59,155 bases of DNA from a virus. The stretch is taken from positions 1 through 59,155 of IMG/VR virus record IMGVR_UViG_3300020468_000007; one strand, written 5' to 3'. Positions 1 through 59,155 of this stretch are shown here, in pieces (the stretch's first letter is position 1; every line of letters begins with the position of its first letter). The notes below the pieces were generated by a model. That model saw only the letters and a program-made list of their open reading frames with translations, was not told where the DNA came from and ran no database searches. The position numbers and the translations under genes were made by a program.

Positions 1-1
1 A

Positions 2-229
2 ACTTGGTCAGCCGTAAAAGCAAAGGCTGACGAGATAAAGGCAGCAGAACCTATGAAGCTGCTACGGGAAGAGCGTAACCGCTTGATTGCAGAGACAGAT
101 TGGTGGGCATCCAGCGACCTAGCTGGTTCAATGAGCGGTGCCCGTACAGCATACCGTCAGGCACTGCGTGATATTACCAAGAGCGCTACCAGCCTTGATG
201 ATGTAACGTGGCCTACTAAGCCGGAGTAA
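2..229 (+). CDS. Tail-fibre assembly chaperone, C-terminal part (5-prime truncated by window edge)
   Basis: Open from the first base, read in the frame beginning at base 2 and ending TAA at 227-229, 75 residues. It carries the LLREERNRLIAETDWW segment and a C-terminal region ending TWPTKPE, the pattern of phage tail assembly chaperones (Phage_tail_APC-like) that usually lie next to the fibre genes they help fold. A close paralogue, cut at its 3-prime end, occupies 58847-59155; the two overlap over about 150 bases with mostly synonymous differences. The next fibre gene starts 3 bases downstream. Family call is from motif recognition only. Confidence 0.7.
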   Translation, partial: TWSAVKAKADEIKAAEPMKLLREERNRLIAETDWWASSDLAGSMSGARTAYRQALRDITKSATSLDDVTWPTKPE

Positions 230-232
230 GAC

Positions 233-1279
233 ATGAGCAACGCCCGTAATCTTGCAGATCTACTTGGTACTGGAACGCAGATAACTACTGCCGATATTGC
301 TGATGAGGTGTTTCGGTCGAACAAGAATATTATAAAAAATGGGGCAATGGTTATTGCACAAAGAGCAACCTCAGTAACAGGTGACACGGCTGGTGGAAGC
401 GTTAAAACTGTTGATAGAATGAATCCAGAAATGAACGCGGCTGGAACTTGGACACAGAGCCAATCAACAGATGTGCCAAGCGGTCAAGGATTTGTATATT
501 CATTTAAGTTAGACTGCACGACAGCAGATGCGTCTTTAGCCGCAAATGATTACGTTGCTTTTGGTCATAGAGTAGAAGGTTTAGATTTACAGCGTTTAAA
601 CTATGGAACATCAGGAGCAAAAAATTCAGTTCTTTCATTTTGGGTAAAAACAAACAAAGCAGGTAATTACGTTGTTGGCATTCAAAATGGTATTACTGGC
701 GGCACGAGTAAAAATTGTTCTTTTCTTTACACAGTATCATCAGCAAATACATGGCAAAAAGTTGAATTCTCTGTTCCCGGAGATACAGCAGCAGCATTTG
801 ACAATGATGCAAATGCATCAGCTTATATTTATTGGTGGTTAGCTGTTGGCTCAAACTATAACACAGGAACGCTTAGAACTACTTGGACAAATAATGTTAG
901 TGCTGATTTTGCTGCTGGCTTAAATGTTAACCTAGCAGATAGCACAGACAATGAGTGGTACATTACAGGCATTCAGTGGGAAGAGGGCGATGTAGGCACG
1001 CCGTTTGATTATGAGGACTACGGAACTACGTTGGCTAAGTGTCAGAGGTATTTTTGCAAAACATCAACTACTGGTCTAATCAGTCCCTACGGCGCACCTT
1101 ACAATTTTGTAAATTGGCAATACCCAGTAGAAATGAGAGCAACACCAACTTTAGGGGGTGGGGTTCAAGGAACCGCAGACAATCTTAATAACGTAAATGC
1201 TACCTACTATAATACCGGCAACAACTATGCAAAGTTTGGGGACGGTTCTAATGCGGCAACTGCAAGTGCGGAAATATAA
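233..1279 (+). CDS. Tail fibre / receptor-binding protein, copy A
   Basis: 348 aa. The N-terminus contains KNIIKNGAMVIAQR followed by TVDRMNP, and the middle is a beta-rich lectin-like sandwich ending in GTPFDYEDYGTTLAKCQRYF. This is the layout of a fibre/appendage family common in marine phages, thought to bind carbohydrate. It has a clear paralogue at 53739-54758 with the same blocks (NILINGAMRVHQR, FEHEDYSTTLRKCKRYY). It is followed without a gap by a 57-aa gene that also has a counterpart after the paralogue. Function in adsorption is inferred from family and position. Confidence 0.75.
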   Translation: MSNARNLADLLGTGTQITTADIADEVFRSNKNIIKNGAMVIAQRATSVTGDTAGGSVKTVDRMNPEMNAAGTWTQSQSTDVPSGQGFVYSFKLDCTTADASLAANDYVAFGHRVEGLDLQRLNYGTSGAKNSVLSFWVKTNKAGNYVVGIQNGITGGTSKNCSFLYTVSSANTWQKVEFSVPGDTAAAFDNDANASAYIYWWLAVGSNYNTGTLRTTWTNNVSADFAAGLNVNLADSTDNEWYITGIQWEEGDVGTPFDYEDYGTTLAKCQRYFCKTSTTGLISPYGAPYNFVNWQYPVEMRATPTLGGGVQGTADNLNNVNATYYNTGNNYAKFGDGSNAATASAEI

Positions 1280-1453
1280 ATGAATATTAAATCAGCAAAA
1301 TATCAAAACAATTTAAACGGTGAGGCTGTCTGCATTCATGTTGTAGTCAATGATGTGACTATGTTTGTGCCGATTGACCCAGACAACCGTCACTACGCAG
1401 AAATCATGCGCCAAGTGGACGCTGGCACTCTAACAATAGAGGACGCTGACTGA
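1280..1453 (+). CDS. Small fibre-linked protein (57 aa), copy A
   Basis: ATG at 1280 directly abuts the stop of the preceding fibre gene, and the TGA at 1451-1453 overlaps the next ATG (ATGA), so it looks translationally coupled. The end of the protein, AGTLTIEDAD, is identical to the end of the 61-aa protein at 54755-54940, which sits in the same place after the other fibre copy. Both carry a central V(P)xD/E motif followed by HYAEI or DYAEI and a QV.AGTLTIEDAD tail. Probably a fibre-associated assembly or chaperone peptide; no known domain recognised. Confidence 0.75.
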   Translation: MNIKSAKYQNNLNGEAVCIHVVVNDVTMFVPIDPDNRHYAEIMRQVDAGTLTIEDAD

Positions 1454-2175
1454 TGTTCGGTGAGTTGGCATTATCCGAAAGGGCTATAGCGGATCAAGGT
1501 ATTCTAGCCTTTGGTTCTGCAACTGCTGATGCCAACTTCACTGTAGACGGCGCATCTATGTTTGTAGCAAACGGCTCCGCAGATATGGAAGCAATTGGTG
1601 TTAAAGCTACAATTGGCGTAGGTGTTCTTGCAGGTATCTTTGAGGCTTCTGCTTTGTTCCTGCAAAGCACAGAGCTTACCCGCTTTGGAACAGTTATCGC
1701 GGAGATGGATTTTAGCACTGTGCAAACTACGAATGGTACGTTTGTAGCTTCAGCAATATCCGAACAAGACGCTGCCTTTATACAAAGCACAAACTCCGTT
1801 ATGACCCTAAGTGCAGCCTCTGAGCAGAGTGCTAACTTTGAGCAGACATCCGGGGCAAGTGTGTTATACTCCGCCTCGCAAGAAATGACGGCAGAGTTCA
1901 TACAGTCTGTCGCGCCTACATTTATTATAAACTCTCGTCCTTTGGATATTGAGTCTGTTTTTATACAGTCTGCTCTCGGGACCAAAGTTATTCTCATGGA
2001 CGAACTGCAAATTAATGCAGTGTTCATTGTGTCAGCCGAAGGTAGGTTCTATTGGGAGCGTATAGATGCAGACACCCCGTCAGAAAACTGGGTGCAAGTT
2101 GTCCCAAGTGGTGGAACATGGACAGAAATCAACGCGGGTGGTACAATAGAAACGTGGACAAATAAGGTGGTTTAA
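1453..2175 (+). CDS. Repeat-rich structural protein, probable tail appendage
   Basis: 240 aa built almost entirely from a roughly 20-residue repeat whose core reads like E-x2-A-x-F-I-Q-S (EQDAAFIQS, EQSANFEQT, EMTAEFIQS, DIESVFIQS). About seven or eight copies run from residue 40 to 195, followed by a Trp-rich C-terminal segment (FYWERIDADTPSENW). Such short periodic repeats suggest a beta-solenoid or a repetitive fibre shaft. It lies in a fibre operon with 1-base overlaps on both sides. No database family recognised; the structural role is inferred from context. Confidence 0.7.
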   Translation: MFGELALSERAIADQGILAFGSATADANFTVDGASMFVANGSADMEAIGVKATIGVGVLAGIFEASALFLQSTELTRFGTVIAEMDFSTVQTTNGTFVASAISEQDAAFIQSTNSVMTLSAASEQSANFEQTSGASVLYSASQEMTAEFIQSVAPTFIINSRPLDIESVFIQSALGTKVILMDELQINAVFIVSAEGRFYWERIDADTPSENWVQVVPSGGTWTEINAGGTIETWTNKVV

Positions 2176-2988
2176 ATGCCCAGTACATATACTTCAAACA
2201 CTGGTATTCAAAAACCCGGTTCCGGCGAACAGGCAGGAACTTGGGGCACAACGACTAATACCAACTTCGACATAATTGATCAGGCGCTTCACGGTCAGGC
2301 GCAGATAACTATTTCAGGTAGTCAAGATCTGACCACCAACGATGGATCTACTAGCGACGGCGCAAACACCGTTCTTGTTCTTAGCGGATCTCCGGGTTCT
2401 ACCTTTGAGCTAAGAGTTACTCCAACAGATCAGGAAAAATTTTATACTATCAGAAACGACACAAACGCTGCCTGTCGTATCATATACAAAGGTGTAACCT
2501 ACTCCGCATCCAACGGCGTAGAAATCGCAGCAGGTGCATCAGCCGCTGTGACAGGTGACGGTGGTGGAGGCTCCGGTGTTTTCAAGAGCCTGACACCAAC
2601 TACCGATCTGGTTAACGACACGAGTCCCGAGCTTGGCGGCAACCTTGATGTTGTTACGCACAGCATTGTAACCACAGCAAGTAATAGAGATATTGCGATT
2701 ACCCCGCATGGTACAGGTTCTGTTATACTTGACGGCTTGTCTTATCCGCAAGCAGATGGAACAGCAGGTCAGCTATTGAAGACTGACGGTTCCGGGCAGC
2801 TTTCGTTTGTTAGTGCAGGCTCTAGCTTTGGGAGCACATTAAGTCTGACTGGTGGTAGCGGTTGGACAATTTCTGTGGACGGCAACAATAACCTAGTGTT
2901 TTCCTACGGTGGCTCGGCAGTGGCTAAAGTAGCTTCTAACGGCGCAATAACTTCTGTTGACGATGTAACCGCATATGGATCGATCTAA
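2176..2988 (+). CDS. Tail fibre-like structural protein
   Basis: 270 aa, Ser/Thr/Gly-rich and without obvious charged helices. The N-terminal motif GSGEQAGTWGTTTNTNFDII is widespread in marine phage fibre and base proteins. A middle segment (SPELGGNLDVVTHSI, then GTGSVILDG) is typical of trimeric fibre shafts. The gene begins immediately after the previous stop, and its final TAA overlaps the next ATG (TAATG). Assignment as a virion fibre is by sequence style and operon position. Confidence 0.75.
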   Translation: MPSTYTSNTGIQKPGSGEQAGTWGTTTNTNFDIIDQALHGQAQITISGSQDLTTNDGSTSDGANTVLVLSGSPGSTFELRVTPTDQEKFYTIRNDTNAACRIIYKGVTYSASNGVEIAAGASAAVTGDGGGGSGVFKSLTPTTDLVNDTSPELGGNLDVVTHSIVTTASNRDIAITPHGTGSVILDGLSYPQADGTAGQLLKTDGSGQLSFVSAGSSFGSTLSLTGGSGWTISVDGNNNLVFSYGGSAVAKVASNGAITSVDDVTAYGSI

Positions 2989-3617
2989 TGACGTTGCCAT
3001 CTTCTGGAACACTGTCACTTTCTGATCTTCAGACGGAGTTTACTGGCTCACATCCGATTTCTATGAGCGAGTATTACAAGAGTGGTGGTAACGGATACGT
3101 TCCTAGCACCGTTGCAGAAGCGGTAACTGCATCAAGTCTTGGAGGCAGTAACTCAGCCAACTATAGATACCCCGCCATTGGCGGCTTAGATCCGCAGATA
3201 AACACTTATAGTCGTTTGTATACACAAGCCCTTTGGGGTGACAACGGCAGTACAATTACTATGGATAGGAATTTCACTGTCAGTAAAACCGGATCTTATC
3301 AGTATTACGTTGGTTATTACATACAAGGTAGCGGAACAGCCAGTATTACTATGTATGCAAACGGTAGCGTTGTTCGATCACACAGCCTAGTTGTGGGGTA
3401 TAATACCACCACTTCAGCCGTTAACACACTTTCTCTGGGTGCTGGACAGGTCATACGGGTTGCTGGAACCGCCCCATCTTCTGGCTGGGCAGTGATCTAT
3501 GTTTATGTTGGCGGAAGTTCGTACAACAACTCTTCCATCACTACAGCCGTTAACTCAGGCATTCCGACATCTGGCGCTTTAGATATATCTGATTTTTATG
3601 GCGGGAGAAAAACATAA
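2988..3617 (+). CDS. Tail structural protein with LSLSDLQTEFTG head
   Basis: 209 aa. It opens with LPSSGTLSLSDLQTEFTG and PISMSEYYKSGG, a leader seen in many phage tail proteins, and ends ALDISDFYGGRK. The remainder is beta-rich with Tyr/Ser-rich strands and no membrane segment. It overlaps the preceding stop by one base and is followed by the tail hub gene with another TAATG overlap. Probably a fibre or tail-tip component. Confidence 0.7.
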   Translation: MTLPSSGTLSLSDLQTEFTGSHPISMSEYYKSGGNGYVPSTVAEAVTASSLGGSNSANYRYPAIGGLDPQINTYSRLYTQALWGDNGSTITMDRNFTVSKTGSYQYYVGYYIQGSGTASITMYANGSVVRSHSLVVGYNTTTSAVNTLSLGAGQVIRVAGTAPSSGWAVIYVYVGGSSYNNSSITTAVNSGIPTSGALDISDFYGGRKT

Positions 3618-5788
3618 TGCCGCTAACAAAATTACAATTTAGGCCCGGGCTTGTACAGGATCTTACAGCATACTCCAACGAAGGTGGATGGAGAGATGGT
3701 GACAAAGTACGCTTTCGTCTAGGCTATCCTGAAAAAATAGGAGGATGGGCAAAGTACGCTAGTTCAACTTTTCTAGGTACTTGTCGTGCTTTACATAACT
3801 GGATTGCTCTTGACGGATCTAACTATCTTGGGTTGGGTACGAACTTAAAATATTACATAGAAGAAGGCGGCACATTCAACGATATAACTCCTCTTCGTAC
3901 TGGATCCCCTACAAGTGCAGGTGTTATCACCTTTGCCGCAACAACATCAGCACCGTTTTCTAGCACGATTACGGTAACCCACGTTAACCACGGTGCGGTA
4001 ACCGGGGACTTTGTTACTTTTTCCAGCGCCGCAAGTCTTGGCGGAAACATAACTGCCACCGTACTAAATCAGGAATATAGTATTGATCAGGTTCTCTCCG
4101 GCAGCACCTATGAAATTACAGCCAAAGATCTTCTTGGAGTTGCAGTAACATCCAACGGCTCTGACACAAGTAATGGCGGCGGCAGCACGGTAGGTAACTA
4201 TCAGATCAACGTAGGTCTTAATACCACAGTGGGTGGTACAGGTTGGGGCGCAGGTTTGTATGGCGGTAGAACTTCAGCACCACTACAGACAACGGTCAAT
4301 GAGGGCGGCACTCTTTCAAATAGTGACACCACAATTACCGTAACCAGCACCACAGGCATTGTGGCTACTGACATTGTAATGATTGACAATGAGTTGATCC
4401 TTGTTGGTGGTATCTCGGGCAACGATTTAACGGGCTGTACCCGTGGACACTCTGGCACAACTGCGGCTAGTCATGTGGATGGAAGTCTAGTCATCCTAGC
4501 TAAAGGTAACGCTGATCCAGCCGACGACTTCTCCGGTTGGGGTGTTGCAGCTTCTGGTGGTCTGACAACTACAACACAGATACGTCTGTGGTCACACGAC
4601 AATTTTGGGGAAGATCTCCTCATAAATCCTCGTGACTCCGGTGTGTTTTACTGGGACAAATCTACTGGTACGGGAGCCAGAGCAGTAGAACTATCCACCC
4701 GATCAGGCACAAAGAGAAGCGTACCCACCATTTGTAAGCAGATCATGGTGTCGGACAGAGATCGTCACGTTCTTGCCTTTGGTTGTGATGGTCTTGGTGG
4801 TGCGAGTGACGCACAAGGGGACGGGGTTCAAGATCCGTTGTTAATACGTTTCTCTAGTCAGGAAAACCCAATTGACTGGTATCCTGTAACAACCAACACC
4901 GCAGGAGACTTGCGGCTTGGTTCTGGTTCTACCTTTGTAAAAGCCATTGAAACAAAGCGTGAAATTCTGATATGGACTGACACTGCACTAACCTCCATGA
5001 GATTTATCGGGCCTCCCTTTACCTTTGGTCTACAGCAGCTTGCATCCAACATAACTATCGCCGGACCAAACGCCGCTGTTGCCACGGAAGATTTTGTGTT
5101 CTGGATGGGTGACGATAACTTCTACGTCTATGCTGGTCAGACAGCGCAGCTACCATGCACTGTCAAGGACAAAGTATTCAATGATATCAATCTGGAACAG
5201 AGTGACAAGATATACGGTGGGGTAAACTCTGAGTTCAGTGAGGTGTTCTGGTTTTACCCGGCATCTGGATCAACAGAGAATGACCGCTATGTGGTGTACA
5301 ACTACCTAGAAAAGCTGTGGTACTTCGGTACGTTAGCAAGAAGTGCGTGGTTGGATCGCGGTACTCGGCCCTTTCCTTTGGCTACAGAGGGCGGATATGT
5401 ATACAACCAAGAGTTTGGGCATGACGACGATGGCAATGCAATGACATCATACATTGAGTCAGCCGTGATGGACATAGGAGATGGGGATCACTTCACTTAT
5501 GTTAGAAGGGTTATACCGGATCTAAGCTTCTCTGGTTCTACTGCTATATCTACCCCGCAAGCCACGTTCACAATTAAGTCAAGAGATTTCCCGGGTGAGG
5601 ATTTTGGAAATACAGCAGCATCCACAACGACGAGGACGCAGACTAGTCCTGTTGAAGAGTACACAAAACAGTTGTACGTCCGTGCCCGAGGTCGGTCTTT
5701 TGCATTGAGAGTCGAGTCAACTGCACTTGGTGCTAAGTGGCGGCTTGGCAGTCCTAGAGTTGACTTACGTCAGGATGGGAGGCGCTAG
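3617..5788 (+). CDS. P22 gp10-like tail hub / packaged-DNA stabilisation protein
   Basis: 723 aa, larger than P22 gp10 (about 470 aa). The start FRPGLVQDLTAYSNEGGWRD and the following VRFRLGYPEKIGGW are typical of the phage stabilisation family, and the C-terminus SPRVDLRQDGRR is also characteristic. Residues of roughly 110-300 form a Ser/Thr/Gly-rich insertion that accounts for the extra length. In P22 the protein closes the portal after packaging and anchors the tail. The gene sits between fibre genes and ejection-protein genes, as expected. GTG of the next gene overlaps its stop. Confidence 0.75.
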   Translation: MPLTKLQFRPGLVQDLTAYSNEGGWRDGDKVRFRLGYPEKIGGWAKYASSTFLGTCRALHNWIALDGSNYLGLGTNLKYYIEEGGTFNDITPLRTGSPTSAGVITFAATTSAPFSSTITVTHVNHGAVTGDFVTFSSAASLGGNITATVLNQEYSIDQVLSGSTYEITAKDLLGVAVTSNGSDTSNGGGSTVGNYQINVGLNTTVGGTGWGAGLYGGRTSAPLQTTVNEGGTLSNSDTTITVTSTTGIVATDIVMIDNELILVGGISGNDLTGCTRGHSGTTAASHVDGSLVILAKGNADPADDFSGWGVAASGGLTTTTQIRLWSHDNFGEDLLINPRDSGVFYWDKSTGTGARAVELSTRSGTKRSVPTICKQIMVSDRDRHVLAFGCDGLGGASDAQGDGVQDPLLIRFSSQENPIDWYPVTTNTAGDLRLGSGSTFVKAIETKREILIWTDTALTSMRFIGPPFTFGLQQLASNITIAGPNAAVATEDFVFWMGDDNFYVYAGQTAQLPCTVKDKVFNDINLEQSDKIYGGVNSEFSEVFWFYPASGSTENDRYVVYNYLEKLWYFGTLARSAWLDRGTRPFPLATEGGYVYNQEFGHDDDGNAMTSYIESAVMDIGDGDHFTYVRRVIPDLSFSGSTAISTPQATFTIKSRDFPGEDFGNTAASTTTRTQTSPVEEYTKQLYVRARGRSFALRVESTALGAKWRLGSPRVDLRQDGRR

Positions 5789-6015
5789 TGTCTAGCAATC
5801 AAACGCCACCACCCAGACTGCCGGAAGCTCCGCAAGAGTATAGCGTTGGCTACATGTCTGACCTTGTCCGGGCACTGGAGATATTTATTGAGCAGGAACG
5901 TAACCCGGGTGACCTACGGGCATCGACTATAACAATAACAGACTTGCCCACAAGCGCCACTGGACTTGAGACGGGGACGCTGTATAATGATTCCGGTACT
6001 GTAAAGGTAGCATAA
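5788..6015 (+). CDS. Small conserved virion-module protein (75 aa)
   Basis: Starts at GTG 5788, overlapping the last base of the tail hub stop codon; no closer ATG exists in frame. The protein has a Pro-rich N-terminus (PPPRLPEAPQEY), a short amphipathic segment (MSDLVRALEIFIEQE) and a C-terminal ETGTLYNDSGTVKVA beta segment. Proteins of this shape often follow gp10-like genes in marine podoviruses. Function unknown; a tail or head completion role is an inference. Confidence 0.65.
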   Translation: MSSNQTPPPRLPEAPQEYSVGYMSDLVRALEIFIEQERNPGDLRASTITITDLPTSATGLETGTLYNDSGTVKVA

Positions 6016-6881
6016 TGGCAATATTTGGTGATCTTGGAAAAGCATTAGGACTAGGCAGTGCAAAAGATGTACTGCCTGTTATCGGTACGGCTGCTGGTTT
6101 TTACTTTGGCGGACCCTTGGGTGCGTCCATAGGTTCCGGTATTGGTAGTTTAGCTGGCGGCAAGTCAGTTAACGACGCACTTACCAATGCTGCACTGGCC
6201 TATGGTGTAACCTCCTTTGTCCCATCAAGTATGATGAGTTCTGGAGCACAGGCTAACACAGGTATGTTTGGCCCCAATGCCTTGCAGAGTAGTTTGTATT
6301 CGGGTAGTGCCAGAGTTCCTACTACACTGGCTGGTCCTGAGAATTTTCTGTCAGAGGGAATGACTACTGGAAGCACCTCGGGTGGAGGTAGCAGTATGTT
6401 CGGTGGAGTAATGGACTTTGTTAAAGAAAATCCGATGACATCTCTCGGTCTTGGGTCCTTGGCCCTCGGAGCTTTGTCAAGCCCAGAAGAGGAAGAAACA
6501 CGCAACCCTGACTACGGTAGACCCGGTGAAGCGTGGGATGTAGAGTATCGAGGCGTTCGGTACGATCTTGATGACCCGGAAGAGCGTGAGGAATACAAGG
6601 CCAGAAAGGACGCAGATCGCAAAGAGTACAGCGAAAGAGAGCCTGTTTTAGCAGCGCATGGCGGGGCTATGTACGGACACGATAAAATGAGTTATGATAC
6701 CCCGATAACGGGTGAGGTCAGCGGACCGGGGACAGGGACATCTGATTCCGTTCCTGCTAGGCTGTCAGATGGAGAGTTTGTTTTAACAGCAAAGTCTGTT
6801 CGTGGTGCAGGTGGTGGAGATAGAGATATCGGAGCCGCACGTTTATATGATATGATGGCGGAGTTGGAGGCCACAGCGTAA
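6015..6881 (+). CDS. Internal virion protein with glycine-zipper N-terminus
   Basis: 288 aa. Residues about 20-55 are Gly/Ala-rich and hydrophobic (YFGGPLGASIGSGIGSLAGG), a glycine-zipper-like membrane-active segment. The C-terminal part carries SDSVPARLSDGEFVLTAKSV and GGGDRDIGAARLYDMM, a motif repeatedly seen in phage tape-measure or ejection-associated proteins. It is the first of four adjacent large genes that look like ejection proteins, ending with TAATG overlap into the next gene. Likely injected with the DNA; exact role unknown. Confidence 0.7.
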   Translation: MAIFGDLGKALGLGSAKDVLPVIGTAAGFYFGGPLGASIGSGIGSLAGGKSVNDALTNAALAYGVTSFVPSSMMSSGAQANTGMFGPNALQSSLYSGSARVPTTLAGPENFLSEGMTTGSTSGGGSSMFGGVMDFVKENPMTSLGLGSLALGALSSPEEEETRNPDYGRPGEAWDVEYRGVRYDLDDPEEREEYKARKDADRKEYSEREPVLAAHGGAMYGHDKMSYDTPITGEVSGPGTGTSDSVPARLSDGEFVLTAKSVRGAGGGDRDIGAARLYDMMAELEATA

Positions 6882-7762
6882 TGGCAGTACAAGAACAAAC
6901 AGTTACCCAACGGTTAGCTCCGTTTCAGGAAGACTTCCTAAAGGATATCTTTGCTCAAGCCACCGCTCTAAAAGGCGGGATGGGATATACAGACCAGAAA
7001 ATGGCTGGTCTATCCCCAGAGCAGAGACGAGCTATTCAATTGGCTGGACAGGGTGTGGGTGCCTACAAGCCATTTATGCAGGGCGCTCAAGCAGCAATGA
7101 CGCAAGCTGGAGCCTTTGCACAACCCGGCGCAGCCCAACAATTTATGAATCCTTACGAGGATCAAGTTGTTCAGCAGACAATGGCTGATATTAGAAAGGC
7201 TGGGCAGGAACAACAAAATCAACTTAGTTCTCAAGCAGTGCAAGCTGGAGCTTTTGGCGGGTCACGTTTTGGGGTCGGTCAAGCAGCGCTTGGTGAGGCT
7301 AATATACAGGAACAGTCTCGAGCAGCAGCCAATCTCAGGCAGCAAGGCTATCAACAAGCACAGCAAGCGGCACAAAATGCAGCGCAGTTGCAGGCACAGC
7401 AGGCCGGGATGTACGGAAATTTGGGCGGTCAGGCTCAAGCAATGGGTGTGCAGGATGTGAATAGCCTGCTTGGTATTGGTGGACTTACACAGCAGTTTGG
7501 AGATGGCGCTGGTTTCAAAGGTCAGGCGGCGTTGGACCTAGAACGTGCTAACATAATGGGTCAGCAGAATGCTCCTTATCAGGAGATAGGTTTCTTATCT
7601 GACCTGTTCCGTGGTGTTCCTTCGTTGCAACAGACAACAAGTCAAACAGCTACTCCTAATCCTAGCCTGTTCTCACAGATTGCGGGTCTTGGGATCGCGG
7701 GTCTCGGTGCTGCTGGAAAAGCTGGCGGGTTTAATCAATTATTTAATTTTGGGGCTGGATAA
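6881..7762 (+). CDS. Gln/Ala-rich internal virion protein
   Basis: 293 aa. The N-terminus (RLAPFQEDFLKDIFAQATAL) is followed by long Gln/Ala-rich helical stretches, e.g. QQGYQQAQQAAQNAAQLQAQ, and a short Gly-rich hydrophobic tail ending FNQLFNFGAG. No enzyme motif. Its composition (extreme Gln and Ala, few charges) resembles ejected core proteins such as P22 gp7/gp20 in style rather than in clear homology. It overlaps the preceding gene and is 2 bases from the next. Confidence 0.65.
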   Translation: MAVQEQTVTQRLAPFQEDFLKDIFAQATALKGGMGYTDQKMAGLSPEQRRAIQLAGQGVGAYKPFMQGAQAAMTQAGAFAQPGAAQQFMNPYEDQVVQQTMADIRKAGQEQQNQLSSQAVQAGAFGGSRFGVGQAALGEANIQEQSRAAANLRQQGYQQAQQAAQNAAQLQAQQAGMYGNLGGQAQAMGVQDVNSLLGIGGLTQQFGDGAGFKGQAALDLERANIMGQQNAPYQEIGFLSDLFRGVPSLQQTTSQTATPNPSLFSQIAGLGIAGLGAAGKAGGFNQLFNFGAG

Positions 7763-7764
7763 AC

Positions 7765-9522
7765 ATGAACCCATTAAATCGCAGAATGTTCCGTCAGCCC
7801 GGTGCGTCACGACGACCAACCGGGATCCTCGCATCTTCGCCGCAGCTTGCTAACACCGTAGCCAACCGTCAGCCAGTGCGTATGGCTAACGGAGGAATTA
7901 AGACAGGTAGCCGTGATGCTAATGAACGTAAGTTTCGGGAAGAACTTAACAGAGGTCTAATACCTGATTTATTTTCTGGCACAGGAGATTTATTGTCAAA
8001 GTACGCCAAGATGCTCCCAAGGTCTGGTTTTGCAAGACCAATGCTTGATAAGACTGTTTCAGGTATTTTAACAGCGGTTCCTAAAGCAGGAGACATACTT
8101 AAAGAAAGAAGGGCAATACAAAGCGGAGTTCTGCCGGGTAGAGTACCTGACTTTGAACTACCTAGAGTAATATCTGAGGAAGATTCACCCACCGAAAGGT
8201 TACTTGCTAGTGAGATTCTTGGTGGAAGGCGTGATGAACAATTTATGGGAGAGAAAAGAGATCCGAATCTTGATGTAGATATTGGTCTTGGTGATCAAGG
8301 CGGTGTTGAGATTAGAGATGAAATCCTTGACTTCGAGATTAACCCAGACAAAAAAGATGCAGGTGACGACGAAGACGGAATGCCAGTGCCAACATCAAAG
8401 CCAAAACGGAAAGAAAGCCCCGAGGTTAAAGTCAAAAAACTTGACAAGTTAGTTGACGCAGAAGTTATGGGGGAAAAACTAGATAAAATGTTTGTGGGAG
8501 AAGTTGGTTCTATTTTAAACTCGGATGTTTCTGAAGAGGAAAAGAACGATAGTATTTTAGAAGTTATGGGTGAGAAAGACCCAAAGAAAAAACTTACTAT
8601 GGAAGAACGTGTAAAGAAAAACATTGCACTATACGAAAAATATTTTCCAGAAGACGATGCAGATAAGTTTGACATGAATGACTTTGCCATTAGCTTTGGT
8701 CTTGCTTTGGCTACTGGACAAAGTCCCGATCTAATTACTAATGCTGCTAATGCTGCTAAGACCGCTCTTGGTGAAAAAGCTGAAAGTGATAAAACTCGGA
8801 AAGCTAGAAAAGATAAACTTAGAATGCTCGGTCTAACCAAAGCTTTTGATGATGAAAAAGATGAGAGGCAGTGGGGCAGAGAACTTGAAAAAATAAGTAT
8901 AAATCAAAAGTATGACTGGACTAAAACTGTATTCAAAAACAAGAAAGATTTGGAAAAGTTTAATGCTAAAATGGCATTTGACAAGACATCTTTGTACGCA
9001 AAACTAAATACTCAGATAGATATAGCGAACAACAACGCTGAAAACGCTGCTCGTAGGGAAGAGGCTAATCAAGCTGCTGCGTTAATTAGAGCTAAAATAG
9101 GCGCACTTTCAGATGCACATGCCGCAGCCTATATTGAGTTTGAAGGGCAAGATCTTACTAAGCCAGAGGTTGCCGCAGCTTTCCATAAAAAGGCTGATGA
9201 AATAGCAGATAGCCTAGCTAAAACTTCAAGCACTATGCAAAAAGATTACGGCCCGAAAAGAATTGAATTTGAAATAGCTGAAGCAATTGCTAACAGAATT
9301 AAGGCAGAAATAGCGGGAGGGAACCCTAATCCTGATGTGGATAAAATAACTAGAGAGACTAGGAATATCTATAGTAAAGCGCTGCAAGGAGCACAAGGAA
9401 TTAATAGTAATATCCCATCGTATGATACAGCCCCTGATGCTGATACACTGCAAATATTAGGTGATGCAGGTATTACACAAATTATAGTTGGTGGTAAGTT
9501 GTACCCAATCAATAAAAACTAA
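7765..9522 (+). CDS. Internal virion / ejection protein, highly charged helical
   Basis: 585 aa. A basic N-terminus (NRMFRQPGASRRPTG) is followed by a charged, Lys/Glu-rich middle, then a segment FDMNDFAISFGLALATGQSP and long predicted helices rich in Ala, Glu and Lys. The C-terminus is a compact beta segment (ITQIIVGGKLYPIN). It lies between the Gln-rich core protein and the 1440-aa ejection protein. Enzyme motifs are absent. Ejection protein is an inference from size, composition and position. Confidence 0.65.
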   Translation: MNPLNRRMFRQPGASRRPTGILASSPQLANTVANRQPVRMANGGIKTGSRDANERKFREELNRGLIPDLFSGTGDLLSKYAKMLPRSGFARPMLDKTVSGILTAVPKAGDILKERRAIQSGVLPGRVPDFELPRVISEEDSPTERLLASEILGGRRDEQFMGEKRDPNLDVDIGLGDQGGVEIRDEILDFEINPDKKDAGDDEDGMPVPTSKPKRKESPEVKVKKLDKLVDAEVMGEKLDKMFVGEVGSILNSDVSEEEKNDSILEVMGEKDPKKKLTMEERVKKNIALYEKYFPEDDADKFDMNDFAISFGLALATGQSPDLITNAANAAKTALGEKAESDKTRKARKDKLRMLGLTKAFDDEKDERQWGRELEKISINQKYDWTKTVFKNKKDLEKFNAKMAFDKTSLYAKLNTQIDIANNNAENAARREEANQAAALIRAKIGALSDAHAAAYIEFEGQDLTKPEVAAAFHKKADEIADSLAKTSSTMQKDYGPKRIEFEIAEAIANRIKAEIAGGNPNPDVDKITRETRNIYSKALQGAQGINSNIPSYDTAPDADTLQILGDAGITQIIVGGKLYPINKN

Positions 9523-9536
9523 TAGCGGGGCGATGA

Positions 9537-12500
9537 ATGGCTACTTATACACTTGGAGATCCCATCAAAGAAGATCAACAGGTTTCTTCTCAGGTGACAC
9601 CCACGACCGGGGGCTACACACTTGGGGATCCCGTCGAAGAAAAAGGTTTCTTTGAAACAGTTGGGGATGTCGCGGTAAACACTGCCGGGAACATTGGATC
9701 TAACATTACAGACATTTCCAAAGGTGTTTTTTCTGGTCTCATTAACATTCCTACCGGGGTCTTGCAACTCGGAACTCTAGGCATTGACGCTGCCTTTGAC
9801 ACCAATACTACAAGAGCAGTAACAGAAGCTTCCAACTATGTTAAGGATGTAACAGGTCTCAGACCTACCGGAACTGCGGGGCAAGTTGCAGAAGGCATAA
9901 CTACTTTTGCCTCTGCTTTTATACCTGTGGTTGGTTGGCTTGGTCGTGCTTCAACGGTTGCCCGTGGCGGAACATTACTACCGAGCGCAGGAGCTTCAAC
10001 TCTTTCCAAATTTGGACAGTCAGCCGTTGACTTTGGTAGCTCTGGACTTGGTAAAACTTTATTAAAAACTAGAACAAGACAAGCTGTAACCACAACTCTT
10101 GCTTCCGGTTCTGCGGATATTTTTGTGGCTCCTGACGGTACAAAGACAATGTCTGATTCCTTCGATGGATTGCCTGAGATGTTACAAACAGAAAGTGACA
10201 CAGGGCTTCTAGGAAGAGATGAAGCTGGGCGAGTTTTTCGCAATAAACTCCGTGTTGGGGCCGAGGGCACTGTGTTTGCCGGAGCTTTCGAGGCAGCGTT
10301 CCCTGTTATAAAAGGAGTTACCTACGGCGCTGGACAGGTTATGGGAGCCACGGGTGCCGCTTCCGCTTTGAGTAAAGGCTTTGATAAATTGGGTGATACT
10401 TTGGTTAAAGTACCAAAGCTACAACAATGGTTTACCACCGCCGGGTCTACCCCAAAAGATTTTGCTGAAGATATTCTTTCTGCGGAGGGCATTAGAGATC
10501 AGCTAACAGACACTGCCGCCAAAAACTTTGTAGCGTTTGAAACCGCAGTGAAGAAAACTGTAAAGGGACAAGGTCTTTTTGGCAGGGGTAAAGAGGGCAT
10601 TCAAAAAGCTATGACTGATCTTAACGTATTCCTTGAGGGGGATATAAAAGCCCTTGATGGATACGATTCCTCTGTCAAAGCTGCTGCTCAAACCATGAGG
10701 GGGCAGATAGATGGACTGTCAGATCTTTTATCTGTTCAATTAAAATCAGCTAAAGATGCCGGAGAGATATCAGCTAAAAAAGCAGAATCCATCCTTCAAG
10801 AATTTGAAACCAATCAATTGAAATATATACGTCGTGTATATGAACTGCACTTAGATCCGAACAAAATAATAGATCCTAAAATTTTACAGTCCAAGCAATA
10901 CATGAAAGCGGTTGACGAAGTAGCTAAGTTTTACAAAAACTCTCAAAACGCAAAGATAGATAAAAAAGTTAAGGGATATGTTAAGGGTGATGAAGGTAAG
11001 ATAAAAACGGATGAAGAACTAACTCAACTAGCTAAACTGTTTACTGCTAAACAGCTTGGCTTAGACATGATTGAAAACGGGTTAACTCCCGAAGCCGCAG
11101 CCAAACTTGCCGCAAAAAGTGCAGAGCAGGGGAAGGACATGGTCAAGGGAAGGGTTCCTTTGTATAAGTTGTCCGAAAGTTTGTTTAAGAAAAGAATAGG
11201 TGTTCTAGATGCTGCTCCTACTCTTAGAAAAATAATGGGTGAGATCACCGATCCAAGACAACGATATCTCAGAACAGTAGGAGACATGAGTTCCTCCTTT
11301 GCTTCTCTTGGACTTTATAGAGCACTTGCGAACAACCCTAGCTACACAAAAACTTTATCTGATGTTGTAGAAGCACAAAATGCTGGCAGTTCTTTAAGAC
11401 CTTTAATTGTTGACGCTGGGGAACAATCCGGGAAAGAGTTGGAAAAATTTGCAGCACAGACTGGCTATAAGATGCTACCACTGGATGCTAAATCTGTGTT
11501 TGGCGGAGAGTTTGGAGCATTAAGTGGTAAGGCAGTAGCCCCAGAAATATACAACGCTCTTACTGTAGTTGGTAAAAATAAAAATTTTTTTAACGAAGTG
11601 TTAGCTGCATCACTGGTCGCAAAAGGTTTATCCCAAGTTGCTAAGACCGTGTTAAACCCATTAGCACAGATTCGTAACTTTAACTCCGGTTCTTTTATGA
11701 TTATGGCTAACGGTAACGTACCGCGTAACCTAGAACTTGGAGAGTCGATGCGTCTTACTTTAGGTAAGGGAGCTAACTTAGATCAAAAAGAATTTAAGCA
11801 GGTGTATGATTTTCTAGGTCGCGCAGGTATCCGTGATCAAAATATCGTTGTTAATGAGTTTCGCCAGCTTTTAAATGAGGGGTCAAATGTAGCGACAGGC
11901 AGTAGGCAAGCTGGTGCCGTACAATCATTTATGGATAAAGCTCCTATTATATCCGGCTTGCAAAAAATATACTCCGGTACTGATACTTTTTGGAAAGTTG
12001 CAGGGTACTTTGCAGAAAAAGGAAAGTATGCAGCAGCATTTAAAAAGGCTGGCTTAAACGCATCTTTGAAAGATGAAGTTGGATCCGTTGTTCAGAAGCA
12101 ACTTGTAGATCAGAAAATTGCACCTCGATCCTCGGCTCTTGATATGGAAGGGCTAGATAAAATAGATTTTGTAGATGTCATGTCCACTGACATAGTCAAG
12201 AAAACCATGCCTACATATTCTAGAGTTCCCGCAGCCGTAAAAGCTGTTCGCAGAATTCCAATTGCAGGAAACTTTGTTGCGTTCCCCGCTGAAATAATTA
12301 GAAACACGGCTAACATAACAAGTCAAAGTCTTAAAGAAATGAGCTTTAAGGTGACCGACGAGTTGGTAGGTGCTATGGCTAAGAAGATAGCCACAGAGGC
12401 CGGGACTGAAGTTACAGAAGAAGTAACAAAACAGGCTATGAAAAAAGCTAATAGTATGGCCCGTGAAATAAGAGCCATCGGTGCTAGAAGAATGTCTGGA

Positions 12501-13859
12501 TACGTTGCTTCAGCATACGCAATACCAGTGGGTGCTGGCGCTGCTGCGAATAGTGTTCTTGAAATAACTCCCGAGCAGTCTGCTGCGCTGCAAAGAAGTC
12601 TTCCCAGTTTTTTAAGGGGTCATACCATTGTCCCCATGTCTAAACCTGAAGACGGTAAACTAGAGTATATAGATTTTAGTTACATGAACCCTTATGACTT
12701 TATGCTTGCTCCAGCAAGAAAAGCTTTGGAAATATACTCAGAAAAATCTGAGCTAGGTAAGTCAGATGTTGATGCCATTACCTCGGGTATGTGGGAAGGA
12801 TTCAAATCAATTGCTGAACCATTTGCAGGACAGTCTTTAGCCTTTGAAAGAGTCCAAGATATTATACCTTTTAGTGCAGGTGGACGAGGTGGAAGAACAC
12901 CATCAGGGGCAGAGATTTATGACGAGTCAGACCTAGAAGCAGGTTTCCCTTGGGAAAAAAGCGTTAACCATGTCCTTGGAGGATTTAACCCGGGATTAGT
13001 GGAGATGTTTTACAAAGAAAACAGAGGGAGACTTGGACCCGGAAGAGTTACTAAAGCCCTAACTGGAGAACCGGGGCCATACGGTGAACAGTATTTTACA
13101 GAAGATGAAGCTTTGGCTTTGGTAACTGGCTTTAGAAAAATGGAACACAACAGCCGCAAGTCTTTAGGCTTTTTAGGCAACAGGTACTCTAAGCTACGCA
13201 ACCAAGCTTCAGGTAACTTTTCCTCAATAGCTAAAAGAAACGACGCTACCGAAGCAGAAATAATAGATAAATATGTGGAGCAAAACAACACCTTGAAAGT
13301 AATACAAGGTAAGTTAAAGCAGCAAATAGATGACGCTATCGCTTTAGGTATGTCTGAGAGCGATGTGCGTCGAACTTTAATCAAGGATGGTAAGGTTAGC
13401 GCCAAAGAACTTAGTGCTATAATGAGAGGTGAGTTTGCTCCTTTTAGAATTACTCCAAGTTTAATTCGTTCAATCAACATCGAAACCAACATTAAAGAAG
13501 AAAAAAGACTTACGCCCGTGTTACCGAGAGAAAAACTGTTTGATATTTTCGACTCATTAAGAGGATCCCCACTGTTAGTTCCTGACGAAGAGGAAGCTAT
13601 AGATGAGCCTCAAGGATCTGAAACAAACAATAACAGACCGACGTATAGTCTTGGACCTGTGTCACAAGCACAACCAGTACAACAATCACAACAAGTTGCT
13701 GCAACCTTGGCTCCTCCCGGGGTAGCGCAAGCGGGACCCACTACAGCCCCTTCGGTGGGTCCCGCATCCTCTACAACTACTGATCCAGCTACATTAGCAG
13801 CTATAATACCTAACCCAAGGGATCAGGTATTAGCCGCACGATTGAGAGGCACAGCATGA
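9537..13859 (+). CDS. Giant internal virion / DNA ejection protein (1440 aa)
   Basis: The longest gene in the window. The N-terminus carries a duplicated block YTLGDP(I/V)(K/E)E about 20 residues apart, preserved at DNA level (TACACTTGGAGATCC and TACACACTTGGGGATCC). Hydrophobic stretches near residues 60-90 and 115-140 could insert into membranes. The rest is mainly helical, and the C-terminal 90 residues are Gln/Pro/Thr-rich and low complexity. No transglycosylase or peptidase motif was seen. By size and place just before lysozyme it matches the large ejected core proteins of podoviruses (T7 gp16 / P22 gp16-like role). Confidence 0.7.
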   Translation: MATYTLGDPIKEDQQVSSQVTPTTGGYTLGDPVEEKGFFETVGDVAVNTAGNIGSNITDISKGVFSGLINIPTGVLQLGTLGIDAAFDTNTTRAVTEASNYVKDVTGLRPTGTAGQVAEGITTFASAFIPVVGWLGRASTVARGGTLLPSAGASTLSKFGQSAVDFGSSGLGKTLLKTRTRQAVTTTLASGSADIFVAPDGTKTMSDSFDGLPEMLQTESDTGLLGRDEAGRVFRNKLRVGAEGTVFAGAFEAAFPVIKGVTYGAGQVMGATGAASALSKGFDKLGDTLVKVPKLQQWFTTAGSTPKDFAEDILSAEGIRDQLTDTAAKNFVAFETAVKKTVKGQGLFGRGKEGIQKAMTDLNVFLEGDIKALDGYDSSVKAAAQTMRGQIDGLSDLLSVQLKSAKDAGEISAKKAESILQEFETNQLKYIRRVYELHLDPNKIIDPKILQSKQYMKAVDEVAKFYKNSQNAKIDKKVKGYVKGDEGKIKTDEELTQLAKLFTAKQLGLDMIENGLTPEAAAKLAAKSAEQGKDMVKGRVPLYKLSESLFKKRIGVLDAAPTLRKIMGEITDPRQRYLRTVGDMSSSFASLGLYRALANNPSYTKTLSDVVEAQNAGSSLRPLIVDAGEQSGKELEKFAAQTGYKMLPLDAKSVFGGEFGALSGKAVAPEIYNALTVVGKNKNFFNEVLAASLVAKGLSQVAKTVLNPLAQIRNFNSGSFMIMANGNVPRNLELGESMRLTLGKGANLDQKEFKQVYDFLGRAGIRDQNIVVNEFRQLLNEGSNVATGSRQAGAVQSFMDKAPIISGLQKIYSGTDTFWKVAGYFAEKGKYAAAFKKAGLNASLKDEVGSVVQKQLVDQKIAPRSSALDMEGLDKIDFVDVMSTDIVKKTMPTYSRVPAAVKAVRRIPIAGNFVAFPAEIIRNTANITSQSLKEMSFKVTDELVGAMAKKIATEAGTEVTEEVTKQAMKKANSMAREIRAIGARRMSGYVASAYAIPVGAGAAANSVLEITPEQSAALQRSLPSFLRGHTIVPMSKPEDGKLEYIDFSYMNPYDFMLAPARKALEIYSEKSELGKSDVDAITSGMWEGFKSIAEPFAGQSLAFERVQDIIPFSAGGRGGRTPSGAEIYDESDLEAGFPWEKSVNHVLGGFNPGLVEMFYKENRGRLGPGRVTKALTGEPGPYGEQYFTEDEALALVTGFRKMEHNSRKSLGFLGNRYSKLRNQASGNFSSIAKRNDATEAEIIDKYVEQNNTLKVIQGKLKQQIDDAIALGMSESDVRRTLIKDGKVSAKELSAIMRGEFAPFRITPSLIRSINIETNIKEEKRLTPVLPREKLFDIFDSLRGSPLLVPDEEEAIDEPQGSETNNNRPTYSLGPVSQAQPVQQSQQVAATLAPPGVAQAGPTTAPSVGPASSTTTDPATLAAIIPNPRDQVLAARLRGTA
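13731..13765 (+). other. Strong hairpin inside the 3-prime end of the ejection protein gene
   Basis: GCGGGACCCAC (13731-13741) and GTGGGTCCCGC (13755-13765) form a perfect 11-bp stem with a 13-base loop. There is no T-run after it, so it is not a standard intrinsic terminator. It lies about 90 bases upstream of the lysozyme start and could slow transcription or stabilise an mRNA end. Seen directly; role inferred. Confidence 0.5.
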
Positions 13860-14299
13860 ACAAAGATCAATTAAGACAAGAGCTTGCAGACGACGAGGGC
13901 TGCAAGTATGAGATATATTTAGACCATCTAAATCTGCCAACTTTCGGAATTGGGCACCTCATTACCGAGTCCGACCCAGAGTTTGGTGAACCTATTGGTA
14001 CGGAGGTATCCGAGGAGCGAGTGCGTAAAGCATTCAACTTGGATGTGGCTGTAACCATCGACGAATGCAAAGTATTGTACGATGACTTCGATGATCTGCC
14101 CGAAGAGGCACAATTAGTCATTTGCAATATGATGTTTAACATGGGTCGGCCTCGCCTATCCAAGTTCAAAGGCATGAAGGCTGGAGTTGATGCCCGGGAC
14201 TGGAATAAGGCCGCAGACGAGATGGTCGATTCGAGGTGGCATGATCAGGTTCCGAACCGGGCCAAGCGTTTGGTTAAGCGGATTCGTGATCTAGCTTAG
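13856..14299 (+). CDS. Endolysin, T4-type lysozyme (GH24 muramidase)
   Basis: 147 aa. Hydrolyses peptidoglycan at the end of infection. The catalytic triad of the family is visible: Glu14 in DDEGCKYEIY, Asp23 in YLDHLNLP and Thr29 in PTFGIGH, with exactly the E-9-D-6-T spacing of T4 lysozyme (E11, D20, T26). The downstream NMMFNMG block is also conserved. No signal peptide or SAR anchor, so a holin must release it. ATG overlaps the stop of the ejection protein gene (ATGA). Confidence 0.93.
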   Translation: MNKDQLRQELADDEGCKYEIYLDHLNLPTFGIGHLITESDPEFGEPIGTEVSEERVRKAFNLDVAVTIDECKVLYDDFDDLPEEAQLVICNMMFNMGRPRLSKFKGMKAGVDARDWNKAADEMVDSRWHDQVPNRAKRLVKRIRDLA

Positions 14300-14304
14300 T
14301 AACA

Positions 14305-14703
14305 ATGGCTACGAAGCTAAACGAAAACACAGAGGTTGCTCTACCTTTACGCAACATCATAAGCATGGTGGCTGCGGCAAGCGTAGCGACATGGGCATAT
14401 TTTGGTATCATAGAGAGGCTAAATCAGATAGAAACCAACATCACCATGATGGAAGCTGACTTGGGTCAGAACACAGAGTTTAGAATAAAATGGCCCCGAG
14501 GTGAGATGGGGTCACTGCCAGCCGATTCGGAACAGTTTATGCTGATAGAACATCTGTCGAATCAGTTGGATGATTTGTCCGCACAGATAGATGAGGGCAA
14601 AGCCCCATATGACCAGCAGCAGAAGCTAACACTAGAGTTTTACGAAAAGCGTTTAAATGCATTAGAAGAAAACTTGGAGAAGATGAGAAATGGAAATCAT
14701 TAA
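14305..14703 (+). CDS. Single-TM coiled-coil protein, possible spanin-like or lysis accessory protein
   Basis: 132 aa. Residues about 16-36 (LRNIISMVAAASVATWAYFG) form one transmembrane helix, followed by a heptad-like charged C-terminal region rich in Leu, Gln and Glu (LEFYEKRLNALEENLEKM). That N-in, periplasmic coiled-coil layout is like an i-spanin. It starts 5 bases after the lysozyme stop, which supports a lysis role. No lipoprotein partner was clearly identified, so the spanin label is tentative. Confidence 0.65.
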   Translation: MATKLNENTEVALPLRNIISMVAAASVATWAYFGIIERLNQIETNITMMEADLGQNTEFRIKWPRGEMGSLPADSEQFMLIEHLSNQLDDLSAQIDEGKAPYDQQQKLTLEFYEKRLNALEENLEKMRNGNH

Positions 14704-14911
14704 AACCATAACTCTCATACTATATATGGGCGGTGATGTAGCTGAACACACCGCCTACGAAAAGATATCCAAATGTCTTAAAGCCAAGCGCACTATTGAA
14801 AGAAATCTGTATAAGAAAAGCCAGTCCGTCAGGTACTCATGCGAGAACAAGACCGTTGAGGTATCAAAAAATGCAGATGGCACTAGCTACATTGTAAAAA
14901 TAATAGAGTAA
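14690..14911 (+). CDS. Small protein of unknown function (73 aa)
   Basis: Overlaps the end of the previous gene by 14 bases. Begins MEIIKTITLILYMGGDV, a short hydrophobic start that could be a weak signal or membrane segment, then a Lys-rich central part with two cysteines (ISKCLKAKRT, RYSCENK) and a beta-like tail. Position suggests membership in the lysis cluster. The family is not recognised. Confidence 0.6.
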   Translation: MEIIKTITLILYMGGDVAEHTAYEKISKCLKAKRTIERNLYKKSQSVRYSCENKTVEVSKNADGTSYIVKIIE

Positions 14912-15027
14912 AACTAACCAAAAACTAATCCCAGCATAAAACTAAGGAACCAGAGGCTAATCAGTAGCATTGTTAAGTCACTGTGTTTACTATATAAAAA
15001 CATCGATTCTCGTGGAGCTCGTGATTA

Positions 15028-15210
15028 ATGAACGTACCAGTATACCCTCAAGGCCCTGAGAATCGCTGTCCGAGGTGTCAAGCACCGCTAAAAGTGATCC
15101 AAGTGCACGGTCATGGGCAGTGCGCTTACTGTAAAGCAGTGATCGACGACTGTTGTCAGGGCGAGACATGTTCAGTTACGTCTTCAGACCAGAAATCTTG
15201 TCGCACCTAG
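15028..15210 (+). CDS. Small zinc-ribbon protein (60 aa)
   Basis: Cys-rich: RCPRCQAP (Cys14, Cys17) and GQCAYCKAV form two CxxC knuckles of a zinc ribbon, followed by DDCCQGETC. Preceded by GTGGAG ten bases before the ATG. It is the last plus-strand gene of the late transcript and overlaps the tail of a convergent minus-strand gene by 35 bases. Function unknown; similar ribbons occur in many phage genomes. Confidence 0.7.
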   Translation: MNVPVYPQGPENRCPRCQAPLKVIQVHGHGQCAYCKAVIDDCCQGETCSVTSSDQKSCRT

Positions 15211-15382
15211 CACCGCTAACTACAAATTGTTCCAGCTTCGAGTCGTTCATTACTTCGATGGTCATCTCTGCTGCTCGGTCGTTGCACTGACCAATGGTTT
15301 CATACGGACCTCGAGTATCCTCGAATACCTTACAGTCTGATGTATTAACAACCAGACACACTAATATCATTGCTTCAAACAT
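15176..15382 (-). CDS. Small possibly exported protein (68 aa)
   Basis: Start at 15382 preceded by GGAGTAAAGATA. The first 15 residues (MFEAMILVCLVVNTS) are hydrophobic, followed by DCKVFEDTRGPYETIGQC and further Cys residues, so a short signal peptide and a small disulphide-bearing domain are possible. It is the last gene of the minus-strand replication operon and overlaps the convergent zinc-ribbon gene. Function unknown. Confidence 0.6.
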   Translation of the reverse strand: MFEAMILVCLVVNTSDCKVFEDTRGPYETIGQCNDRAAEMTIEVMNDSKLEQFVVSGARCDKISGLKT

Positions 15383-15387
15383 TATCT

Positions 15388-15864
15388 TTACTCCACAAGA
15401 GTTTCTATTGGTTGCAGTGCTTTATCGGGCACAAAATAGCAGGGCCTACCAGTGAACGTCTGCCAATACTCTTCTTTTTTCCCCAGTTTTCCAGTGCACC
15501 AACCAGCTAATAATATATCTGGAGCATCTTGAGTAATTGCAACCACGAATTTTTTATCGTCGTCGTCTTTGGGGTGAAGAATTAAATTTCTTCCCTTTTC
15601 TGTTCTTGTCCGAACTTCAACTCCGTTATTACCACCCACATCTGTGGTTCCATGTTGCCCCACGTTACCCGTCCAAAATTTATTTAAAGCTTTAGCTACT
15701 GCCATTTCACCCAACACCCCTGTCAAGCACAAACCAACAGCAGAACCAAAATCATTGGCTGCGCCATACCTTGCCTTACGACCTTGTTTAAAGTTTTGAA
15801 CTTGTTGTTGCCCTGCAATTTGCACAGCCAGCAACATTTCTGCGTAAGATAACCTTACAATCAT
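15388..15864 (-). CDS. Putative PD-(D/E)XK-like nuclease (158 aa)
   Basis: Contains LTGVLGEMAVAKALN, then TTDVGG, then GVEVRTR and a beta strand LILHPKDDDD, followed later by DILLAGWCTG. This order (helix with Glu, Asp, E-x-K/R, closing GW strand) matches a restriction-endonuclease fold, but the usual ExK is here EVR. The ATG overlaps the TGA of polA (ATGA), placing it in the replication operon, where a recombination or resolution nuclease is common. Nuclease activity is inferred and unproven. Confidence 0.55.
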   Translation of the reverse strand: MIVRLSYAEMLLAVQIAGQQQVQNFKQGRKARYGAANDFGSAVGLCLTGVLGEMAVAKALNKFWTGNVGQHGTTDVGGNNGVEVRTRTEKGRNLILHPKDDDDKKFVVAITQDAPDILLAGWCTGKLGKKEEYWQTFTGRPCYFVPDKALQPIETLVE

Positions 15865-17735
15865 TCTACTTCCCCCCAGTTATCCACCAAAGCCATGTCA
15901 ACTTCAAATGGTACGTTAAGTTTCGGGATACAATTTTCCATAATATCAACTATCCTATCTGCCTGCTCTTTAGATTCGATGCTAAAACAAAGCTCATCAT
16001 GTACGGTTAACATAGGAAGCAGGCCCTCCTTATAACAGTCCACCATCGCTTTCTTTGTCTGGTCGGCACTCGAACCTTGGATTAGTTTGTTCAGCGCCTT
16101 GTATGTAAAAGCACGACGTATCATGCCCTTGCCGCCATACTCCTTGGCAGCTTCCTCGAGCTTCATAGCTTTGTTGTAGCCGAAAGACTTAGGCTCCCAC
16201 ATATCAAACCTGCACTTGCGACCAAGCCATGTTCTGATAGCACCGTTGGTAGCTGCTGTCCCGGCTGCTAGATCTGCAATACCTTTCACAAAAGGCACCC
16301 TTTCATGGTACTTTTCAAGCAAGGTCTTGGCTTCTTCTTCCTCGATGTCCATCACACCAGCCAGCTTCTTGCGCCCCATACCGTACATGATACCGAGGTT
16401 TACAGTCTTGGCCTCCTTACGGGTTATCTCAGCAAGGTCTGCTACCATCTGGTGGAAGTCAGCGTTGCCCTCTTTATACATTTCAACTACAGTATCAATT
16501 TGAGGATGACGATTTACCCCGGTCAGTTGAGCGCAGTAATGCGCTAACCATCGAGGCTCTTGAGAAGCATAGTCAAAGCTGCCCCACTTCATGCCTTCTT
16601 CTGGCAGGAACAGGCCACGGATTAAAGACTTAATCTCTGGATCTCTCGCCGGGATCTGTTGTAAGTTCGGGTTGCTGGATGAAAACCTACCTGTTACCGT
16701 GCCGCCCTCATCAGAACGCAGAGGATTAAAATCACAATGAATGCGACCATTACACGAATGTTCAAGGATTGTCTCAACAAAGGTAGTATTTGCCTTGTTA
16801 AATTCACGCAACTTCACAATCTTCTGTGCAATTGGGTGAGGGTGGTTCACAAGAAACTGTTTTGTAAAGGAGGGAGCATCCGTATTTTTTGTCCTTTTGT
16901 ACGAGATCCCAAGAGAGTCGAACGCTCGTGCTATAGATGCAGCTTCCCAAGGGGAGACAGCGACCCCTGTCTCTTCCTTTATTTGTTTAAGTAAAACATC
17001 CTCTCGTTTCTTTAAATCCCCCTTGACCAACTCAGCTTTGTCTATGTCAACCCGAACGCCTTTAGTCTTCATGTCTAACAGGCATGGCAGAAGACTGGAC
17101 TCTAATTCAAAGATGCCACTAACTTCATCCTTGACAATATCAGAACGCAACCTGTCCCACAGACGCAGGGTTACCGCAGCATCTTGCTCCGCATATCTTC
17201 CAACGAAGTTAGCATGCAACTGCCACATACCAGACTTGGCATCAACACCATGCATTTCAGCAGCGGAACGAAGCATCTTTTCGTTCTTCCACTCACCGAG
17301 ATACTCACCAGCTAGTGAGTTTAGATTGTAATACCTTCTGTTCTCATTGAGCACAGGGGCAGCTATCATAGTATCGATAATTTTACCCTGCACCTCTATG
17401 CCAGCCCACCGTAGCCAACCAAGATCATACATAGCGTTATGCATAACCTTCTCAATGTTCGGTGTTTCAAGCTGCTTCTTTAACCAGTTGATAACAATCT
17501 TTTCCGGCATATTTCCACCAGCCTCGTGGCGGATAGGAAAGTAACCAACGAAGTCTCCTGCCGCTACAGCAAAACCAATGACGTAGCCATCGTTCCTACA
17601 CCATCCCGGTCCCAGTGTAGTCAGATTTGGATCTCTGGTTTCCAAGTCAATCGCTATGCGCTCACAGTTTGTAAGGTCAGGCAGTGACGACGGAGGTGCC
17701 CACTCTTCTTCTTCATCAAATAAATCAGTCTTCAT
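15861..17735 (-). CDS. polA: DNA polymerase I family (PolA-like), 3-5 exonuclease plus polymerase
   Basis: 624 aa; replicates the phage genome. Exo I: IAIDLETRDP (Asp30, Glu32); Exo II: HNAMYDLGWL (Asp104); Exo III: YAEQDAAVTL (Tyr181, Asp185). Polymerase motif A: FDYASQEPRW (Asp388); motif B: RKEAKTVNLGIMYG with Arg439, Lys443, Leu447, Tyr451; motif C: TVHDEL (His579-Glu581). No 5-3 exonuclease domain and no DnaJ-like insertion. Leu447 falls at the position of E. coli Phe762. Its end overlaps the downstream nuclease gene and its start overlaps an 84-aa gene by 11 bases. Confidence 0.95.
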   Translation of the reverse strand: MKTDLFDEEEEWAPPSSLPDLTNCERIAIDLETRDPNLTTLGPGWCRNDGYVIGFAVAAGDFVGYFPIRHEAGGNMPEKIVINWLKKQLETPNIEKVMHNAMYDLGWLRWAGIEVQGKIIDTMIAAPVLNENRRYYNLNSLAGEYLGEWKNEKMLRSAAEMHGVDAKSGMWQLHANFVGRYAEQDAAVTLRLWDRLRSDIVKDEVSGIFELESSLLPCLLDMKTKGVRVDIDKAELVKGDLKKREDVLLKQIKEETGVAVSPWEAASIARAFDSLGISYKRTKNTDAPSFTKQFLVNHPHPIAQKIVKLREFNKANTTFVETILEHSCNGRIHCDFNPLRSDEGGTVTGRFSSSNPNLQQIPARDPEIKSLIRGLFLPEEGMKWGSFDYASQEPRWLAHYCAQLTGVNRHPQIDTVVEMYKEGNADFHQMVADLAEITRKEAKTVNLGIMYGMGRKKLAGVMDIEEEEAKTLLEKYHERVPFVKGIADLAAGTAATNGAIRTWLGRKCRFDMWEPKSFGYNKAMKLEEAAKEYGGKGMIRRAFTYKALNKLIQGSSADQTKKAMVDCYKEGLLPMLTVHDELCFSIESKEQADRIVDIMENCIPKLNVPFEVDMALVDNWGEVE

Positions 17736-17979
17736 CTATCCGCTCCAAAGCATCTATGGGGTGTTGTGTCCACACAAATATAGGTGTTCCTTTACCTACA
17801 TAAGCACCGGATACGTTAAACGAAAAGTATTCCACTGCTTCCTCGTGAGTCATGTCATGTTCTTCTACAAGGATCTCAATACATTTCGCAGCATCATATG
17901 CCAAGACGTTATCGTCCCCGCATCTTTCAGCTATACCTATTATAGCATTATCAAAGCCATCAGCTATCATCGCAGTCAT
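17725..17979 (-). CDS. Conserved phage protein of unknown function (84 aa)
   Basis: Begins at 17979 behind a good GGAGGAG with 9-base spacing. The sequence DGFDNAIIGIAERCG, AAKCIEILVEEHDMTHEEA and EYFSFNVSGAYVG is a pattern common in phage replication regions (small acidic protein with a conserved FN.xGAY motif). Overlaps the preceding gene by 20 bases and polA by 11. No activity known. Confidence 0.8.
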   Translation of the reverse strand: MTAMIADGFDNAIIGIAERCGDDNVLAYDAAKCIEILVEEHDMTHEEAVEYFSFNVSGAYVGKGTPIFVWTQHPIDALERIDED

Positions 17980-18238
17980 TTATAATCTCTCCTCCAAGTG
18001 CAGCATAACCTATGATATCTACCCACGAGTCATCCTTAGACATGTCCTCGGCTAATCTAGCCAGTTTCAGTCCAATCATGCAAGCGACCACCTGTTCTGG
18101 TGTTACACACCTACCGAGCACAACACTCCATATGGTTGCTATACGCTCGTGGTTGAACTTAGCTGGTCCATACTCCTTGGCCCTCGGACCGTTGATTAGC
18201 TCTTCGGCTTTATTAAGAAAGTCTTCTCGTGTTTTCAT
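17960..18238 (-). CDS. Small protein resembling the DUF6378 / MazG-like group
   Basis: 92 aa. Contains EELINGPRAKEYGPAKFNHE, IWSVVLG and MIGLKLARLAEDMSKDDSWV, then DIIGYAALGGEII. These blocks are characteristic of a small phage family usually annotated DUF6378, with a helical arrangement reminiscent of MazG-type nucleotide pyrophosphohydrolases. Start ATG overlaps the helicase TGA (ATGA). A role in nucleotide metabolism is a guess based on fold resemblance. Confidence 0.75.
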   Translation of the reverse strand: MKTREDFLNKAEELINGPRAKEYGPAKFNHERIATIWSVVLGRCVTPEQVVACMIGLKLARLAEDMSKDDSWVDIIGYAALGGEIINDCDDS

Positions 18239-19749
18239 AGCGGAAATCCATAGTGTGATTGTGATTCAATAATATGTAGTGACTTACGAGCACGAGTCAG
18301 CCCGACGTAGAACGTCCGAACTTCGGAGTCCTGATCAAGGCTTTCAGCGCATGCTCTGGATGAGTCTAGTAATAGAGCGACGTTATCCGCCTCGCCACCT
18401 TTTGCTTTGTGAATCGTCGATATCTTGATCCTCGGGGTCCCAGTCAAAATAGACTCGCCCATACGACGTACTGATGTAATGTATATTCTCTCCGTCTCGC
18501 TCACCCGCAGCACTTCGTACCACGGTGTCTCCTTCGTTGCTGACAGGGAGCACTGGCTCTGAATATCGGTTAGCCTGTAAGTTTGTTCGGGGTCTAAGTT
18601 TGCGAGGACTTTCTTGCCAGCCTTTGTAATTATGGTTGGCGTTAATAAGGTGGACAGCTTCTTCAACTCTTGTGCAGACAGTTCCTGATCCTTGCATAGT
18701 TTTAACCATACCTCGATACCTGTTAATACATTTGGAGAAATGGACCAACCGGAACCTTCACGCCAGTACAGGAACCCTTGTTCTTTGAGGTCACTTGCGA
18801 TTCTGTTGGCGATGTAATTGGTACGAGCAAGGATTAGCCACTCACCAGTTGTTATGTCCACATCCATGATATCACGATGCCAGACTATACTTCCAGTTTC
18901 TTTAGTGCTTGACCAAGTTTTTTCTTGTCTCGTTTGCAGGCGCTTAACTAAGTTATCTGCTTCTTTATGTATAGATATGGGAAGACGATATGATTTATCT
19001 AATACTATCTTATTATCGCATGCCCCCAAGAAATCTCTTACGTTCACACCCATCCAAGAATAGATGCACTGATCATCATCTCCAGCGTAGTATATGCGCT
19101 TGGCATTGGGCTTCATTACTTCATGCACCATACGCCACTGAAGCGGGACAAGATCCTGTGCTTCGTCCACAATCAAGACATCGAGTAGCGGACACTCGCC
19201 CTGCTCGATAAAGTTCTCGATCATGTCTACAAAGTCTACCTTGCCTGTCTTTCTTTTGTAGTCATTCAAAACTTGGTTTACCAACTTTAGCTGCTGGTAG
19301 TGTAGTCTGCGGTCAGCGGTCTCATTAAATTGATCCTCAACGCTAATCCCCTTGACCCTCGCCATTTGGATGATGGACATGTACGCATCACCACTTTTCC
19401 CGGGAGAGAATAAAAGCCCATCCGCCATAGTCACTGAGGAGTTAGAACTAAACTCAAGACCTAGCAGCTTTCCTAACTCTGAGTAGTCTTTACCACTTAA
19501 CACTTGTTTTGTAGTAAGCCCCAACACCTGAAACGCAAAGCTATGTAGTGTGCGAAACCAGATCATCTGATTTACATCCATGTTCAGCTTTGATGCGGCC
19601 CTCTCTCGAGCTTCTTCTGCCGCCTTACGACTGAACGAAACAAATGCTATAGACTCTGGTCTAGTGCCACTGTCCAGTTCCTGTTGTACGATCTCAATCA
19701 ACCGTGTTGTCTTGCCCGTGCCCGGGGGTCCGAAGATAGTTGTTTCCAT
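18235..19749 (-). CDS. UvrD/Rep-family SF1 DNA helicase
   Basis: 504 aa. Walker A GPPGTGKT (residues 7-14); motif Ia SFSRKAAEEA; motif II VDEAQD (195-199 region); motif III AGDDDQCIYSWMG; motif IV LDKSYRLP; motif V ISTIHKAKGGEAD; motif VI VGLTRARKSL. These are the complete set of UvrD-type 3-5 helicase motifs in a compact form lacking the long 1B/2B insertions of bacterial UvrD (about 720 aa). Between the primase and DUF6378 genes with overlapping start and stop codons at both ends. Probably unwinds DNA in replication or recombination. Confidence 0.92.
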   Translation of the reverse strand: METTIFGPPGTGKTTRLIEIVQQELDSGTRPESIAFVSFSRKAAEEARERAASKLNMDVNQMIWFRTLHSFAFQVLGLTTKQVLSGKDYSELGKLLGLEFSSNSSVTMADGLLFSPGKSGDAYMSIIQMARVKGISVEDQFNETADRRLHYQQLKLVNQVLNDYKRKTGKVDFVDMIENFIEQGECPLLDVLIVDEAQDLVPLQWRMVHEVMKPNAKRIYYAGDDDQCIYSWMGVNVRDFLGACDNKIVLDKSYRLPISIHKEADNLVKRLQTRQEKTWSSTKETGSIVWHRDIMDVDITTGEWLILARTNYIANRIASDLKEQGFLYWREGSGWSISPNVLTGIEVWLKLCKDQELSAQELKKLSTLLTPTIITKAGKKVLANLDPEQTYRLTDIQSQCSLSATKETPWYEVLRVSETERIYITSVRRMGESILTGTPRIKISTIHKAKGGEADNVALLLDSSRACAESLDQDSEVRTFYVGLTRARKSLHIIESQSHYGFPL

Positions 19750-21281
19750 TAGAACGGCACCTCATCACCTTGGACCTCGATCCCCGGAACTTGGACCTCT
19801 CTATTGAACGCAGGAACCCACCACACACGAAGAGGCTTACTATCCCCTTTTGTGGTTTTAAATCGCTTTAAACCATTGGCAGAACCACCAGCATTTAGTT
19901 CTTTCAAACGCTCTTGTATCTGTCCACGACTATATGTCTCGAACTTGTTGTTCCGAAGAAACTTTATCAGTGCCTCTATCTTAAAGTACGTCATGTTGTC
20001 TTCATCAGTGAATGGCTTACCAAGAGTAATCTCTTCCGCTGACTGAGCCTGCACCCTGCCGTCACAAAATCCTTCAAGTAGATCCATGAACTGACCCTTG
20101 TAGGTTAGCTCTTCTGGAACCTCGATCTCGCTCATGTCTTCCATCATCATAGAAACTATCTGTTGCCACGCATCCATCTTCATCAGCGGTGGCATCTTGC
20201 GGATCTGTTCCATGCAGGCTTTTTGAAATCTTTGTGGTGTCTGCAAGTCATCAGTCGTTAGCTCGACACGTTGCCCAGCTACATCACAAAACCACACAGG
20301 CGGCTCTGACTTAACAACACACAACCCCGACACATCCATGTTCGATACATGACTGCCGATACCAAACTTCTTTGTTTTGCAAAGTGTCTTGTTGCAAAAA
20401 CTTTTAAGGGGCTCCTGATCACACGGGAATCCATACTCCTTCTTCTCATGCTGGCTCTGAATTGTTACGATCTCTGAAGCTGGCAGGGAAGGAGTGCAAT
20501 ACTTACTGTTGATTTCTTCGAGTCTAGCCTTCCAGTTATCTGGCTGCTCTTTCTTACAGCCCACGGCTGCTGCAAACATAACTGTGTTGCGTGTGCCTTC
20601 GGGAATCCCCTGTCCGAACATGCAGCCCAGACAGGGGGCCCAATCCTTGAACTCGTCCACATGCTTACCAAATGTCAAACCAACAAAAACATTTGGATCC
20701 ACACTCCTCCGATCTACAAGTTCAAGAAATTCTTTTAATGACGCTGGCTCTCCGTCTTCCTTAATCGCGAAGCGGAGAGTTTGTTCCTCATCAAAGTACG
20801 GCAGGTTAATAAAGTTCCCCACATCGCCACGCTCGACAAGAATCTGTTCTTGCTTTGGGAAAATTTCACAGCCGCCGTAACCAAGTACGGCAGAAATTTC
20901 TGAAGCTTTATCACGGAACTCTCCTGCATTTATGTAGTCTTGGAAGAAAAAGAATATATGTGCACCACCAGACTTTGAACGGCACACCACACAAGGAACC
21001 TTCATTTTCTGAAGCTTCTTATCCAGTGCCACCAGATCCAGTGGATACTGATCGATGTCTAGTGCACCGAACTTACAGTTATTGTCTTCGTTAATCGGAA
21101 TAGAGCCAACACCATTGGTGCCTTTTAAATGCTCCTGAATTAGCTCTTCCGTTAGTGGTTTGCGAACGATGAATGACTTAGCTTTCTGTTTGCCAGCCCT
21201 TCTCTCATTCGATATTTGTGTCTGTCCATGTGCTCCGCTGAATCCTTCAAACGCAGCCATGAACCTTTTAAAATAGGTCAT
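19749..21281 (-). CDS. Archaeo-eukaryotic-type primase (AEP / primase-polymerase)
   Basis: 510 aa. Motif I FGALDIDQYP (Asp75, Asp77) is followed by motif II RSKSGGAHIFFFF (His108) and motif III region CEIFPKQ (Glu139) with GNFINLPYF, the AEP order typical of TOTE-type and phage prim-pol proteins. The C-terminal part has conserved Cys residues (SFCNKTLCKTKKFG) that could bind zinc, then helical regions. The protein ends QGDEVPF, resembling the tip of bacterial SSB. Expected to synthesise primers. Ribosome site is GGGGCAAACC just before the ATG. Confidence 0.88.
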   Translation of the reverse strand: MTYFKRFMAAFEGFSGAHGQTQISNERRAGKQKAKSFIVRKPLTEELIQEHLKGTNGVGSIPINEDNNCKFGALDIDQYPLDLVALDKKLQKMKVPCVVCRSKSGGAHIFFFFQDYINAGEFRDKASEISAVLGYGGCEIFPKQEQILVERGDVGNFINLPYFDEEQTLRFAIKEDGEPASLKEFLELVDRRSVDPNVFVGLTFGKHVDEFKDWAPCLGCMFGQGIPEGTRNTVMFAAAVGCKKEQPDNWKARLEEINSKYCTPSLPASEIVTIQSQHEKKEYGFPCDQEPLKSFCNKTLCKTKKFGIGSHVSNMDVSGLCVVKSEPPVWFCDVAGQRVELTTDDLQTPQRFQKACMEQIRKMPPLMKMDAWQQIVSMMMEDMSEIEVPEELTYKGQFMDLLEGFCDGRVQAQSAEEITLGKPFTDEDNMTYFKIEALIKFLRNNKFETYSRGQIQERLKELNAGGSANGLKRFKTTKGDSKPLRVWWVPAFNREVQVPGIEVQGDEVPF

Positions 21282-21299
21282 GGTTTGCCCCTAGTTGGT

Positions 21300-21331
21300 T
21301 TGGGGTGGCGTAAGGGAGAACACCACCCCAA
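21300..21331 (-). promoter_or_regulatory. Stem-loop between the SSB-like gene and the primase gene
   Basis: TTGGGGTGG (21300-21308) pairs perfectly with CCACCCCAA (21323-21331), 9 bp with a 14-base loop. It occupies the only sizeable gap (21282-21336) in this part of the minus operon, and it is not followed by a T-run. It may adjust the ratio of SSB-like protein to primase by attenuation or mRNA processing. The structure is visible; its role is inferred. Confidence 0.45.
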
Positions 21332-21336
21332 GAGGT

Positions 21337-22125
21337 TTAAAACGGTACGTCTGCTCCTTCTGTTTCACTCCGTTTATCTTCGCCAGTGCCCGTCTTAATC
21401 TCACCAGCCTTGAATGAGTTGTATAGATCACGGGCTTCCATGATTGCAGCTTGCGGTACATCACTCATCTCAAGTTGAGCAACAGAGTAGTTGAACCACG
21501 AACCTTTGTCGTTGGACTCCTGAATCGAGGTTAACTTCCAAGGCACTGACCACATGGGTGGATTGAACAAGCCCTTCTCTGGGTGCATGATCTTCAGCCC
21601 CGCACGACGAGTGTTCCACTGCTTTGCAACTTTCATCTGTGTCTTCTTCATGTCACAGATCATTTGCGTGGTAACGCCACTGGAGTCAACTCCCAAGACC
21701 AAGAACTGAGCGGATCGAACAAGCTCGTTACCTGAAGGTAACATCTCAGCCGAACCATTCCTTTCAGTCTTGCGGATGTCTGGATCATCGGGCATTAACT
21801 CACCCATGAACCCACCACCAGCTTCTCGAAGCTGGAACTCCAGAAACTTTGTAGTGTACGCACACATCAGCACTGTAAGGCCAGTGTCAGCTTCCCAATA
21901 CTGACCAGTTACTGTGTTGAAAATATCTCCTGCCGACGCACCCTTTATAAACTTGGGGTCTGTCTTCAGAAGTTGTGGTGACAGGGGCTGCAAAATTCGT
22001 AAGAACGGAATCTGCATATCGTCTGCACCAATTGTTTCCATGCCCTGACCTGCGCTTGCGAACAGATCGTCCATGATATTTGCCACTGCTGTGGTCTTTG
22101 CTTCTGCTACTGCTGTATCAGCCAT
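21337..22125 (-). CDS. Candidate phage single-stranded DNA-binding protein
   Basis: 262 aa. Core MQIPFLRILQPLSPQLLK and KGASAGDIFNTVTGQYW match a phage family often found beside replication genes. The C-terminus is acidic and ends EGADVPF, like the D-D-I-P-F tail of bacterial SSB and the acidic tail of T7 gp2.5. Start at 22125 has CGAGGAGTTAGAG upstream. The SSB assignment rests on the tail, the operon position upstream of the primase and the family; no OB-fold could be verified by eye. Confidence 0.6.
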   Translation of the reverse strand: MADTAVAEAKTTAVANIMDDLFASAGQGMETIGADDMQIPFLRILQPLSPQLLKTDPKFIKGASAGDIFNTVTGQYWEADTGLTVLMCAYTTKFLEFQLREAGGGFMGELMPDDPDIRKTERNGSAEMLPSGNELVRSAQFLVLGVDSSGVTTQMICDMKKTQMKVAKQWNTRRAGLKIMHPEKGLFNPPMWSVPWKLTSIQESNDKGSWFNYSVAQLEMSDVPQAAIMEARDLYNSFKAGEIKTGTGEDKRSETEGADVPF

Positions 22126-22127
22126 CT

Positions 22128-22691
22128 CTAACTCCTCGATATCTTGGCTTCGGTTCCGACAAAAACACCGAACGTGTCAAAGTCGATCTCTTTTCCTGAT
22201 TCAATACGCCCCTTCACCCAAGCCTTCAAAGTTTGTGGGTGTACATGCGTCTTCTGGGCTGGATCCAAACCCTGCTCCTCGAGATCCGCGACTACGGATC
22301 CGGCAACATTGTCCTGTCCAGCTTTGAATGAAACAGTTACATCATGTTTAATTAAGTCTCCCTCACCAATGGAACGTAGCCACTGGAAAGCTTCGTCTCG
22401 TTTGTCTTCCGCTATTCGAGCATGAACAAACTGACGTAAGGCAACCTTATTACCATCCACGGTAATACTGTCCATGCCCATCTCTTGCATAAGAGCGGGA
22501 ATGTCCTCTTCGTTTACTTTTCTTTTTTTGAATTTAAGATCCTTCAGATACTGCTCTGCTGTTGCAATGTCTTCATCGATCTTCATAGACTCACGGATGA
22601 GAGTAGACAGCGCACTGCCCTTCTCTCCGCTTACCTTGTCGAACTTATTGGCATCGACTTCCTCATCTATCAGCGAGAATATATCGCTCAT
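22128..22691 (-). CDS. Conserved phage replication-region protein (187 aa)
   Basis: N-terminal half is helical and charged (ESMKIDEDIATAEQYLKDLK, possible coiled coil), followed by DSITVDGNKVALRQFVHARI and RDEAFQWLRSIGEGDLIK. The C-terminal half contains HVHPQTLKAWVKGRIESGK and KEIDFDTFGVFVG. This composite recurs in phage replication operons without known activity, usually next to SSB-like or RecT-like genes. Start preceded by GAAGGAGTAGAAAG. Possibly a replication accessory or SSB partner. Confidence 0.7.
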   Translation of the reverse strand: MSDIFSLIDEEVDANKFDKVSGEKGSALSTLIRESMKIDEDIATAEQYLKDLKFKKRKVNEEDIPALMQEMGMDSITVDGNKVALRQFVHARIAEDKRDEAFQWLRSIGEGDLIKHDVTVSFKAGQDNVAGSVVADLEEQGLDPAQKTHVHPQTLKAWVKGRIESGKEIDFDTFGVFVGTEAKISRS

Positions 22692-22732
22692 CTTTCTACT
22701 CCTTCGTTAAAGTTTTACCCCTTCGGGTTGGA

Positions 22733-22759
22733 TGAAGGTGATACGATGTACCACCTTCA
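22733..22759 (-). promoter_or_regulatory. Inverted repeat upstream of the replication genes (candidate operator or attenuator)
   Basis: TGAAGGTG (22733-22740) and CACCTTCA (22752-22759), 8-bp arms with an 11-base loop, lie immediately after the RHH gene and 42 bases before the start of the 187-aa gene. It could be an RNA hairpin or a binding site for the ribbon-helix-helix protein encoded just upstream. No T-run follows. Confidence 0.4.
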
Positions 22760-22763
22760 GTTG

Positions 22764-22916
22764 TCAAGCAGCTTCTTTTCTAGCTACCTTGACCAGATGT
22801 GCAAGCTGTCCGCTAACACTTCTATCTTCTTGTTCTGCCATCTGTTTCAAAGCTTCATAAACAGTCTTATCAATAGCCACTGTTTTCCAAACTTTATTAG
22901 ATTTACTTTTAGCCAT
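22764..22916 (-). CDS. Ribbon-helix-helix (CopG/Arc-like) small regulator (50 aa)
   Basis: A very short gene with a strong Shine-Dalgarno (AAGGAGTAAGCT) before ATG at 22916. The protein has a basic N-terminus (MAKSKSNKVWKTVAID), a likely beta strand, then two helices (KTVYEALKQMAEQEDRS, VSGQLAHLVKVARKEA), the layout of RHH DNA-binding proteins. It sits between the nuclease and the SSB-like block and is the only obvious small DNA-binding regulator in this operon. May autoregulate through the nearby inverted repeat. Confidence 0.75.
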   Translation of the reverse strand: MAKSKSNKVWKTVAIDKTVYEALKQMAEQEDRSVSGQLAHLVKVARKEAA

Positions 22917-22935
22917 AGCTTACTCCTTCTTAACT

Positions 22936-22964
22936 CTTATCATATAGAACGTATAAATCGTCAA
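22936..22964 (-). promoter_or_regulatory. Possible sigma70-like promoter for the RHH gene and replication block
   Basis: On the minus strand, TTGACG (22964-22959) and GATAAG (22941-22936) are separated by 17 bases, 20 bases ahead of the RHH ATG. The -35 matches five of six consensus bases, the -10 only four. The -35 overlaps the stop of the upstream nuclease gene, so this would be an internal operon promoter. Confidence 0.35.
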
Positions 22965-23383
22965 CTATTTTTTATAACTTCATCTAGTTTCGCAGGTATT
23001 TCCCCATTAAACCTGCGGTTCCCAGCGTTTCGCTCAGAAAATTGAGGCGGGGTAGCCCTCGAGAATTGATGTGGGTACTTGTGCACCTCACCTGTTTCGA
23101 GATCTACATAAACCAGTTGCACCCCTATCTGTCTCTGAAGATCAGTCAGTGTTCGAGATATAATCGACTCGTCCTTTCTTCTCGACACAGTCTTGACATC
23201 GAAGTAATGCCACTCGCCTGACTTATCTAGTACGACCAGATCAACAGGGCCTTGCTCCATTACCTGATAGTAAACGTGACAGCCCTTCGATATGAAATAA
23301 CTAGCAGCAATCAACTCTGATCTTTTGCCAATAGCTATGTTTGTATCAGGGCCATCACCCACTTTCTTCCTGCGGTTAGCCAT
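22961..23383 (-). CDS. PD-(D/E)XK endonuclease, Holliday-junction-resolvase-like
   Basis: 140 aa. Start chosen at 23383 because this ATG overlaps the TGA of the SNF2 gene (TGATG); an upstream in-frame start at 23416 would overlap by 34 bases. NIAIGKRSELIAASYFISKG is the family N-terminal helix, then GPVDLVVLD and HYFDVKT supply the Asp and D-x-K catalytic motif. This is a group I-type nuclease fold. In the replication operon it probably trims recombination or branched intermediates. Confidence 0.8.
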   Translation of the reverse strand: MANRRKKVGDGPDTNIAIGKRSELIAASYFISKGCHVYYQVMEQGPVDLVVLDKSGEWHYFDVKTVSRRKDESIISRTLTDLQRQIGVQLVYVDLETGEVHKYPHQFSRATPPQFSERNAGNRRFNGEIPAKLDEVIKNS

Positions 23384-24837
23384 CACCCACCCCTCTTCGG
23401 TGATAGCTCGAGCCACTGCCTTGCTTCCTCACCCAGCGTCTTTGCTGACAGATCAATCTTAGCCCGAAGAGATTTAACTATGTGCTCATCCACTGTACCC
23501 TTCGATACAAAGTCTACATAGGTAACGCTGTGGTTCTGCCCGATACGATGACATCGGTCCTCTGACTGTACCCGGGTCTCGAGGTTGAAGTCGTTTGCAT
23601 AGTAGATCACGTTAGTTGCTGCGGTCAGCGTCAAGCCATAGCCTGCGGTCTGAGGGTTAGCCACAAAAAATCTCGCATCTCCAAACTGGAAATCCTGAAT
23701 CGCTTTCTGCCTGTCCTCATCAGAGGTGTCCCCAAAATAACTGACAGTGGAGCTCGAACCGTGAACCTTGGACAATGCAGCTTCGATGTTTCTTATATCG
23801 TACCTGAACCTCGACCATATGATCACCTTGCCAGACATCTCCTCGATGGTCTCCATCAGTGCAGTGATGCGATTGGTTTTGAATTCCACCAGTTCCTTAT
23901 CATCACTCATTACATGACCACACAACACCTGTTGTAGCCGGAGCAGTTGCGTCATAACTGACGGAGCAGTTACCATCTCACCATCCTCTAGCAAAGCAAT
24001 AGCTGCGTTCTTCAGTGACATGTAGTGCTTGATCTGTTCGTCCGTCAGGCTGACATGGCGTATGGTATACACCTTCGCCGGAAGATCGAGTGCTTCTTCT
24101 TTCGTTACGCGATACGAGAAACTATCCAGTTTGGTAGAAAGTTCGTCAAGATTTCTGTATCCCACGATTTGCTGAAAGCTGTGGCTGCCCATCCGTTGAG
24201 TTCTGACGATGGCGTACCTTCCTTGGAACGAGTAGTAAGAGTCATGCCCCAAGAGTTCGGTATCCATAAATCCGCATTGCGAGTATAAATCCATCGGTGA
24301 TTTTGTAACGGGCGATCCAGTGAGTATACGGCGAAACGATGCACTCTTACCAATTGCAACCAGAGCTTTAGTCCTCTTGGCTTTCGGGTTTTTAATAGTC
24401 GTTGACTCATCAACCGCAAGTAGAAACGACGATCCGCGAACGAACATCTCCATGTATTTTCGTACTTTGGTTGTTGCAAAACCTTCGACATTGATGAGGA
24501 GAATACGGAGCTTTTTACGCTCCGTAACACCTTCCTCGAGGTGCTTCTTTTGATTCTTGTTTGGGTTCGGATTCCAAACATATACCTCGTGTTCAATGTC
24601 CTCTCGTAGATGAGCAGGTATTTCAGATATCTGCCAGTTACGGTACACACCTTTGGGTGCAACGATGACGGCTGTGTCAATCTTCTTTTGTTCATATAGC
24701 CACGCCATGTTGTCGATGAGAACTTTAGACTTTCCACAACCCATCTCCATAAAATAGCCGTAGTTAACTTTGTTGTATGAACGCTCGAGCGCAATGCGCT
24801 GGTGCTCATACGGTTTGGTTTTGTACTTGAATTCCAT
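23383..24837 (-). CDS. SNF2-like SF2 helicase/ATPase
   Basis: 484 aa. Q-like start KPYEHQRIALERS; Walker A MGCGKSKVLID (Lys36); motif Ia VIVAPKGVYRNW; DEST box at Asp143-Thr146 (LLAVDESTTIKNPKAKRT); motif III LTGSPV; C-terminal motifs ANPQTAGYGLTL and EDRCHRIGQ. This is a compact phage-type SNF2/RapA relative, likely moving on duplex DNA or remodelling branched DNA. Directly coupled to the downstream nuclease, suggesting a helicase-nuclease pair. Confidence 0.9.
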   Translation of the reverse strand: MEFKYKTKPYEHQRIALERSYNKVNYGYFMEMGCGKSKVLIDNMAWLYEQKKIDTAVIVAPKGVYRNWQISEIPAHLREDIEHEVYVWNPNPNKNQKKHLEEGVTERKKLRILLINVEGFATTKVRKYMEMFVRGSSFLLAVDESTTIKNPKAKRTKALVAIGKSASFRRILTGSPVTKSPMDLYSQCGFMDTELLGHDSYYSFQGRYAIVRTQRMGSHSFQQIVGYRNLDELSTKLDSFSYRVTKEEALDLPAKVYTIRHVSLTDEQIKHYMSLKNAAIALLEDGEMVTAPSVMTQLLRLQQVLCGHVMSDDKELVEFKTNRITALMETIEEMSGKVIIWSRFRYDIRNIEAALSKVHGSSSTVSYFGDTSDEDRQKAIQDFQFGDARFFVANPQTAGYGLTLTAATNVIYYANDFNLETRVQSEDRCHRIGQNHSVTYVDFVSKGTVDEHIVKSLRAKIDLSAKTLGEEARQWLELSPKRGG

Positions 24838-25102
24838 TTGTTTTCTTTTGCCCCTTGAGCGGTCTGCCCCTTTGAATTTTACCTATTGCAGGGCTTCTCT
24901 CCACTTCAGCCCTGACTATCTTCCCGTTCAAACTTTCCCCTCGCTTTGCAGGGTAAGACTCTTCGTTCGTATTTAATTTGTACCATCCTCTGTACGGTTC
25001 TTCTTGAACGCCAAAGTCTATTGGACTCCAGTTCATTGTGTCGAAGTCCTTGTCCACATCACAAGTGAATATGTGGTTTTGCAGTTTTAAATTAAAAGCC
25101 AT
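24806..25102 (-). CDS. Protein of unknown function (98 aa)
   Basis: ATG at 25102 follows AAAGGGGCAAGAGG. Contains FTCDVDKDFDTMNWSPIDFG and PYRGWYKLN, with a basic, Gly/Lys-rich C-terminus (IGKIQRGRPLKGQKK). It overlaps the SNF2 gene start by 32 bases. No family recognised. Confidence 0.65.
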   Translation of the reverse strand: MAFNLKLQNHIFTCDVDKDFDTMNWSPIDFGVQEEPYRGWYKLNTNEESYPAKRGESLNGKIVRAEVERSPAIGKIQRGRPLKGQKKTNGIQVQNQTV

Positions 25103-25119
25103 CCTCTTGCCCCTTTCAA

Positions 25120-25374
25120 TTACTGCTGTTCGTCTGACTCGTCAATACCGCCTGACAATAGTGAGTACTTTGCAGTCTCGAGATACCACACAATGTCTGC
25201 GACATCCTCGACTGTGGTCATCATCTTTATCGTACCGTCCTTGCTTTGACCCACAATTATAGCATCCGCGAGTATCTTGCCTGCGAACTCGCACACTGTA
25301 GGTACTGGGTCTGCGGACAGTTTTATCCTCTGGTTTAAATAAACCACATTATCGTTATCATTCTCGTCAGTCAT
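25120..25374 (-). CDS. Acidic small protein of unknown function (84 aa)
   Basis: Start placed at 25374, where the ATG lies 6 bases past the preceding stop with AAAAGGA nine bases upstream; an earlier in-frame ATG at 25404 would overlap the neighbour by 38 bases. The product (MTDENDNDNVVYLNQRI, then CEFAGKILADAIIVGQ and TVEDVADIVWYLETAKY) is acidic and probably helical. Function unknown. Confidence 0.65.
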   Translation of the reverse strand: MTDENDNDNVVYLNQRIKLSADPVPTVCEFAGKILADAIIVGQSKDGTIKMMTTVEDVADIVWYLETAKYSLLSGGIDESDEQQ

Positions 25375-25558
25375 CGGAGTGATCCTTTTCATCAAGTGCA
25401 TCATTTATAATATGAGCCGTGTTCCGCATGTCAATGTAAGTCTCCAGCCGCTTTCTGGTTTTCTCCGCTTCACGATATAAACCCGCAGACATTTGTTCTG
25501 TAAGTTCCTCATCGAGGATACGAATAATTCGGTTCATCCCTGCAAAATTCTTTTCCAT
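25367..25558 (-). CDS. Small helical protein (63 aa)
   Basis: Mostly charged helix (IRILDEELTEQMSAGLY, EAEKTRKRLETYIDMR). ATG at 25558 has AGAGG ten bases upstream; a second ATG at 25537 forms an ATGA overlap with the preceding stop and is a plausible alternative. No family recognised. It overlaps both neighbours, consistent with one transcript. Confidence 0.6.
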   Translation of the reverse strand: MEKNFAGMNRIIRILDEELTEQMSAGLYREAEKTRKRLETYIDMRNTAHIINDALDEKDHSDD

Positions 25559-25899
25559 GCTTCTCGCACCTCTGCTTCCGTGTCCTTATCCACTGGCTCT
25601 GGATCGTTCAACCAGCCTTCGATCACATCTTCTATTATACTCACCGCATCAGACCAATACATCTTTTCCGGTGTAGCGCAAAAATCTTCTTCGCTTGGCA
25701 TCAGTTTGGTTTCCAACATTGTGACCTCCTTCGGATCTTTTTGGATTATTTCTAGCTTACATAAAGGACACTTCAATAGTTGTGTGCCCTGCCTTACACC
25801 GCTTAACACAGTGTAAGACTCCAGTTTATGGCGGCACTTCGGACACTGCCCTGCGTCCAACCGCTTTTGCCAACTGCCATCGCCAGCCTCAATCACCAT
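25534..25899 (-). CDS. Zinc-ribbon protein of unknown function (121 aa)
   Basis: Start chosen at 25899 because GGAGG lies six bases upstream; a further in-frame ATG at 25914 lacks such a site. GQCPKCRHKLES and LLKCPLCKLEI provide two CxxC knuckles about 25 residues apart. The C-terminal half is acidic and helical. Could bind DNA or a host protein; function unknown. Confidence 0.7.
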   Translation of the reverse strand: MVIEAGDGSWQKRLDAGQCPKCRHKLESYTVLSGVRQGTQLLKCPLCKLEIIQKDPKEVTMLETKLMPSEEDFCATPEKMYWSDAVSIIEDVIEGWLNDPEPVDKDTEAEVREAWKRILQG

Positions 25900-26131
25900 C
25901 GTAGACCTCCACATTCCCGTAGGCTTCTTTACCTGCGGTCTCTTGGACTTCGCCCCATGTCTCCGCCATCATGTCATGTACGTCAGATAGATTTAAATGA
26001 CTGACCATGTCCATGTGACCTTCCATCTCCGAAGTGAAACTAAAATAAGTTTCACTCCGGTCTGCGACCTCAAGCATTTTTTCCATGAATTGCTCTTCAA
26101 GTTCCAGAGCCATTTGCTTCATTCTACCCAT
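25889..26131 (-). CDS. Met- and Glu-rich small protein (80 aa)
   Basis: ATG at 26131 preceded by GGAGGTCGAAGAGC; overlaps the preceding gene by 8 bases and the next by 11. The sequence is strongly acidic and helical (MALELEEQFMEKMLEVADRS, SDVHDMMAETWGEVQET). No family recognised. Confidence 0.6.
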   Translation of the reverse strand: MGRMKQMALELEEQFMEKMLEVADRSETYFSFTSEMEGHMDMVSHLNLSDVHDMMAETWGEVQETAGKEAYGNVEVYDGD

Positions 26132-26390
26132 GCTCTTCGACCTCCTCGTCCGCAGACTCTTCCTTAACGTCCTCTTTCAACACCCACTCACCCCAGTAAT
26201 ACGACTGGTTAGTAGCTGGTGCAAAATTAAACTCGCTATGCAACGTGCAAACAGCTTCACGCAGATTCCTAACGTCAGACAAATTGCAGTCCGAAGTCTC
26301 TTCGATCATGTTGCACATAGCCTTCAACTTGTTATGCATATCCAGAAACTTGATACGCATATCCCTAGTCACTCTTTTACCATTAGACAT
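26124..26390 (-). CDS. Small protein of unknown function (88 aa)
   Basis: Start overlaps the stop of the preceding gene (TAATG). The first half is helical with Cys residues (LKAMCNMIEETSDCNLSDV, REAVCTLHSEF), the centre has NQSYYWGEWVL, and the tail is very acidic (EDVKEESADEEVEE). Unknown function. Confidence 0.6.
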   Translation of the reverse strand: MSNGKRVTRDMRIKFLDMHNKLKAMCNMIEETSDCNLSDVRNLREAVCTLHSEFNFAPATNQSYYWGEWVLKEDVKEESADEEVEEHG

Positions 26391-26548
26391 TACTTTGCTC
26401 CCTTCGGGTTTGTCTTCTTCACTTTCTTTACATCAGAATAATTATTCTTCTTGATGACCCTGCCCATAGCGTCATGCCGGACAGTTATTTCCAAGGGCAG
26501 CTTCAATGCTTCCCTTATCTCTTCAAATGTCGGTACTTTGTTGCTCAT
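26390..26548 (-). CDS. Small basic-tailed protein (52 aa)
   Basis: A short gene fully packed between neighbours: ATG at 26548 behind GAGAGGAGCAAGGA, stop TAA overlapping the next ATG. Sequence MSNKVPTFEEIREALKLPLE followed by a basic C-terminal segment (RVIKKNNY, KKVKKTNPKGAK). Gene packing and ribosome site support it as real. Function unknown. Confidence 0.6.
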   Translation of the reverse strand: MSNKVPTFEEIREALKLPLEITVRHDAMGRVIKKNNYSDVKKVKKTNPKGAK

Positions 26549-26560
26549 TCCTTGCTCCTC

Positions 26561-26794
26561 TCAAGTGCTGTGCAAATCTTGATATTTAATACTTTCGCAA
26601 ATTCGTTCATACGAGTCGGACACCCAGTAACCACCATTGTTATGTGTGCCATTGTCCACGATACATGTATCGCGTTCTAACTTTCCCCACTTGCGCGTAA
26701 CAGAAGTGACGCAAAACGTATCGCCTGTCAGTAAAACCTTCCCATCATCACGACCACTTGTCCTGCACACGCGAGTTAATTCAAGAATTATCAT
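26561..26794 (-). CDS. Small beta-rich protein (77 aa)
   Basis: Start taken at 26794, where GGGAGATTGATA precedes ATG; an upstream ATG at 26812 would extend the overlap to 32 bases. Product begins MIILELTRVCRTSGRD, continues GKVLLTGDTFCVTSVTR, WGKLERDTCIVDNGTH and ends in a helical tail. Three Cys residues; no family recognised. Confidence 0.55.
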   Translation of the reverse strand: MIILELTRVCRTSGRDDGKVLLTGDTFCVTSVTRKWGKLERDTCIVDNGTHNNGGYWVSDSYERICESIKYQDLHST

Positions 26795-26972
26795 TATCAA
26801 TCTCCCATACATTTTCCAGAGTCCAGTCGTGACCCTGATCTACTTGAACCCAATCAACAGTGCCATCGCCACCTGAGTCGGCGGCTATATCCCAAGCCGC
26901 TTCCTCATTTGGTGCTTCAACAATGGCTTCGTAGCCCACATCCATCGTGGCAGTTACCTTAAACTTCGGCAT
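26781..26972 (-). CDS. Acidic small protein (63 aa)
   Basis: Begins MPKFKVTATMDVGYEAIVEA, then NEEAAWDIAADSGGDG and VQVDQGHDWTLENVW. This alternating strand-helix pattern resembles small ferredoxin-like phage domains in which the first strand (KFKVTATMD) and a helix EEAAW are conserved. Preceded by GGGAGTCGAGAAAG. Function unknown. Confidence 0.65.
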   Translation of the reverse strand: MPKFKVTATMDVGYEAIVEAPNEEAAWDIAADSGGDGTVDWVQVDQGHDWTLENVWEIDNDNS

Positions 26973-27180
26973 CTTTCTCGACTCCCTTGGTCAGGTTTAA
27001 AATCTCCAGCCTATCTTTATGCAAAGCAATTTTATCCAACTCACCTTGAATGGCTTCCAAAATATCGGAATGCTCACCAATTCCAGCAGGGTTGTTTAGA
27101 TAGACTTCAATGTTAGCCCTATGCAGGGCAATGTTTCCTCGCGCATGTTCTTTCAATGCATTCAAAATAATTTTCTTCAT
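26959..27180 (-). CDS. Small helical protein (73 aa)
   Basis: ATG at 27180 overlaps the preceding TGA (TGATG) with GGAGACAAG upstream; a GTG one codon earlier is possible. The product is nearly all helix (MKKIILNALKEHARGNIALH, GELDKIALHKDRLEILN) with an internal near-repeat of NIALH/ANIEV and DKIALHKD. Suggests a helical hairpin. Unknown function. Confidence 0.65.
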   Translation of the reverse strand: MKKIILNALKEHARGNIALHRANIEVYLNNPAGIGEHSDILEAIQGELDKIALHKDRLEILNLTKGVEKDAEV

Positions 27181-27371
27181 CACTTGTCTCCTTGCATAAG
27201 ATTTCTTACGTCAACACAAAAGCACTGCTGATCTGGATAATCAAAACCACGCTCTGTCAGTGCCACATGGCAAGCGGAAAAATATTTATGTGTTGACCAA
27301 ATTTCTAAATGTATCTCCGCTGGTGTCAGCGTACCCATACACGCCAACACCACTCCGCCTATTATGTTCAT
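27180..27371 (-). CDS. Small possibly exported protein (63 aa)
   Basis: Start at 27371 overlaps the preceding stop (ATGA) and follows GGGAAGAAG. The first residues MNIIGGVVLACMGTLTPAE are hydrophobic and end near a Cys, suggesting a short signal peptide or membrane anchor; the remainder carries several Cys (FSACHVAL, QQCFCVDV). Could be a small envelope protein. Unknown function. Confidence 0.55.
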   Translation of the reverse strand: MNIIGGVVLACMGTLTPAEIHLEIWSTHKYFSACHVALTERGFDYPDQQCFCVDVRNLMQGDK

Positions 27372-27817
27372 TCTTCTTCCCAGTTCTGGTCTTCCATCCA
27401 CTTTCTGAAGTCGTCATTCACCGCTTGCATAGCTTTGGTGTAAAACTCACCAGATATCGACCAGCGTTCAATGCCACCATCCAGATTTAAACCATTAGCC
27501 CAGTTGTCTTCAAACTGTGGCGCGGATGCATGGGTTCCCCGATCAGTGCCGTTCAGTGTGTTTAAATAGTACCGACTGACAAACTGACCTCGCTCCTTGA
27601 TCCTTGCGTCATGCTCCTCATCGCCTGTCTCTGTGTTAGCGACCAGTGAGTCCATGTCGTAGAACTCGACCAATGGATTGTCGGGGCTTTCATATGGGTT
27701 GAAGTCACCGCCATATGTACACATGTCGTTAAGACCATAACTGTCGTGCCAGTACACTGTCCGAACACACCACTTAATCCCAGACCAATTGTCTGTATCT
27801 TTATATAAAAACGGCAT
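27368..27817 (-). CDS. Protein of unknown function with DNWxGIKW motif (149 aa)
   Basis: Begins MPFLYKDTDNWSGIKWCVRT; the middle is acidic and aromatic-rich (FNPYESPDNPLVEFYDMDSL) and the C-terminus is WMEDQNWEEE. The motif D-x-DNW-x-GIKW recurs at the end of the 63-aa protein at 31662-31853, including at DNA level. Start overlaps the preceding stop (TAATG). No family recognised. Confidence 0.65.
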   Translation of the reverse strand: MPFLYKDTDNWSGIKWCVRTVYWHDSYGLNDMCTYGGDFNPYESPDNPLVEFYDMDSLVANTETGDEEHDARIKERGQFVSRYYLNTLNGTDRGTHASAPQFEDNWANGLNLDGGIERWSISGEFYTKAMQAVNDDFRKWMEDQNWEEE

Positions 27818-28095
27818 TATATATCTCCTCGCTTCAAAGCATTTGTGATTAACTTGTTGGACAACGCATGGCGGTCTTCAACCAACCCCCAATCCTTTGC
27901 CGTTGTCATATGTGTGTCAGGGTCAATGGTTTGGACATGTCCTGACCTCTCAAAAATTTCCCAACTTTCCATCTTGGCAAGTGTACGTTTGAATTGCTCG
28001 ATTATTTCATCAGGCGTGACCTTGTCAGGATCAGCCTCAAAAGAAGGAACACTGAACATAAAATCAAAGTCGTGTATAAAAACAGGTTTGCTCAT
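27817..28095 (-). CDS. Protein of unknown function (92 aa)
   Basis: Start set at 28095: the ATG overlaps the preceding TAG/TGA region and lies seven bases after GGGGGA; the upstream in-frame start at 28116 has no site. Product begins MSKPVFIHDFDFMFSVPSFE, then DKVTPDEIIEQFKRTLAKME and HMTTAKDWGLVED. Soluble, mixed fold, unknown function. Confidence 0.6.
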   Translation of the reverse strand: MSKPVFIHDFDFMFSVPSFEADPDKVTPDEIIEQFKRTLAKMESWEIFERSGHVQTIDPDTHMTTAKDWGLVEDRHALSNKLITNALKRGDI

Positions 28096-28310
28096 TCTAC
28101 ATCCCCCTTTACCCAAGCTGGCTTTTCGTAACGATCTTCATCACTCACTTCCGAAACGTCTAACGTGTTTTGTTCGTGTTTAACGTACATTTGATCAGAA
28201 TCGAATAATTCATGCGCCATTTCACGCGCTTCACTTTCATCAACCGCCCCGACGCGAATTGTCTTGGTGACAATCGCTTCGATCTGGACATCATATGTTT
28301 TGGTTTTCAT
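28092..28310 (-). CDS. Acidic small protein (72 aa)
   Basis: Preceded by an unusual G6 ribosome site (TAGGGGGGTAGTAGA ATG). Strand-helix-strand start (KTYDVQIEAIVTKTIRVGA, ESEAREMAHELFDSDQ) is shared in style with the 63-aa protein at 26781-26972, so both may be members of one small-domain family. Acidic tail. Unknown function. Confidence 0.65.
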   Translation of the reverse strand: MKTKTYDVQIEAIVTKTIRVGAVDESEAREMAHELFDSDQMYVKHEQNTLDVSEVSDEDRYEKPAWVKGDVE

Positions 28311-28322
28311 TCTACTACCCCC

Positions 28323-28589
28323 CTAATCCAACAAAACCATATAGGCATGCGGCTCGTGCTTCATAAACCAACGACAACCCTTTTGGACTTCCTCGTACAG
28401 CTTATCCCTCATCTTTGGATCACTGGTTTTTTCAGCCATCAATTGACCACCTATAATAACGTCATAGACTGCAACCGCATCGGCAGGTAAACCCACCTTT
28501 TCGCCACTGAATATGTTTTCACAAACCTCTGGCTCATCGCCCACGATACATTCAAACGGTAACTCTCTACCCAAAAATCCCTTAGTCAT
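28323..28589 (-). CDS. Small protein of unknown function (88 aa)
   Basis: Start at 28589 is fixed by a TAATG overlap and AAAGGGGGCGAAATA upstream; longer reading to 28670 runs into the neighbour. Contains MTKGFLGRELPFECIVGDEP, EKVGLPADAVAVYDVIIGG and EEVQKGCRWFMKHEP. Unknown function. Confidence 0.65.
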   Translation of the reverse strand: MTKGFLGRELPFECIVGDEPEVCENIFSGEKVGLPADAVAVYDVIIGGQLMAEKTSDPKMRDKLYEEVQKGCRWFMKHEPHAYMVLLD

Positions 28590-28798
28590 TATTTCGCCCC
28601 CTTTGCTTTGCGGATCATTGCGATCACTTCGGAATAAGTTTCCATCACTGAATAACCATTTACCGAACAAGCATCATACAAAAGATGATGTTCATCCGGC
28701 CTGTTGCGGTGTTCACGCATCACAACAAATGCTCGATCACAAATGTAATACTCATCGCCATTCATCAGCGTTAATTCCAACTCAATAAACTTTTCCAT
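28589..28798 (-). CDS. Small protein of unknown function (69 aa)
   Basis: Start at 28798 overlaps the preceding stop (TAATG) and lies behind GGAGGTGTATTGC. The product (MEKFIELELTLMNGDEYYIC, then DEHHLLYDACSVNGYSVMET) has an alternating strand pattern and a basic tail IRKAKGAK. Unknown function. Confidence 0.65.
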   Translation of the reverse strand: MEKFIELELTLMNGDEYYICDRAFVVMREHRNRPDEHHLLYDACSVNGYSVMETYSEVIAMIRKAKGAK

Positions 28799-29274
28799 TA
28801 GCAATACACCTCCTTACCAAATACACCCAACTGGATGATATAATCACAATCGTTGGCATCCAACTGACCCAACTCACTGACAGTCAACGCCAACCGTTGC
28901 CGCTCTGGATCAAGCAAATTGATGCCTTCAACAATCACATCAAAAGCTTTGACCCTTTCAATATCCACATCGTCATCGCCCCAACCATCACTGCCATGAT
29001 GGATAGCGATATCAAAATTATACTCGACCACTGAGTAACCGTTCTTCAGATCAAACTCGTCCTCAGTGTGTATGTTATCGATCCAGTGACCCGATCCACC
29101 TTCGAGCGCGGTAATCCAGATTGTTTCAGCAATCTCTTCCCACTCTTCCTTGTTCGGTGTGTACTCAACCATGATGGTCGGATAAAACTTCTTGGGCTTC
29201 AGCAACTCCGCGAATGGCTCTGCCAATACTTCAGCAAAATGGCTGTCAGTCAGATTTGGTTTATCTTTAGTCAT
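28798..29274 (-). CDS. Acidic protein of unknown function (158 aa)
   Basis: Start follows GAGTAAGAATA. Contains KKFYPTIMVEYTPNKEEWEE, WITALEGGSGHWIDNI, YNFDIAIHHGSDGWGDDDVD and a C-terminal LDANDCDYIIQLGVFG. Strongly acidic with several His and Trp residues. No family recognised, although the general shape (EGGSG.W followed by acidic strand) recurs in phage early regions. Confidence 0.7.
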   Translation of the reverse strand: MTKDKPNLTDSHFAEVLAEPFAELLKPKKFYPTIMVEYTPNKEEWEEIAETIWITALEGGSGHWIDNIHTEDEFDLKNGYSVVEYNFDIAIHHGSDGWGDDDVDIERVKAFDVIVEGINLLDPERQRLALTVSELGQLDANDCDYIIQLGVFGKEVYC

Positions 29275-29416
29275 TATTCTTACTCCCTCTTGTGATGGGC
29301 TTGGCTAACGCTTCTTTCTGCCATGCCCGATTATTAATAGTAATATGCAAAATCCTCGCACCCAGTATCGGCTTCCTTAAACCTACTTTGAAAATATATG
29401 GCGGCTTCGCTTTCAT
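29267..29416 (-). CDS. First gene of the minus-strand early operon (49 aa)
   Basis: A short gene with ATG at 29416 behind AAGGGGCAAGGAC and TAA at 29267-29269, overlapping the next gene by 8 bases. The product is basic (MKAKPPYIFKVGLRKPILGA, ILHITINNRAWQKEALAKP). Its place directly downstream of the AT-rich promoter-like region suggests it is expressed first. Unknown function. Confidence 0.6.
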   Translation of the reverse strand: MKAKPPYIFKVGLRKPILGARILHITINNRAWQKEALAKPITRGSKNND

Positions 29417-29463
29417 GTCCTTGCCCCTTGATCCTCGAACCTTTGATATATATGATATACTGG

Positions 29464-29506
29464 TTGAATATATAATCTTATATAAGTCTTAGCATACTAT
29501 ATTCAA
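29464..29506 (-). promoter_or_regulatory. AT-rich early promoter with flanking inverted repeat
   Basis: On the minus strand TTGAAT (29506-29501) and TATATA (29484-29479) lie 16 bases apart, about 60 bases ahead of the first gene of the early operon. The segment is bounded by a perfect inverted repeat, TTGAATATA (29464-29472) and TATATTCAA (29498-29506), so a regulator could cover the promoter. Promoter activity is inferred. Confidence 0.45.
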
Positions 29507-29583
29507 TACCGCAAACAGTAAAATGCAGTCAGATAATGATTTTTTTGGGTTGAAGAAAAATAAAATAAAAATTCTGAAAATGG

Positions 29584-29658
29584 CGTTACAAACGTTACAA
29601 ACGTTACAAACGTTACCCAGTAAGGGTTGTAGCTGTAACACTTCTGTAACGTTGTAAC
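29584..29658. repeat. Iteron array: CGTTACAAA direct repeats plus inverted TGTAAC copies
   Basis: Three exact 9-bp units CGTTACAAA occur head to tail at 29584-29592, 29593-29601 and 29602-29610, with a partial fourth (CGTTAC) at 29611-29616. The complementary orientation TGTAAC follows at 29634-29639, 29645-29650 and 29653-29658. Next to an AT-rich stretch and at the point where transcription diverges, this has the look of a replication origin, a packaging (pac) site or a multi-site operator for the small terminase gene. Confidence 0.7.
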
Positions 29659-29700
29659 ACTTTTAACCCTCATAAAGCTGACTAAGAAAGGTTTTTTACT

Positions 29701-30279
29701 TTGAAAAACACTGAACCCACAGAAAACACTATTAAGAAAGGCGGAAGACCGGCTGGTCTTACCAACCGCCAGAGAGAGTTTGCCAAACTTTATGTCGATG
29801 GCAGATACAGCAATGCTGAATGCGCTAGGAAGGCAGGATATGCTGCCGACAGTGCGAGAAATCATGCTGCTAAACTTCTTGACGGTAAATCTTTTCCAGA
29901 AGTTCCAGAACTTATCAAAGAACTTCGGGAAGCTAGAGAGCGAAAATATGGCGTGACCTTGGTCAACCAACTTAAACGCTTTGATGAGTTGTCCCATGCG
30001 GCGGAAGAAGCTGGTCAATTTTCTGCTGCTATCAATGCCGAAAAAATTCGTTCCAGTTTGGGTGGCTTGACTATTGATAGGCGAGAACAGAACCACGTTC
30101 ATCAACTCGACAACTTGTCTCGTGAAGATATTGTCGCTCGACTGAGCGCGATCAGGAAGAATTACCCACACGCTTTTGGTGACGATATGAAGAGGGTTGA
30201 AGATGCCAAAGACAGAACGATCACTGTGGACGTTATTGAAACAGAACCTACCAAAGAAAACGCACTTCGAGAGGATTGA
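29701..30279 (+). CDS. terS: Terminase small subunit
   Basis: 192 aa starting at TTG 29701 with AAGAAAGG upstream. KKGGRPAGLTNRQREFAKLY followed by YSNAECARKAGYAADSARNH is the helix-turn-helix DNA-recognition domain of TerS; a helical oligomerisation part follows (HAAEEAGQFSAAINAEKIRS). It recognises the concatemer and recruits the large terminase. Oddly it is 3 kb from terL and lies in an island flanked by minus-strand genes. The following nuclease gene overlaps it by 77 bases. Confidence 0.85.
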   Translation: MKNTEPTENTIKKGGRPAGLTNRQREFAKLYVDGRYSNAECARKAGYAADSARNHAAKLLDGKSFPEVPELIKELREARERKYGVTLVNQLKRFDELSHAAEEAGQFSAAINAEKIRSSLGGLTIDRREQNHVHQLDNLSREDIVARLSAIRKNYPHAFGDDMKRVEDAKDRTITVDVIETEPTKENALRED

Positions 30280-30622
30280 AAACCGCACTGGTGAAGGAAT
30301 GCCGGACGTATACCTATGCATGAATGGTGTGCCAGTGTGGCTGGAATTAAAAATAGTTAAAAATGGCAGGGTTAGCCTGTCAAAATCACAGATTGCGTGG
30401 CATTCCTCACATTTTAGATGTAAAGGCGTAAGTTTTTTCTTGCTGCACGACCCCTTGACCAGCGACCTATTTTTATTTGGCGCGGACAAAGCGATCGAGT
30501 TGCTAGGTTCGAGGATCGATGACCTGCGGCCTGCGGCCTTGTATATCGGTGATATGCGCGGCCTGATTGAGAGCCTGCGGCCTGCGGCCTGCGCCCTATG
30601 GTCTGATGCCATGAGTCGATGA
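30203..30622 (+). CDS. VRR-NUC family nuclease
   Basis: 139 aa from ATG 30203 (GAGGGTTGAAG upstream); an in-frame TTG lies two codons earlier. EGMPDVYLCMNGVPVWLELK contains the PD...ExK catalytic motif, followed by SKSQIAWHSSHF and FFLLHDP as in VRR-NUC proteins, which cut branched DNA. The last 40 residues are unusual: LRPAA occurs twice because two copies of the CCTGCGGCCTGCGGCC repeat lie in the reading frame. Expressed together with terS. Confidence 0.85.
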   Translation: MPKTERSLWTLLKQNLPKKTHFERIENRTGEGMPDVYLCMNGVPVWLELKIVKNGRVSLSKSQIAWHSSHFRCKGVSFFLLHDPLTSDLFLFGADKAIELLGSRIDDLRPAALYIGDMRGLIESLRPAACALWSDAMSR

Positions 30623-30638
30623 CCTGCGGCCTGCGGCC
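30523..30638. repeat. CCTGCGG double-unit repeats, cluster 1 (three copies)
   Basis: The 16-base string CCTGCGGCCTGCGGCC occurs exactly at 30523-30538, 30574-30589 and 30623-30638, that is 51 and 49 bases apart. Copies 1 and 3 are also preceded by TCGATGA. Copies 1 and 2 form the coding 3-prime end of the nuclease gene; copy 3 begins at the stop codon. Two further exact copies lie at 31537 and 31580. Confidence 0.9.
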
Positions 30639-30649
30639 TAGGTCCTATG

Positions 30650-30695
30650 GATATATAAAAAAAGAAATCCCCTGCCAGCAAAGCTGGCAGGGGAT
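30650..30695 (-). terminator. Intrinsic terminator for minus-strand genes 31465-30707
   Basis: Perfect 13-bp stem ATCCCCTGCCAGC (30667-30679) / GCTGGCAGGGGAT (30683-30695) with an AAA loop. Reading on the minus strand it is followed by TTTCTTTTTTTATAT, a strong U-tract. It ends transcripts of the two minus-strand genes upstream before they run into the convergent nuclease gene. Confidence 0.88.
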
Positions 30696-30706
30696 CAGGG
30701 GAAACC

Positions 30707-30868
30707 CTATTTTGTTGTAATGACAAGGTGACCATCGTCTAGCCTATCATCATCAAACACGATCTTAAAATCGCCTTGATAAAACTCGCCATCTATTTCG
30801 ACGGTAATATTATTTTCGCCTTGTCTATGCTCCGATATAGCAATTAATAGTTCTTCGTAGGTTGTCAT
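30707..30868 (-). CDS. Acidic small protein (53 aa)
   Basis: ATG at 30868 behind TAGGGGGTAGCC; TAG at 30707-30709, just before the terminator. The product MTTYEELLIAISEHRQGENN, then ITVEIDGEFYQGDFKIVFDD has a helix followed by beta strands and many acidic residues. Unknown function. Confidence 0.65.
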   Translation of the reverse strand: MTTYEELLIAISEHRQGENNITVEIDGEFYQGDFKIVFDDDRLDDGHLVITTK

Positions 30869-30877
30869 GGCTACCCC

Positions 30878-31465
30878 CTAGTGTTTGTGATAGGAAACTG
30901 TTTTAACATTCTTGTCCCAACATGCGCGGCACTCGCCACACTTGCCCTCTTGTTTTGGGGCTGGGCACTCATGCCCGATAGGCGCGGCGTTCTTAATTAC
31001 CGCACTTGAATTTTGCCACTTAGCAGGCGGGGCTTGATCGACCATTGTTTGAGATAACCGCAGCACTGCATTATCTGGCAACGGTTCGATCTTCAAAGCT
31101 TCCGCCCAAATCTTATGTTCTTTTGTTGGTATCCAGTGTTTTTTGTTTGGTGTAGCCTTAACAACGTCAATAATATTCAACGCCATGCGAACGTCGTGAA
31201 CGTCACCACTATCAAACCACCTAAAATATTCTGATCTTGTCTTGTCTAATAGCTTGACCATTTGCGGCACAAAATCGATCGAGAAAAAGAACTCTTCCCG
31301 TTCTTCCATTTTGTTGACCACGTTCGGCATTCTGTACATGCCTTTCCGCGCATAGCAATCATAGCATACTGAGCCTTTAATCTTGGCTAGCTTTGATCCG
31401 GTCCTACACTTGAACGCTGACCGGGATATTGATTTGCCCGGCATTTTTGAAACATTCGATAACAT
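30878..31465 (-). CDS. GP88 (gene product 88) family protein
   Basis: 195 aa. Begins MLSNVSKMPGKSISRSAFKC, with GSVCYDCYARKGMYRMPNV, then FRWFDSGDVHD and a Cys-rich C-terminus (ECPAPKQEGKCGECRACW). These are hallmarks of the phage GP88 family, first named in mycobacteriophages; the Cys pattern suggests metal or Fe-S binding. Ribosome site AAGGGGAATTGCT. Biochemical role is not established. Confidence 0.8.
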   Translation of the reverse strand: MLSNVSKMPGKSISRSAFKCRTGSKLAKIKGSVCYDCYARKGMYRMPNVVNKMEEREEFFFSIDFVPQMVKLLDKTRSEYFRWFDSGDVHDVRMALNIIDVVKATPNKKHWIPTKEHKIWAEALKIEPLPDNAVLRLSQTMVDQAPPAKWQNSSAVIKNAAPIGHECPAPKQEGKCGECRACWDKNVKTVSYHKH

Positions 31466-31536
31466 AGCAATTCCCCTTACTATTGGTTTATGATTTTATT
31501 CTATACTATTCTACAAGGTATGCAAACAATAATTTC

Positions 31537-31595
31537 CCTGCGGCCTGCGGCCTTGTTCCTCTTTTTATATATACAACGGCCTGCGGCCTGCGGCC
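31537..31595. repeat. CCTGCGG double-unit repeats, cluster 2 (two copies)
   Basis: Exact copies of CCTGCGGCCTGCGGCC at 31537-31552 and 31580-31595, 43 bases apart, each followed by TTGTTCC and a TATATATA-rich stretch. They lie in the 196-base non-coding gap between the GP88 gene start (31465) and the next minus-strand gene end (31662), immediately downstream of that gene's terminator. Confidence 0.9.
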
Positions 31596-31610
31596 TTGTT
31601 CCCCTGTATA

Positions 31611-31654
31611 TATAAAAAAAGAAAAGAGGATCGAGCACCGTGGCGCTCGATCCT
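31611..31654 (-). terminator. Intrinsic terminator for minus-strand genes 33107-31662
   Basis: AGGATCGAGC (31627-31636) pairs with GCTCGATCCT (31645-31654), 10 bp with an 8-base loop; on the minus strand it runs into CTTTTCTTTTTTTATA. It closes the short operon that starts at 33107. As at 30.65 kb, CCTGCGG repeats follow directly beyond the U-tract. Confidence 0.85.
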
Positions 31655-31661
31655 GTGTTGT

Positions 31662-31853
31662 TTAAAGATCCCACTTAATCCCATTCCAATTGTCCAAGTC
31701 ACCACCGATAACGATGGGTTCGCCTTCATCCTCGTAACAGGCAGAAAGCCCGGCCTCGCCTTCCGTTATGATCCAGCTAAACACACGACACTGACTTTCC
31801 GGAACCGAGATTAACCAGCCTTTCTTTTGTCTTTTGACAGTCACTTGATCCAT
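31662..31853 (-). CDS. Small protein ending in a DNWNGIKW motif (63 aa)
   Basis: ATG at 31853 follows CAGGGGAATAATT; an earlier in-frame start at 31877 overlaps the neighbour. Product MDQVTVKRQKKGWLISVPES, then a compact beta domain and the C-terminal GGDLDNWNGIKWDL. That motif also starts the 149-aa protein at 27368-27817. Unknown function. Confidence 0.65.
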   Translation of the reverse strand: MDQVTVKRQKKGWLISVPESQCRVFSWIITEGEAGLSACYEDEGEPIVIGGDLDNWNGIKWDL

Positions 31854-31855
31854 AA

Positions 31856-32131
31856 TTATTCCCCTGTCCTGACCCAAAAACCGGATGGTCTTAATTCTGA
31901 TATCTTGGTCAGCTTGTCACCATGTAGCCGATATTCTTTTATCGGTCTGACCCCGTGACGGCCTCGCTGCTTTTTACCGATCGTGATAACCTGACCCTCG
32001 CTAGAAGAGTCAGGCCAGATTTGATTATGCTTGGCGAGTGTCTTGCCAATCTCAGTCAGAGAGTTTCCGACCGACCAAACTACTAGGCTGGGACAGCCTA
32101 GTATTGGTGTGTGATAATAAATGTTAGCCAT
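31856..32131 (-). CDS. Small protein of unknown function (91 aa)
   Basis: Start chosen at 32131 (AAGGATCGAAGAAC upstream, 8-base overlap with the preceding gene); earlier ATGs at 32149 and 32173 overlap further. MANIYYHTPILGCPSLVVWS, then NSLTEIGKTLAKHN and KKQRGRHGVRPIKEYRLHGD. Basic middle part; resembles small DNA-binding or nuclease-inhibitor-sized proteins but no family is recognised. Confidence 0.6.
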   Translation of the reverse strand: MANIYYHTPILGCPSLVVWSVGNSLTEIGKTLAKHNQIWPDSSSEGQVITIGKKQRGRHGVRPIKEYRLHGDKLTKISELRPSGFWVRTGE

Positions 32132-32327
32132 GTTCTTCGATCCTTTCATCCGCCCAATAATTTGAGTCTTCAAAAATGTCCGCTCGGTAGCGTCGGCGAT
32201 TTTCAGCCATTACACGATCCGCACAGTCACAGCACATCAGACCGCCGAGCTCGATCCCTCGAGCATCGCGCTCGAGCCATGTATATTGTTTTCGCCCGTC
32301 GGCATCACGATGATCACAGTATTCCAT
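32124..32327 (-). CDS. Small Cys/His-containing protein (67 aa)
   Basis: Preceded by TAAGGGGGTAATT. MEYCDHRDADGRKQYTWLE and GLMCCDCADRVMAENRRRY contain Cys4, His6 and a CCxC cluster that could bind zinc. Basic helix afterwards. Unknown function, possibly nucleic-acid binding. Confidence 0.65.
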   Translation of the reverse strand: MEYCDHRDADGRKQYTWLERDARGIELGGLMCCDCADRVMAENRRRYRADIFEDSNYWADERIEEHG

Positions 32328-32329
32328 AA

Positions 32330-32518
32330 TTACCCCCTTAAAAATTCATCTAGAAGAATGATAGAGCCAGTCATAACAGCACCAGCCCCAACGAATGCCA
32401 TCCAGCCATTGTCTACTTGCCACCAGCTAGTAATGAACAATGCGGTCAATACTATCAGCGAGGCATAGAACAGGCCGACAAGCCCGACAAACTTTATTCC
32501 TGTAACGATACTATTCAT
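32330..32518 (-). CDS. Two-TM small membrane protein (62 aa)
   Basis: Two hydrophobic helices, about residues 7-30 (GIKFVGLVGLFYASLIVLTA) and 37-57 (NGWMAFVGAGAVMTGSIILL), separated by a short turn with SWWQVD. Ribosome site AAGGGGATTAAA. Its size and topology fit a class II-type holin or a superinfection/envelope protein, but it is in an early-type minus-strand operon rather than with lysis genes. Confidence 0.65.
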   Translation of the reverse strand: MNSIVTGIKFVGLVGLFYASLIVLTALFITSWWQVDNGWMAFVGAGAVMTGSIILLDEFLRG

Positions 32519-32592
32519 TTTAATCCCCTTCTATTTGATTTACCGTTTCGGCCTCTTGGCCTCATCAGCGACAGCACACACTGCCGGACGGT

Positions 32593-32617
32593 AGGGGGCG
32601 GATGCCCCCTTGTTTTT
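32593..32617 (+). terminator. GC-rich hairpin with T-run, plus-strand orientation
   Basis: AGGGGGC (32593-32599), loop GGAT, GCCCCCT (32604-32610) followed by TGTTTTT on the plus strand. It lies in the 96-base gap between two minus-strand genes, overlapping the stop codon of the 67-aa gene by a base or two. It would stop antisense transcription entering from the plus side; on the minus strand it is a plain hairpin. Confidence 0.45.
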
Positions 32618-32819
32618 AATCCTCCTCTTCGTTCCAGACCGTCACCATTTTATATTGAAGATTTTCCAAGTCAGTTTGGATATCTTCGATATTGCCGGAT
32701 AAATCCTCACACCAGTGTCCACTATCTTGTAAGACATTCTCGATTATTTCCAATGCATGGTCTACCTTGTCATTGGCTAGTGCGACTTCGTGAAGGATGC
32801 TTTGTAATGTTCTTGTCAT
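32616..32819 (-). CDS. Acidic helical small protein (67 aa)
   Basis: Preceded by AAGGGGACAAAACA. Product is nearly all helix with strong negative charge (MTRTLQSILHEVALANDKVD, HALEIIENVLQDSG, GNIEDIQTDLENLQYKM), suitable for a coiled coil. No family recognised; a host-protein inhibitor is conceivable. Confidence 0.6.
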   Translation of the reverse strand: MTRTLQSILHEVALANDKVDHALEIIENVLQDSGHWCEDLSGNIEDIQTDLENLQYKMVTVWNEEED

Positions 32820-32831
32820 TGTTTTGTCCCC

Positions 32832-33107
32832 TTATGCGACGTTAGAAATAACAGTCTTTCCAGACTTGATTGTGTACACCGTACCAGCTTCGAGCTTCAT
32901 ACGACGGACGTTGGACTTACCAGCCTCGAGCATTTCAGCAGCAATAGAGTAATCGATGAACGTGATCACGTTCGGCTGGTCATCGGTTAGCCGATCGTCG
33001 GCAATAACCTGACCGTATGCATGACGCAAGCTGCCATCGGCTTTTGTGAATGTAGCAGTGAACAAGCGACCGCCAAGCTGCTCGATGATTTGGTTTCTTA
33101 AAGTCAT
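32832..33107 (-). CDS. Small SH3/WYL_2-like protein (91 aa)
   Basis: First gene of its operon, preceded by AAGGGGATTAGAT. GRLFTATFTKADGSLRHAYG is the signature block of a common phage family with a beta-barrel (WYL_2 / DUF2693-like), followed by PNVITFIDYSIAAEM and a C-terminal strand. Family function unknown. Confidence 0.65.
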   Translation of the reverse strand: MTLRNQIIEQLGGRLFTATFTKADGSLRHAYGQVIADDRLTDDQPNVITFIDYSIAAEMLEAGKSNVRRMKLEAGTVYTIKSGKTVISNVA

Positions 33108-33345
33108 ATCTAATCCCCTTATATTTGATTTGATATGATTATCTTAACTATATTTTTCATATAATCAAATAAAAAATGCATAAAAACCGAGTAAATCGTC
33201 GGTTTTTTGGGGTTACTGGCATCGATCGGCAGTCAGTTTTCGAGCAGCGCGACCCCCTACCCCCTATTTTTTTGGGATAGTCTATTGACATACGGTCGCA
33301 TTTTGCTGGGTTGATAAATTCATTGCTGAGTATTATCATTCGGGC
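33108..33345. promoter_or_regulatory. Divergent intergenic region between early genes and terL
   Basis: 238 bases with no gene. The left third is very AT-rich (TTTGATTTGATATGATT, TATATTTTTCATATAATC), fitting a minus-strand promoter for 33107-31662. The middle has GACCCCCTACCCCCTATT. A TTGACA occurs at 33285-33290 facing terL, but its best -10 (TTGATA, 33311) is 20 bases away. Late and early promoters are expected here; none is certain. Confidence 0.4.
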
Positions 33346-34836
33346 ATGGATGACACAGCGAACCTAGAACTGCTGCCAGAGGATGTCCTTAAAGAGATCC
33401 TGTTACTGGAGGAGCAGCAGAAGCGTCTTGAAACCAGAGACATAGCTCAAGATAAATTCATGGCTTACGCCAAACATGTGTATGACGGGTTTATAGAGGG
33501 GACCCATCATAGAATCATAGCCGAGAAGCTAGAGCGGATAGCCCGGGGTGACTTAAAAAGATTGATTGTCAATATGCCTCCCCGGCATTCCAAGTCAGAA
33601 TTTGCATCTTATCTAATGCCTAGCTGGTTCTTGGGCCGCAATCCAAAATTAAAAATCATTCAAGCTACCATGAACACCGAACTTGCTGTAAGATTTGGTC
33701 GAAAGGTCCGAGATTTGATTGCTGATCCTATTTATAAGGAGATCTTTCCAAACACGGACCTGAAACCGGACAGCCAAGCGGCAGGTCGTTGGGAGACCAG
33801 CGCTGGTGGGGAATATTTTGCAGCCGGGGTGGGCGCTGCAATGACTGGTCGTGGTGCTGATTTACTTATTATTGACGATCCGCACTCGGAGCAGGATGCA
33901 TTATCGCCTAGTGCGTATGACAATGCGTGGGAATGGTACACTTCTGGCCCTCGTCAGCGTCTTCAGCCGGGGGGAACCATCATTATTGTGCAGACTAGGT
34001 GGTCCAAGAAGGATATTACGGGCCGTTTACTGCAAGCACAGCAGAAAGATTTGATGGCTGACCAGTGGGATGTGGTGGAATTCCCTGCAATTATGCCTTC
34101 GGGGGAACCATTATGGCCTGAATTCTGGAAAAAAGACGAGCTTTTGAAGGTAAAGGCTTCACTTTCGGTGGGAAAGTGGAATGCTCAGTGGCAACAGAAC
34201 CCCACATCAGAAGAAACCGCTATGGTCAAGCGGGATTGGTGGAAAGTCTGGGAAGAAGATGACATTCCTGACTTAGATTATGTAATTCAGTCCTATGATA
34301 CGGCGTACAGTAAGAAAGAAACTGCCGATTACTCTGCTATTACAACGTGGGGTGTGTTTCAGCCCTACGGAAACGGGGATCAGCACCTGATATTGATGGA
34401 TGCGAAGAAGGGGCGGTGGAATTTCCCAGAGTTAAAGTCTATTGCACAGGAAGAATACGAATACTGGGAGCCGGAGTTGATGTTAATCGAGGCGAAAGCT
34501 TCTGGTACACCTTTGGCGGACGAAATGAGGTTACTGAACCTCCCTGTCGCTACCTTTAGCCCCGGTCGAAAACGTGGTGGGGGAGGTATGGACAAAACAA
34601 CTCGTATGCATATAGTCTCTCCTATATTCGAGTCGGGAAAAGTATGGTATCCTGAAGGCGAAAAGTTTGCAGAAGAAGTTATTGAAGAGATTGCTTCATT
34701 CCCCAATGGCGATCACGATGACTTTTGTGATAGCATGACGATGGCCTTGATGAGATTTCGTCAGGGTGGCTTTGTTAGTTTAGCAGGGGAAGAATTTGAA
34801 GATGATCCACCCCGCGTAGCAAGAGAGTATTACTGA
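33346..34836 (+). CDS. terL: Terminase large subunit (ATPase and nuclease)
   Basis: 496 aa. DNA-packaging motor. The ATPase P-loop is the phage variant NMPPRHSKSEF (about residues 75-84), Walker B is DLLIIDDPHSE, and coupling follows in IIIVQTRWSKKD. Nuclease domain: IQSYDTAYSKKETADYS with acidic Asp, LMLIEAKASGTPL, and the final NGDHDDFCDSMTMAL. Length is normal. Start ATG 33346 has only a weak ribosome site (CATTCGGGC). Begins the plus-strand late operon. Confidence 0.95.
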   Translation: MDDTANLELLPEDVLKEILLLEEQQKRLETRDIAQDKFMAYAKHVYDGFIEGTHHRIIAEKLERIARGDLKRLIVNMPPRHSKSEFASYLMPSWFLGRNPKLKIIQATMNTELAVRFGRKVRDLIADPIYKEIFPNTDLKPDSQAAGRWETSAGGEYFAAGVGAAMTGRGADLLIIDDPHSEQDALSPSAYDNAWEWYTSGPRQRLQPGGTIIIVQTRWSKKDITGRLLQAQQKDLMADQWDVVEFPAIMPSGEPLWPEFWKKDELLKVKASLSVGKWNAQWQQNPTSEETAMVKRDWWKVWEEDDIPDLDYVIQSYDTAYSKKETADYSAITTWGVFQPYGNGDQHLILMDAKKGRWNFPELKSIAQEEYEYWEPELMLIEAKASGTPLADEMRLLNLPVATFSPGRKRGGGGMDKTTRMHIVSPIFESGKVWYPEGEKFAEEVIEEIASFPNGDHDDFCDSMTMALMRFRQGGFVSLAGEEFEDDPPRVAREYY

Positions 34837-36740
34837 TGGCTGCAAAGCTTTACAAAGATCTCACACCCACCGAACAGAAAGCTCGTGACACAGAGTTAAA
34901 GGACATGGCTCGTGGTGCGAAGTTTGCCCCTTTTGATTTGCTTGGTGCTCCTGTCGATTTAATAACAATGGGCATGCGCGGTGTGGGGATACCTGTGCCG
35001 GAAAAACCTTTTCTTGGCTCCGAATATTTAATTGACAAGTATGCTGATCTAGGTGAGGCAATTGGTGTTGACTATGACCGCCCGACTGGATCCACTTCAG
35101 AGACCGCTGGTCGTCTAATCGCGGGTATAGCTGGTCTTGGAGGTGAGGCTGCTTTACTTGCATCCAACATATCTCGAGTGGCTCGTTCTTCAAAGGGAAC
35201 CAAAGCTCGTGGTTCGGGGGCCGAGAAAAAAGGTGTTGGGTCTGCACAAGCAAAAGAAATTGTTAAGACAAAGAAGGCTTACAAACTTTTTGAGCAGGAT
35301 CCCGAAACTGGGACCTTATATCCTTTGTTCGTGGACGCTAAGACTCCAGTTAAAATTGGTGAGTGGCAAACAGCAGAGATCCCGTTTAATTTCACTGCGC
35401 CTAACGGCAAGCAGTATGTGCCTTCTAAAAAGTGGGATGGCTCCGCTGGAACGGGGGATAGTGTTGCTATTCCTGATCAAGCTACACGAGACATGCTCAT
35501 AGAAAAAGGTTATTTACCAAAAGGGTCACAGGCGAAAACAATAAAGGCTGTTGCGTTACGCCCGGGCTGGCATTCAGGCGAGTTTCCTGTTGCGTCACAT
35601 ATTGGTCCTGAAGAAATGTTTATGGGCCAGAAGATGAAAGTTCGTGGACGTAATCAGGTTTGGGCTGAAGTCGAAGTTCCAGATGACGTAGACTTGCAGA
35701 GTGTTGCGGACGCACGAGCATCGATTGTTAAGTCTGGTCCTCGTAAGGGTGAGATTAACCGCGCCGAAGCTCAGATTACAGATGAGTTGCCTATGGGTGG
35801 TAGCTACAAGTACCAGCAAGGTCAGGCTCGAGATGGTAACTGGATTATATCTGGTCAGATGAAAGTAACTCGTGTGCTTGACGATGATGAGGTTATGGCT
35901 ATTAACGAAGCTGCGGGGATGCAGGATCTTCCTCGATTGTCTCAGTTAATGGCGAAGAGTCAATCTCGGTCCTCGGACCTTGCACCTGTGTCGAAGAAAG
36001 AAGTCCTCGAGGGTGAGATTGTAGGGGAGAAGAGCGCCGCGTATGCGAAGCTAGAAAAGGAGGCCGCTGAAACTGGGTCCTCGGGCATTCGTTCTTTAAA
36101 AGAGTTAAACATGGAGCTTCAGGGTGTAGACGATGCGTTTAATACTGGCAATGCATCTATAAACATTGACAAGTCCTTTGATTTTGTGAGTGGCGGCGAT
36201 CCGGTTCGATCTACGTCTGATGAGTTTGTTGACTCTGTCAAGGATTCTTATGAGTTCGCTCGGGAAGAGGGCTTTAGCCGTGGCGAGGCTTTGATATCTG
36301 CGGTTCGTGAAAGAGTTGATGATTACAATAATATTTACCCTGATGCGTTAGATTTGAATTCTGTTCTTGACGATGTATCTCGTAACGTGAACGACGACTT
36401 TGGTTTTGATCAGGCTCTTAGCAGGTTTCGTGAGGGTCAGACTAACCGCAAGGCTTTGGAAGCGGAGTTAACCACAAAGAAGAACAAAGCTCGTTTTGCG
36501 GAGTTGGAGGCTGAACAGCAGCAGTTTCGTCAGTCTCTGGGTATTACTGATGATACCCCGCCGGAAGAGGCTCAAAGAATTATTACGGAGTTTGCCAACA
36601 AGCAGCAGGCTGGTATTTCTGGGATAGGCATTCCAGATCCCACTCCACCAAAGCCTAACTTGCGCCTAGTTAAAAAAGCTGCGGGTGGCAAGGTTGACAT
36701 GCGTTCTGGTATAGGTGACTTATTTAAGGTATATTCGTAA
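34836..36740 (+). CDS. Virion protein containing a polyvalent-protein-type domain
   Basis: 634 aa. After a helical, Gly-rich N-terminus (DLITMGMRGVGIPVPEKPFL), residues about 150-385 hold AYKLFEQDPETGTLYPLFVD, then ALRPGWHSGEFPVASHIG, QVWAEVEVPDDVD, GNWIISGQMKVTRVL and QDLPRL. I recognise this order from a domain found in large phage and plasmid polyvalent proteins that are thought to be delivered with DNA. The end, AAGGKVDMRSGIGDLFKVYS, is common in marine phage proteins. Between terL and portal it is probably packaged; enzymatic activity is unknown. Confidence 0.7.
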   Translation: MAAKLYKDLTPTEQKARDTELKDMARGAKFAPFDLLGAPVDLITMGMRGVGIPVPEKPFLGSEYLIDKYADLGEAIGVDYDRPTGSTSETAGRLIAGIAGLGGEAALLASNISRVARSSKGTKARGSGAEKKGVGSAQAKEIVKTKKAYKLFEQDPETGTLYPLFVDAKTPVKIGEWQTAEIPFNFTAPNGKQYVPSKKWDGSAGTGDSVAIPDQATRDMLIEKGYLPKGSQAKTIKAVALRPGWHSGEFPVASHIGPEEMFMGQKMKVRGRNQVWAEVEVPDDVDLQSVADARASIVKSGPRKGEINRAEAQITDELPMGGSYKYQQGQARDGNWIISGQMKVTRVLDDDEVMAINEAAGMQDLPRLSQLMAKSQSRSSDLAPVSKKEVLEGEIVGEKSAAYAKLEKEAAETGSSGIRSLKELNMELQGVDDAFNTGNASINIDKSFDFVSGGDPVRSTSDEFVDSVKDSYEFAREEGFSRGEALISAVRERVDDYNNIYPDALDLNSVLDDVSRNVNDDFGFDQALSRFREGQTNRKALEAELTTKKNKARFAELEAEQQQFRQSLGITDDTPPEEAQRIITEFANKQQAGISGIGIPDPTPPKPNLRLVKKAAGGKVDMRSGIGDLFKVYS

Positions 36741-36741
36741 A

Positions 36742-36921
36742 ATGCGAACAGACAAACAGATCATGGCAGCGGCCCAACGTGACATCCGTTTATTGACCGA
36801 TAAGGAATATGATCGATACAGAGAGATACAGGACAGTCGTTCTGTAAATAAAGTTGGTGGTGGTATGGTCAAGGGTTTCAGTCCTATTGCCCGTCCACAG
36901 AGATTCAAAGGAGTGTTCTAA
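36742..36921 (+). CDS. Small basic protein ending RFKGVF (59 aa)
   Basis: ATG at 36742 lies one base after the preceding stop; an upstream in-frame TTG-type extension is unlikely. MRTDKQIMAAAQRDIRLLTD, helical, then GGGMVKGFSPIARPQRFKGV F. The C-terminal F-K-G-x-F recurs in the next protein (TFKGTF). Overlaps the next gene by one base. Function unknown; found in the packaging module. Confidence 0.65.
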   Translation: MRTDKQIMAAAQRDIRLLTDKEYDRYREIQDSRSVNKVGGGMVKGFSPIARPQRFKGVF

Positions 36922-37232
36922 TGGGTGAAAAGAACTTTAGTGCTAGAATAAGTAGAACAAAGATAGATAAAGCCAGAGAGGGCCTAGCTAACGCCAAGAC
37001 TGAAAAAGATAGAAAGTATTTTTCTGGTCTATTAAGAATAGCTTTAGATGATTATGAGGGTCGTAAAGACGGCGGCATGAATGATGTGCCTTCTAAATAT
37101 AAAGGTTTTTCAAAACTGCCAGAAGGTGTGCAGGAAAAAATAGATTCAAAGCTTGCAAAGAAGTACAAGACTGGTGGTATGAGTAAGGCTGTGATGAAGG
37201 CCCGTGGCGGAACATTTAAAGGAACATTCTAA
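36921..37232 (+). CDS. Small basic protein ending TFKGTF (103 aa)
   Basis: Lys/Arg-rich: RISRTKIDKAREGLANAKTE, KYFSGLLRIALDDYEGRKDG, GFSKLPEGVQEKIDSKLAK, ending MKARGGTFKGTF. The C-terminal GG(T/M)-F-K-G motif resembles neighbours and the microproteins after the capsid gene. Its position between TerL and portal suggests a capsid or packaging accessory role. Function unknown. Confidence 0.7.
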   Translation: MGEKNFSARISRTKIDKAREGLANAKTEKDRKYFSGLLRIALDDYEGRKDGGMNDVPSKYKGFSKLPEGVQEKIDSKLAKKYKTGGMSKAVMKARGGTFKGTF

Positions 37233-39628
37233 TGGCACTACCTCCACAGATGGTTGCACCTGCAATGGGTCCCGGCGGACCGGGGATGACGGCAGAAGAA
37301 CAGATGACCGAGGTCCAAGTACCGTTGCCCGGTATGGAAGAGCTTCCGCCCGGTATTGAGATTGTTGGTGAAGAGCAGTTGATCGAGGTTGAAGCTGAAG
37401 AGTACGATCACAATGCGAACTTGGCTGAAGTACTTGATGACTCCGTCCTTGGAGCTTTGTCCTCGGACCTTGGTTCTAAGGTAGATGAGGACAAGGGTTC
37501 TCGAGAGGATTGGGAAGAGGCTATCTCGAAGGGTCTTACGTTACTCGGTATTAATTACGAGGAGCGTTCAGAGCCATTTCTTGGTTCATCTGGTGTAACG
37601 CATCCGTTATTGAGCGAGGCTGTTACGCAGTTTCAGGCGCAGGCTTACAAGGAGATGTTACCTCCCGGTGGTCCTGTGAAGACGCAGATTTTGGGCATGC
37701 AGACCAAGGAAGTTGAGGATCAGGCCCAGCGTGTCAAGGACTTTATGAATTACCAGATTACGGAGGTAATGGAGGAGTTTGATCAGGATACGGATCAGAT
37801 GCTGTTTTATCTGCCGATTACTGGTTCGACATTTAAGAAGGTTTACTTTGATCCCACTCGTCAGAGAGCGGTATCCAAGTTTGTACCAGCAGAGGATTTG
37901 ATTGTTCCTTACTCTGCTTCTGATTTGCGTACAGCAGAACGATACACTCACGTTGTTCGTATGAGTGAAAATGATATTAGAAAGTTACAGGTAGGAGGTG
38001 TTTATCGAGATGTTGACTTGTCTGCAACAGAAGATGATGAATCTGACTCAACAATCCGTGGAAAGGCTGATGAGATTCAGGGACTTCGCCCGGGATACAG
38101 TGACGAGCTTTATACTATCCATGAAGTCCATGTTGACCTTGACCTTGAGGGATTTGAGGATATTGACGAGGAAGGTGAAGCTACAGGTATCAAGCTGCCG
38201 TATATCGTCACTATGGACGGCGATTCGGGAAAAATTCTCTCGGTAGTACGGAACTATCGTGAGCAGGATCCAATGCGTCGGAAGCGTGATTATTTTGTTC
38301 ACTTTAAATTCCTGCCCGGTTTTGGTTTCTACGGGTTTGGCTTACTGCATATGATTGGAGGATTATCTCGTGCTGCCACATCTATTCTCCGTCAGCTTAT
38401 TGATGCGGGTACGCTCTCGAATTTACCGGGTGGTTTCAAGGCTCGTGGAGTTCGTGTCAGAAATGACGATGAGCCTATCAATCCGGGTGAGTTCCGCGAT
38501 ATTGATGTTCCCGGCGGTGATGTTCGGAATGCTGTTGTCCCACTCCCGTACAAGGAGCCTTCTGGTACGCTGGCTCAATTACTCGGGGTGGTCGTTGATT
38601 CGGGTAGAAGATTTGCACAAGTTGCGGACACAAAGGTCGCAGATGTCAACTCCCAAGCTCCCGTGGGAACAACAGTGGCCCTGATTGAGCAGGGTTCAAA
38701 AGTTATTTCAAGTATTCATAAGCGCCTACACTACGCACAAAAAGCAGAGTTTCGCATGTTAGCGGAGATCTTTGCTACGAATCCGGTGCCCTATCCATAT
38801 ATGGTCGGAGCAAACGTAAACCCTCAGATTATGGCACAAGACTTTGACGGGCGTGTAGATATCCTCCCTGTCTCTGACCCGTCAATTTTTTCTATGGCAC
38901 AGCGTTTGTCTCTTGCACAAACACAGTTGCAGTTAGCGCAGGCCGCACCGCAGATGCACAATCTGTATGAAGCCTATCGTCGTATGTATGATGCGTTGGA
39001 TGTGAAGAACATCGACGCTATCCTACCAGCGCCGCAGCCACCGCAAGCGAATGACCCGGCTATGGAAAATTCTATGGCTCTGAAGGGTATGCCGAGTCAG
39101 GCATTCAAGGAGCAGGATCATCGTGCTCATATCAGAGTGCATGCATCCATGATTCAGTCTCCTGCCATTCAAGCTAGCCCACAGGCTTTCTTGTTGTTGC
39201 AGGCTCACATTCAGGAGCATGTATCTTTGTTTGCTAGGGATATTGTTGAAGAAGTATTCAAGCAGGCGATTCAAAAGTCTCAAATGGCTGGTGAGCCTAT
39301 TCCTCAATTACCACCTGAAGCGGTAGAGGCAGCGGTAGCGCAGCAGATATCAGACACACTCGATCAATTGTCACCGCTTCTGATTCCACCGCAAAAGCCT
39401 GACCCACTGGTTGAGATTCGCCAGCAGGAGTTGCAGAACGATACAGCAGAGATTCAGCGCAAGACACAGAATGATGCAATGGATTTCCAGATTGATCAGG
39501 CTAAATTGGAACAGTCTGCTCAGTTGGCTATGCAGCGGTTACAAATGCAGCAAGGTATCGCTGATGATCGTAACGATGTGAACATCTATCGTATTAATAC
39601 TCAAGCTGCCCTGAAGAGAGGTCAATAA
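37232..39628 (+). CDS. Portal protein (P22-like)
   Basis: 798 aa, comparable to P22 gp1 (725 aa). The core region includes LLGINYEERSEPFLGSSGVT, ITGSTFKKVYFDPTRQRAV, HFKFLPGFGFYGFGLLHMIG and GTLSNLPGGFKARGVRVRND. The C-terminal 150 residues are a long Gln-rich helix (QQELQNDTAEIQRKTQNDAM), matching the helical barrel of P22-type portals. It forms the dodecameric entry ring for DNA. One-base overlaps on both sides. Confidence 0.85.
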   Translation: MALPPQMVAPAMGPGGPGMTAEEQMTEVQVPLPGMEELPPGIEIVGEEQLIEVEAEEYDHNANLAEVLDDSVLGALSSDLGSKVDEDKGSREDWEEAISKGLTLLGINYEERSEPFLGSSGVTHPLLSEAVTQFQAQAYKEMLPPGGPVKTQILGMQTKEVEDQAQRVKDFMNYQITEVMEEFDQDTDQMLFYLPITGSTFKKVYFDPTRQRAVSKFVPAEDLIVPYSASDLRTAERYTHVVRMSENDIRKLQVGGVYRDVDLSATEDDESDSTIRGKADEIQGLRPGYSDELYTIHEVHVDLDLEGFEDIDEEGEATGIKLPYIVTMDGDSGKILSVVRNYREQDPMRRKRDYFVHFKFLPGFGFYGFGLLHMIGGLSRAATSILRQLIDAGTLSNLPGGFKARGVRVRNDDEPINPGEFRDIDVPGGDVRNAVVPLPYKEPSGTLAQLLGVVVDSGRRFAQVADTKVADVNSQAPVGTTVALIEQGSKVISSIHKRLHYAQKAEFRMLAEIFATNPVPYPYMVGANVNPQIMAQDFDGRVDILPVSDPSIFSMAQRLSLAQTQLQLAQAAPQMHNLYEAYRRMYDALDVKNIDAILPAPQPPQANDPAMENSMALKGMPSQAFKEQDHRAHIRVHASMIQSPAIQASPQAFLLLQAHIQEHVSLFARDIVEEVFKQAIQKSQMAGEPIPQLPPEAVEAAVAQQISDTLDQLSPLLIPPQKPDPLVEIRQQELQNDTAEIQRKTQNDAMDFQIDQAKLEQSAQLAMQRLQMQQGIADDRNDVNIYRINTQAALKRGQ

Positions 39629-40014
39629 TGTTACAGGCTCTTATAGGTCCGATTTCATCCTTGGCAGGTACTTGGTTGAACGGGAAGGTAGAAGAAAAGA
39701 AAGCTCAAGCGGCTACGAAAGTAGCTATCGCTCAAGCTGAAGCTGTGGTGATGCAGAAGAAAGCTACTGGAGAGATCGATTGGGATCTGAAGATGGCTGA
39801 TGCCTCTGCTCATTCGTGGAAGGACGAGTGGTTAACTGTGCTTTTTTCGGTTCCGTTAATTCTAGCATTCTGTGGAGATTGGGGGAGACAAATTGTTTCT
39901 GATGGATTTACTGCTCTTGAGGCCATGCCGCAATACTATCAATATACTCTTGGCACTATCGTTGCTGCCAGTTTTGGTATGCGCGGTGCCGCTAAGTTTT
40001 TTGGTAAGAAGTGA
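39628..40014 (+). CDS. 3-TM holin (GTA-type holin family)
   Basis: 128 aa. SWKDEWLTVLFSVPLILAFC and YYQYTLGTIVAASFGMRGAA form two clear hydrophobic helices, with a third weaker N-terminal one (LIGPISSLAGTWLNG); the motif W-K-D-E-W and final FGMRGAAKF typify the holin family of marine phages and gene transfer agents. Likely times lysis by membrane pore formation. It is far from lysozyme (13.9 kb) in linear coordinates but in the same late transcript when the ends are joined. Confidence 0.85.
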   Translation: MLQALIGPISSLAGTWLNGKVEEKKAQAATKVAIAQAEAVVMQKKATGEIDWDLKMADASAHSWKDEWLTVLFSVPLILAFCGDWGRQIVSDGFTALEAMPQYYQYTLGTIVAASFGMRGAAKFFGKK

Positions 40015-40331
40015 TGTCAAAGCGCCTGCAAAAAGACAGCCAGTACGACCAGTACGACATGGATGGCGATGGTATAGTCACCGATGAAGAACTGGAGCAT
40101 GCAAAAGAAATTAAGAAGACAGAGTATGAGTTACGCAAACAGCTTGCTCAAAGGCGTATGGCTACAGCTACTCTAATAGCTATGGGTGTATTCACTTTTA
40201 TGATGTTTATGCCATTCATTAGTATTGAGCGGATTAACGCTCTAAGCGACATTAGTAACTTATTTTATATCAGTGGTGCTGGTATCGTTGGAGCATTCAT
40301 GGGAGCTACGGCGTGGATGAATCGAAAGTAA
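40014..40331 (+). CDS. EF-hand membrane protein
   Basis: 105 aa; ATG at 40014 overlaps the holin stop (TGATG). The N-terminal loop DMDGDGIVTDEE is a canonical 12-residue EF-hand calcium site (acidic positions 1, 3, 5 and Glu12). A charged helix follows, then two TM helices (ATLIAMGVFTFMMFMPFI and ISGAGIVGAFMGATAWM). Directly after the holin; a calcium-sensing or lysis-modulating role is possible but unproven. Confidence 0.75.
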   Translation: MSKRLQKDSQYDQYDMDGDGIVTDEELEHAKEIKKTEYELRKQLAQRRMATATLIAMGVFTFMMFMPFISIERINALSDISNLFYISGAGIVGAFMGATAWMNRK

Positions 40332-40534
40332 AACCAATAGAAGCTAAAGTTGGTGACAATAGCTTCGAGTTGATCCTTCGGATTTTGGGTAATGAGTTTG
40401 TTGCGATTAAGATTGGATCGTCGAACTTTTCTGGCAAGTTAATTTTCGGTGGTGTTCTGTTGCTGTTTTTTACTCTTGTCCTTATGGAGATGTTTGGTAT
40501 TAATGCTTTGATAGGTGTTCCTAGCTATGAATAA
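40313..40534 (+). CDS. Small single-TM protein (73 aa)
   Basis: Starts at GTG 40313 inside the end of the EF-hand gene; there is no ATG choice nearby. Residues about 43-64 (LIFGGVLLLFFTLVLMEMFG) form one membrane helix after a short soluble N-terminus (DNSFELILRILGNEFVAIKI). Could be part of the holin/EF-hand lysis set. Unknown function. Confidence 0.6.
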   Translation: MDESKVKPIEAKVGDNSFELILRILGNEFVAIKIGSSNFSGKLIFGGVLLLFFTLVLMEMFGINALIGVPSYE

Positions 40535-40649
40535 AAGTCCATGCGTAGGTATTTGTGTACTAGACAAAGAACGTGTAAGATGTATTGGTTGCGGACGCAC
40601 CATAGATGAAATTATAAACTGGGGTAAGAAATGCCAAGACCAAGACTAA
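40527..40649 (+). CDS. DUF1289-family mini-protein (40 aa)
   Basis: ATG 40527 to TAA 40649. MNKSPCVGICVLDKERVRCI, then GCGRTIDEIINWGKK shows the DUF1289 pattern: four cysteines in SPC-x3-C and C-x2-C, followed by R-T-x-x-E-I-x-x-W. This family is common in proteobacteria, with proposed metal or Fe-S binding. Overlaps the previous gene by 8 bases and the next by 19. Function in phage unknown. Confidence 0.8.
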   Translation: MNKSPCVGICVLDKERVRCIGCGRTIDEIINWGKKCQDQD

Positions 40650-40855
40650 ATCAGTTTGCAGAAGATCTTGGTATTAGTCGTGGCTCCGCTGAGAAGCTTA
40701 TGGCTAAAGCTCGTGGTCGTAGGGATGGCGGTTCAACCGTATTGGAGAATACTATGAACAAAACAAAAAATATTGTCGAAGCCAAGGACGGTAAGTATGT
40801 TCGTGGTATGGGTAAAGCATCTGTGTGTCCTCGTAGAAAAGTTAAGGTTAGATAG
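40631..40855 (+). CDS. Small basic protein with helix-turn-helix-like start (74 aa)
   Basis: MPRPRLNQFAEDLGISRGSA followed by EKLMAKARGRRDGG resembles a short HTH recognition unit; the tail is basic (CPRRKVKVR). It overlaps the DUF1289 gene. Similar short proteins with an N-terminal LNQFA.DLGIS segment occur in marine phages. Probably DNA-binding; role unknown. Confidence 0.65.
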   Translation: MPRPRLNQFAEDLGISRGSAEKLMAKARGRRDGGSTVLENTMNKTKNIVEAKDGKYVRGMGKASVCPRRKVKVR

Positions 40856-40857
40856 CA

Positions 40858-42819
40858 ATGGCTATTGAATACTCTGATGAAGATTTTGATCAGGACTTAC
40901 AGCAGGACATAGCTGCTGCCGCCGCTCAAGCCGCTGGCATAAATATGGACAGCTACGACTTCGGAGGTTTTGATTCGGGTGGCTCCGACTTTACTGGCGC
41001 GAGTAATCAAGGTGTTGTTGATTCGATTGTAAACTCTTACATGGACAGCCCCACCAGAACAGGAATGGCTATTAGAGAAAGCTTTCCTATGTTCAAAAGT
41101 CCAAGGTCTGGCCTTAATCAATTCGCTAATTTATACACCTCCCGCAGGGGACCTATGAGTAGGTCTGATTTTAATTCTTTATATGATATATCCAGAACTA
41201 ACACGGGCGGTATTGATACCCTTGGGTATGACACTGCAAAAGCTCTTCAAAGAGTAGGTATAGGCTCGGGGCAGGTTAAAACCGATCCCAACGTAGGCAG
41301 ACTTACTGGCACGGTCTTCGGCAAGAAGAACGAGCTCGGGGAAACAGTTTTGATGTCCGACGGCAAGTCAATGGGCATTGACGCTGGGGACTATTACAGC
41401 GGAAAGTCAGGTTCCGACGTTGGTCGTCCAGATTTAGAAACATATCAAGACAAGTATGGCTATGCGGATCCGACAGCAAGAGCCATTAACAGAGCATACG
41501 ATCAGTATTTAAATCCATACAATGATCCTAGTCTTCGAGGATATAATCGAGACATTGATCCTAATTTCAATCCTCAAGCTTTTGATCTTAGGGGTCAAGT
41601 CAGACCGGGCCTACAGTCTGGTATTTTTGGCAGGAAAGATGGAACACCAACTGCTCTAGGCCCAATAGCTACTTATGATAGAAACTACAGCGGCATGGAC
41701 AACATTGCTATGGGCGTGACGGGCGGCATGGGTATGCTTGCAAGAGCTTTGACAAACAAAGTTACAGGAATTGCAGGTCAGCCTTTACCTCAAGATGCAA
41801 TGGCTCCCACTCCTGAAATGATGGCTAGGGGTGAGACATATGGTGGCCTTGGTAGATCTTTTGGACAGATACCGGGTCAGGCTGTACAAGGTTTTAAAGA
41901 TGCTGGCGCTGCTCTAAGAAATGTTATAGATGATTTCACAACGCCTAACGTCCCGGGAGTTTCTACAAGCTCACTCGATTTCATGCCTCGTGGTGCTTCC
42001 CCTGACTTAGCAGGATTTGAACAGCGCTTCGGAGGCACTAATCCTTTGAGTGGTGAGACAACGGTTAAGCCATCAGGGTCTTCTATTGTGGATGGTAAAA
42101 CCGGGTTTCAAACAGAAACACTCCCTGATGGAAGTGTTCGATCAGTTCAAACAACAGGCGGCATGACTAAAGCAGAAGCGGATGAAATAAAAAACTACTT
42201 TGAAGATACTAAGAACCTTAGTGCCGATGAAGCTGCCGCCCGGGCTATGGAAAGATTAGAAAATCCTCCACAATTTCCTGCCGCTGGTAACTATGGCTCA
42301 CGACTTTCTGGAGAACAGCTTGCGGGGGGTTTTGGGATTGACACCATTGGCGAAGCTCTTGGTAGAAGTTCTGTGGAACTAAGCCCCGAGGTTCAAGATT
42401 TTCTAGACGAGCATGGAATGTCTGTAAGAGACTTAATGGATAAGGATTTTTCAAAAGTTCCAGATGGTGCCCGTCTTCCTTCAGGACAAATAATGGGTCC
42501 AGAGTTTAGGCCGAATCAAACTCCTCCAGCGCCAGCAACTGATCTTCAGCAGTTAATTCGAGATGCAGTATCTTCGAGAGAACTTGGTGGCCCTTCAACG
42601 GCTAATCAATTAGCTTTTGATTCGACTAATATGGTTCGCTCCGGTGACCTTCTCACCAGCAAGTACAACACCCCTAGTACGTTTGATAAAATCGTATCTG
42701 AGGTAGGTATTGCGCCCCTTCTTAGAAGTATGGGTATGAAGATTAAAAAAGGTCCTAGTGCTCAAATCTACAGTAAAGAAAGCCCGAGTTTCTTTTCAAG
42801 ACTTATTGGTGCCTCGTAA
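40858..42819 (+). CDS. Large virion-associated protein, unknown (653 aa)
   Basis: Acidic N-terminus (DEDFDQDLQQDIAAAAAQAA), then a Gly/Asp/Tyr-rich low-complexity part and helical segments (KAEADEIKNYFEDTKNLSAD). C-terminus is basic (LLRSMGMKIKKGPS). No enzymatic motif or TM helix. Sits between portal/holin and scaffold, where marine podoviruses carry variable large proteins. Likely structural or packaged; not assigned to a family. Confidence 0.65.
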   Translation: MAIEYSDEDFDQDLQQDIAAAAAQAAGINMDSYDFGGFDSGGSDFTGASNQGVVDSIVNSYMDSPTRTGMAIRESFPMFKSPRSGLNQFANLYTSRRGPMSRSDFNSLYDISRTNTGGIDTLGYDTAKALQRVGIGSGQVKTDPNVGRLTGTVFGKKNELGETVLMSDGKSMGIDAGDYYSGKSGSDVGRPDLETYQDKYGYADPTARAINRAYDQYLNPYNDPSLRGYNRDIDPNFNPQAFDLRGQVRPGLQSGIFGRKDGTPTALGPIATYDRNYSGMDNIAMGVTGGMGMLARALTNKVTGIAGQPLPQDAMAPTPEMMARGETYGGLGRSFGQIPGQAVQGFKDAGAALRNVIDDFTTPNVPGVSTSSLDFMPRGASPDLAGFEQRFGGTNPLSGETTVKPSGSSIVDGKTGFQTETLPDGSVRSVQTTGGMTKAEADEIKNYFEDTKNLSADEAAARAMERLENPPQFPAAGNYGSRLSGEQLAGGFGIDTIGEALGRSSVELSPEVQDFLDEHGMSVRDLMDKDFSKVPDGARLPSGQIMGPEFRPNQTPPAPATDLQQLIRDAVSSRELGGPSTANQLAFDSTNMVRSGDLLTSKYNTPSTFDKIVSEVGIAPLLRSMGMKIKKGPSAQIYSKESPSFFSRLIGAS

Positions 42820-42822
42820 AAA

Positions 42823-43290
42823 ATGAGAGAACTCATAGAGGAATGGATACACACTGATTTAAGTGTTGTGGACAAGGACGCTGGATTTGCTCCTTGTCCT
42901 TTTGCAAAGAAGGCACTACATGAAGGTAAATTAAGAGTTGTAGAATGTCTGGACACGGAAGATCTGTGGTTAACAATAGCAACTCAGTGTAAGAATTTTA
43001 GCGATAAACACTCTGTTGTAATCTGTTTAGAGGAAGAAGCCGAACAGCCTTATGATCAAGTTGAAGCCGCATGCGTAGCTATGAACAACTGGTTTGCTGT
43101 TAATAAAATAGATTTATGGTTACTGGCTTTTCAAACAAACTTTACAATGGTATTTATACAGAAGTTATCCGAACTGGATGAGGCTAGTAAAAAACTAGAA
43201 AAAATGGGATACTACGAAAATTACACAAAAGAAGACTTTATCAGTTTAATCTTGGCTAGAAGAAGGAAACGAGAAAATGGCTGGAGCTAA
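42823..43290 (+). CDS. Protein with GFAPCPFAKKAL motif (155 aa)
   Basis: N-terminal DKDAGFAPCPFAKKALHEGK is reminiscent of the CPFA motif of DUF1415-type proteins; the middle is SDKHSVVICLEEEAEQPYDQ and IDLWLLAFQTNF. C-terminus is helical and basic (ILARRRKRENGWS). Function unknown. Overlaps the next tiny gene by 14 bases. Confidence 0.65.
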   Translation: MRELIEEWIHTDLSVVDKDAGFAPCPFAKKALHEGKLRVVECLDTEDLWLTIATQCKNFSDKHSVVICLEEEAEQPYDQVEAACVAMNNWFAVNKIDLWLLAFQTNFTMVFIQKLSELDEASKKLEKMGYYENYTKEDFISLILARRRKRENGWS

Positions 43291-43417
43291 AAAGAAAGTA
43301 ATGCGCCGCAATCGTGGTGGTAAGGTAGTGGCTAAAAAGATGATGGGCGGCATGAACAAAGCCAAGAAGATGGCTATGCGTCGTATGCGTGGAGGCACTG
43401 TAAAGAAGAAAGTTTAA
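43277..43417 (+). CDS. Extremely basic Met-rich microprotein (46 aa)
   Basis: MAGAKKKVMRRNRGGKVVAK is followed by KKAMRR-type clusters; 18 of 46 residues are Lys or Arg, 8 are Met, and there is no Asp or Glu. It overlaps the previous gene and precedes a typical phage gene, so it belongs to the operon. Composition points to nucleic-acid or membrane binding; no function is known. Confidence 0.65.
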   Translation: MAGAKKKVMRRNRGGKVVAKKMMGGMNKAKKMAMRRMRGGTVKKKV

Positions 43418-43426
43418 GGGGCTTAT

Positions 43427-43636
43427 ATGGATATTATAAATTTTATCAGTCAGTACAATAAACGATTGACTGAAAGAATAGATGACATTAGTCATTCTAT
43501 TACAAGTGGTGGTGTTTCCGATTGGGAAGACTACAAAGCAAGAGTCGGCGAAATACAGGGTGTCGCTTATGCTCTTGAGGAATTAAAGGCCCTGCTAAAA
43601 AAGGTGAATTATGTCGAAGACACTGATAGTACCTGA
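43427..43636 (+). CDS. Small helical protein of capsid module (69 aa)
   Basis: MDIINFISQYNKRLTERIDD, then SITSGGVSDWEDYKARVGEI and QGVAYALEELKALLKKV. This short helical pattern (DWEDYK.RVG...G...AL) is frequent in phages just before head genes. Overlaps the co-chaperonin gene by 26 bases. Possibly a head assembly or scaffold partner. Confidence 0.7.
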   Translation: MDIINFISQYNKRLTERIDDISHSITSGGVSDWEDYKARVGEIQGVAYALEELKALLKKVNYVEDTDST

Positions 43637-44042
43637 CTACGTTGTCGCGCAACGCGAAGCGAAAAAGAAGGCCGAAGAGGCCGCAAAGAAAAAATCCCTT
43701 ACAGAAAGAATCCCACAACCCACTGGATGGCGCATATTAGTCATGCCGTACATGGGTCGTGATAAGACTGAAGGGGGTATTTATGTTCCTGATCAAGTTA
43801 GAGACCGTGAGTCAAAGGCTACCGTTGTAGCCTATGTCGTAAAGGTTGGACCTTTAGCATACAAGGATGCCGACAAATTTGGCGGCGGTGACCCTTGGTG
43901 TAAGGTGGGTGATTGGGTGTGTATCGGTCGCTACGCTGGCTCTCGGTTTAGTATCGAGGGCGGTGAAGTCCGCATTATCAACGATGACGAAGTCATCGCA
44001 ACCATCGTCGATCCAGACGATATCAAGTCATACGGAGGATAG
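43611..44042 (+). CDS. GroES-like co-chaperonin (Cpn10 family)
   Basis: 143 aa. After a charged N-terminal extension (REAKKKAEEAAKKKSLTERI), the domain has RILVMPYMG, the mobile-loop-like KTEGGIYVPDQVRDRES, then VVKVGPLAYKD, KVGDWVCIGRYAG and DDEVIATIVDPDD, all in Cpn10 order. Comparable phage proteins (T4 gp31-like role) cap host GroEL so that capsid protein can fold. Its place just before scaffold and capsid fits. The roughly 35-residue N-terminal extension is longer than in bacterial GroES. Confidence 0.88.
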   Translation: MSKTLIVPDYVVAQREAKKKAEEAAKKKSLTERIPQPTGWRILVMPYMGRDKTEGGIYVPDQVRDRESKATVVAYVVKVGPLAYKDADKFGGGDPWCKVGDWVCIGRYAGSRFSIEGGEVRIINDDEVIATIVDPDDIKSYGG

Positions 44043-44044
44043 TT

Positions 44045-44938
44045 GTGTCAACTAACGCCGCAGAAACCGAAGAAAAAGAAATCGAAATTGTTGAAGAAAA
44101 AGAAGAAGATACTTCTTCTGAAGTCGAAGTTGTTGAAGAAAAACAAGAAGAGGAAGAACCCGAGTCAAAAGAAGAGGAGCTCGAGCAATACTCTAAGTCT
44201 GTGCAGACTAGAATAAATAAATTAACGCACAGATATCGTGAAGAAGAAGCTCAAAGAAAAGCTGCTGTTGATTTTGCGGCGGAAGTGAAAAAGCAAAACG
44301 ATGAGCTAAGACAGCGTTTGGAATCTTTGGACCAGTCTTATGTCGGAGAATTCGACACTAGGATTAAGTCGCAGGCAGATGCTGCTAAACAAGCATATCA
44401 AAAAGCTTACGACGAGGGTGACGCTGAAGGAATGTTTGAGGCTCAAAAGAACATAAGCCGTTTAGCCTTGGACGAAGCGCAATTAGAGCAAGCTCGAAAA
44501 AGACAAGAGAGGGCTAGTGTTGCTAAAGAAGAAGCAACTAATGCCCCAGCCTCACAACAACAAGCACAACAACCCGCTCCTCCTGATCCAAAAGCGGAGG
44601 CTTGGGCTTCTAACAATGAATGGTTTGGTACTGATCAACCTATGACATACGCTGCCTTTGGCGTACATAGACAACTAATAGAGGATGAAGGATTTGACCC
44701 AACGTCCGATGAGTACTATAATGAACTTGACAAGAGGATTCGTGCAGAGTTTCCACAAAAATTTAAGGAAACAAAGCGCAATGATTCTGGACCCCGAGTC
44801 GCTTCTGCGGAGTCCAGTGCTTCTAAAGCACCGTCAGGAAAGGGGCGCAGAACAGTCAAATTAACTCCTTCGCAGATTGCAATAGCGAAGCGGTTGAATG
44901 TTCCGCTCGAAGAATATGCTAAGTATGTTAAGGAGTAA
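44045..44938 (+). CDS. Scaffolding protein
   Basis: 297 aa from GTG 44045 behind GGAGGATAGTT. Very acidic N-terminal 60 residues (EEKEIEIVEEKEEDTSSEVE), long coiled-coil centre, Gln/Pro-rich linker (SQQQAQQPAPPDPKAEAWAS) and a basic C-terminal helix-turn-helix (RTVKLTPSQIAIAKRLNVPL), the usual layout of a podovirus scaffold whose basic end contacts coat protein. Located directly before the capsid genes. Confidence 0.85.
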   Translation: MSTNAAETEEKEIEIVEEKEEDTSSEVEVVEEKQEEEEPESKEEELEQYSKSVQTRINKLTHRYREEEAQRKAAVDFAAEVKKQNDELRQRLESLDQSYVGEFDTRIKSQADAAKQAYQKAYDEGDAEGMFEAQKNISRLALDEAQLEQARKRQERASVAKEEATNAPASQQQAQQPAPPDPKAEAWASNNEWFGTDQPMTYAAFGVHRQLIEDEGFDPTSDEYYNELDKRIRAEFPQKFKETKRNDSGPRVASAESSASKAPSGKGRRTVKLTPSQIAIAKRLNVPLEEYAKYVKE

Positions 44939-44941
44939 GAG

Positions 44942-45406
44942 ATGACTGATTCTACAAGAACGCCACGCGAAGCGACAACTCGCGCAAAGACCCAGAGAAG
45001 AAAGCCTTGGGCACCTCCTTCTAAACTGGAGGCCCCAGAAGCACCAGACGGCTATAAGCATCGTTGGATTCGTACTTCACTTCGTGGTGAGGACGATAAG
45101 ATGAATGTAAATGCCAAGCTTCGGGAAGGTTGGGAGCCTGTAAGGGCTGACGAGTATCCTGAGATGGCTGGTAAATATCCAACCATCGATGATGGTCAGC
45201 ATGCAGGTGTAATAGGAGTAGGCGGTTTAATGCTTGCTCGTATCCCAGAGGAAACGGTAGAAGAGCGAACTGAATACTATCGGGAGCAGACCCGTCAACA
45301 AATGGAAGCCGTGGACCAAAGCCTAATGAGGGAACAACATCCCTCAATGCCTATCCACTCGGATAGGAAAAGCCGTGTATCATTCGGAGGTAAGTCGGAT
45401 GGCTGA
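44942..45406 (+). CDS. Conserved head-module protein (154 aa)
   Basis: Arg/Pro-rich N-terminus (TRTPREATTRAKTQRRKPWA), then GYKHRWIRTSLRGEDDKMN and LREGWEPVRADEYPE. This sequence is frequently seen between scaffold and capsid genes of marine podoviruses. C-terminus is charged and helical. Role unknown; probably head assembly or decoration. Confidence 0.75.
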   Translation: MTDSTRTPREATTRAKTQRRKPWAPPSKLEAPEAPDGYKHRWIRTSLRGEDDKMNVNAKLREGWEPVRADEYPEMAGKYPTIDDGQHAGVIGVGGLMLARIPEETVEERTEYYREQTRQQMEAVDQSLMREQHPSMPIHSDRKSRVSFGGKSDG

Positions 45407-45431
45407 CCTCCTACAAAAAAAGGAGTAAGCA

Positions 45432-46049
45432 ATGGCAAATGTTAATGTTGCCTTCGGCCTCAAGCCGATAAACACTGCGGGTAGCACTCCGGCTACTGGC
45501 GGTGTGAATGCATACCCCATCGGCAGTTCCGCAGCAGCAATATTCCAAGGTACTCCAGTAAAGTGTGACAACGGTGGTTCAATCGTTGTTGGCTCTGCTT
45601 CAGGAGATACCGTGGCATATGTTGGCGTGTTCCAAGGATGTGAGTATGTTTCAGCCACTACCGGAAAGAAAGTGTTCTCGAACACTTGGCCCGGTTCAGG
45701 AAGTGCAGACACAAACTTCGACATTACAGGTTTTGTGTATGACAACCCACTTCAGCGCTTCATTATCGCTACTGATGCGACATTTACAGATGAAGCAACC
45801 GCTAAAGCGTCTATCTTTGAAAACACTCAGTTGGATAGTGGCGCAAGCGGAAGTACAACCACAGGAATCTCATCCGCAAAGATGGATGTTGCTACATTAG
45901 ACTCATCAAACGCCTCTCTTCCTCTGAAGATTGTTGGCATCCTTGATGATGTAGACAACGAAGACTTTGCTGCTGCGGGTATTCCTATGATTGTGATGAT
46001 CAACAACCATGCGCTGCTTCAGGCTGATTCTGAAGCTGCAATTTCGTAG
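45432..46049 (+). CDS. Head decoration / cement protein candidate
   Basis: 205 aa. MANVNVAFGLKPINTAGSTP, then AAAIFQGTPVKCDNGGSIVV, typical of a compact beta-rich protein found directly before the capsid gene in many podoviruses and annotated as structural. Canonical ribosome site AAGGAGTAAGCA. The order scaffold, this gene, capsid suggests a capsid-binding protein; direct evidence for decoration is lacking. Confidence 0.7.
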   Translation: MANVNVAFGLKPINTAGSTPATGGVNAYPIGSSAAAIFQGTPVKCDNGGSIVVGSASGDTVAYVGVFQGCEYVSATTGKKVFSNTWPGSGSADTNFDITGFVYDNPLQRFIIATDATFTDEATAKASIFENTQLDSGASGSTTTGISSAKMDVATLDSSNASLPLKIVGILDDVDNEDFAAAGIPMIVMINNHALLQADSEAAIS

Positions 46050-46061
46050 GGAGGTTAGACA

Positions 46062-46973
46062 ATGGCTATTTCTCGCGCACAACTCGCCAAAGAACTAGAG
46101 CCCGGTCTAAACGCTCTCTTTGGAATGGAATATGACCGATACGAAGGTCAGCATGCTGAAATCTTTGACACCGAGTCTTCTGACCGGGCGTTTGAAGAAG
46201 AGGTGATGTTGTCAGGTTTCGGTGCCGCACCTGTCAAGGGTGAGGGCACAGGTGTCACTTTTGATGATGCCAACGAAGCTTACACTGCTCGTTACAACCA
46301 CGAGACAGTGGCAATGGCCTTCTCAATCACTGAAGAAGCAGTTGAGGACAATCTCTATGATCGTCTTGCTTCTCGGTACACTCGTGCCCTTGCTCGTTCA
46401 ATGGCACACACAAAGCAGGTTAAAGCTGCCGCAGTTCTTAACAATGCATTCTCCGCTGGCGCATTTGCTGGTGGTGACGGTGTTGCTCTCTGCGCCACTA
46501 ACCACCCGCTAACAAGCGGCGGCACATTCGCTAACGAGCCAGCAACTGCTGCTGACCTGAATGAGACTTCTCTTGAAGACTCACTTATCAGCATCGCTGG
46601 TTTCACTGACGAGCGCGGTTTGATCATTGCCCTTAAAGGCATGAAGCTTATCGTTCCTCGCCAGCTTCAGTTTGTTGCCGAGCGTCTTATGGTATCAAAC
46701 CTTCGGGTAGGTACAGCAGACAACGACACAAACGCATTGCGCTCAATGGGCATGCTTCCAGACGGTTATGTAGTCAACGACTTCCTAACTGATACAGACG
46801 CATTCTTCATTAAGACTGATGCACCAAATGGCTTCAAGCACTTTGAGCGTTTGGCTCTGTCAACTGCAATGGACCCAGATTTCGACACTGGCAACATGCG
46901 GTACAAAGCTCGTGAGCGTTACAGCTTCGGCTTTTCAGACCCTCGCGCAGTGTTCGGTTCACCGGGCGCATAA
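46062..46973 (+). CDS. Major capsid protein
   Basis: 303 aa. MAISRAQLAKELEPGLNALF, GMEYDRYEGQHAEIFDTESS, HETVAMAFSITEEAVEDNLY and a C-terminal RERYSFGFSDPRAVFGSPGA match the Mu gpT-like/HK97-fold capsid group common in marine podoviruses; the length is in the expected range. It follows scaffold and cement genes and has a strong GGGAGGTTAGACA ribosome site, with an intrinsic terminator right after, consistent with high expression. Confidence 0.85.
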   Translation: MAISRAQLAKELEPGLNALFGMEYDRYEGQHAEIFDTESSDRAFEEEVMLSGFGAAPVKGEGTGVTFDDANEAYTARYNHETVAMAFSITEEAVEDNLYDRLASRYTRALARSMAHTKQVKAAAVLNNAFSAGAFAGGDGVALCATNHPLTSGGTFANEPATAADLNETSLEDSLISIAGFTDERGLIIALKGMKLIVPRQLQFVAERLMVSNLRVGTADNDTNALRSMGMLPDGYVVNDFLTDTDAFFIKTDAPNGFKHFERLALSTAMDPDFDTGNMRYKARERYSFGFSDPRAVFGSPGA

Positions 46974-46992
46974 GTGTAGGCAAAATGATATT

Positions 46993-47021
46993 AAAGGGCA
47001 GCTTCCATGCTGCCCTTTTTT
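46993..47021 (+). terminator. Intrinsic terminator after the major capsid gene
   Basis: AAAGGGCAGC (46993-47002) / GCTGCCCTTT (47009-47018), loop TTCCAT, with a T-run to 47021. It sits 20 bases after the capsid stop and would give partial termination, letting capsid mRNA exceed downstream genes. Confidence 0.88.
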
Positions 47022-47088
47022 ATTGTACAATGATGCATTCCTGACAACTGCATGGTGCGGTTGACACTAGCCACGACAGGAGACTTAA

Positions 47089-47550
47089 ATGGCTACTACC
47101 ACTTTCTCCGGTCCTATTAAGGCCGGAACTATCAAGAACACAACAGGCACGACTCTAGGCTCAAACATCGCTAACGTCGGTCAGGTTGTTATGGCTCAGA
47201 CATTTTCAGCAGACTTATCAGGCGGTGCTCTAGCTGCTCAAGTCACTGACGTTGTTATCCCTGCAAACTCTCAGATTATTGACTGTGTGATTGACGTCAT
47301 TACAGCAGCTAACACTTCTACCAATCTTAGTGTCGGTGACACTGTAGGTGGCGCAGCTACAATTCTGAACACATTTGCAAGCGGAACAACTGCTGGTCGT
47401 AAGTACCCGACAACTCAGGCTGGTGCTGCATTAGCTTGGCAGGATACTGGTACAGCAGACATTCGTTTGACTGTGACTGCTTCTGCCGCAACAAACGCAG
47501 GTCTTGTTCGTTTTACAATTCTGTACCAGCAAAATAACAACCTTGCTTAA
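47089..47550 (+). CDS. Head/decoration structural protein (153 aa)
   Basis: TFSGPIKAGTIKNTTGTTLG and IPANSQIIDCVIDVITAANT belong to a beta-rich family often found downstream of capsid genes in marine podoviruses. Preceded by ACAGGAGACTTAA, with no clear promoter. Probably virion surface or head completion; not proven. Confidence 0.7.
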   Translation: MATTTFSGPIKAGTIKNTTGTTLGSNIANVGQVVMAQTFSADLSGGALAAQVTDVVIPANSQIIDCVIDVITAANTSTNLSVGDTVGGAATILNTFASGTTAGRKYPTTQAGAALAWQDTGTADIRLTVTASAATNAGLVRFTILYQQNNNLA

Positions 47551-47562
47551 TAGGAGGGCGGA

Positions 47563-47835
47563 ATGGCTGCTTCTATCACAGCAAAAACAGTCACAGCTAC
47601 CGGGACACTTCTGGGTGGCAGAACTCGTCTAAAAGCTTTTTATGTAAAAACGGCTGGAAGCGGGTCACCTGCGGTGGTGTTTAAAAATGGCAGTAGTGGT
47701 GCGACACAGTTGTCAATGGTTTTTCATCAGTCTGATGACAACCAGATCACCATACCTGACCACGGTATGATCTTCGATGATGAGTGTCATGTGACACTTA
47801 CCAATGTAGATTCGCTTACTGGATTCTTTGGCTAA
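47563..47835 (+). CDS. Small beta-rich structural protein (90 aa)
   Basis: AASITAKTVTATGTLLGGRT, then RLKAFYVKTAGSGSPAVVF and ITIPDHGMIFDDECHVTLTN. Compact all-beta pattern; conserved in marine phage late modules. Strong ribosome site AGGAGGGCGG; TAATG overlap into the next gene. A decoration or head completion role is inferred. Confidence 0.7.
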   Translation: MAASITAKTVTATGTLLGGRTRLKAFYVKTAGSGSPAVVFKNGSSGATQLSMVFHQSDDNQITIPDHGMIFDDECHVTLTNVDSLTGFFG

Positions 47836-48122
47836 TGGCTAGAAAACCAGCCAAAATGCCAAAGCGTAACAAGAAAAATTTCCGCTCCACAGCTTCTGGG
47901 GCGGGAATGACCAAGGCTGGTGTGGCGGCGTACCGCCGCGCCAACCCCGGGTCAAAGCTAAAGACCGCTGTCACTGGTAAAGTAAAAAAAGGGTCAAAAG
48001 CTGCTAAACGTCGCTCGTCATACTGTAGCCGTTCAAAAGGCCAGATGAAGATGCATAACATTAATTGTAGCAAAACACCCAAAAAACGTATTTGCGCTGC
48101 ACGGCGGAGATGGAAATGCTAA
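47835..48122 (+). CDS. Strongly basic phage protein (DUF6321-like, 95 aa)
   Basis: ATG at 47835 overlaps the previous TAA. MARKPAKMPKRNKKNFRSTA, GMTKAGVAAYRRANPGSKLK, SKAAKRRSSYCSRSKGQMK and a Cys-rich basic tail (CSKTPKKRICAARRRWKC). The T-K-A-G-V...RRANPGSKLKTAVTG block is a known small phage family. Very high Lys/Arg; likely nucleic-acid binding. First of five microproteins in this cluster. Confidence 0.75.
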   Translation: MARKPAKMPKRNKKNFRSTASGAGMTKAGVAAYRRANPGSKLKTAVTGKVKKGSKAAKRRSSYCSRSKGQMKMHNINCSKTPKKRICAARRRWKC

Positions 48123-48346
48123 ATATAATTGTTACAGCCATACTTGCCTTTGTAGCTTGGATTGCAATGTCAATTGTGGATCTGAAGACAGAAACGGCTG
48201 TAATAAATCAGAAGGTCAGTGAAAACCACAAGATGTTAAGCGTCTTGTGGGATGATTTCTTGGAGAATAAAAATGGCGATCTCGCGTGGATCAATGACAA
48301 AACAAATATCAAAGCCACCGCAGAAACGAAAAAGACCTTCCAGTAA
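48116..48346 (+). CDS. Single-TM small protein with coiled coil (76 aa)
   Basis: ATG at 48116 (GGAGATGGA upstream; another ATG at 48110 possible). N-terminal TM MLNIIVTAILAFVAWIAMSI, then a coiled-coil-like ETAVINQKVSENHKMLSVLW. Layout resembles small inner-membrane lysis or assembly proteins. Unknown function. Confidence 0.6.
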   Translation: MLNIIVTAILAFVAWIAMSIVDLKTETAVINQKVSENHKMLSVLWDDFLENKNGDLAWINDKTNIKATAETKKTFQ

Positions 48347-48434
48347 TCGTAATGTTGCTAGAGGATGTGGCACTGTTTTGAGCGACAGAAGAAAAGTAAC
48401 TAAACGTGCGAGAAGGAAAAAAAGGAATGGCTAA
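48273..48434 (+). CDS. Basic microprotein with VARGCGTVLSDRRK motif (53 aa)
   Basis: Starts at ATG 48273, overlapping the preceding gene on another frame. AISRGSMTKQISKPPQKRKR, then NVARGCGTVLSDRRKVTKRA; 19 of 53 residues are Lys/Arg. The ARGCG.VL..RRKVTK block is common in marine phages. Overlaps the next gene by 8 bases. Function unknown, likely DNA-associated. Confidence 0.65.
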   Translation: MAISRGSMTKQISKPPQKRKRPSSNRNVARGCGTVLSDRRKVTKRARRKKRNG

Positions 48435-48600
48435 AGATGCATGCTATCAAAAAGTTAAACGCAGATATAAAGTCTTCCCGTCGGCGTATGCAAGCGGGGC
48501 TATCGCCAAATGCAGAAAAGTCGGCGCAGCAAACTGGGGAAACAGTAAGAAGAAAGCAAAAGGGGGAACATTCAAATACCGCACAACCAAGATATATTGA
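48427..48600 (+). CDS. Basic microprotein with PSAYASGAI motif (57 aa)
   Basis: ATG 48427, AAAAAAAGGA upstream. MAKDACYQKVKRRYKVFPSA, then YASGAIAKCRKVGAANWGNS and the C-terminal KAKGGTFKYRTTKIY. The KV(K)xRYKVFPSAYASGAIAKCRKxGAANW family is widespread in large DNA viruses and marine phages. Contains the same GGTFK tail motif as proteins upstream of portal. Function unknown. Confidence 0.75.
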   Translation: MAKDACYQKVKRRYKVFPSAYASGAIAKCRKVGAANWGNSKKKAKGGTFKYRTTKIY

Positions 48601-48637
48601 TAGCGGTACTATTATTTTAAGACCGTGAGAGATAATT

Positions 48638-49147
48638 ATGGAACCAATATCAACGGCGTTAGCTGGTATAGCCTTAGTTAAAAGTGCCGTTGATGGTATA
48701 AAAAGTGCCATTGGCACAGCGAATGACATAGGAGATATTGCAAGTCAGATAGATGCTTTGTTCGCAGGTCAGAAACAGGTAAACGAGGCTAGAAACAAAA
48801 AATCTGGTCTTGGCTTGACAGATCAGTTCGGGGTGGAGTCTGTTGCTCGTGAGGTTATTGATGCTAAAGTAGCCGCCGAAAAGTTACAAGAAGTAGCCAC
48901 TATGGTGGATATGCGTTTTGGCCCCGGTACTTGGAAAGGAATTCTTGAAGAGAGGCAGAAGAGAATACAGGAAGCTAAAGAAGCGGCGATGAGAGCTAGA
49001 AGAGAAGCTATTCTTAGACAAGAAGAAATAATGGAAAACGTGAAGATGGCTCTTCTTTTAATCTTTGTTATTGTTGTCGGTATCGGAGCGTTTATTCTAT
49101 TGATGGTTTCTGCTGCAAGTTCTATGAGTATAAAACATGGCTATTAG
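48638..49147 (+). CDS. Membrane-anchored helical phage protein (169 aa)
   Basis: N-terminal helices (ISTALAGIALVKSAVDGIKS, DIASQIDALFAGQKQV), then QFGVESVAREVIDAKVAAEK, MRFGPGTWKGILEERQKRIQ, and a C-terminal TM (ALLLIFVIVVGIGAFILLMV). The whole pattern recurs in marine phages beside basic microproteins. Could link the virion core or scaffold to membrane; unproven. Confidence 0.75.
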   Translation: MEPISTALAGIALVKSAVDGIKSAIGTANDIGDIASQIDALFAGQKQVNEARNKKSGLGLTDQFGVESVAREVIDAKVAAEKLQEVATMVDMRFGPGTWKGILEERQKRIQEAKEAAMRARREAILRQEEIMENVKMALLLIFVIVVGIGAFILLMVSAASSMSIKHGY

Positions 49148-49412
49148 AAAGACAAAAAAGGGTGCGGCTCTCAAGCGGTGGTTCAAGGAAGAATGGAAGG
49201 ATGTTCGCACGGGCAAAGCGTGTGGGCGTCGCAAGGGTGAAAAACGGGGTACTCCATATTGCCGCCCCAGTAAGAGGGTGTCTTCTAAAACGCCCAAAAC
49301 CTCCAAAGAAATGACAGCAGCAGAAAAACGTAGTAGAATATCGCAGAAAAAACGATTAGGACAACCAGCGGGTAAGCCTCGTAGAGTTAAATCTTTAAGA
49401 AGGAAAAAATAA
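49137..49412 (+). CDS. Basic protein of DUF5872-like type (91 aa)
   Basis: GAALKRWFKEEWKDVRTGKA, CGRRKGEKRGTPYCRPSKRV, then a long Lys/Arg-rich tail ending SLRRKK. The ALKRWFKEEW...CGR...YCRPSKRVSSKTP pattern is a family shared by large viruses and marine phages, often placed near basic microproteins. Overlaps the previous gene by 11 bases. Likely binds nucleic acid; role unknown. Confidence 0.75.
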   Translation: MAIRKTKKGAALKRWFKEEWKDVRTGKACGRRKGEKRGTPYCRPSKRVSSKTPKTSKEMTAAEKRSRISQKKRLGQPAGKPRRVKSLRRKK

Positions 49413-50080
49413 TGGCTCTTTCAGGATCCAGAAACTTCGAGCTAAACGTCGCTGAAATTATAGAAGAGGCGTATGAGAGATGCGGGTTAGAGGCCCGTAC
49501 TGGTTACGATTTTAAAACAGCCCGACGATCTCTTAACCTAATGTTTGCTGACTGGGCTAACAGAGGTCTTAACCTGTGGACAGTTAAGCAGGGCACACAA
49601 GCTTTGACATCTGGCACAGCCACATACACATTTACCGCAGATTACACAGATTTACTGGAAGTGGTAATACGACGCAGTGGCACAGACTTTGAGTTGTCAC
49701 GGATGTCTAGGGGAGATTATTTAACTCTCCCCACAAAAACAACGGAAGGTCGTCCGAGTCAGTATTACTACAACCGTCAAACACTGCCGCAGGTAATACT
49801 ATGGCCTACTCCAGAAAACTCTACGGACACCTTAGTTTATTATTATGTGCAGCGGATGGATGATGCCGATACTTTGGTAAACACAGCAGACGCTCCGTTT
49901 CGTTTTTACCCCTGTATGGTAGCTGGTTTAGCCTACTATATAGCTATGAAAAAAGCTCCCGATAGAATTCAACTTTTAAAGGCTGTGTATGAGGAAGAAT
50001 TTCAACGTGCAGCAGATGAGGACGAGGACAGGGTGCCGCTGAAACTTCAGCCTAGTATTCAATATCTTCGGGTTAATTAA
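49412..50080 (+). CDS. P22 gp4-like head-tail adaptor / tail accessory factor
   Basis: 222 aa. FELNVAEIIEEAYERCGLEA, TARRSLNLMFADWANRGLNL, then TKTTEGRPSQYYYNRQTLPQ and a C-terminal YPCMVAGLAYYIAMKKAP. This is the head-to-tail adaptor pattern of podoviruses (P22 gp4-like), which extends the portal ring. Starts at the stop of the previous gene, in the expected position after head genes. Confidence 0.75.
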   Translation: MALSGSRNFELNVAEIIEEAYERCGLEARTGYDFKTARRSLNLMFADWANRGLNLWTVKQGTQALTSGTATYTFTADYTDLLEVVIRRSGTDFELSRMSRGDYLTLPTKTTEGRPSQYYYNRQTLPQVILWPTPENSTDTLVYYYVQRMDDADTLVNTADAPFRFYPCMVAGLAYYIAMKKAPDRIQLLKAVYEEEFQRAADEDEDRVPLKLQPSIQYLRVN

Positions 50081-50649
50081 TGGCTAGACATGCATCTGGT
50101 AAAAAAGCTTGGGGTCTTTCGGATCGTTCCGGGTTCCGGTATCGCCTTGCAGAAATGATTGTTGAGTGGAATGGTCTCAAGGTTGGTCCAGACGAGTATG
50201 AGATTAAACATCCACAATTAAACCCTCGCAGGGTAGGCCCTGACCCTCAAGCTTTGTTTCAACCTAGACCAGATACTGCTACTGAAGAGGCTGGTCAAAT
50301 TCTCTTGATGATGAACCCTTTTCAATCAGGTAGCGCTGGTTCTTCCGTAATTACTGTGTTTGAGCCGTCTCATGGTAGAAGCACATCTAATGTTGTTATC
50401 TTTCGTAAAACACAAGCATTCGACGGTTTTTCAAAAACCGCGTTAGAAAAAGCTGCGGGGTATACAATTACTGTCGTTGATGCTAACTCATATACAATTA
50501 CAATTACTGGAGAAACAGCAACCACTGGTGGCATAAGAGGTGGCGGTGGCGTTGCAACCGCTGCTGCTGGCGTAGCAACAACATCATCGACGTTTGATTC
50601 GATAAGTGTTACATTCGATTCGGCAAGCAAGACTTTTGACGAGGCTTAA
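50080..50649 (+). CDS. Conserved virion protein (189 aa)
   Basis: The N-terminus KAWGLSDRSGFRYRLAEM, VEWNGLKVGPDEYEIKHPQL is highly conserved in marine podoviruses. The middle is beta-rich, and the C-terminus is Thr/Ala/Gly-rich (GGVATAAAGVATTSSTFDSI). Positioned between two adaptor-like genes, it is probably a connector or tail component. Confidence 0.7.
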   Translation: MARHASGKKAWGLSDRSGFRYRLAEMIVEWNGLKVGPDEYEIKHPQLNPRRVGPDPQALFQPRPDTATEEAGQILLMMNPFQSGSAGSSVITVFEPSHGRSTSNVVIFRKTQAFDGFSKTALEKAAGYTITVVDANSYTITITGETATTGGIRGGGGVATAAAGVATTSSTFDSISVTFDSASKTFDEA

Positions 50650-51300
50650 ATGGCAAAACAAGCAGTAGGAATTGGATCATCAGCGAATGACGGAACGGGT
50701 GATACCCTTCGTGCAGGCGCAGATAAAATAAACGACAACTTCGATGAGATCTACAATGCGTTAGGTAACGGAACCACGCTTACAGATATTATCGACACAA
50801 ACGGTGTTCTTGACGTAAGTCAAGGCGCGAACAAGATCGTTTTCTACTATGCAGCTTTTAGTGATCTACCCAGTGCATCAACATATCATGGAGCCATTGC
50901 TCATGTGCATGCGCTCGGAGGGATGTATTTTGCCCACGGCGGTAATTGGCTGCGCCTGAATGATGAGGCAAGCGGTCCTGTAACCAAATACACCGCTGGT
51001 GTGAATGGTTCTACCGCATATACATTTACTGGCCCCGGGGCAACTTCAGGTAACAATCCGAACTTTACCTTCTACAAGGGTCACACATATTTGATTGACA
51101 ATACAGCTAATGTATCAAGCCATCCTTTGCAAATAAGGACATCTAATGGCGGGTCTGCTTTTACAACAGGGGTGACAGACAACTACAATTCTACCACCGG
51201 GTTGACGCAGTTTATTGTCCCGCATGAACCAAGCGATACATCTTTGGTGTATCAGTGCACTAACCATAGCGGTATGGTCGGCAATATAACAATAGTATAG
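50650..51300 (+). CDS. Virion protein with cupredoxin-like C-terminal domain
   Basis: 216 aa. N-terminal GIGSSANDGTGDTLRAGADK, typical of fibre bases. Residues about 115-216 read YTFTGPGA, FTFYKGHTYLIDNTA, SSHPLQIRTSNGG and QFIVPHEPSDTSLVYQCTNH-SGMVGNITIV, the strand order of a small cupredoxin domain seen in cyanophage structural proteins. His in HPLQ, plus Cys, His and Met in CTNHSGM could be a type 1 copper site (plastocyanin uses His, Cys, His, Met). Metal binding is not proven. Confidence 0.75.
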   Translation: MAKQAVGIGSSANDGTGDTLRAGADKINDNFDEIYNALGNGTTLTDIIDTNGVLDVSQGANKIVFYYAAFSDLPSASTYHGAIAHVHALGGMYFAHGGNWLRLNDEASGPVTKYTAGVNGSTAYTFTGPGATSGNNPNFTFYKGHTYLIDNTANVSSHPLQIRTSNGGSAFTTGVTDNYNSTTGLTQFIVPHEPSDTSLVYQCTNHSGMVGNITIV

Positions 51301-51312
51301 TGAGCAAGTGAC

Positions 51313-51960
51313 ATGTCATTTACATACACAGAGCTACAAGACGCGATAAAGAATTTTACAGAGAATGAGGAAACTTCTTTTGTAACTAATCTGCCTGTGT
51401 TTATTCGTGGCGCGGAAGACCGTATCTCTACACTGGTTGATTTAGAGCTATTCAGAAAGAATGCTACATCACAACTTACAGCTAGTGACCCTTATCTAAA
51501 TGTGCCTACCGATTATTTAGCACCTTTTTCTTTTCAAATCACAACAGCTAATTATAAAGCGTTTTTAGACTTTAAAGATGTGAACTTTGTTCAACGGTAT
51601 TCAATAGATTATGGCAGCAATGCTGTCCCAAAATACTATGGTATTTTTGACGTAGATAATTTTATTGTGGGTCCCACACCGGATCAGGCATATACAGTAG
51701 AGCTTCATTATTACTACAGGCCAGCCAGTATTACGGCTGGAGCGGGTTCAGGTAATACTTGGCTCAGTACTAATGCTCCTAATGCCCTTCTTTACGGCTC
51801 TCTTGTAGAAGCGTATACTTACATGAAGGGTGAACAGGACATGATGCAACTGTATGAACAAAGGTTCATGCAGGAAATACAACGACTAAAGGATTTGGCT
51901 GAAGCTAGAGAGAATAGTGATGCCTACAGGAGAGGTCTACCTGATAGGCCACGCACTTAA
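51313..51960 (+). CDS. Adaptor-like tail protein (215 aa)
   Basis: SFTYTELQDAIKNFTENEET, IRGAEDRISTLVDLELFRKN, then PKYYGIFDVDNFIVGPTPDQ, and YGSLVEAYTYMKGEQDMMQL, an arrangement recognised as a phage adaptor (SU10/gp4-like) protein. It is the second such protein in this region (see 49412-50080). Probably part of the head-tail interface. Confidence 0.75.
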   Translation: MSFTYTELQDAIKNFTENEETSFVTNLPVFIRGAEDRISTLVDLELFRKNATSQLTASDPYLNVPTDYLAPFSFQITTANYKAFLDFKDVNFVQRYSIDYGSNAVPKYYGIFDVDNFIVGPTPDQAYTVELHYYYRPASITAGAGSGNTWLSTNAPNALLYGSLVEAYTYMKGEQDMMQLYEQRFMQEIQRLKDLAEARENSDAYRRGLPDRPRT

Positions 51961-51975
51961 ACAGGAGTAAGAACG

Positions 51976-53028
51976 ATGGCAACATCAAACGCAGCAACCA
52001 ATTACCTAGAGAGAAGGGTTCTTGACTTCATATTTAAGAACAACTCACTCTCTTTTGCTACGCCAAACAACGATATATATGTTGGCCTAGCAACCGCCGT
52101 GTCAAACGCGGAGGCTGGAAATGTAACAGAAGTACAGGTGGACACAGATGATGCCAACTATACAAGGCAGCAAGTCACCGCAGCAAACTGGAAACAGTCA
52201 ACAACAACCGTAGCAGTTGCTCTGACAAACAGCGCAACAGAAGTGATATTGACAGACGCAGAAGCGTTTCCGACATCTGGCGCTGTTGTTATCGGTGATG
52301 AGATCATTACCTACACTGGTAAAGATAGCACAGCCACGGCAAATACAAACGGTGCGGTTAGCTCATCAGCTAACGTAGCGGTTGATGGAAACAGCGGCAC
52401 TATCACTGTTGGTATGGTTGTTACTGGCACAGGTATATCTGGCACAGTCAGAGTGGCTACTGTCACAAACCAAAACAACATTGTTTTGAGTTCCGCAGTT
52501 TCAATCAGCGATAATGTAGCGCTAAACTTTGACGGCACAAACACTCTCACAGGTGGTACACGAGGAACATCTAGCACAACTGCCGCCGCGCATAGCGTAT
52601 CAGACGTTGTTGTTTGTGACACTCAGCGAGTGATAAACGACAACAATATTGAGTACGCAGCAGCCGCTGGAACGGCCTCTACTTACACCGTTACCCACGC
52701 TTTTGTCGCAGACAAGAATATTGCTACGGCAACTGTCAATGGTGCGGTTAGCTCATCAGCTAATGTGACTGTTGATGCAAATAACGGAACAATCGCTGTA
52801 GGCGATGTCGTTACAGGCACCGGGATCAGTGGTGTCGTTAGAGTAGCTACAGTAAATAGCCAGACCAGTATTGTTCTGGATACTGCATCGTCAATCTCAG
52901 ACAATGTATTGTTGACCTTTGATGGTTCCAACAAGTTGTTTATTGGAGCATTGGACGCAAGTAAGACAATAGCGGTTGGAGATATATTCCGTATTAACGC
53001 AGGGAACTTGTCAATCGAGTTGAAGTAA
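51976..53028 (+). CDS. Tail structural protein with internal 70-residue tandem repeat
   Basis: 350 aa. N-terminus SLSFATPNNDIYVGLATAVS is a typical phage tail leader. Two similar ~70-residue repeats follow, starting TNGAVSSSANVAVDGNSGTI and VNGAVSSSANVTVDANNGTI, and ending SISDNVALNFDGTNTL / SISDNVLLTFDGSNKL, separated by a loop of about 40 residues. Repeated beta domains suggest a fibre or decoration protein. ACAGGAGTAAGAACG upstream. Confidence 0.75.
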   Translation: MATSNAATNYLERRVLDFIFKNNSLSFATPNNDIYVGLATAVSNAEAGNVTEVQVDTDDANYTRQQVTAANWKQSTTTVAVALTNSATEVILTDAEAFPTSGAVVIGDEIITYTGKDSTATANTNGAVSSSANVAVDGNSGTITVGMVVTGTGISGTVRVATVTNQNNIVLSSAVSISDNVALNFDGTNTLTGGTRGTSSTTAAAHSVSDVVVCDTQRVINDNNIEYAAAAGTASTYTVTHAFVADKNIATATVNGAVSSSANVTVDANNGTIAVGDVVTGTGISGVVRVATVNSQTSIVLDTASSISDNVLLTFDGSNKLFIGALDASKTIAVGDIFRINAGNLSIELK

Positions 53029-53399
53029 TGCCTCTTGTACTTAAAGATCGCGTCAAAGAGACGACCACAACTACGGGCACTGGCACATATACGTTAGCTG
53101 GTGCTTTGACTGGTTTTGAAGCTTTTAGTCAAGTGGGTGACGGTAATACAACCTATTACACTTGCACTGACGGCACTGACTTTGAGACAGGTATTGGTAC
53201 TTTTACTTTATCTGGGACGACTCTTGCTCGTACCACCATATTGCAGTCCAGTAACTCAGATAGTGCCGTTAATTGGTCGTCTGGCACTAGAACAATATTC
53301 TGTACGTTGCCAGCAGAAAAGATGATATTTAATGATGCAACTGGTAGCGCTGTTAACTTCACAGATAACTCGCTAGCATTTGCGATAGCGTTAGGATAG
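53028..53399 (+). CDS. Small tail/fibre protein (123 aa)
   Basis: MPLVLKDRVKETTTTTGTGT, then YTLAGALTGFEAFSQVGDG and FTLSGTTLARTTILQSSNSD. This is a frequent phage structural pattern (attachment or head fibre base). Overlaps the previous stop (TAATG) and is adjacent to a similar small gene. Fold presumably beta. Confidence 0.75.
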   Translation: MPLVLKDRVKETTTTTGTGTYTLAGALTGFEAFSQVGDGNTTYYTCTDGTDFETGIGTFTLSGTTLARTTILQSSNSDSAVNWSSGTRTIFCTLPAEKMIFNDATGSAVNFTDNSLAFAIALG

Positions 53400-53403
53400 G
53401 GAA

Positions 53404-53739
53404 ATGGCAAACGCATTTAAAACATTCACGGCGCAAAACATTGATACGTCATCGTCTAAAGCTACCTTGTACACTTGTCCAAGTTCTACAGAGACGACAA
53501 TCATTGGCCTTAACATCGCTAACATATTGACAGTCTCAATTACGGTTACAGTCGAGCTACTGGATGGTGGAAGCACTATTACTCATGTGGTTAAAGATGC
53601 AATTGTACCTGTTGGATCGTCTCTGGTGGCAGTCGGAGGACCTCAGAAAATTGTTATGAACGCCACTGACGTATTAAAAGTTTATGGATCACAGGCTAAC
53701 TGCTGTGACGCGGTTCTGAGTGTACTGGAGATTACCTAA
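53404..53739 (+). CDS. Small tail/fibre protein (111 aa)
   Basis: MANAFKTFTAQNIDTSSSKA, TLYTCPSSTETTIIGLNIAN, then PVGSSLVAVGGPQKIVMNAT. A short beta-rich family present in the tail modules of many marine phages. TAATG overlap with the following fibre gene. Confidence 0.75.
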   Translation: MANAFKTFTAQNIDTSSSKATLYTCPSSTETTIIGLNIANILTVSITVTVELLDGGSTITHVVKDAIVPVGSSLVAVGGPQKIVMNATDVLKVYGSQANCCDAVLSVLEIT

Positions 53740-54758
53740 TGGCACTCGGCACTATTGACACTAATCAGATTGCAAGCGAAGCAGTCACTGTACCGAAGGT
53801 GACTGACCAAGTCTTGTCTAACAGGAACATTTTAATTAATGGCGCAATGCGAGTTCATCAACGGGGAAACCAAGCAACTACAAACGGTGGTTCCGTATAT
53901 TTTGTTGACCGTTTCAATGTTTATCTAAGCGCAGCCAGTGCGGTTGCTAACTTACAGCAATCTACTGATACACCATCTGGGCAAGGGTTTGGAAATAGCC
54001 TGTTGGTTGATGTCACAACGGCGGATACCTCAGTGGGTGCAAGTGAAATTAGTGTATTGCGTCAAATACTAGAGGGTTTGAATCTTCAATCACTTAAATA
54101 TGGCACATCAAGCGCGGAGTCTGTCACGCTTTCATTTTGGGTAAAGTCTCCAAAAACAGGAGTGCATATTTGTGAATTGTGGCATTTGACATCACCAGTA
54201 AGAACTCAAAGTCAAAGTTATACAGTAAGTGCCGCAAACACATGGGAAAAACACTCTGTCACATTTTCAGGTGATACTACCACTGCCCTAGACAATGATA
54301 ACAATTACACATTAGCGGTTCAGTGGGGTTTGTTTGCTGGAACTGATTATACTAGCGGCACATTAGCTACTGCTTGGCAAGATTCAGGAAATACTAATAG
54401 GTATGTGGGGCAACAGAACTTTTTTGATAGCACAAGCAACAACTTCTACCTAACAGGCGTACAGCTTGAGGTAGGTGTAGAAACCCCCTTTGAGCATGAG
54501 GACTACTCAACTACGCTACGCAAGTGCAAACGCTACTATGAATTACTAGAGGGTAGTATATATCCGACTAATTACAGTACCGCAGCATTAGGAAATTATT
54601 TTTGGACAGAAGAAAAACGAGCCGTTCCAACTGTAACAGCAGATACTAACACTGGAGGTCTTGGTTTTAATGGTGTGTATAAATCAGGCGGGTACGTCTA
54701 CAAAAGTCCGGCTAATTTTAACTCTGTTGTGAACATTAGGGGAAATTCTGAAATATGA
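53739..54758 (+). CDS. Tail fibre / receptor-binding protein, copy B
   Basis: 339 aa. DTNQIASEAVTVPKVTDQVL then SNRNILINGAMRVHQRGNQA; a beta-sandwich middle; and TPFEHEDYSTTLRKCKRYYE. Paralogue of the 348-aa protein at 233-1279, with the same order of blocks and the same 57-61 aa gene afterwards. Overlaps that small gene by four bases. Confidence 0.78.
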   Translation: MALGTIDTNQIASEAVTVPKVTDQVLSNRNILINGAMRVHQRGNQATTNGGSVYFVDRFNVYLSAASAVANLQQSTDTPSGQGFGNSLLVDVTTADTSVGASEISVLRQILEGLNLQSLKYGTSSAESVTLSFWVKSPKTGVHICELWHLTSPVRTQSQSYTVSAANTWEKHSVTFSGDTTTALDNDNNYTLAVQWGLFAGTDYTSGTLATAWQDSGNTNRYVGQQNFFDSTSNNFYLTGVQLEVGVETPFEHEDYSTTLRKCKRYYELLEGSIYPTNYSTAALGNYFWTEEKRAVPTVTADTNTGGLGFNGVYKSGGYVYKSPANFNSVVNIRGNSEI

Positions 54759-54940
54759 TATTTAAAAATGCAAAATACCATAAGGCTCCACTAGACAATC
54801 CAGATAATAAAAATACTGCTGTTGTAGTTGAAATAAATGGGGTTGAATCGTGGGTTCCTATGGATGAGGAAAATAGTGACTACGCAGAAATACAAAAACA
54901 AGTAGCGGCTGGCACTCTAACAATAGAGGATGCAGATTAA
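54755..54940 (+). CDS. Small fibre-linked protein (61 aa), copy B
   Basis: MIFKNAKYHKAPLDNPDNKN, then VVEINGVESWVPMDEENSDY and the tail AAGTLTIEDAD. It corresponds to the 57-aa protein at 1280-1453 (same position, same tail AGTLTIEDAD). Both ends overlap neighbours. Probably fibre assembly. Confidence 0.75.
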   Translation: MIFKNAKYHKAPLDNPDNKNTAVVVEINGVESWVPMDEENSDYAEIQKQVAAGTLTIEDAD

Positions 54941-55821
54941 TGGCATATCTTGGGCCACCACCATCACAGAAACTAGCAACTCCCACTAGCCAGTATTTTA
55001 GTGGGAATGGTTCTACTACGGCCTTTACATTAAACCGCCCGGTTAATGTGTCTGAAGACCTGAACGTGTTTGTGAATAACGTGCCTCAAGAGCCGGGTTC
55101 TGGAAAGTCCTACACTGCCACAGGAACCACACTAACATTTGATGCAGCCCCAGCCTCTGGGACAAACAATATATACGTTGTCTACCGAGGGCTGGCAGAG
55201 CCAACAACACGACTAGAGCATGATGCTAATCAGGCTCTAGCAGCCACCACTGGTGCTTTTTCTGGGAATGTAACAATTGGCGGAAATTTATCCGTCACAG
55301 GGACAGGCGCTGGCGCTGCGGGGATTACGAGTGCAAGCACAAGTGGGACAGCCATAAATATTGATAGCAGCAATCGTGTTACAATGGGGAGCCAGCCTAG
55401 ATTTTTTTGTGGGCCTTCAGCTAATGCCACTATGAGTAACTCCAACACTGCTCTTACCCAAATTGCTTTTGATACAGAAACCATTGATAGAGGTGGTGAT
55501 TTTGCGTCAAACACATTTACGGCTCCTGTCACAGGAGACTATTTGTTGCATTTTCAGCTTAGAGTTGATTCTGTAGATATTGCTGCCCTTTATTACTATT
55601 TTTTCATACAAACTAGTAACAGAAACTATCAGAATATCATGGCTCCTCACTGGGCATCGGACCCAGAGTACAATCACTTTGCTTTGACTGTGATAGCAGA
55701 CATGGATGCAAACGATACCGCTACGGTTAAATACCAGCAATATCAAGGAACAGATAACCATGCGACAATCATTGGCGGTGATTTACGGTACTCACATTTT
55801 TCGGGCATTTTACTGAGTTAA
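54940..55821 (+). CDS. Tail fibre with C1q/TNF-like C-terminal domain
   Basis: 293 aa. The N-terminal domain (YFSGNGSTTAFTLNRPVNVS, NVPQEPGSGKSYTATGTTLT) is shared with the protein at 56609-57337. The C-terminal 110 residues (FTAPVTGDYLLHFQLRVDSV, ending YSHFSGILLS) have the jelly-roll pattern of C1q/TNF-like domains, used for receptor binding in phage fibres. Shaft segment between them. Confidence 0.72.
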   Translation: MAYLGPPPSQKLATPTSQYFSGNGSTTAFTLNRPVNVSEDLNVFVNNVPQEPGSGKSYTATGTTLTFDAAPASGTNNIYVVYRGLAEPTTRLEHDANQALAATTGAFSGNVTIGGNLSVTGTGAGAAGITSASTSGTAINIDSSNRVTMGSQPRFFCGPSANATMSNSNTALTQIAFDTETIDRGGDFASNTFTAPVTGDYLLHFQLRVDSVDIAALYYYFFIQTSNRNYQNIMAPHWASDPEYNHFALTVIADMDANDTATVKYQQYQGTDNHATIIGGDLRYSHFSGILLS

Positions 55822-55831
55822 GGAATTTAAA

Positions 55832-56131
55832 ATGGCAAATCATACGAAAACAATCACACTGACCGATGTACAGCAAAAGATATTAGCTAATGACTTGTAC
55901 AGTGACAGCGATAATGCTGGTCTTGATGAGTGGATACAGTCAGCAGTTGATGGAAAAATAAATAACTGTTGGAAGCGGATGCAGCAAGAGTGGACAAACA
56001 AACTTATGAATGACGACAGCTTCACTGACAGCATCCCAAGCAATCAGGCAGACTTTGTTGCTCTTATCACGGCTCGTTCAGATTACCAAAACCGCAAGTC
56101 GCGGGATGATGCAAATGTTATAGGAAGTTAA
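55832..56131 (+). CDS. Small fibre-associated protein (99 aa)
   Basis: TKTITLTDVQQKILANDLYS, DAGLDEWIQSAVDGKINNCW then SFTDSIPSNQADFVALITAR. Helical, soluble protein found in marine phage tail modules, likely a fibre chaperone or accessory. Ribosome site AGGAATTTAAA. Not assigned to a named family. Confidence 0.65.
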   Translation: MANHTKTITLTDVQQKILANDLYSDSDNAGLDEWIQSAVDGKINNCWKRMQQEWTNKLMNDDSFTDSIPSNQADFVALITARSDYQNRKSRDDANVIGS

Positions 56132-56136
56132 ATTAG

Positions 56137-56607
56137 ATGCCCATATCTAAAATATTATCAGGCTCCTTAGATAGCGGTAAGGTGTTGCAAGTCAGTCAGG
56201 CAGTAACTTCAGGCAATCAGACTTCTTCTTCACAGACATCTTTAGTTGATATTACTGGTGCTACATTAACCGTTACGCCTACAAGCGCTTCTAACAAGAT
56301 TTTATTGATGTTTGATTTGGGGGCTTACACTAACAATGGCTCTACTTTTCCTATCCCTTATTACGCAATTGTTAGAGGAAGCACAGTTCTACATGCACAA
56401 TCTGGTTGGTATTTAGATGCTCGTAGCGCTGGGACAGTTTTTGGGCAGCAATTATTTAGGATAGGGATGTCATATTTGGACAGCCCATCAACAACTTCAG
56501 CCACCACATATAAATTACAATACAAATCAGCATCTGGGGGTTCGGGGCATCCAACACTTGGAATCGAAGAGGGTAGCACTTTTACACTTATGGAGATTTC
56601 TGCATAA
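56137..56607 (+). CDS. Tail tip/fibre head protein, paralogue 1
   Basis: 156 aa. SKILSGSLDSGKVLQVSQAV then a beta jelly-roll with SSQTSLVDITGATLTVTPTS, SNKILLMFDLGAYTN and the C-terminal YLDSPSTTSATTYKLQYKSA followed by TFTLMEIS. Shares LDSP-x-TTSATTY and (T/L)L-x-EI end with the proteins at 57345 and 57833. Confidence 0.68.
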   Translation: MPISKILSGSLDSGKVLQVSQAVTSGNQTSSSQTSLVDITGATLTVTPTSASNKILLMFDLGAYTNNGSTFPIPYYAIVRGSTVLHAQSGWYLDARSAGTVFGQQLFRIGMSYLDSPSTTSATTYKLQYKSASGGSGHPTLGIEEGSTFTLMEISA

Positions 56608-56608
56608 A

Positions 56609-57337
56609 ATGGCATATATAGGTATAGACCCGAATGTAGGTGACATAACATTCCAGAAGTTCACTGGAACAGGGAGCGCCACTGCCTTCACTCTGGCTCA
56701 ATCCGTTGTGAGCGGTGAGGCTATTGTTGTGACCATAGGAAACGTGGTTCAGGAACCGGGGGTCAGCGCGGCTTATACAGCACAGGCAAACACACTTACA
56801 TTTTCCACTGCCCCTGCCAACGGTGACGTTATTACTGTGCGCTACTTCGGTCGCGCCGTAGACCAGCCAACCAGCTACGCCATGCAGCTATTCAAGTATG
56901 TGGCTACAGCAAGTCAGACTGCGTTTACTGGTGCAGATGCTAACGGTGCCATATTGGCATTCAGTGGGAATGATGTAGACGTTTATCTAAACGGTGTGCA
57001 TCTAGATAGCTCAGACTTTACAGCTAGCAGCGGAGACACAATAACGCTAGGAACGGGCGCGGCGGTAAATGACGAACTTGTAATTAGAGCCTATCGCGCA
57101 TTCACCGTAACTGATACAGTCAGCAAGGCTTCTGGGGGTACGTTTGCTGGTGAGATAACAGCGCCGCAGTTCCAGACAACAAACACAACGGTCGATACGG
57201 CTGTGTTTCGTACAAACGGTCAGAGCGTAACAGAGAACACAACAATAGCGTCAACCAAGAACGCCTTGGCGATTGGCCCTCTAACAATAGGTTCGTCAAC
57301 CACTATTACGGTTAACGGCAACTTAACAATACTGTGA
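56609..57337 (+). CDS. Tail fibre protein with two beta domains (242 aa)
   Basis: ATG 56609 (just past the previous stop); an upstream in-frame extension into the neighbour is unlikely. FTGTGSATAFTLAQSVVSGE, then NVVQEPGVSAAYTAQANTLT and a similar second unit (ASQTAFTGADANGAILAFS). C-terminus NTTIASTKNALAIGPLTIGS. N-terminal domain is paralogous to that of the 54940-55821 protein. Confidence 0.7.
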   Translation: MAYIGIDPNVGDITFQKFTGTGSATAFTLAQSVVSGEAIVVTIGNVVQEPGVSAAYTAQANTLTFSTAPANGDVITVRYFGRAVDQPTSYAMQLFKYVATASQTAFTGADANGAILAFSGNDVDVYLNGVHLDSSDFTASSGDTITLGTGAAVNDELVIRAYRAFTVTDTVSKASGGTFAGEITAPQFQTTNTTVDTAVFRTNGQSVTENTTIASTKNALAIGPLTIGSSTTITVNGNLTIL

Positions 57338-57344
57338 GGCATAG

Positions 57345-57836
57345 ATGGCTTCGATAATAAATGTAGACCAGATTAGGAATGCGGCTGGCACAAGTGCTAT
57401 GACCATTAATAATTCGGGAAAGGTAAACATTCCGGGTCACACGATTCAGACTGTTAGTAATTTCATAACAACTGATTTTAACACAGCAAGCACAAGTTTT
57501 GTAACAACAGGTCTTTCACAAGCTATTACTCCATCATCTACCAGCAGTAAAATTCTATGCATTGTTAGTATGGGTGGGTGGTATATTTCATCGGGTGGTT
57601 CTTCAAGCGCAACTGTTTATAGAGGCTCAACTAATATTGGCAATGGTAATGCTGGTATCATGGGCGTAGAAACCCCTGCTTTACGCATACCTTCTACGGG
57701 ACAAGTTTTAGATAGCCCTAACACCACAAGTGCAACAACTTATACTGTGTATGCTCTGACAAGTGGTCATACAACTTATATTTCTTACTCTAGTTATGGG
57801 CATTTTACACTTACGCTTATGGAGATTGCACAATGA
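57345..57836 (+). CDS. Tail tip/fibre head protein, paralogue 2
   Basis: 163 aa. SIINVDQIRNAAGTSAMTIN, NSGKVNIPGHTIQTVSNFIT, then a jelly-roll ending VLDSPNTTSATTYTVYALTS and FTLTLMEIAQ. Close in plan to the next gene (NIPGHMVQ). ATGA overlap with it. Confidence 0.7.
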   Translation: MASIINVDQIRNAAGTSAMTINNSGKVNIPGHTIQTVSNFITTDFNTASTSFVTTGLSQAITPSSTSSKILCIVSMGGWYISSGGSSSATVYRGSTNIGNGNAGIMGVETPALRIPSTGQVLDSPNTTSATTYTVYALTSGHTTYISYSSYGHFTLTLMEIAQ

Positions 57837-58303
57837 GTAAGCTCTTTGTGGATGACATTGTTGAGAAGACTAGCGGTCACGGTGTAAATATTCCGGGGCA
57901 TATGGTTCAGATTGTGCAAGGAATAAGCACTACTTATACTTCTCTTGGCTCTACTGGCACATATGTAGACACTAATTTAGCAGCAACAATAACTCCTAAA
58001 TTTTCTAGTAGTAAAATCTTAGCTACACTTCATGCGCCAATTGTTTATCGAAATACTGAAGACGCTGTTTTAAGGCTTCTCAGAGGTAGTACAAATGTAT
58101 ATCAGATGAATCTTTGGGCAGGCTCTACTAACGGTGGTTATGGAATGCTAACTGGTTCGTTTGAATTTCTTGATAGTCCCTCAACAACTAGTGCTACTAC
58201 TTACAAAGTACAAATGTTTAAGGACGGGGGAGATTTTTTGTTTAGCTATAGCAATGTTGTAACGTCTACTTCAACACTGACTCTTACGGAGATTGCACAA
58301 TGA
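57833..58303 (+). CDS. Tail tip/fibre head protein, paralogue 3
   Basis: 156 aa. KLFVDDIVEKTSGHGVNIPG, HMVQIVQGISTTYTSLGSTG, then jelly-roll strands and FLDSPSTTSATTYKVQMFKD, LTLTEIAQ. Same family as 56137 and 57345; the three form a run of duplicated receptor-binding candidates. Confidence 0.7.
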   Translation: MSKLFVDDIVEKTSGHGVNIPGHMVQIVQGISTTYTSLGSTGTYVDTNLAATITPKFSSSKILATLHAPIVYRNTEDAVLRLLRGSTNVYQMNLWAGSTNGGYGMLTGSFEFLDSPSTTSATTYKVQMFKDGGDFLFSYSNVVTSTSTLTLTEIAQ

Positions 58304-58803
58304 CAAGCATCTTGAAAGTCTCCGAAATCCAACCAACAACCACTGGTAATCTTATTCAACTTCCAACAGTTCCTTTTGTACACATTTATGGCGCATCAAC
58401 TCAAACAGGAGTAGCGAATGCTACTACTACAGTAGCAGTAATAGACACGGTGTTTGTTGATACACATGGTTTAGCTGATGTAGCTAATAATAGAATAAAA
58501 ATACCAACGGGATTAGCTGGATATTATTGGATTAAAGCTGGAAGTCGCCAAGATTGGATTTCAACAAGAGACATGCTCACAATAGGCATTGGGCCAGACA
58601 GTCAACCTTTTGAATGGTTTACTGAGATAAATGCCAATAGCAACGAAAACTACCGTTATCCAACTTTACACTGTGATGGGGTTCGTTATCTAAACGAAGG
58701 TGATACTGTTATTGCTAAAATTTATCAAACTTCTACGGCTACCAAAACTTATTACGGTGGACAATCAAGTAGATTCATCATGGCGTATAGGATAGGAGGA
58801 TAA
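58300..58803 (+). CDS. Tail fibre head protein, C1q-like (167 aa)
   Basis: MTSILKVSEIQPTTTGNLIQ leader, then GLADVANNRIKIPTGLAGYY, RDMLTIGIGPDSQPF and RYLNEGDTVIAKIYQTSTAT with a C-terminal FIMAYRIGG; strand order resembles a C1q/TNF-type jelly-roll. It shares the leader style of the preceding genes but not their LDSP motif. Confidence 0.68.
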   Translation: MTSILKVSEIQPTTTGNLIQLPTVPFVHIYGASTQTGVANATTTVAVIDTVFVDTHGLADVANNRIKIPTGLAGYYWIKAGSRQDWISTRDMLTIGIGPDSQPFEWFTEINANSNENYRYPTLHCDGVRYLNEGDTVIAKIYQTSTATKTYYGGQSSRFIMAYRIGG

Positions 58804-58836
58804 TATGACTTCAATTAATGGATTTAGAGTAGGATA
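58804..58836 (+). pseudogene. Ten-codon reading frame, possible remnant of a fibre gene
   Basis: Right after the stop, GGAGGATAAT then ATG, encoding MTSINGFRVG and TAG. A strong ribosome site precedes a peptide beginning like the preceding MTSILKVSEI leader. It could be the remnant of a deleted paralogue or a short leader peptide. Low certainty. Confidence 0.35.
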
Positions 58837-58846
58837 GGAGAGTAAA

Positions 58847-59155
58847 ATGAGTATAGCAGAAGCACTTACAGAACTAGGCATTAAGGAATGGGTGCTTAGA
58901 GGTGAGCCAACAACAGAGGCTGAGTTTACCGAGATGTTCCGTAAGGTCACGGGCGCTGACTCCAGTGGCACGGCTATTGAGAGCGCCGACCCTGATGACT
59001 GGGGTACAACTTGGTCAGCAGTCAAAGCAAAGGCTGACGAGATAAAGGCAGCAGAGCCTATGAAGTTGTTACGGGAAGAACGTAACCGCTTGCTTGCAGA
59101 GACAGATTGGTGGGCATCCAGCGACCTAGCTGGTTCAATGAGCGATGAGCGTAAA
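58847..59155 (+). CDS. Tail-fibre assembly chaperone, N-terminal part (3-prime truncated by window end)
   Basis: ATG 58847, AGGAGAGTAAA upstream; open to the last base, 103 residues. MSIAEALTELGIKEWVLRGE and PTTEAEFTEMFRKVTGADSS begin the protein and the LLREERNRLLAETDWW block follows. The last 50 residues match those encoded at 2-150 with a few substitutions, so it is a paralogue or variant of that chaperone. Confidence 0.72.
   Translation, partial: MSIAEALTELGIKEWVLRGEPTTEAEFTEMFRKVTGADSSGTAIESADPDDWGTTWSAVKAKADEIKAAEPMKLLREERNRLLAETDWWASSDLAGSMSDERK

Follow-up and report, generated by a model that had tools for sequence, protein, structure and literature searches.

What kind of signal is a short array of direct and inverted repeats lying just upstream of a phage's small terminase gene, and which protein reads it? 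The array in question belongs to an uncultivated virus record of 59,155 bases (IMG/VR record IMGVR_UViG_3300020468_000007). We refer to this whole stretch as the window; its map is probably circular and complete, since the related contig G001 spans its end and its start. We consider it probable that the array and its adjoining AT-rich tract form a replication origin bound by the phage's primase, with switchable recognition words that minimal satellites have copied. The specificity of origins is usually known from few plasmids or satellites, and our search of the open-licence literature (subscription papers and preprints were outside its scope) returned no earlier description of such a system.

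Sequence and Layout of the Array

The region 29417–29700 is non-coding, noise ORFs aside. The features of the array and its surroundings are as follows.

29538–29583, no strand: AT-rich tract, candidate unwinding element, adjoining the first word on the left
29584–29616, plus strand: forward words GTTAC at 29585, 29594, 29603, and 29612, with a period of 9
29617–29634, plus strand: spacer with the conserved TTGTAGCT, 18 bases between the forward and inverted words
29635–29658, minus strand: inverted words GTAAC at 29635, 29646, and 29654, with spacings of 11 and 8
29659–29760, plus strand: right flank, reaching into the first terS codons
29701–30279, plus strand: terS, small terminase subunit, the neighboring gene (phrog_51, E 9e-14)

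The right flank is retained in satellite elements too (see below) and therefore probably belongs to the cis-acting region. The forward block, CGTTACAAA, has a period of 9 with 3.7 copies at 100% match. An earlier note on this DNA had described three direct copies plus a partial one, followed by three reverse copies. This is borne out, except that the last forward GTTAC (29612–29616) is in fact a complete fourth word; the forward words read CGTTAC and follow each other every 9 nt. The inverted repeat reported to flank the AT-rich stretch, TTGAATATA/TATATTCAA, is likewise present, at 29464–29472 and 29498–29506.

When GTTACAAACGTTAC is searched for with at most two mismatches, three matches fall in the array and one elsewhere; shuffles expect 0.31 and none reached four, which excludes chance as the source of the array. 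Scanned for a layout of three direct words and three inverted ones, the window yields this site alone. TGTAAC itself shows no strong enrichment genome-wide (42 observed vs 31.5 expected).

The non-coding DNA thus holds several short, regularly spaced direct repeats, as in iteron-type origins, and the array has an AT-rich neighbor: in the 84 distinct arrays introduced below, the 40 nt on the left side of the first word have a mean A+T content of 77%. Both the repeat layout and this composition support the earlier reading of iterons beside an AT-rich block as a replication origin. As for the GC-skew check proposed at the time, seven genomes have their global minimum no farther than 3.7 kb from the array, and in two it is within about 130 bp, but this position is confounded with gene orientation.

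Constant Layout and Switching Words in Related Phages

A scan of IMG/VR with TerS yielded about 270 loci containing 84 distinct arrays. Their geometry is largely constant: the forward spacing is 9/9 in 73 of the 84 (the conservation of the 9-nt spacing in relatives that the earlier note had asked for), the reverse spacing is 11/8 in 62, and the distance from the third forward to the first reverse word, start to start, is 32–33 in 73. In the forward words the first G is invariant, with strong conservation also at the positions that follow the core. The core itself, on the other hand, switches, and it does so in concert across all copies of an array. Among the relatives we find GTTAC, GTAAC, GTCTC, GATAC/GGTAC, GGAAC, GTCAC, and GTCTT; a more distant clade has GTAACG, GTGTT (as in L444), GGGAT, GGGAC (as in L473), GTAGT, and others. 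One further scan match, L504, was discarded as coding noise.

Such switches separate very close genomes. L005 carries GTCTC words despite a match of about 97–99% to the window over the shared core. L006 has GTAAC where the window has GTTAC, so that every word differs, and yet its TerS and its ribbon-helix-helix (RHH) protein are identical to the window's; the genomes G019 and G020 also differ in their words and share an identical RHH protein. Hence neither TerS nor the RHH protein reads the word. This part of the earlier interpretation, which had named both as candidate binders, falls away, whereas origin-type iterons, a shared binder, and the 9-nt spacing stand.

The TerL of the window is 54–62% identical to that of the Pelagibacter phages HTVC027P and HTVC023P, phage 023Pt_psg01, and phage DSL-LC04. 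Within the parts scanned, the isolate relatives HTVC027P, DSL-LC04, and MW202510 have no site of the full layout. In HTVC027P, GTAAC and GAAAC words together with TTTGTAGC do form a looser cluster beyond terS (L141, about 8880–9010), situated between the exonuclease and the terS module, where terS is inverted; this cluster may correspond distantly to the array.

As a separate observation, the spacer hairpin CCCTTA-TCCAG-TAAGGG is found in both orientations among the phages while its flanks are unmoved (e.g., L048 vs L065), which suggests inversion through the hairpin.

Covariation of the Words with One Primase Residue

The likely reader of the words, judging from the covariation described here, is the phage's archaeo-eukaryotic-type (AEP) primase, which is encoded to the left of the array.

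19749–21281, minus strand: AEP primase, 510 aa, predicted word reader (Pfam AEP-TOTE, PHROG, Foldseek)
19812–19877, minus strand: primase codons 469–490, predicted wing of a C-terminal winged helix (residue 471 at 19869–19871)

The pattern was first seen as L471 in all GTTAC phages and Q471 in all GATAC/GGTAC phages, across lineages. The code at residue 471 is nearly one-to-one: L goes with GTTAC, Q with GATAC/GGTAC, H with GTAAC, R with GGAAC, and K with GTCTC/GTCTT. Among 4,465 columns from 13 conserved proteins, primase residue 471 has an association with the word of 0.979, and the runner-up reaches 0.722. Five sister pairs with different words were compared over 2,739 columns, and residue 471 alone is different in every pair. 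Primase differences also cluster around it: residues 463–484 hold 34 of 98 in word-differing pairs but 6 of 152 where the word is shared (Fisher 1e-10). The primases of G019 and G020, for example, differ at only 3 of 510 residues (464, 466, and 471), all inside this segment. On a tree of core proteins from which the primase segment was left out, word and residue 471 change nine times each, on the same branches.

Genomes examined later agree (GTAAC with H, GATAC/GGTAC with Q), as do new lineages (L with GTTAC, H with GTAAC, K with GTCTT/GTCTC). Primase-based scans enlarged the set to 40 distinct primase–array pairs, down to 55% identity. In this set a Q or R at 471 accompanies a purine at word position 2 in 14/14 cases and other residues accompany a T in 26/26, a rule that was framed after part of the data had been seen; phylogenetically independent contrasts agree in 8/8 cases (p = 0.008). 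Among the individual cases, L349 (K471) comes from the same sample as G001 (GTCTC) and shares 103/104 bases with the end of that contig where the two overlap, and L346 (H471) shares a metagenome with L006 (GTAAC). L446 and L442, whose arrays differ, have primases that differ at seven residues, five of them in or beside the 463–484 segment.

One exception is L443, which has the unchanged primase of L442 (T471) and an array with GTAACG instead of GTGTT. Near 9.8 kb (about 9.79 kb, reverse strand) its kinship shifts abruptly from 99.4% L442-like to 94% L446-like, so that the contig is either recombinant or chimerically assembled. A single residue no longer specifies the word in the most distant clades (55–59% identity), where other residues must contribute.

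These data bear on several other readings. One of them is packaging: the array would be a pac or cos site read by TerS or the terminase complex, and satellites would copy it in order to be packaged. The array does lie directly upstream of terS, and the satellite copies reach into the first terS codons. However, TerS does not change with the words between the window and L006, and the word is tracked by a primase residue but by no column of TerS or TerL. Recognition by TerS, judged as word recognition only, is thus not what we find, and we regard packaging as an unlikely explanation of the array. Pac use nevertheless keeps some plausibility, as the copies in satellites extend through the terS start, and packaging could be a second or even the main function of the region.

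The RHH (Arc-like) protein encoded at 22764–22916 has an RHH_5 match, and RHH proteins bind short repeated sites, so that it might bind the array as a repressor. Given its identity in the genomes with different words, and given that no RHH column tracks the word, we hold this to be extremely improbable. Neighboring small genes were also compared genome by genome as possible readers (presence or absence, and divergence), and none fits the words.

The words might also be read by no protein at all and be the stems of RNA or DNA hairpins that drift with compensation. Their inverted layout would suit this, most arrays fold with z values between about −2 and −6, and some pair-wise compensation is seen (L207). 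Conversely, several arrays have mismatched nested pairs, and words in many lineages track one primase residue. Strong as the folds are, hairpin drift offers no advantage over reading by a protein, and we consider it very unlikely.

In favor of the primase, the strong covariation of the word with the predicted wing suggests the cognate initiator that an iteron-type origin would have. The earlier proposal that a single protein occupies the many sites is likewise supported as a reading of the sequences.

The Primase and Its Predicted Wing

The assignment as a primase rests on sequence and fold. The protein matches Pfam AEP-TOTE (PF22548, E 3e-18) and a PHROG primase family (E 1e-85), and the CRISPR-associated Prim-Pol (CAPP) 7nqd matches it both by sequence and by fold (Foldseek E 7e-7), so that an AEP catalytic domain is recognizable at both levels. 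The model of the full-length protein is poor (pLDDT 58), whereas the C-terminal 119 residues are modeled well (pLDDT 86). In the latter model, helices 435–444 and 452–462 are followed by a hairpin, 469–475/481–490, which is the order of a winged helix. The helix 452–462 (RGQIQERLKEL) is near-constant within the close clade; the variable residues 471 and 480–483 fall in the predicted hairpin, with 471 in a predicted wing strand. From this model we infer that the helix would read the constant bases of each site and the wing its core.

A Foldseek search with the winged-helix model gave no significant solved relative, only weak matches, many of which are winged-helix proteins. No credible further copy of the domain was found elsewhere in the phage genomes, and the primase as a query matched nothing in bacterial genomes.

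Copies in Small Integrated Elements of SAR116 Bacteria

An exact-word scan of bacterial genomes led to a match in a genome of Candidatus Puniceispirillum (SAR116). The bare repeat also matches other bacterial genomes (Bacteroidales among them), but mostly at tandem CGTTACAA repeats that are unrelated. The Puniceispirillum locus lies beside a tRNA-Ser and comprises an integrase (with an in-frame stop), an AlpA-like gene, an AT tract, the array, and about 20 terS codons; beyond the integrase, the AlpA-like gene, and the terS start, no phage gene was found in it. In the same order, 17 of 136 genomes have relatives of AlpA, and in about a dozen of the AlpA loci an array of the phage shape lies beside alpA. 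The integrated elements are 1.7–2.4 kb in size and contain an integrase, AlpA, and little else. Three of them are delimited as follows.

L589, 2213–4423: integrase (split by a stop), AlpA, phage array, and terS 5′ end
L636, 120–1790: integrase, AlpA, phage array, and terS 5′ end
L637, 2526–4956: integrase, AlpA, phage array, and terS 5′ end

Five elements match phage array regions at 85–94% over 200–260 bp and a sixth does so at 80%. Their words are GTTAC, GATAC/GGTAC, GTCTT/GTCTC, GTACT, and GTAGC, and an element's word is usually, though not always, that of the nearest sampled phage. Arrays with further words occur in the AlpA loci L640, L642–L645, L648–L650, L652, and L656. The integrases in the genomes G119 (element of about 1.7 kb) and G144 look intact. 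In none of the element loci examined is there a match to the phage primase, and the elements of G055, G119, and G144 have no ORF of primase size.

These elements resemble minimal satellites that borrow the origin of a helper, on which we infer they would depend. With two genes and a borrowed origin, they may represent the smallest type of phage satellite, although they could also be decayed. The closest described counterparts are the PICMIs of Vibrionaceae, small marine satellites with an integrase and AlpA (PMC10803314). PICMIs, however, encode a primase needed for their replication and sit beside fis (PMC10803314), whereas the SAR116 elements share the integrase and AlpA with them, show no primase match in the examined loci, and in two cases (G055 and G144) adjoin tRNA-Ser instead of fis.

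The elements also help to weigh a transcriptional role, in which the primase wing would bind the array as an operator between the early operon and terS and not as an origin. The gap does separate the leftward operon from terS, and in many relatives a −10-like element is found some 50 nt to the left of the first word. A promoter scan of the window gap, though, stayed at chance level, and tiny elements without phage genes retain the region, which an origin or a packaging signal fits better. An operator is therefore, in our view, slightly less probable still than packaging.

A Proposed Mechanism in the Light of Known Systems

An origin remains the simplest single account, since the primase is a replication protein and its site is single, iteron-like, AT-flanked, and copied by small elements; the same site may possibly serve packaging or transcriptional control as well. 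In the proposed mechanism, the C-terminal winged helix of the primase would bind the repeated words, with base contacts of the constant helix to the constant part of each site and of the variable wing to the variable core, and the primase would then start replication at the array. Word and wing change together, which would give related phages mutually distinct origin addresses. The minimal satellites of SAR116 (integrase and AlpA, no primase found) would carry a copy of their helper's address, through which the helper would replicate and possibly package them.

Primases with origin recognition exist, as three systems illustrate. The α protein of phage P4 is a primase whose winged-helix DNA-binding domain binds origin repeats (PMC4234260), as predicted here for the AEP primase, but it is a TOPRIM-type primase within a multifunctional protein that also unwinds DNA, and the literature searched contains no family-wide word switching of this kind for it. 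ColE2 Rep is an AEP primase that acts at its own plasmid origin (PMC4538821), and ORF904 of pRN1 is an AEP primase with a plasmid origin and a C-terminal winged helix (PMC4234260). Both belong to plasmids, and pRN1 uses a stem-loop, not iterons; the present case, in contrast, concerns a phage with direct and inverted words.

A parallel for the switching itself is found in the PLEs of Vibrio cholerae, where, alongside the phage nuclease Odn, RepA initiators and iteron origins covary and are swapped as modules between close relatives under phage–satellite conflict (PMC8263062). In the PLEs the initiator belongs to the satellite; in the present case it belongs to the phage, and the satellite has the site only. 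The parallel suggests conflict as the driver of switching, and escape from satellites would be a plausible selective force. We lean, by a narrow measure, toward an arms race in which these marine phages re-code their origin time and again by altering the repeated words together with one primase wing, and satellites about 2 kb long follow the words of their helpers. The SAR116 copies offer a simple explanation for origin diversification and, in addition, suggest a host group for the phages.

If this holds true, the phages and satellites together are a natural library of orthogonal primase–origin pairs with a readable amino-acid-to-base code. With tens of natural pairs, some of them only three primase residues apart, the code of a winged-helix initiator becomes directly testable.

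Other Features near the Terminase Genes

The surroundings of the terminase genes hold some further features. A gene between terL and the portal gene (34836–36740, plus strand) is strongly variable in close relatives, with 25% identity in G019/G020 and no match between G011 and G016. Between terS and terL lies a gene for a Gene product 88 family protein (PF17338; 30878–31465, minus strand), which is 44–99% identical among relatives. The same interval contains non-coding clusters of the heptamer CCTGCGG (30523–30639 and 31537–31596), and HTVC027P has analogous CAAGCNN heptads (L141, 7139–7280).
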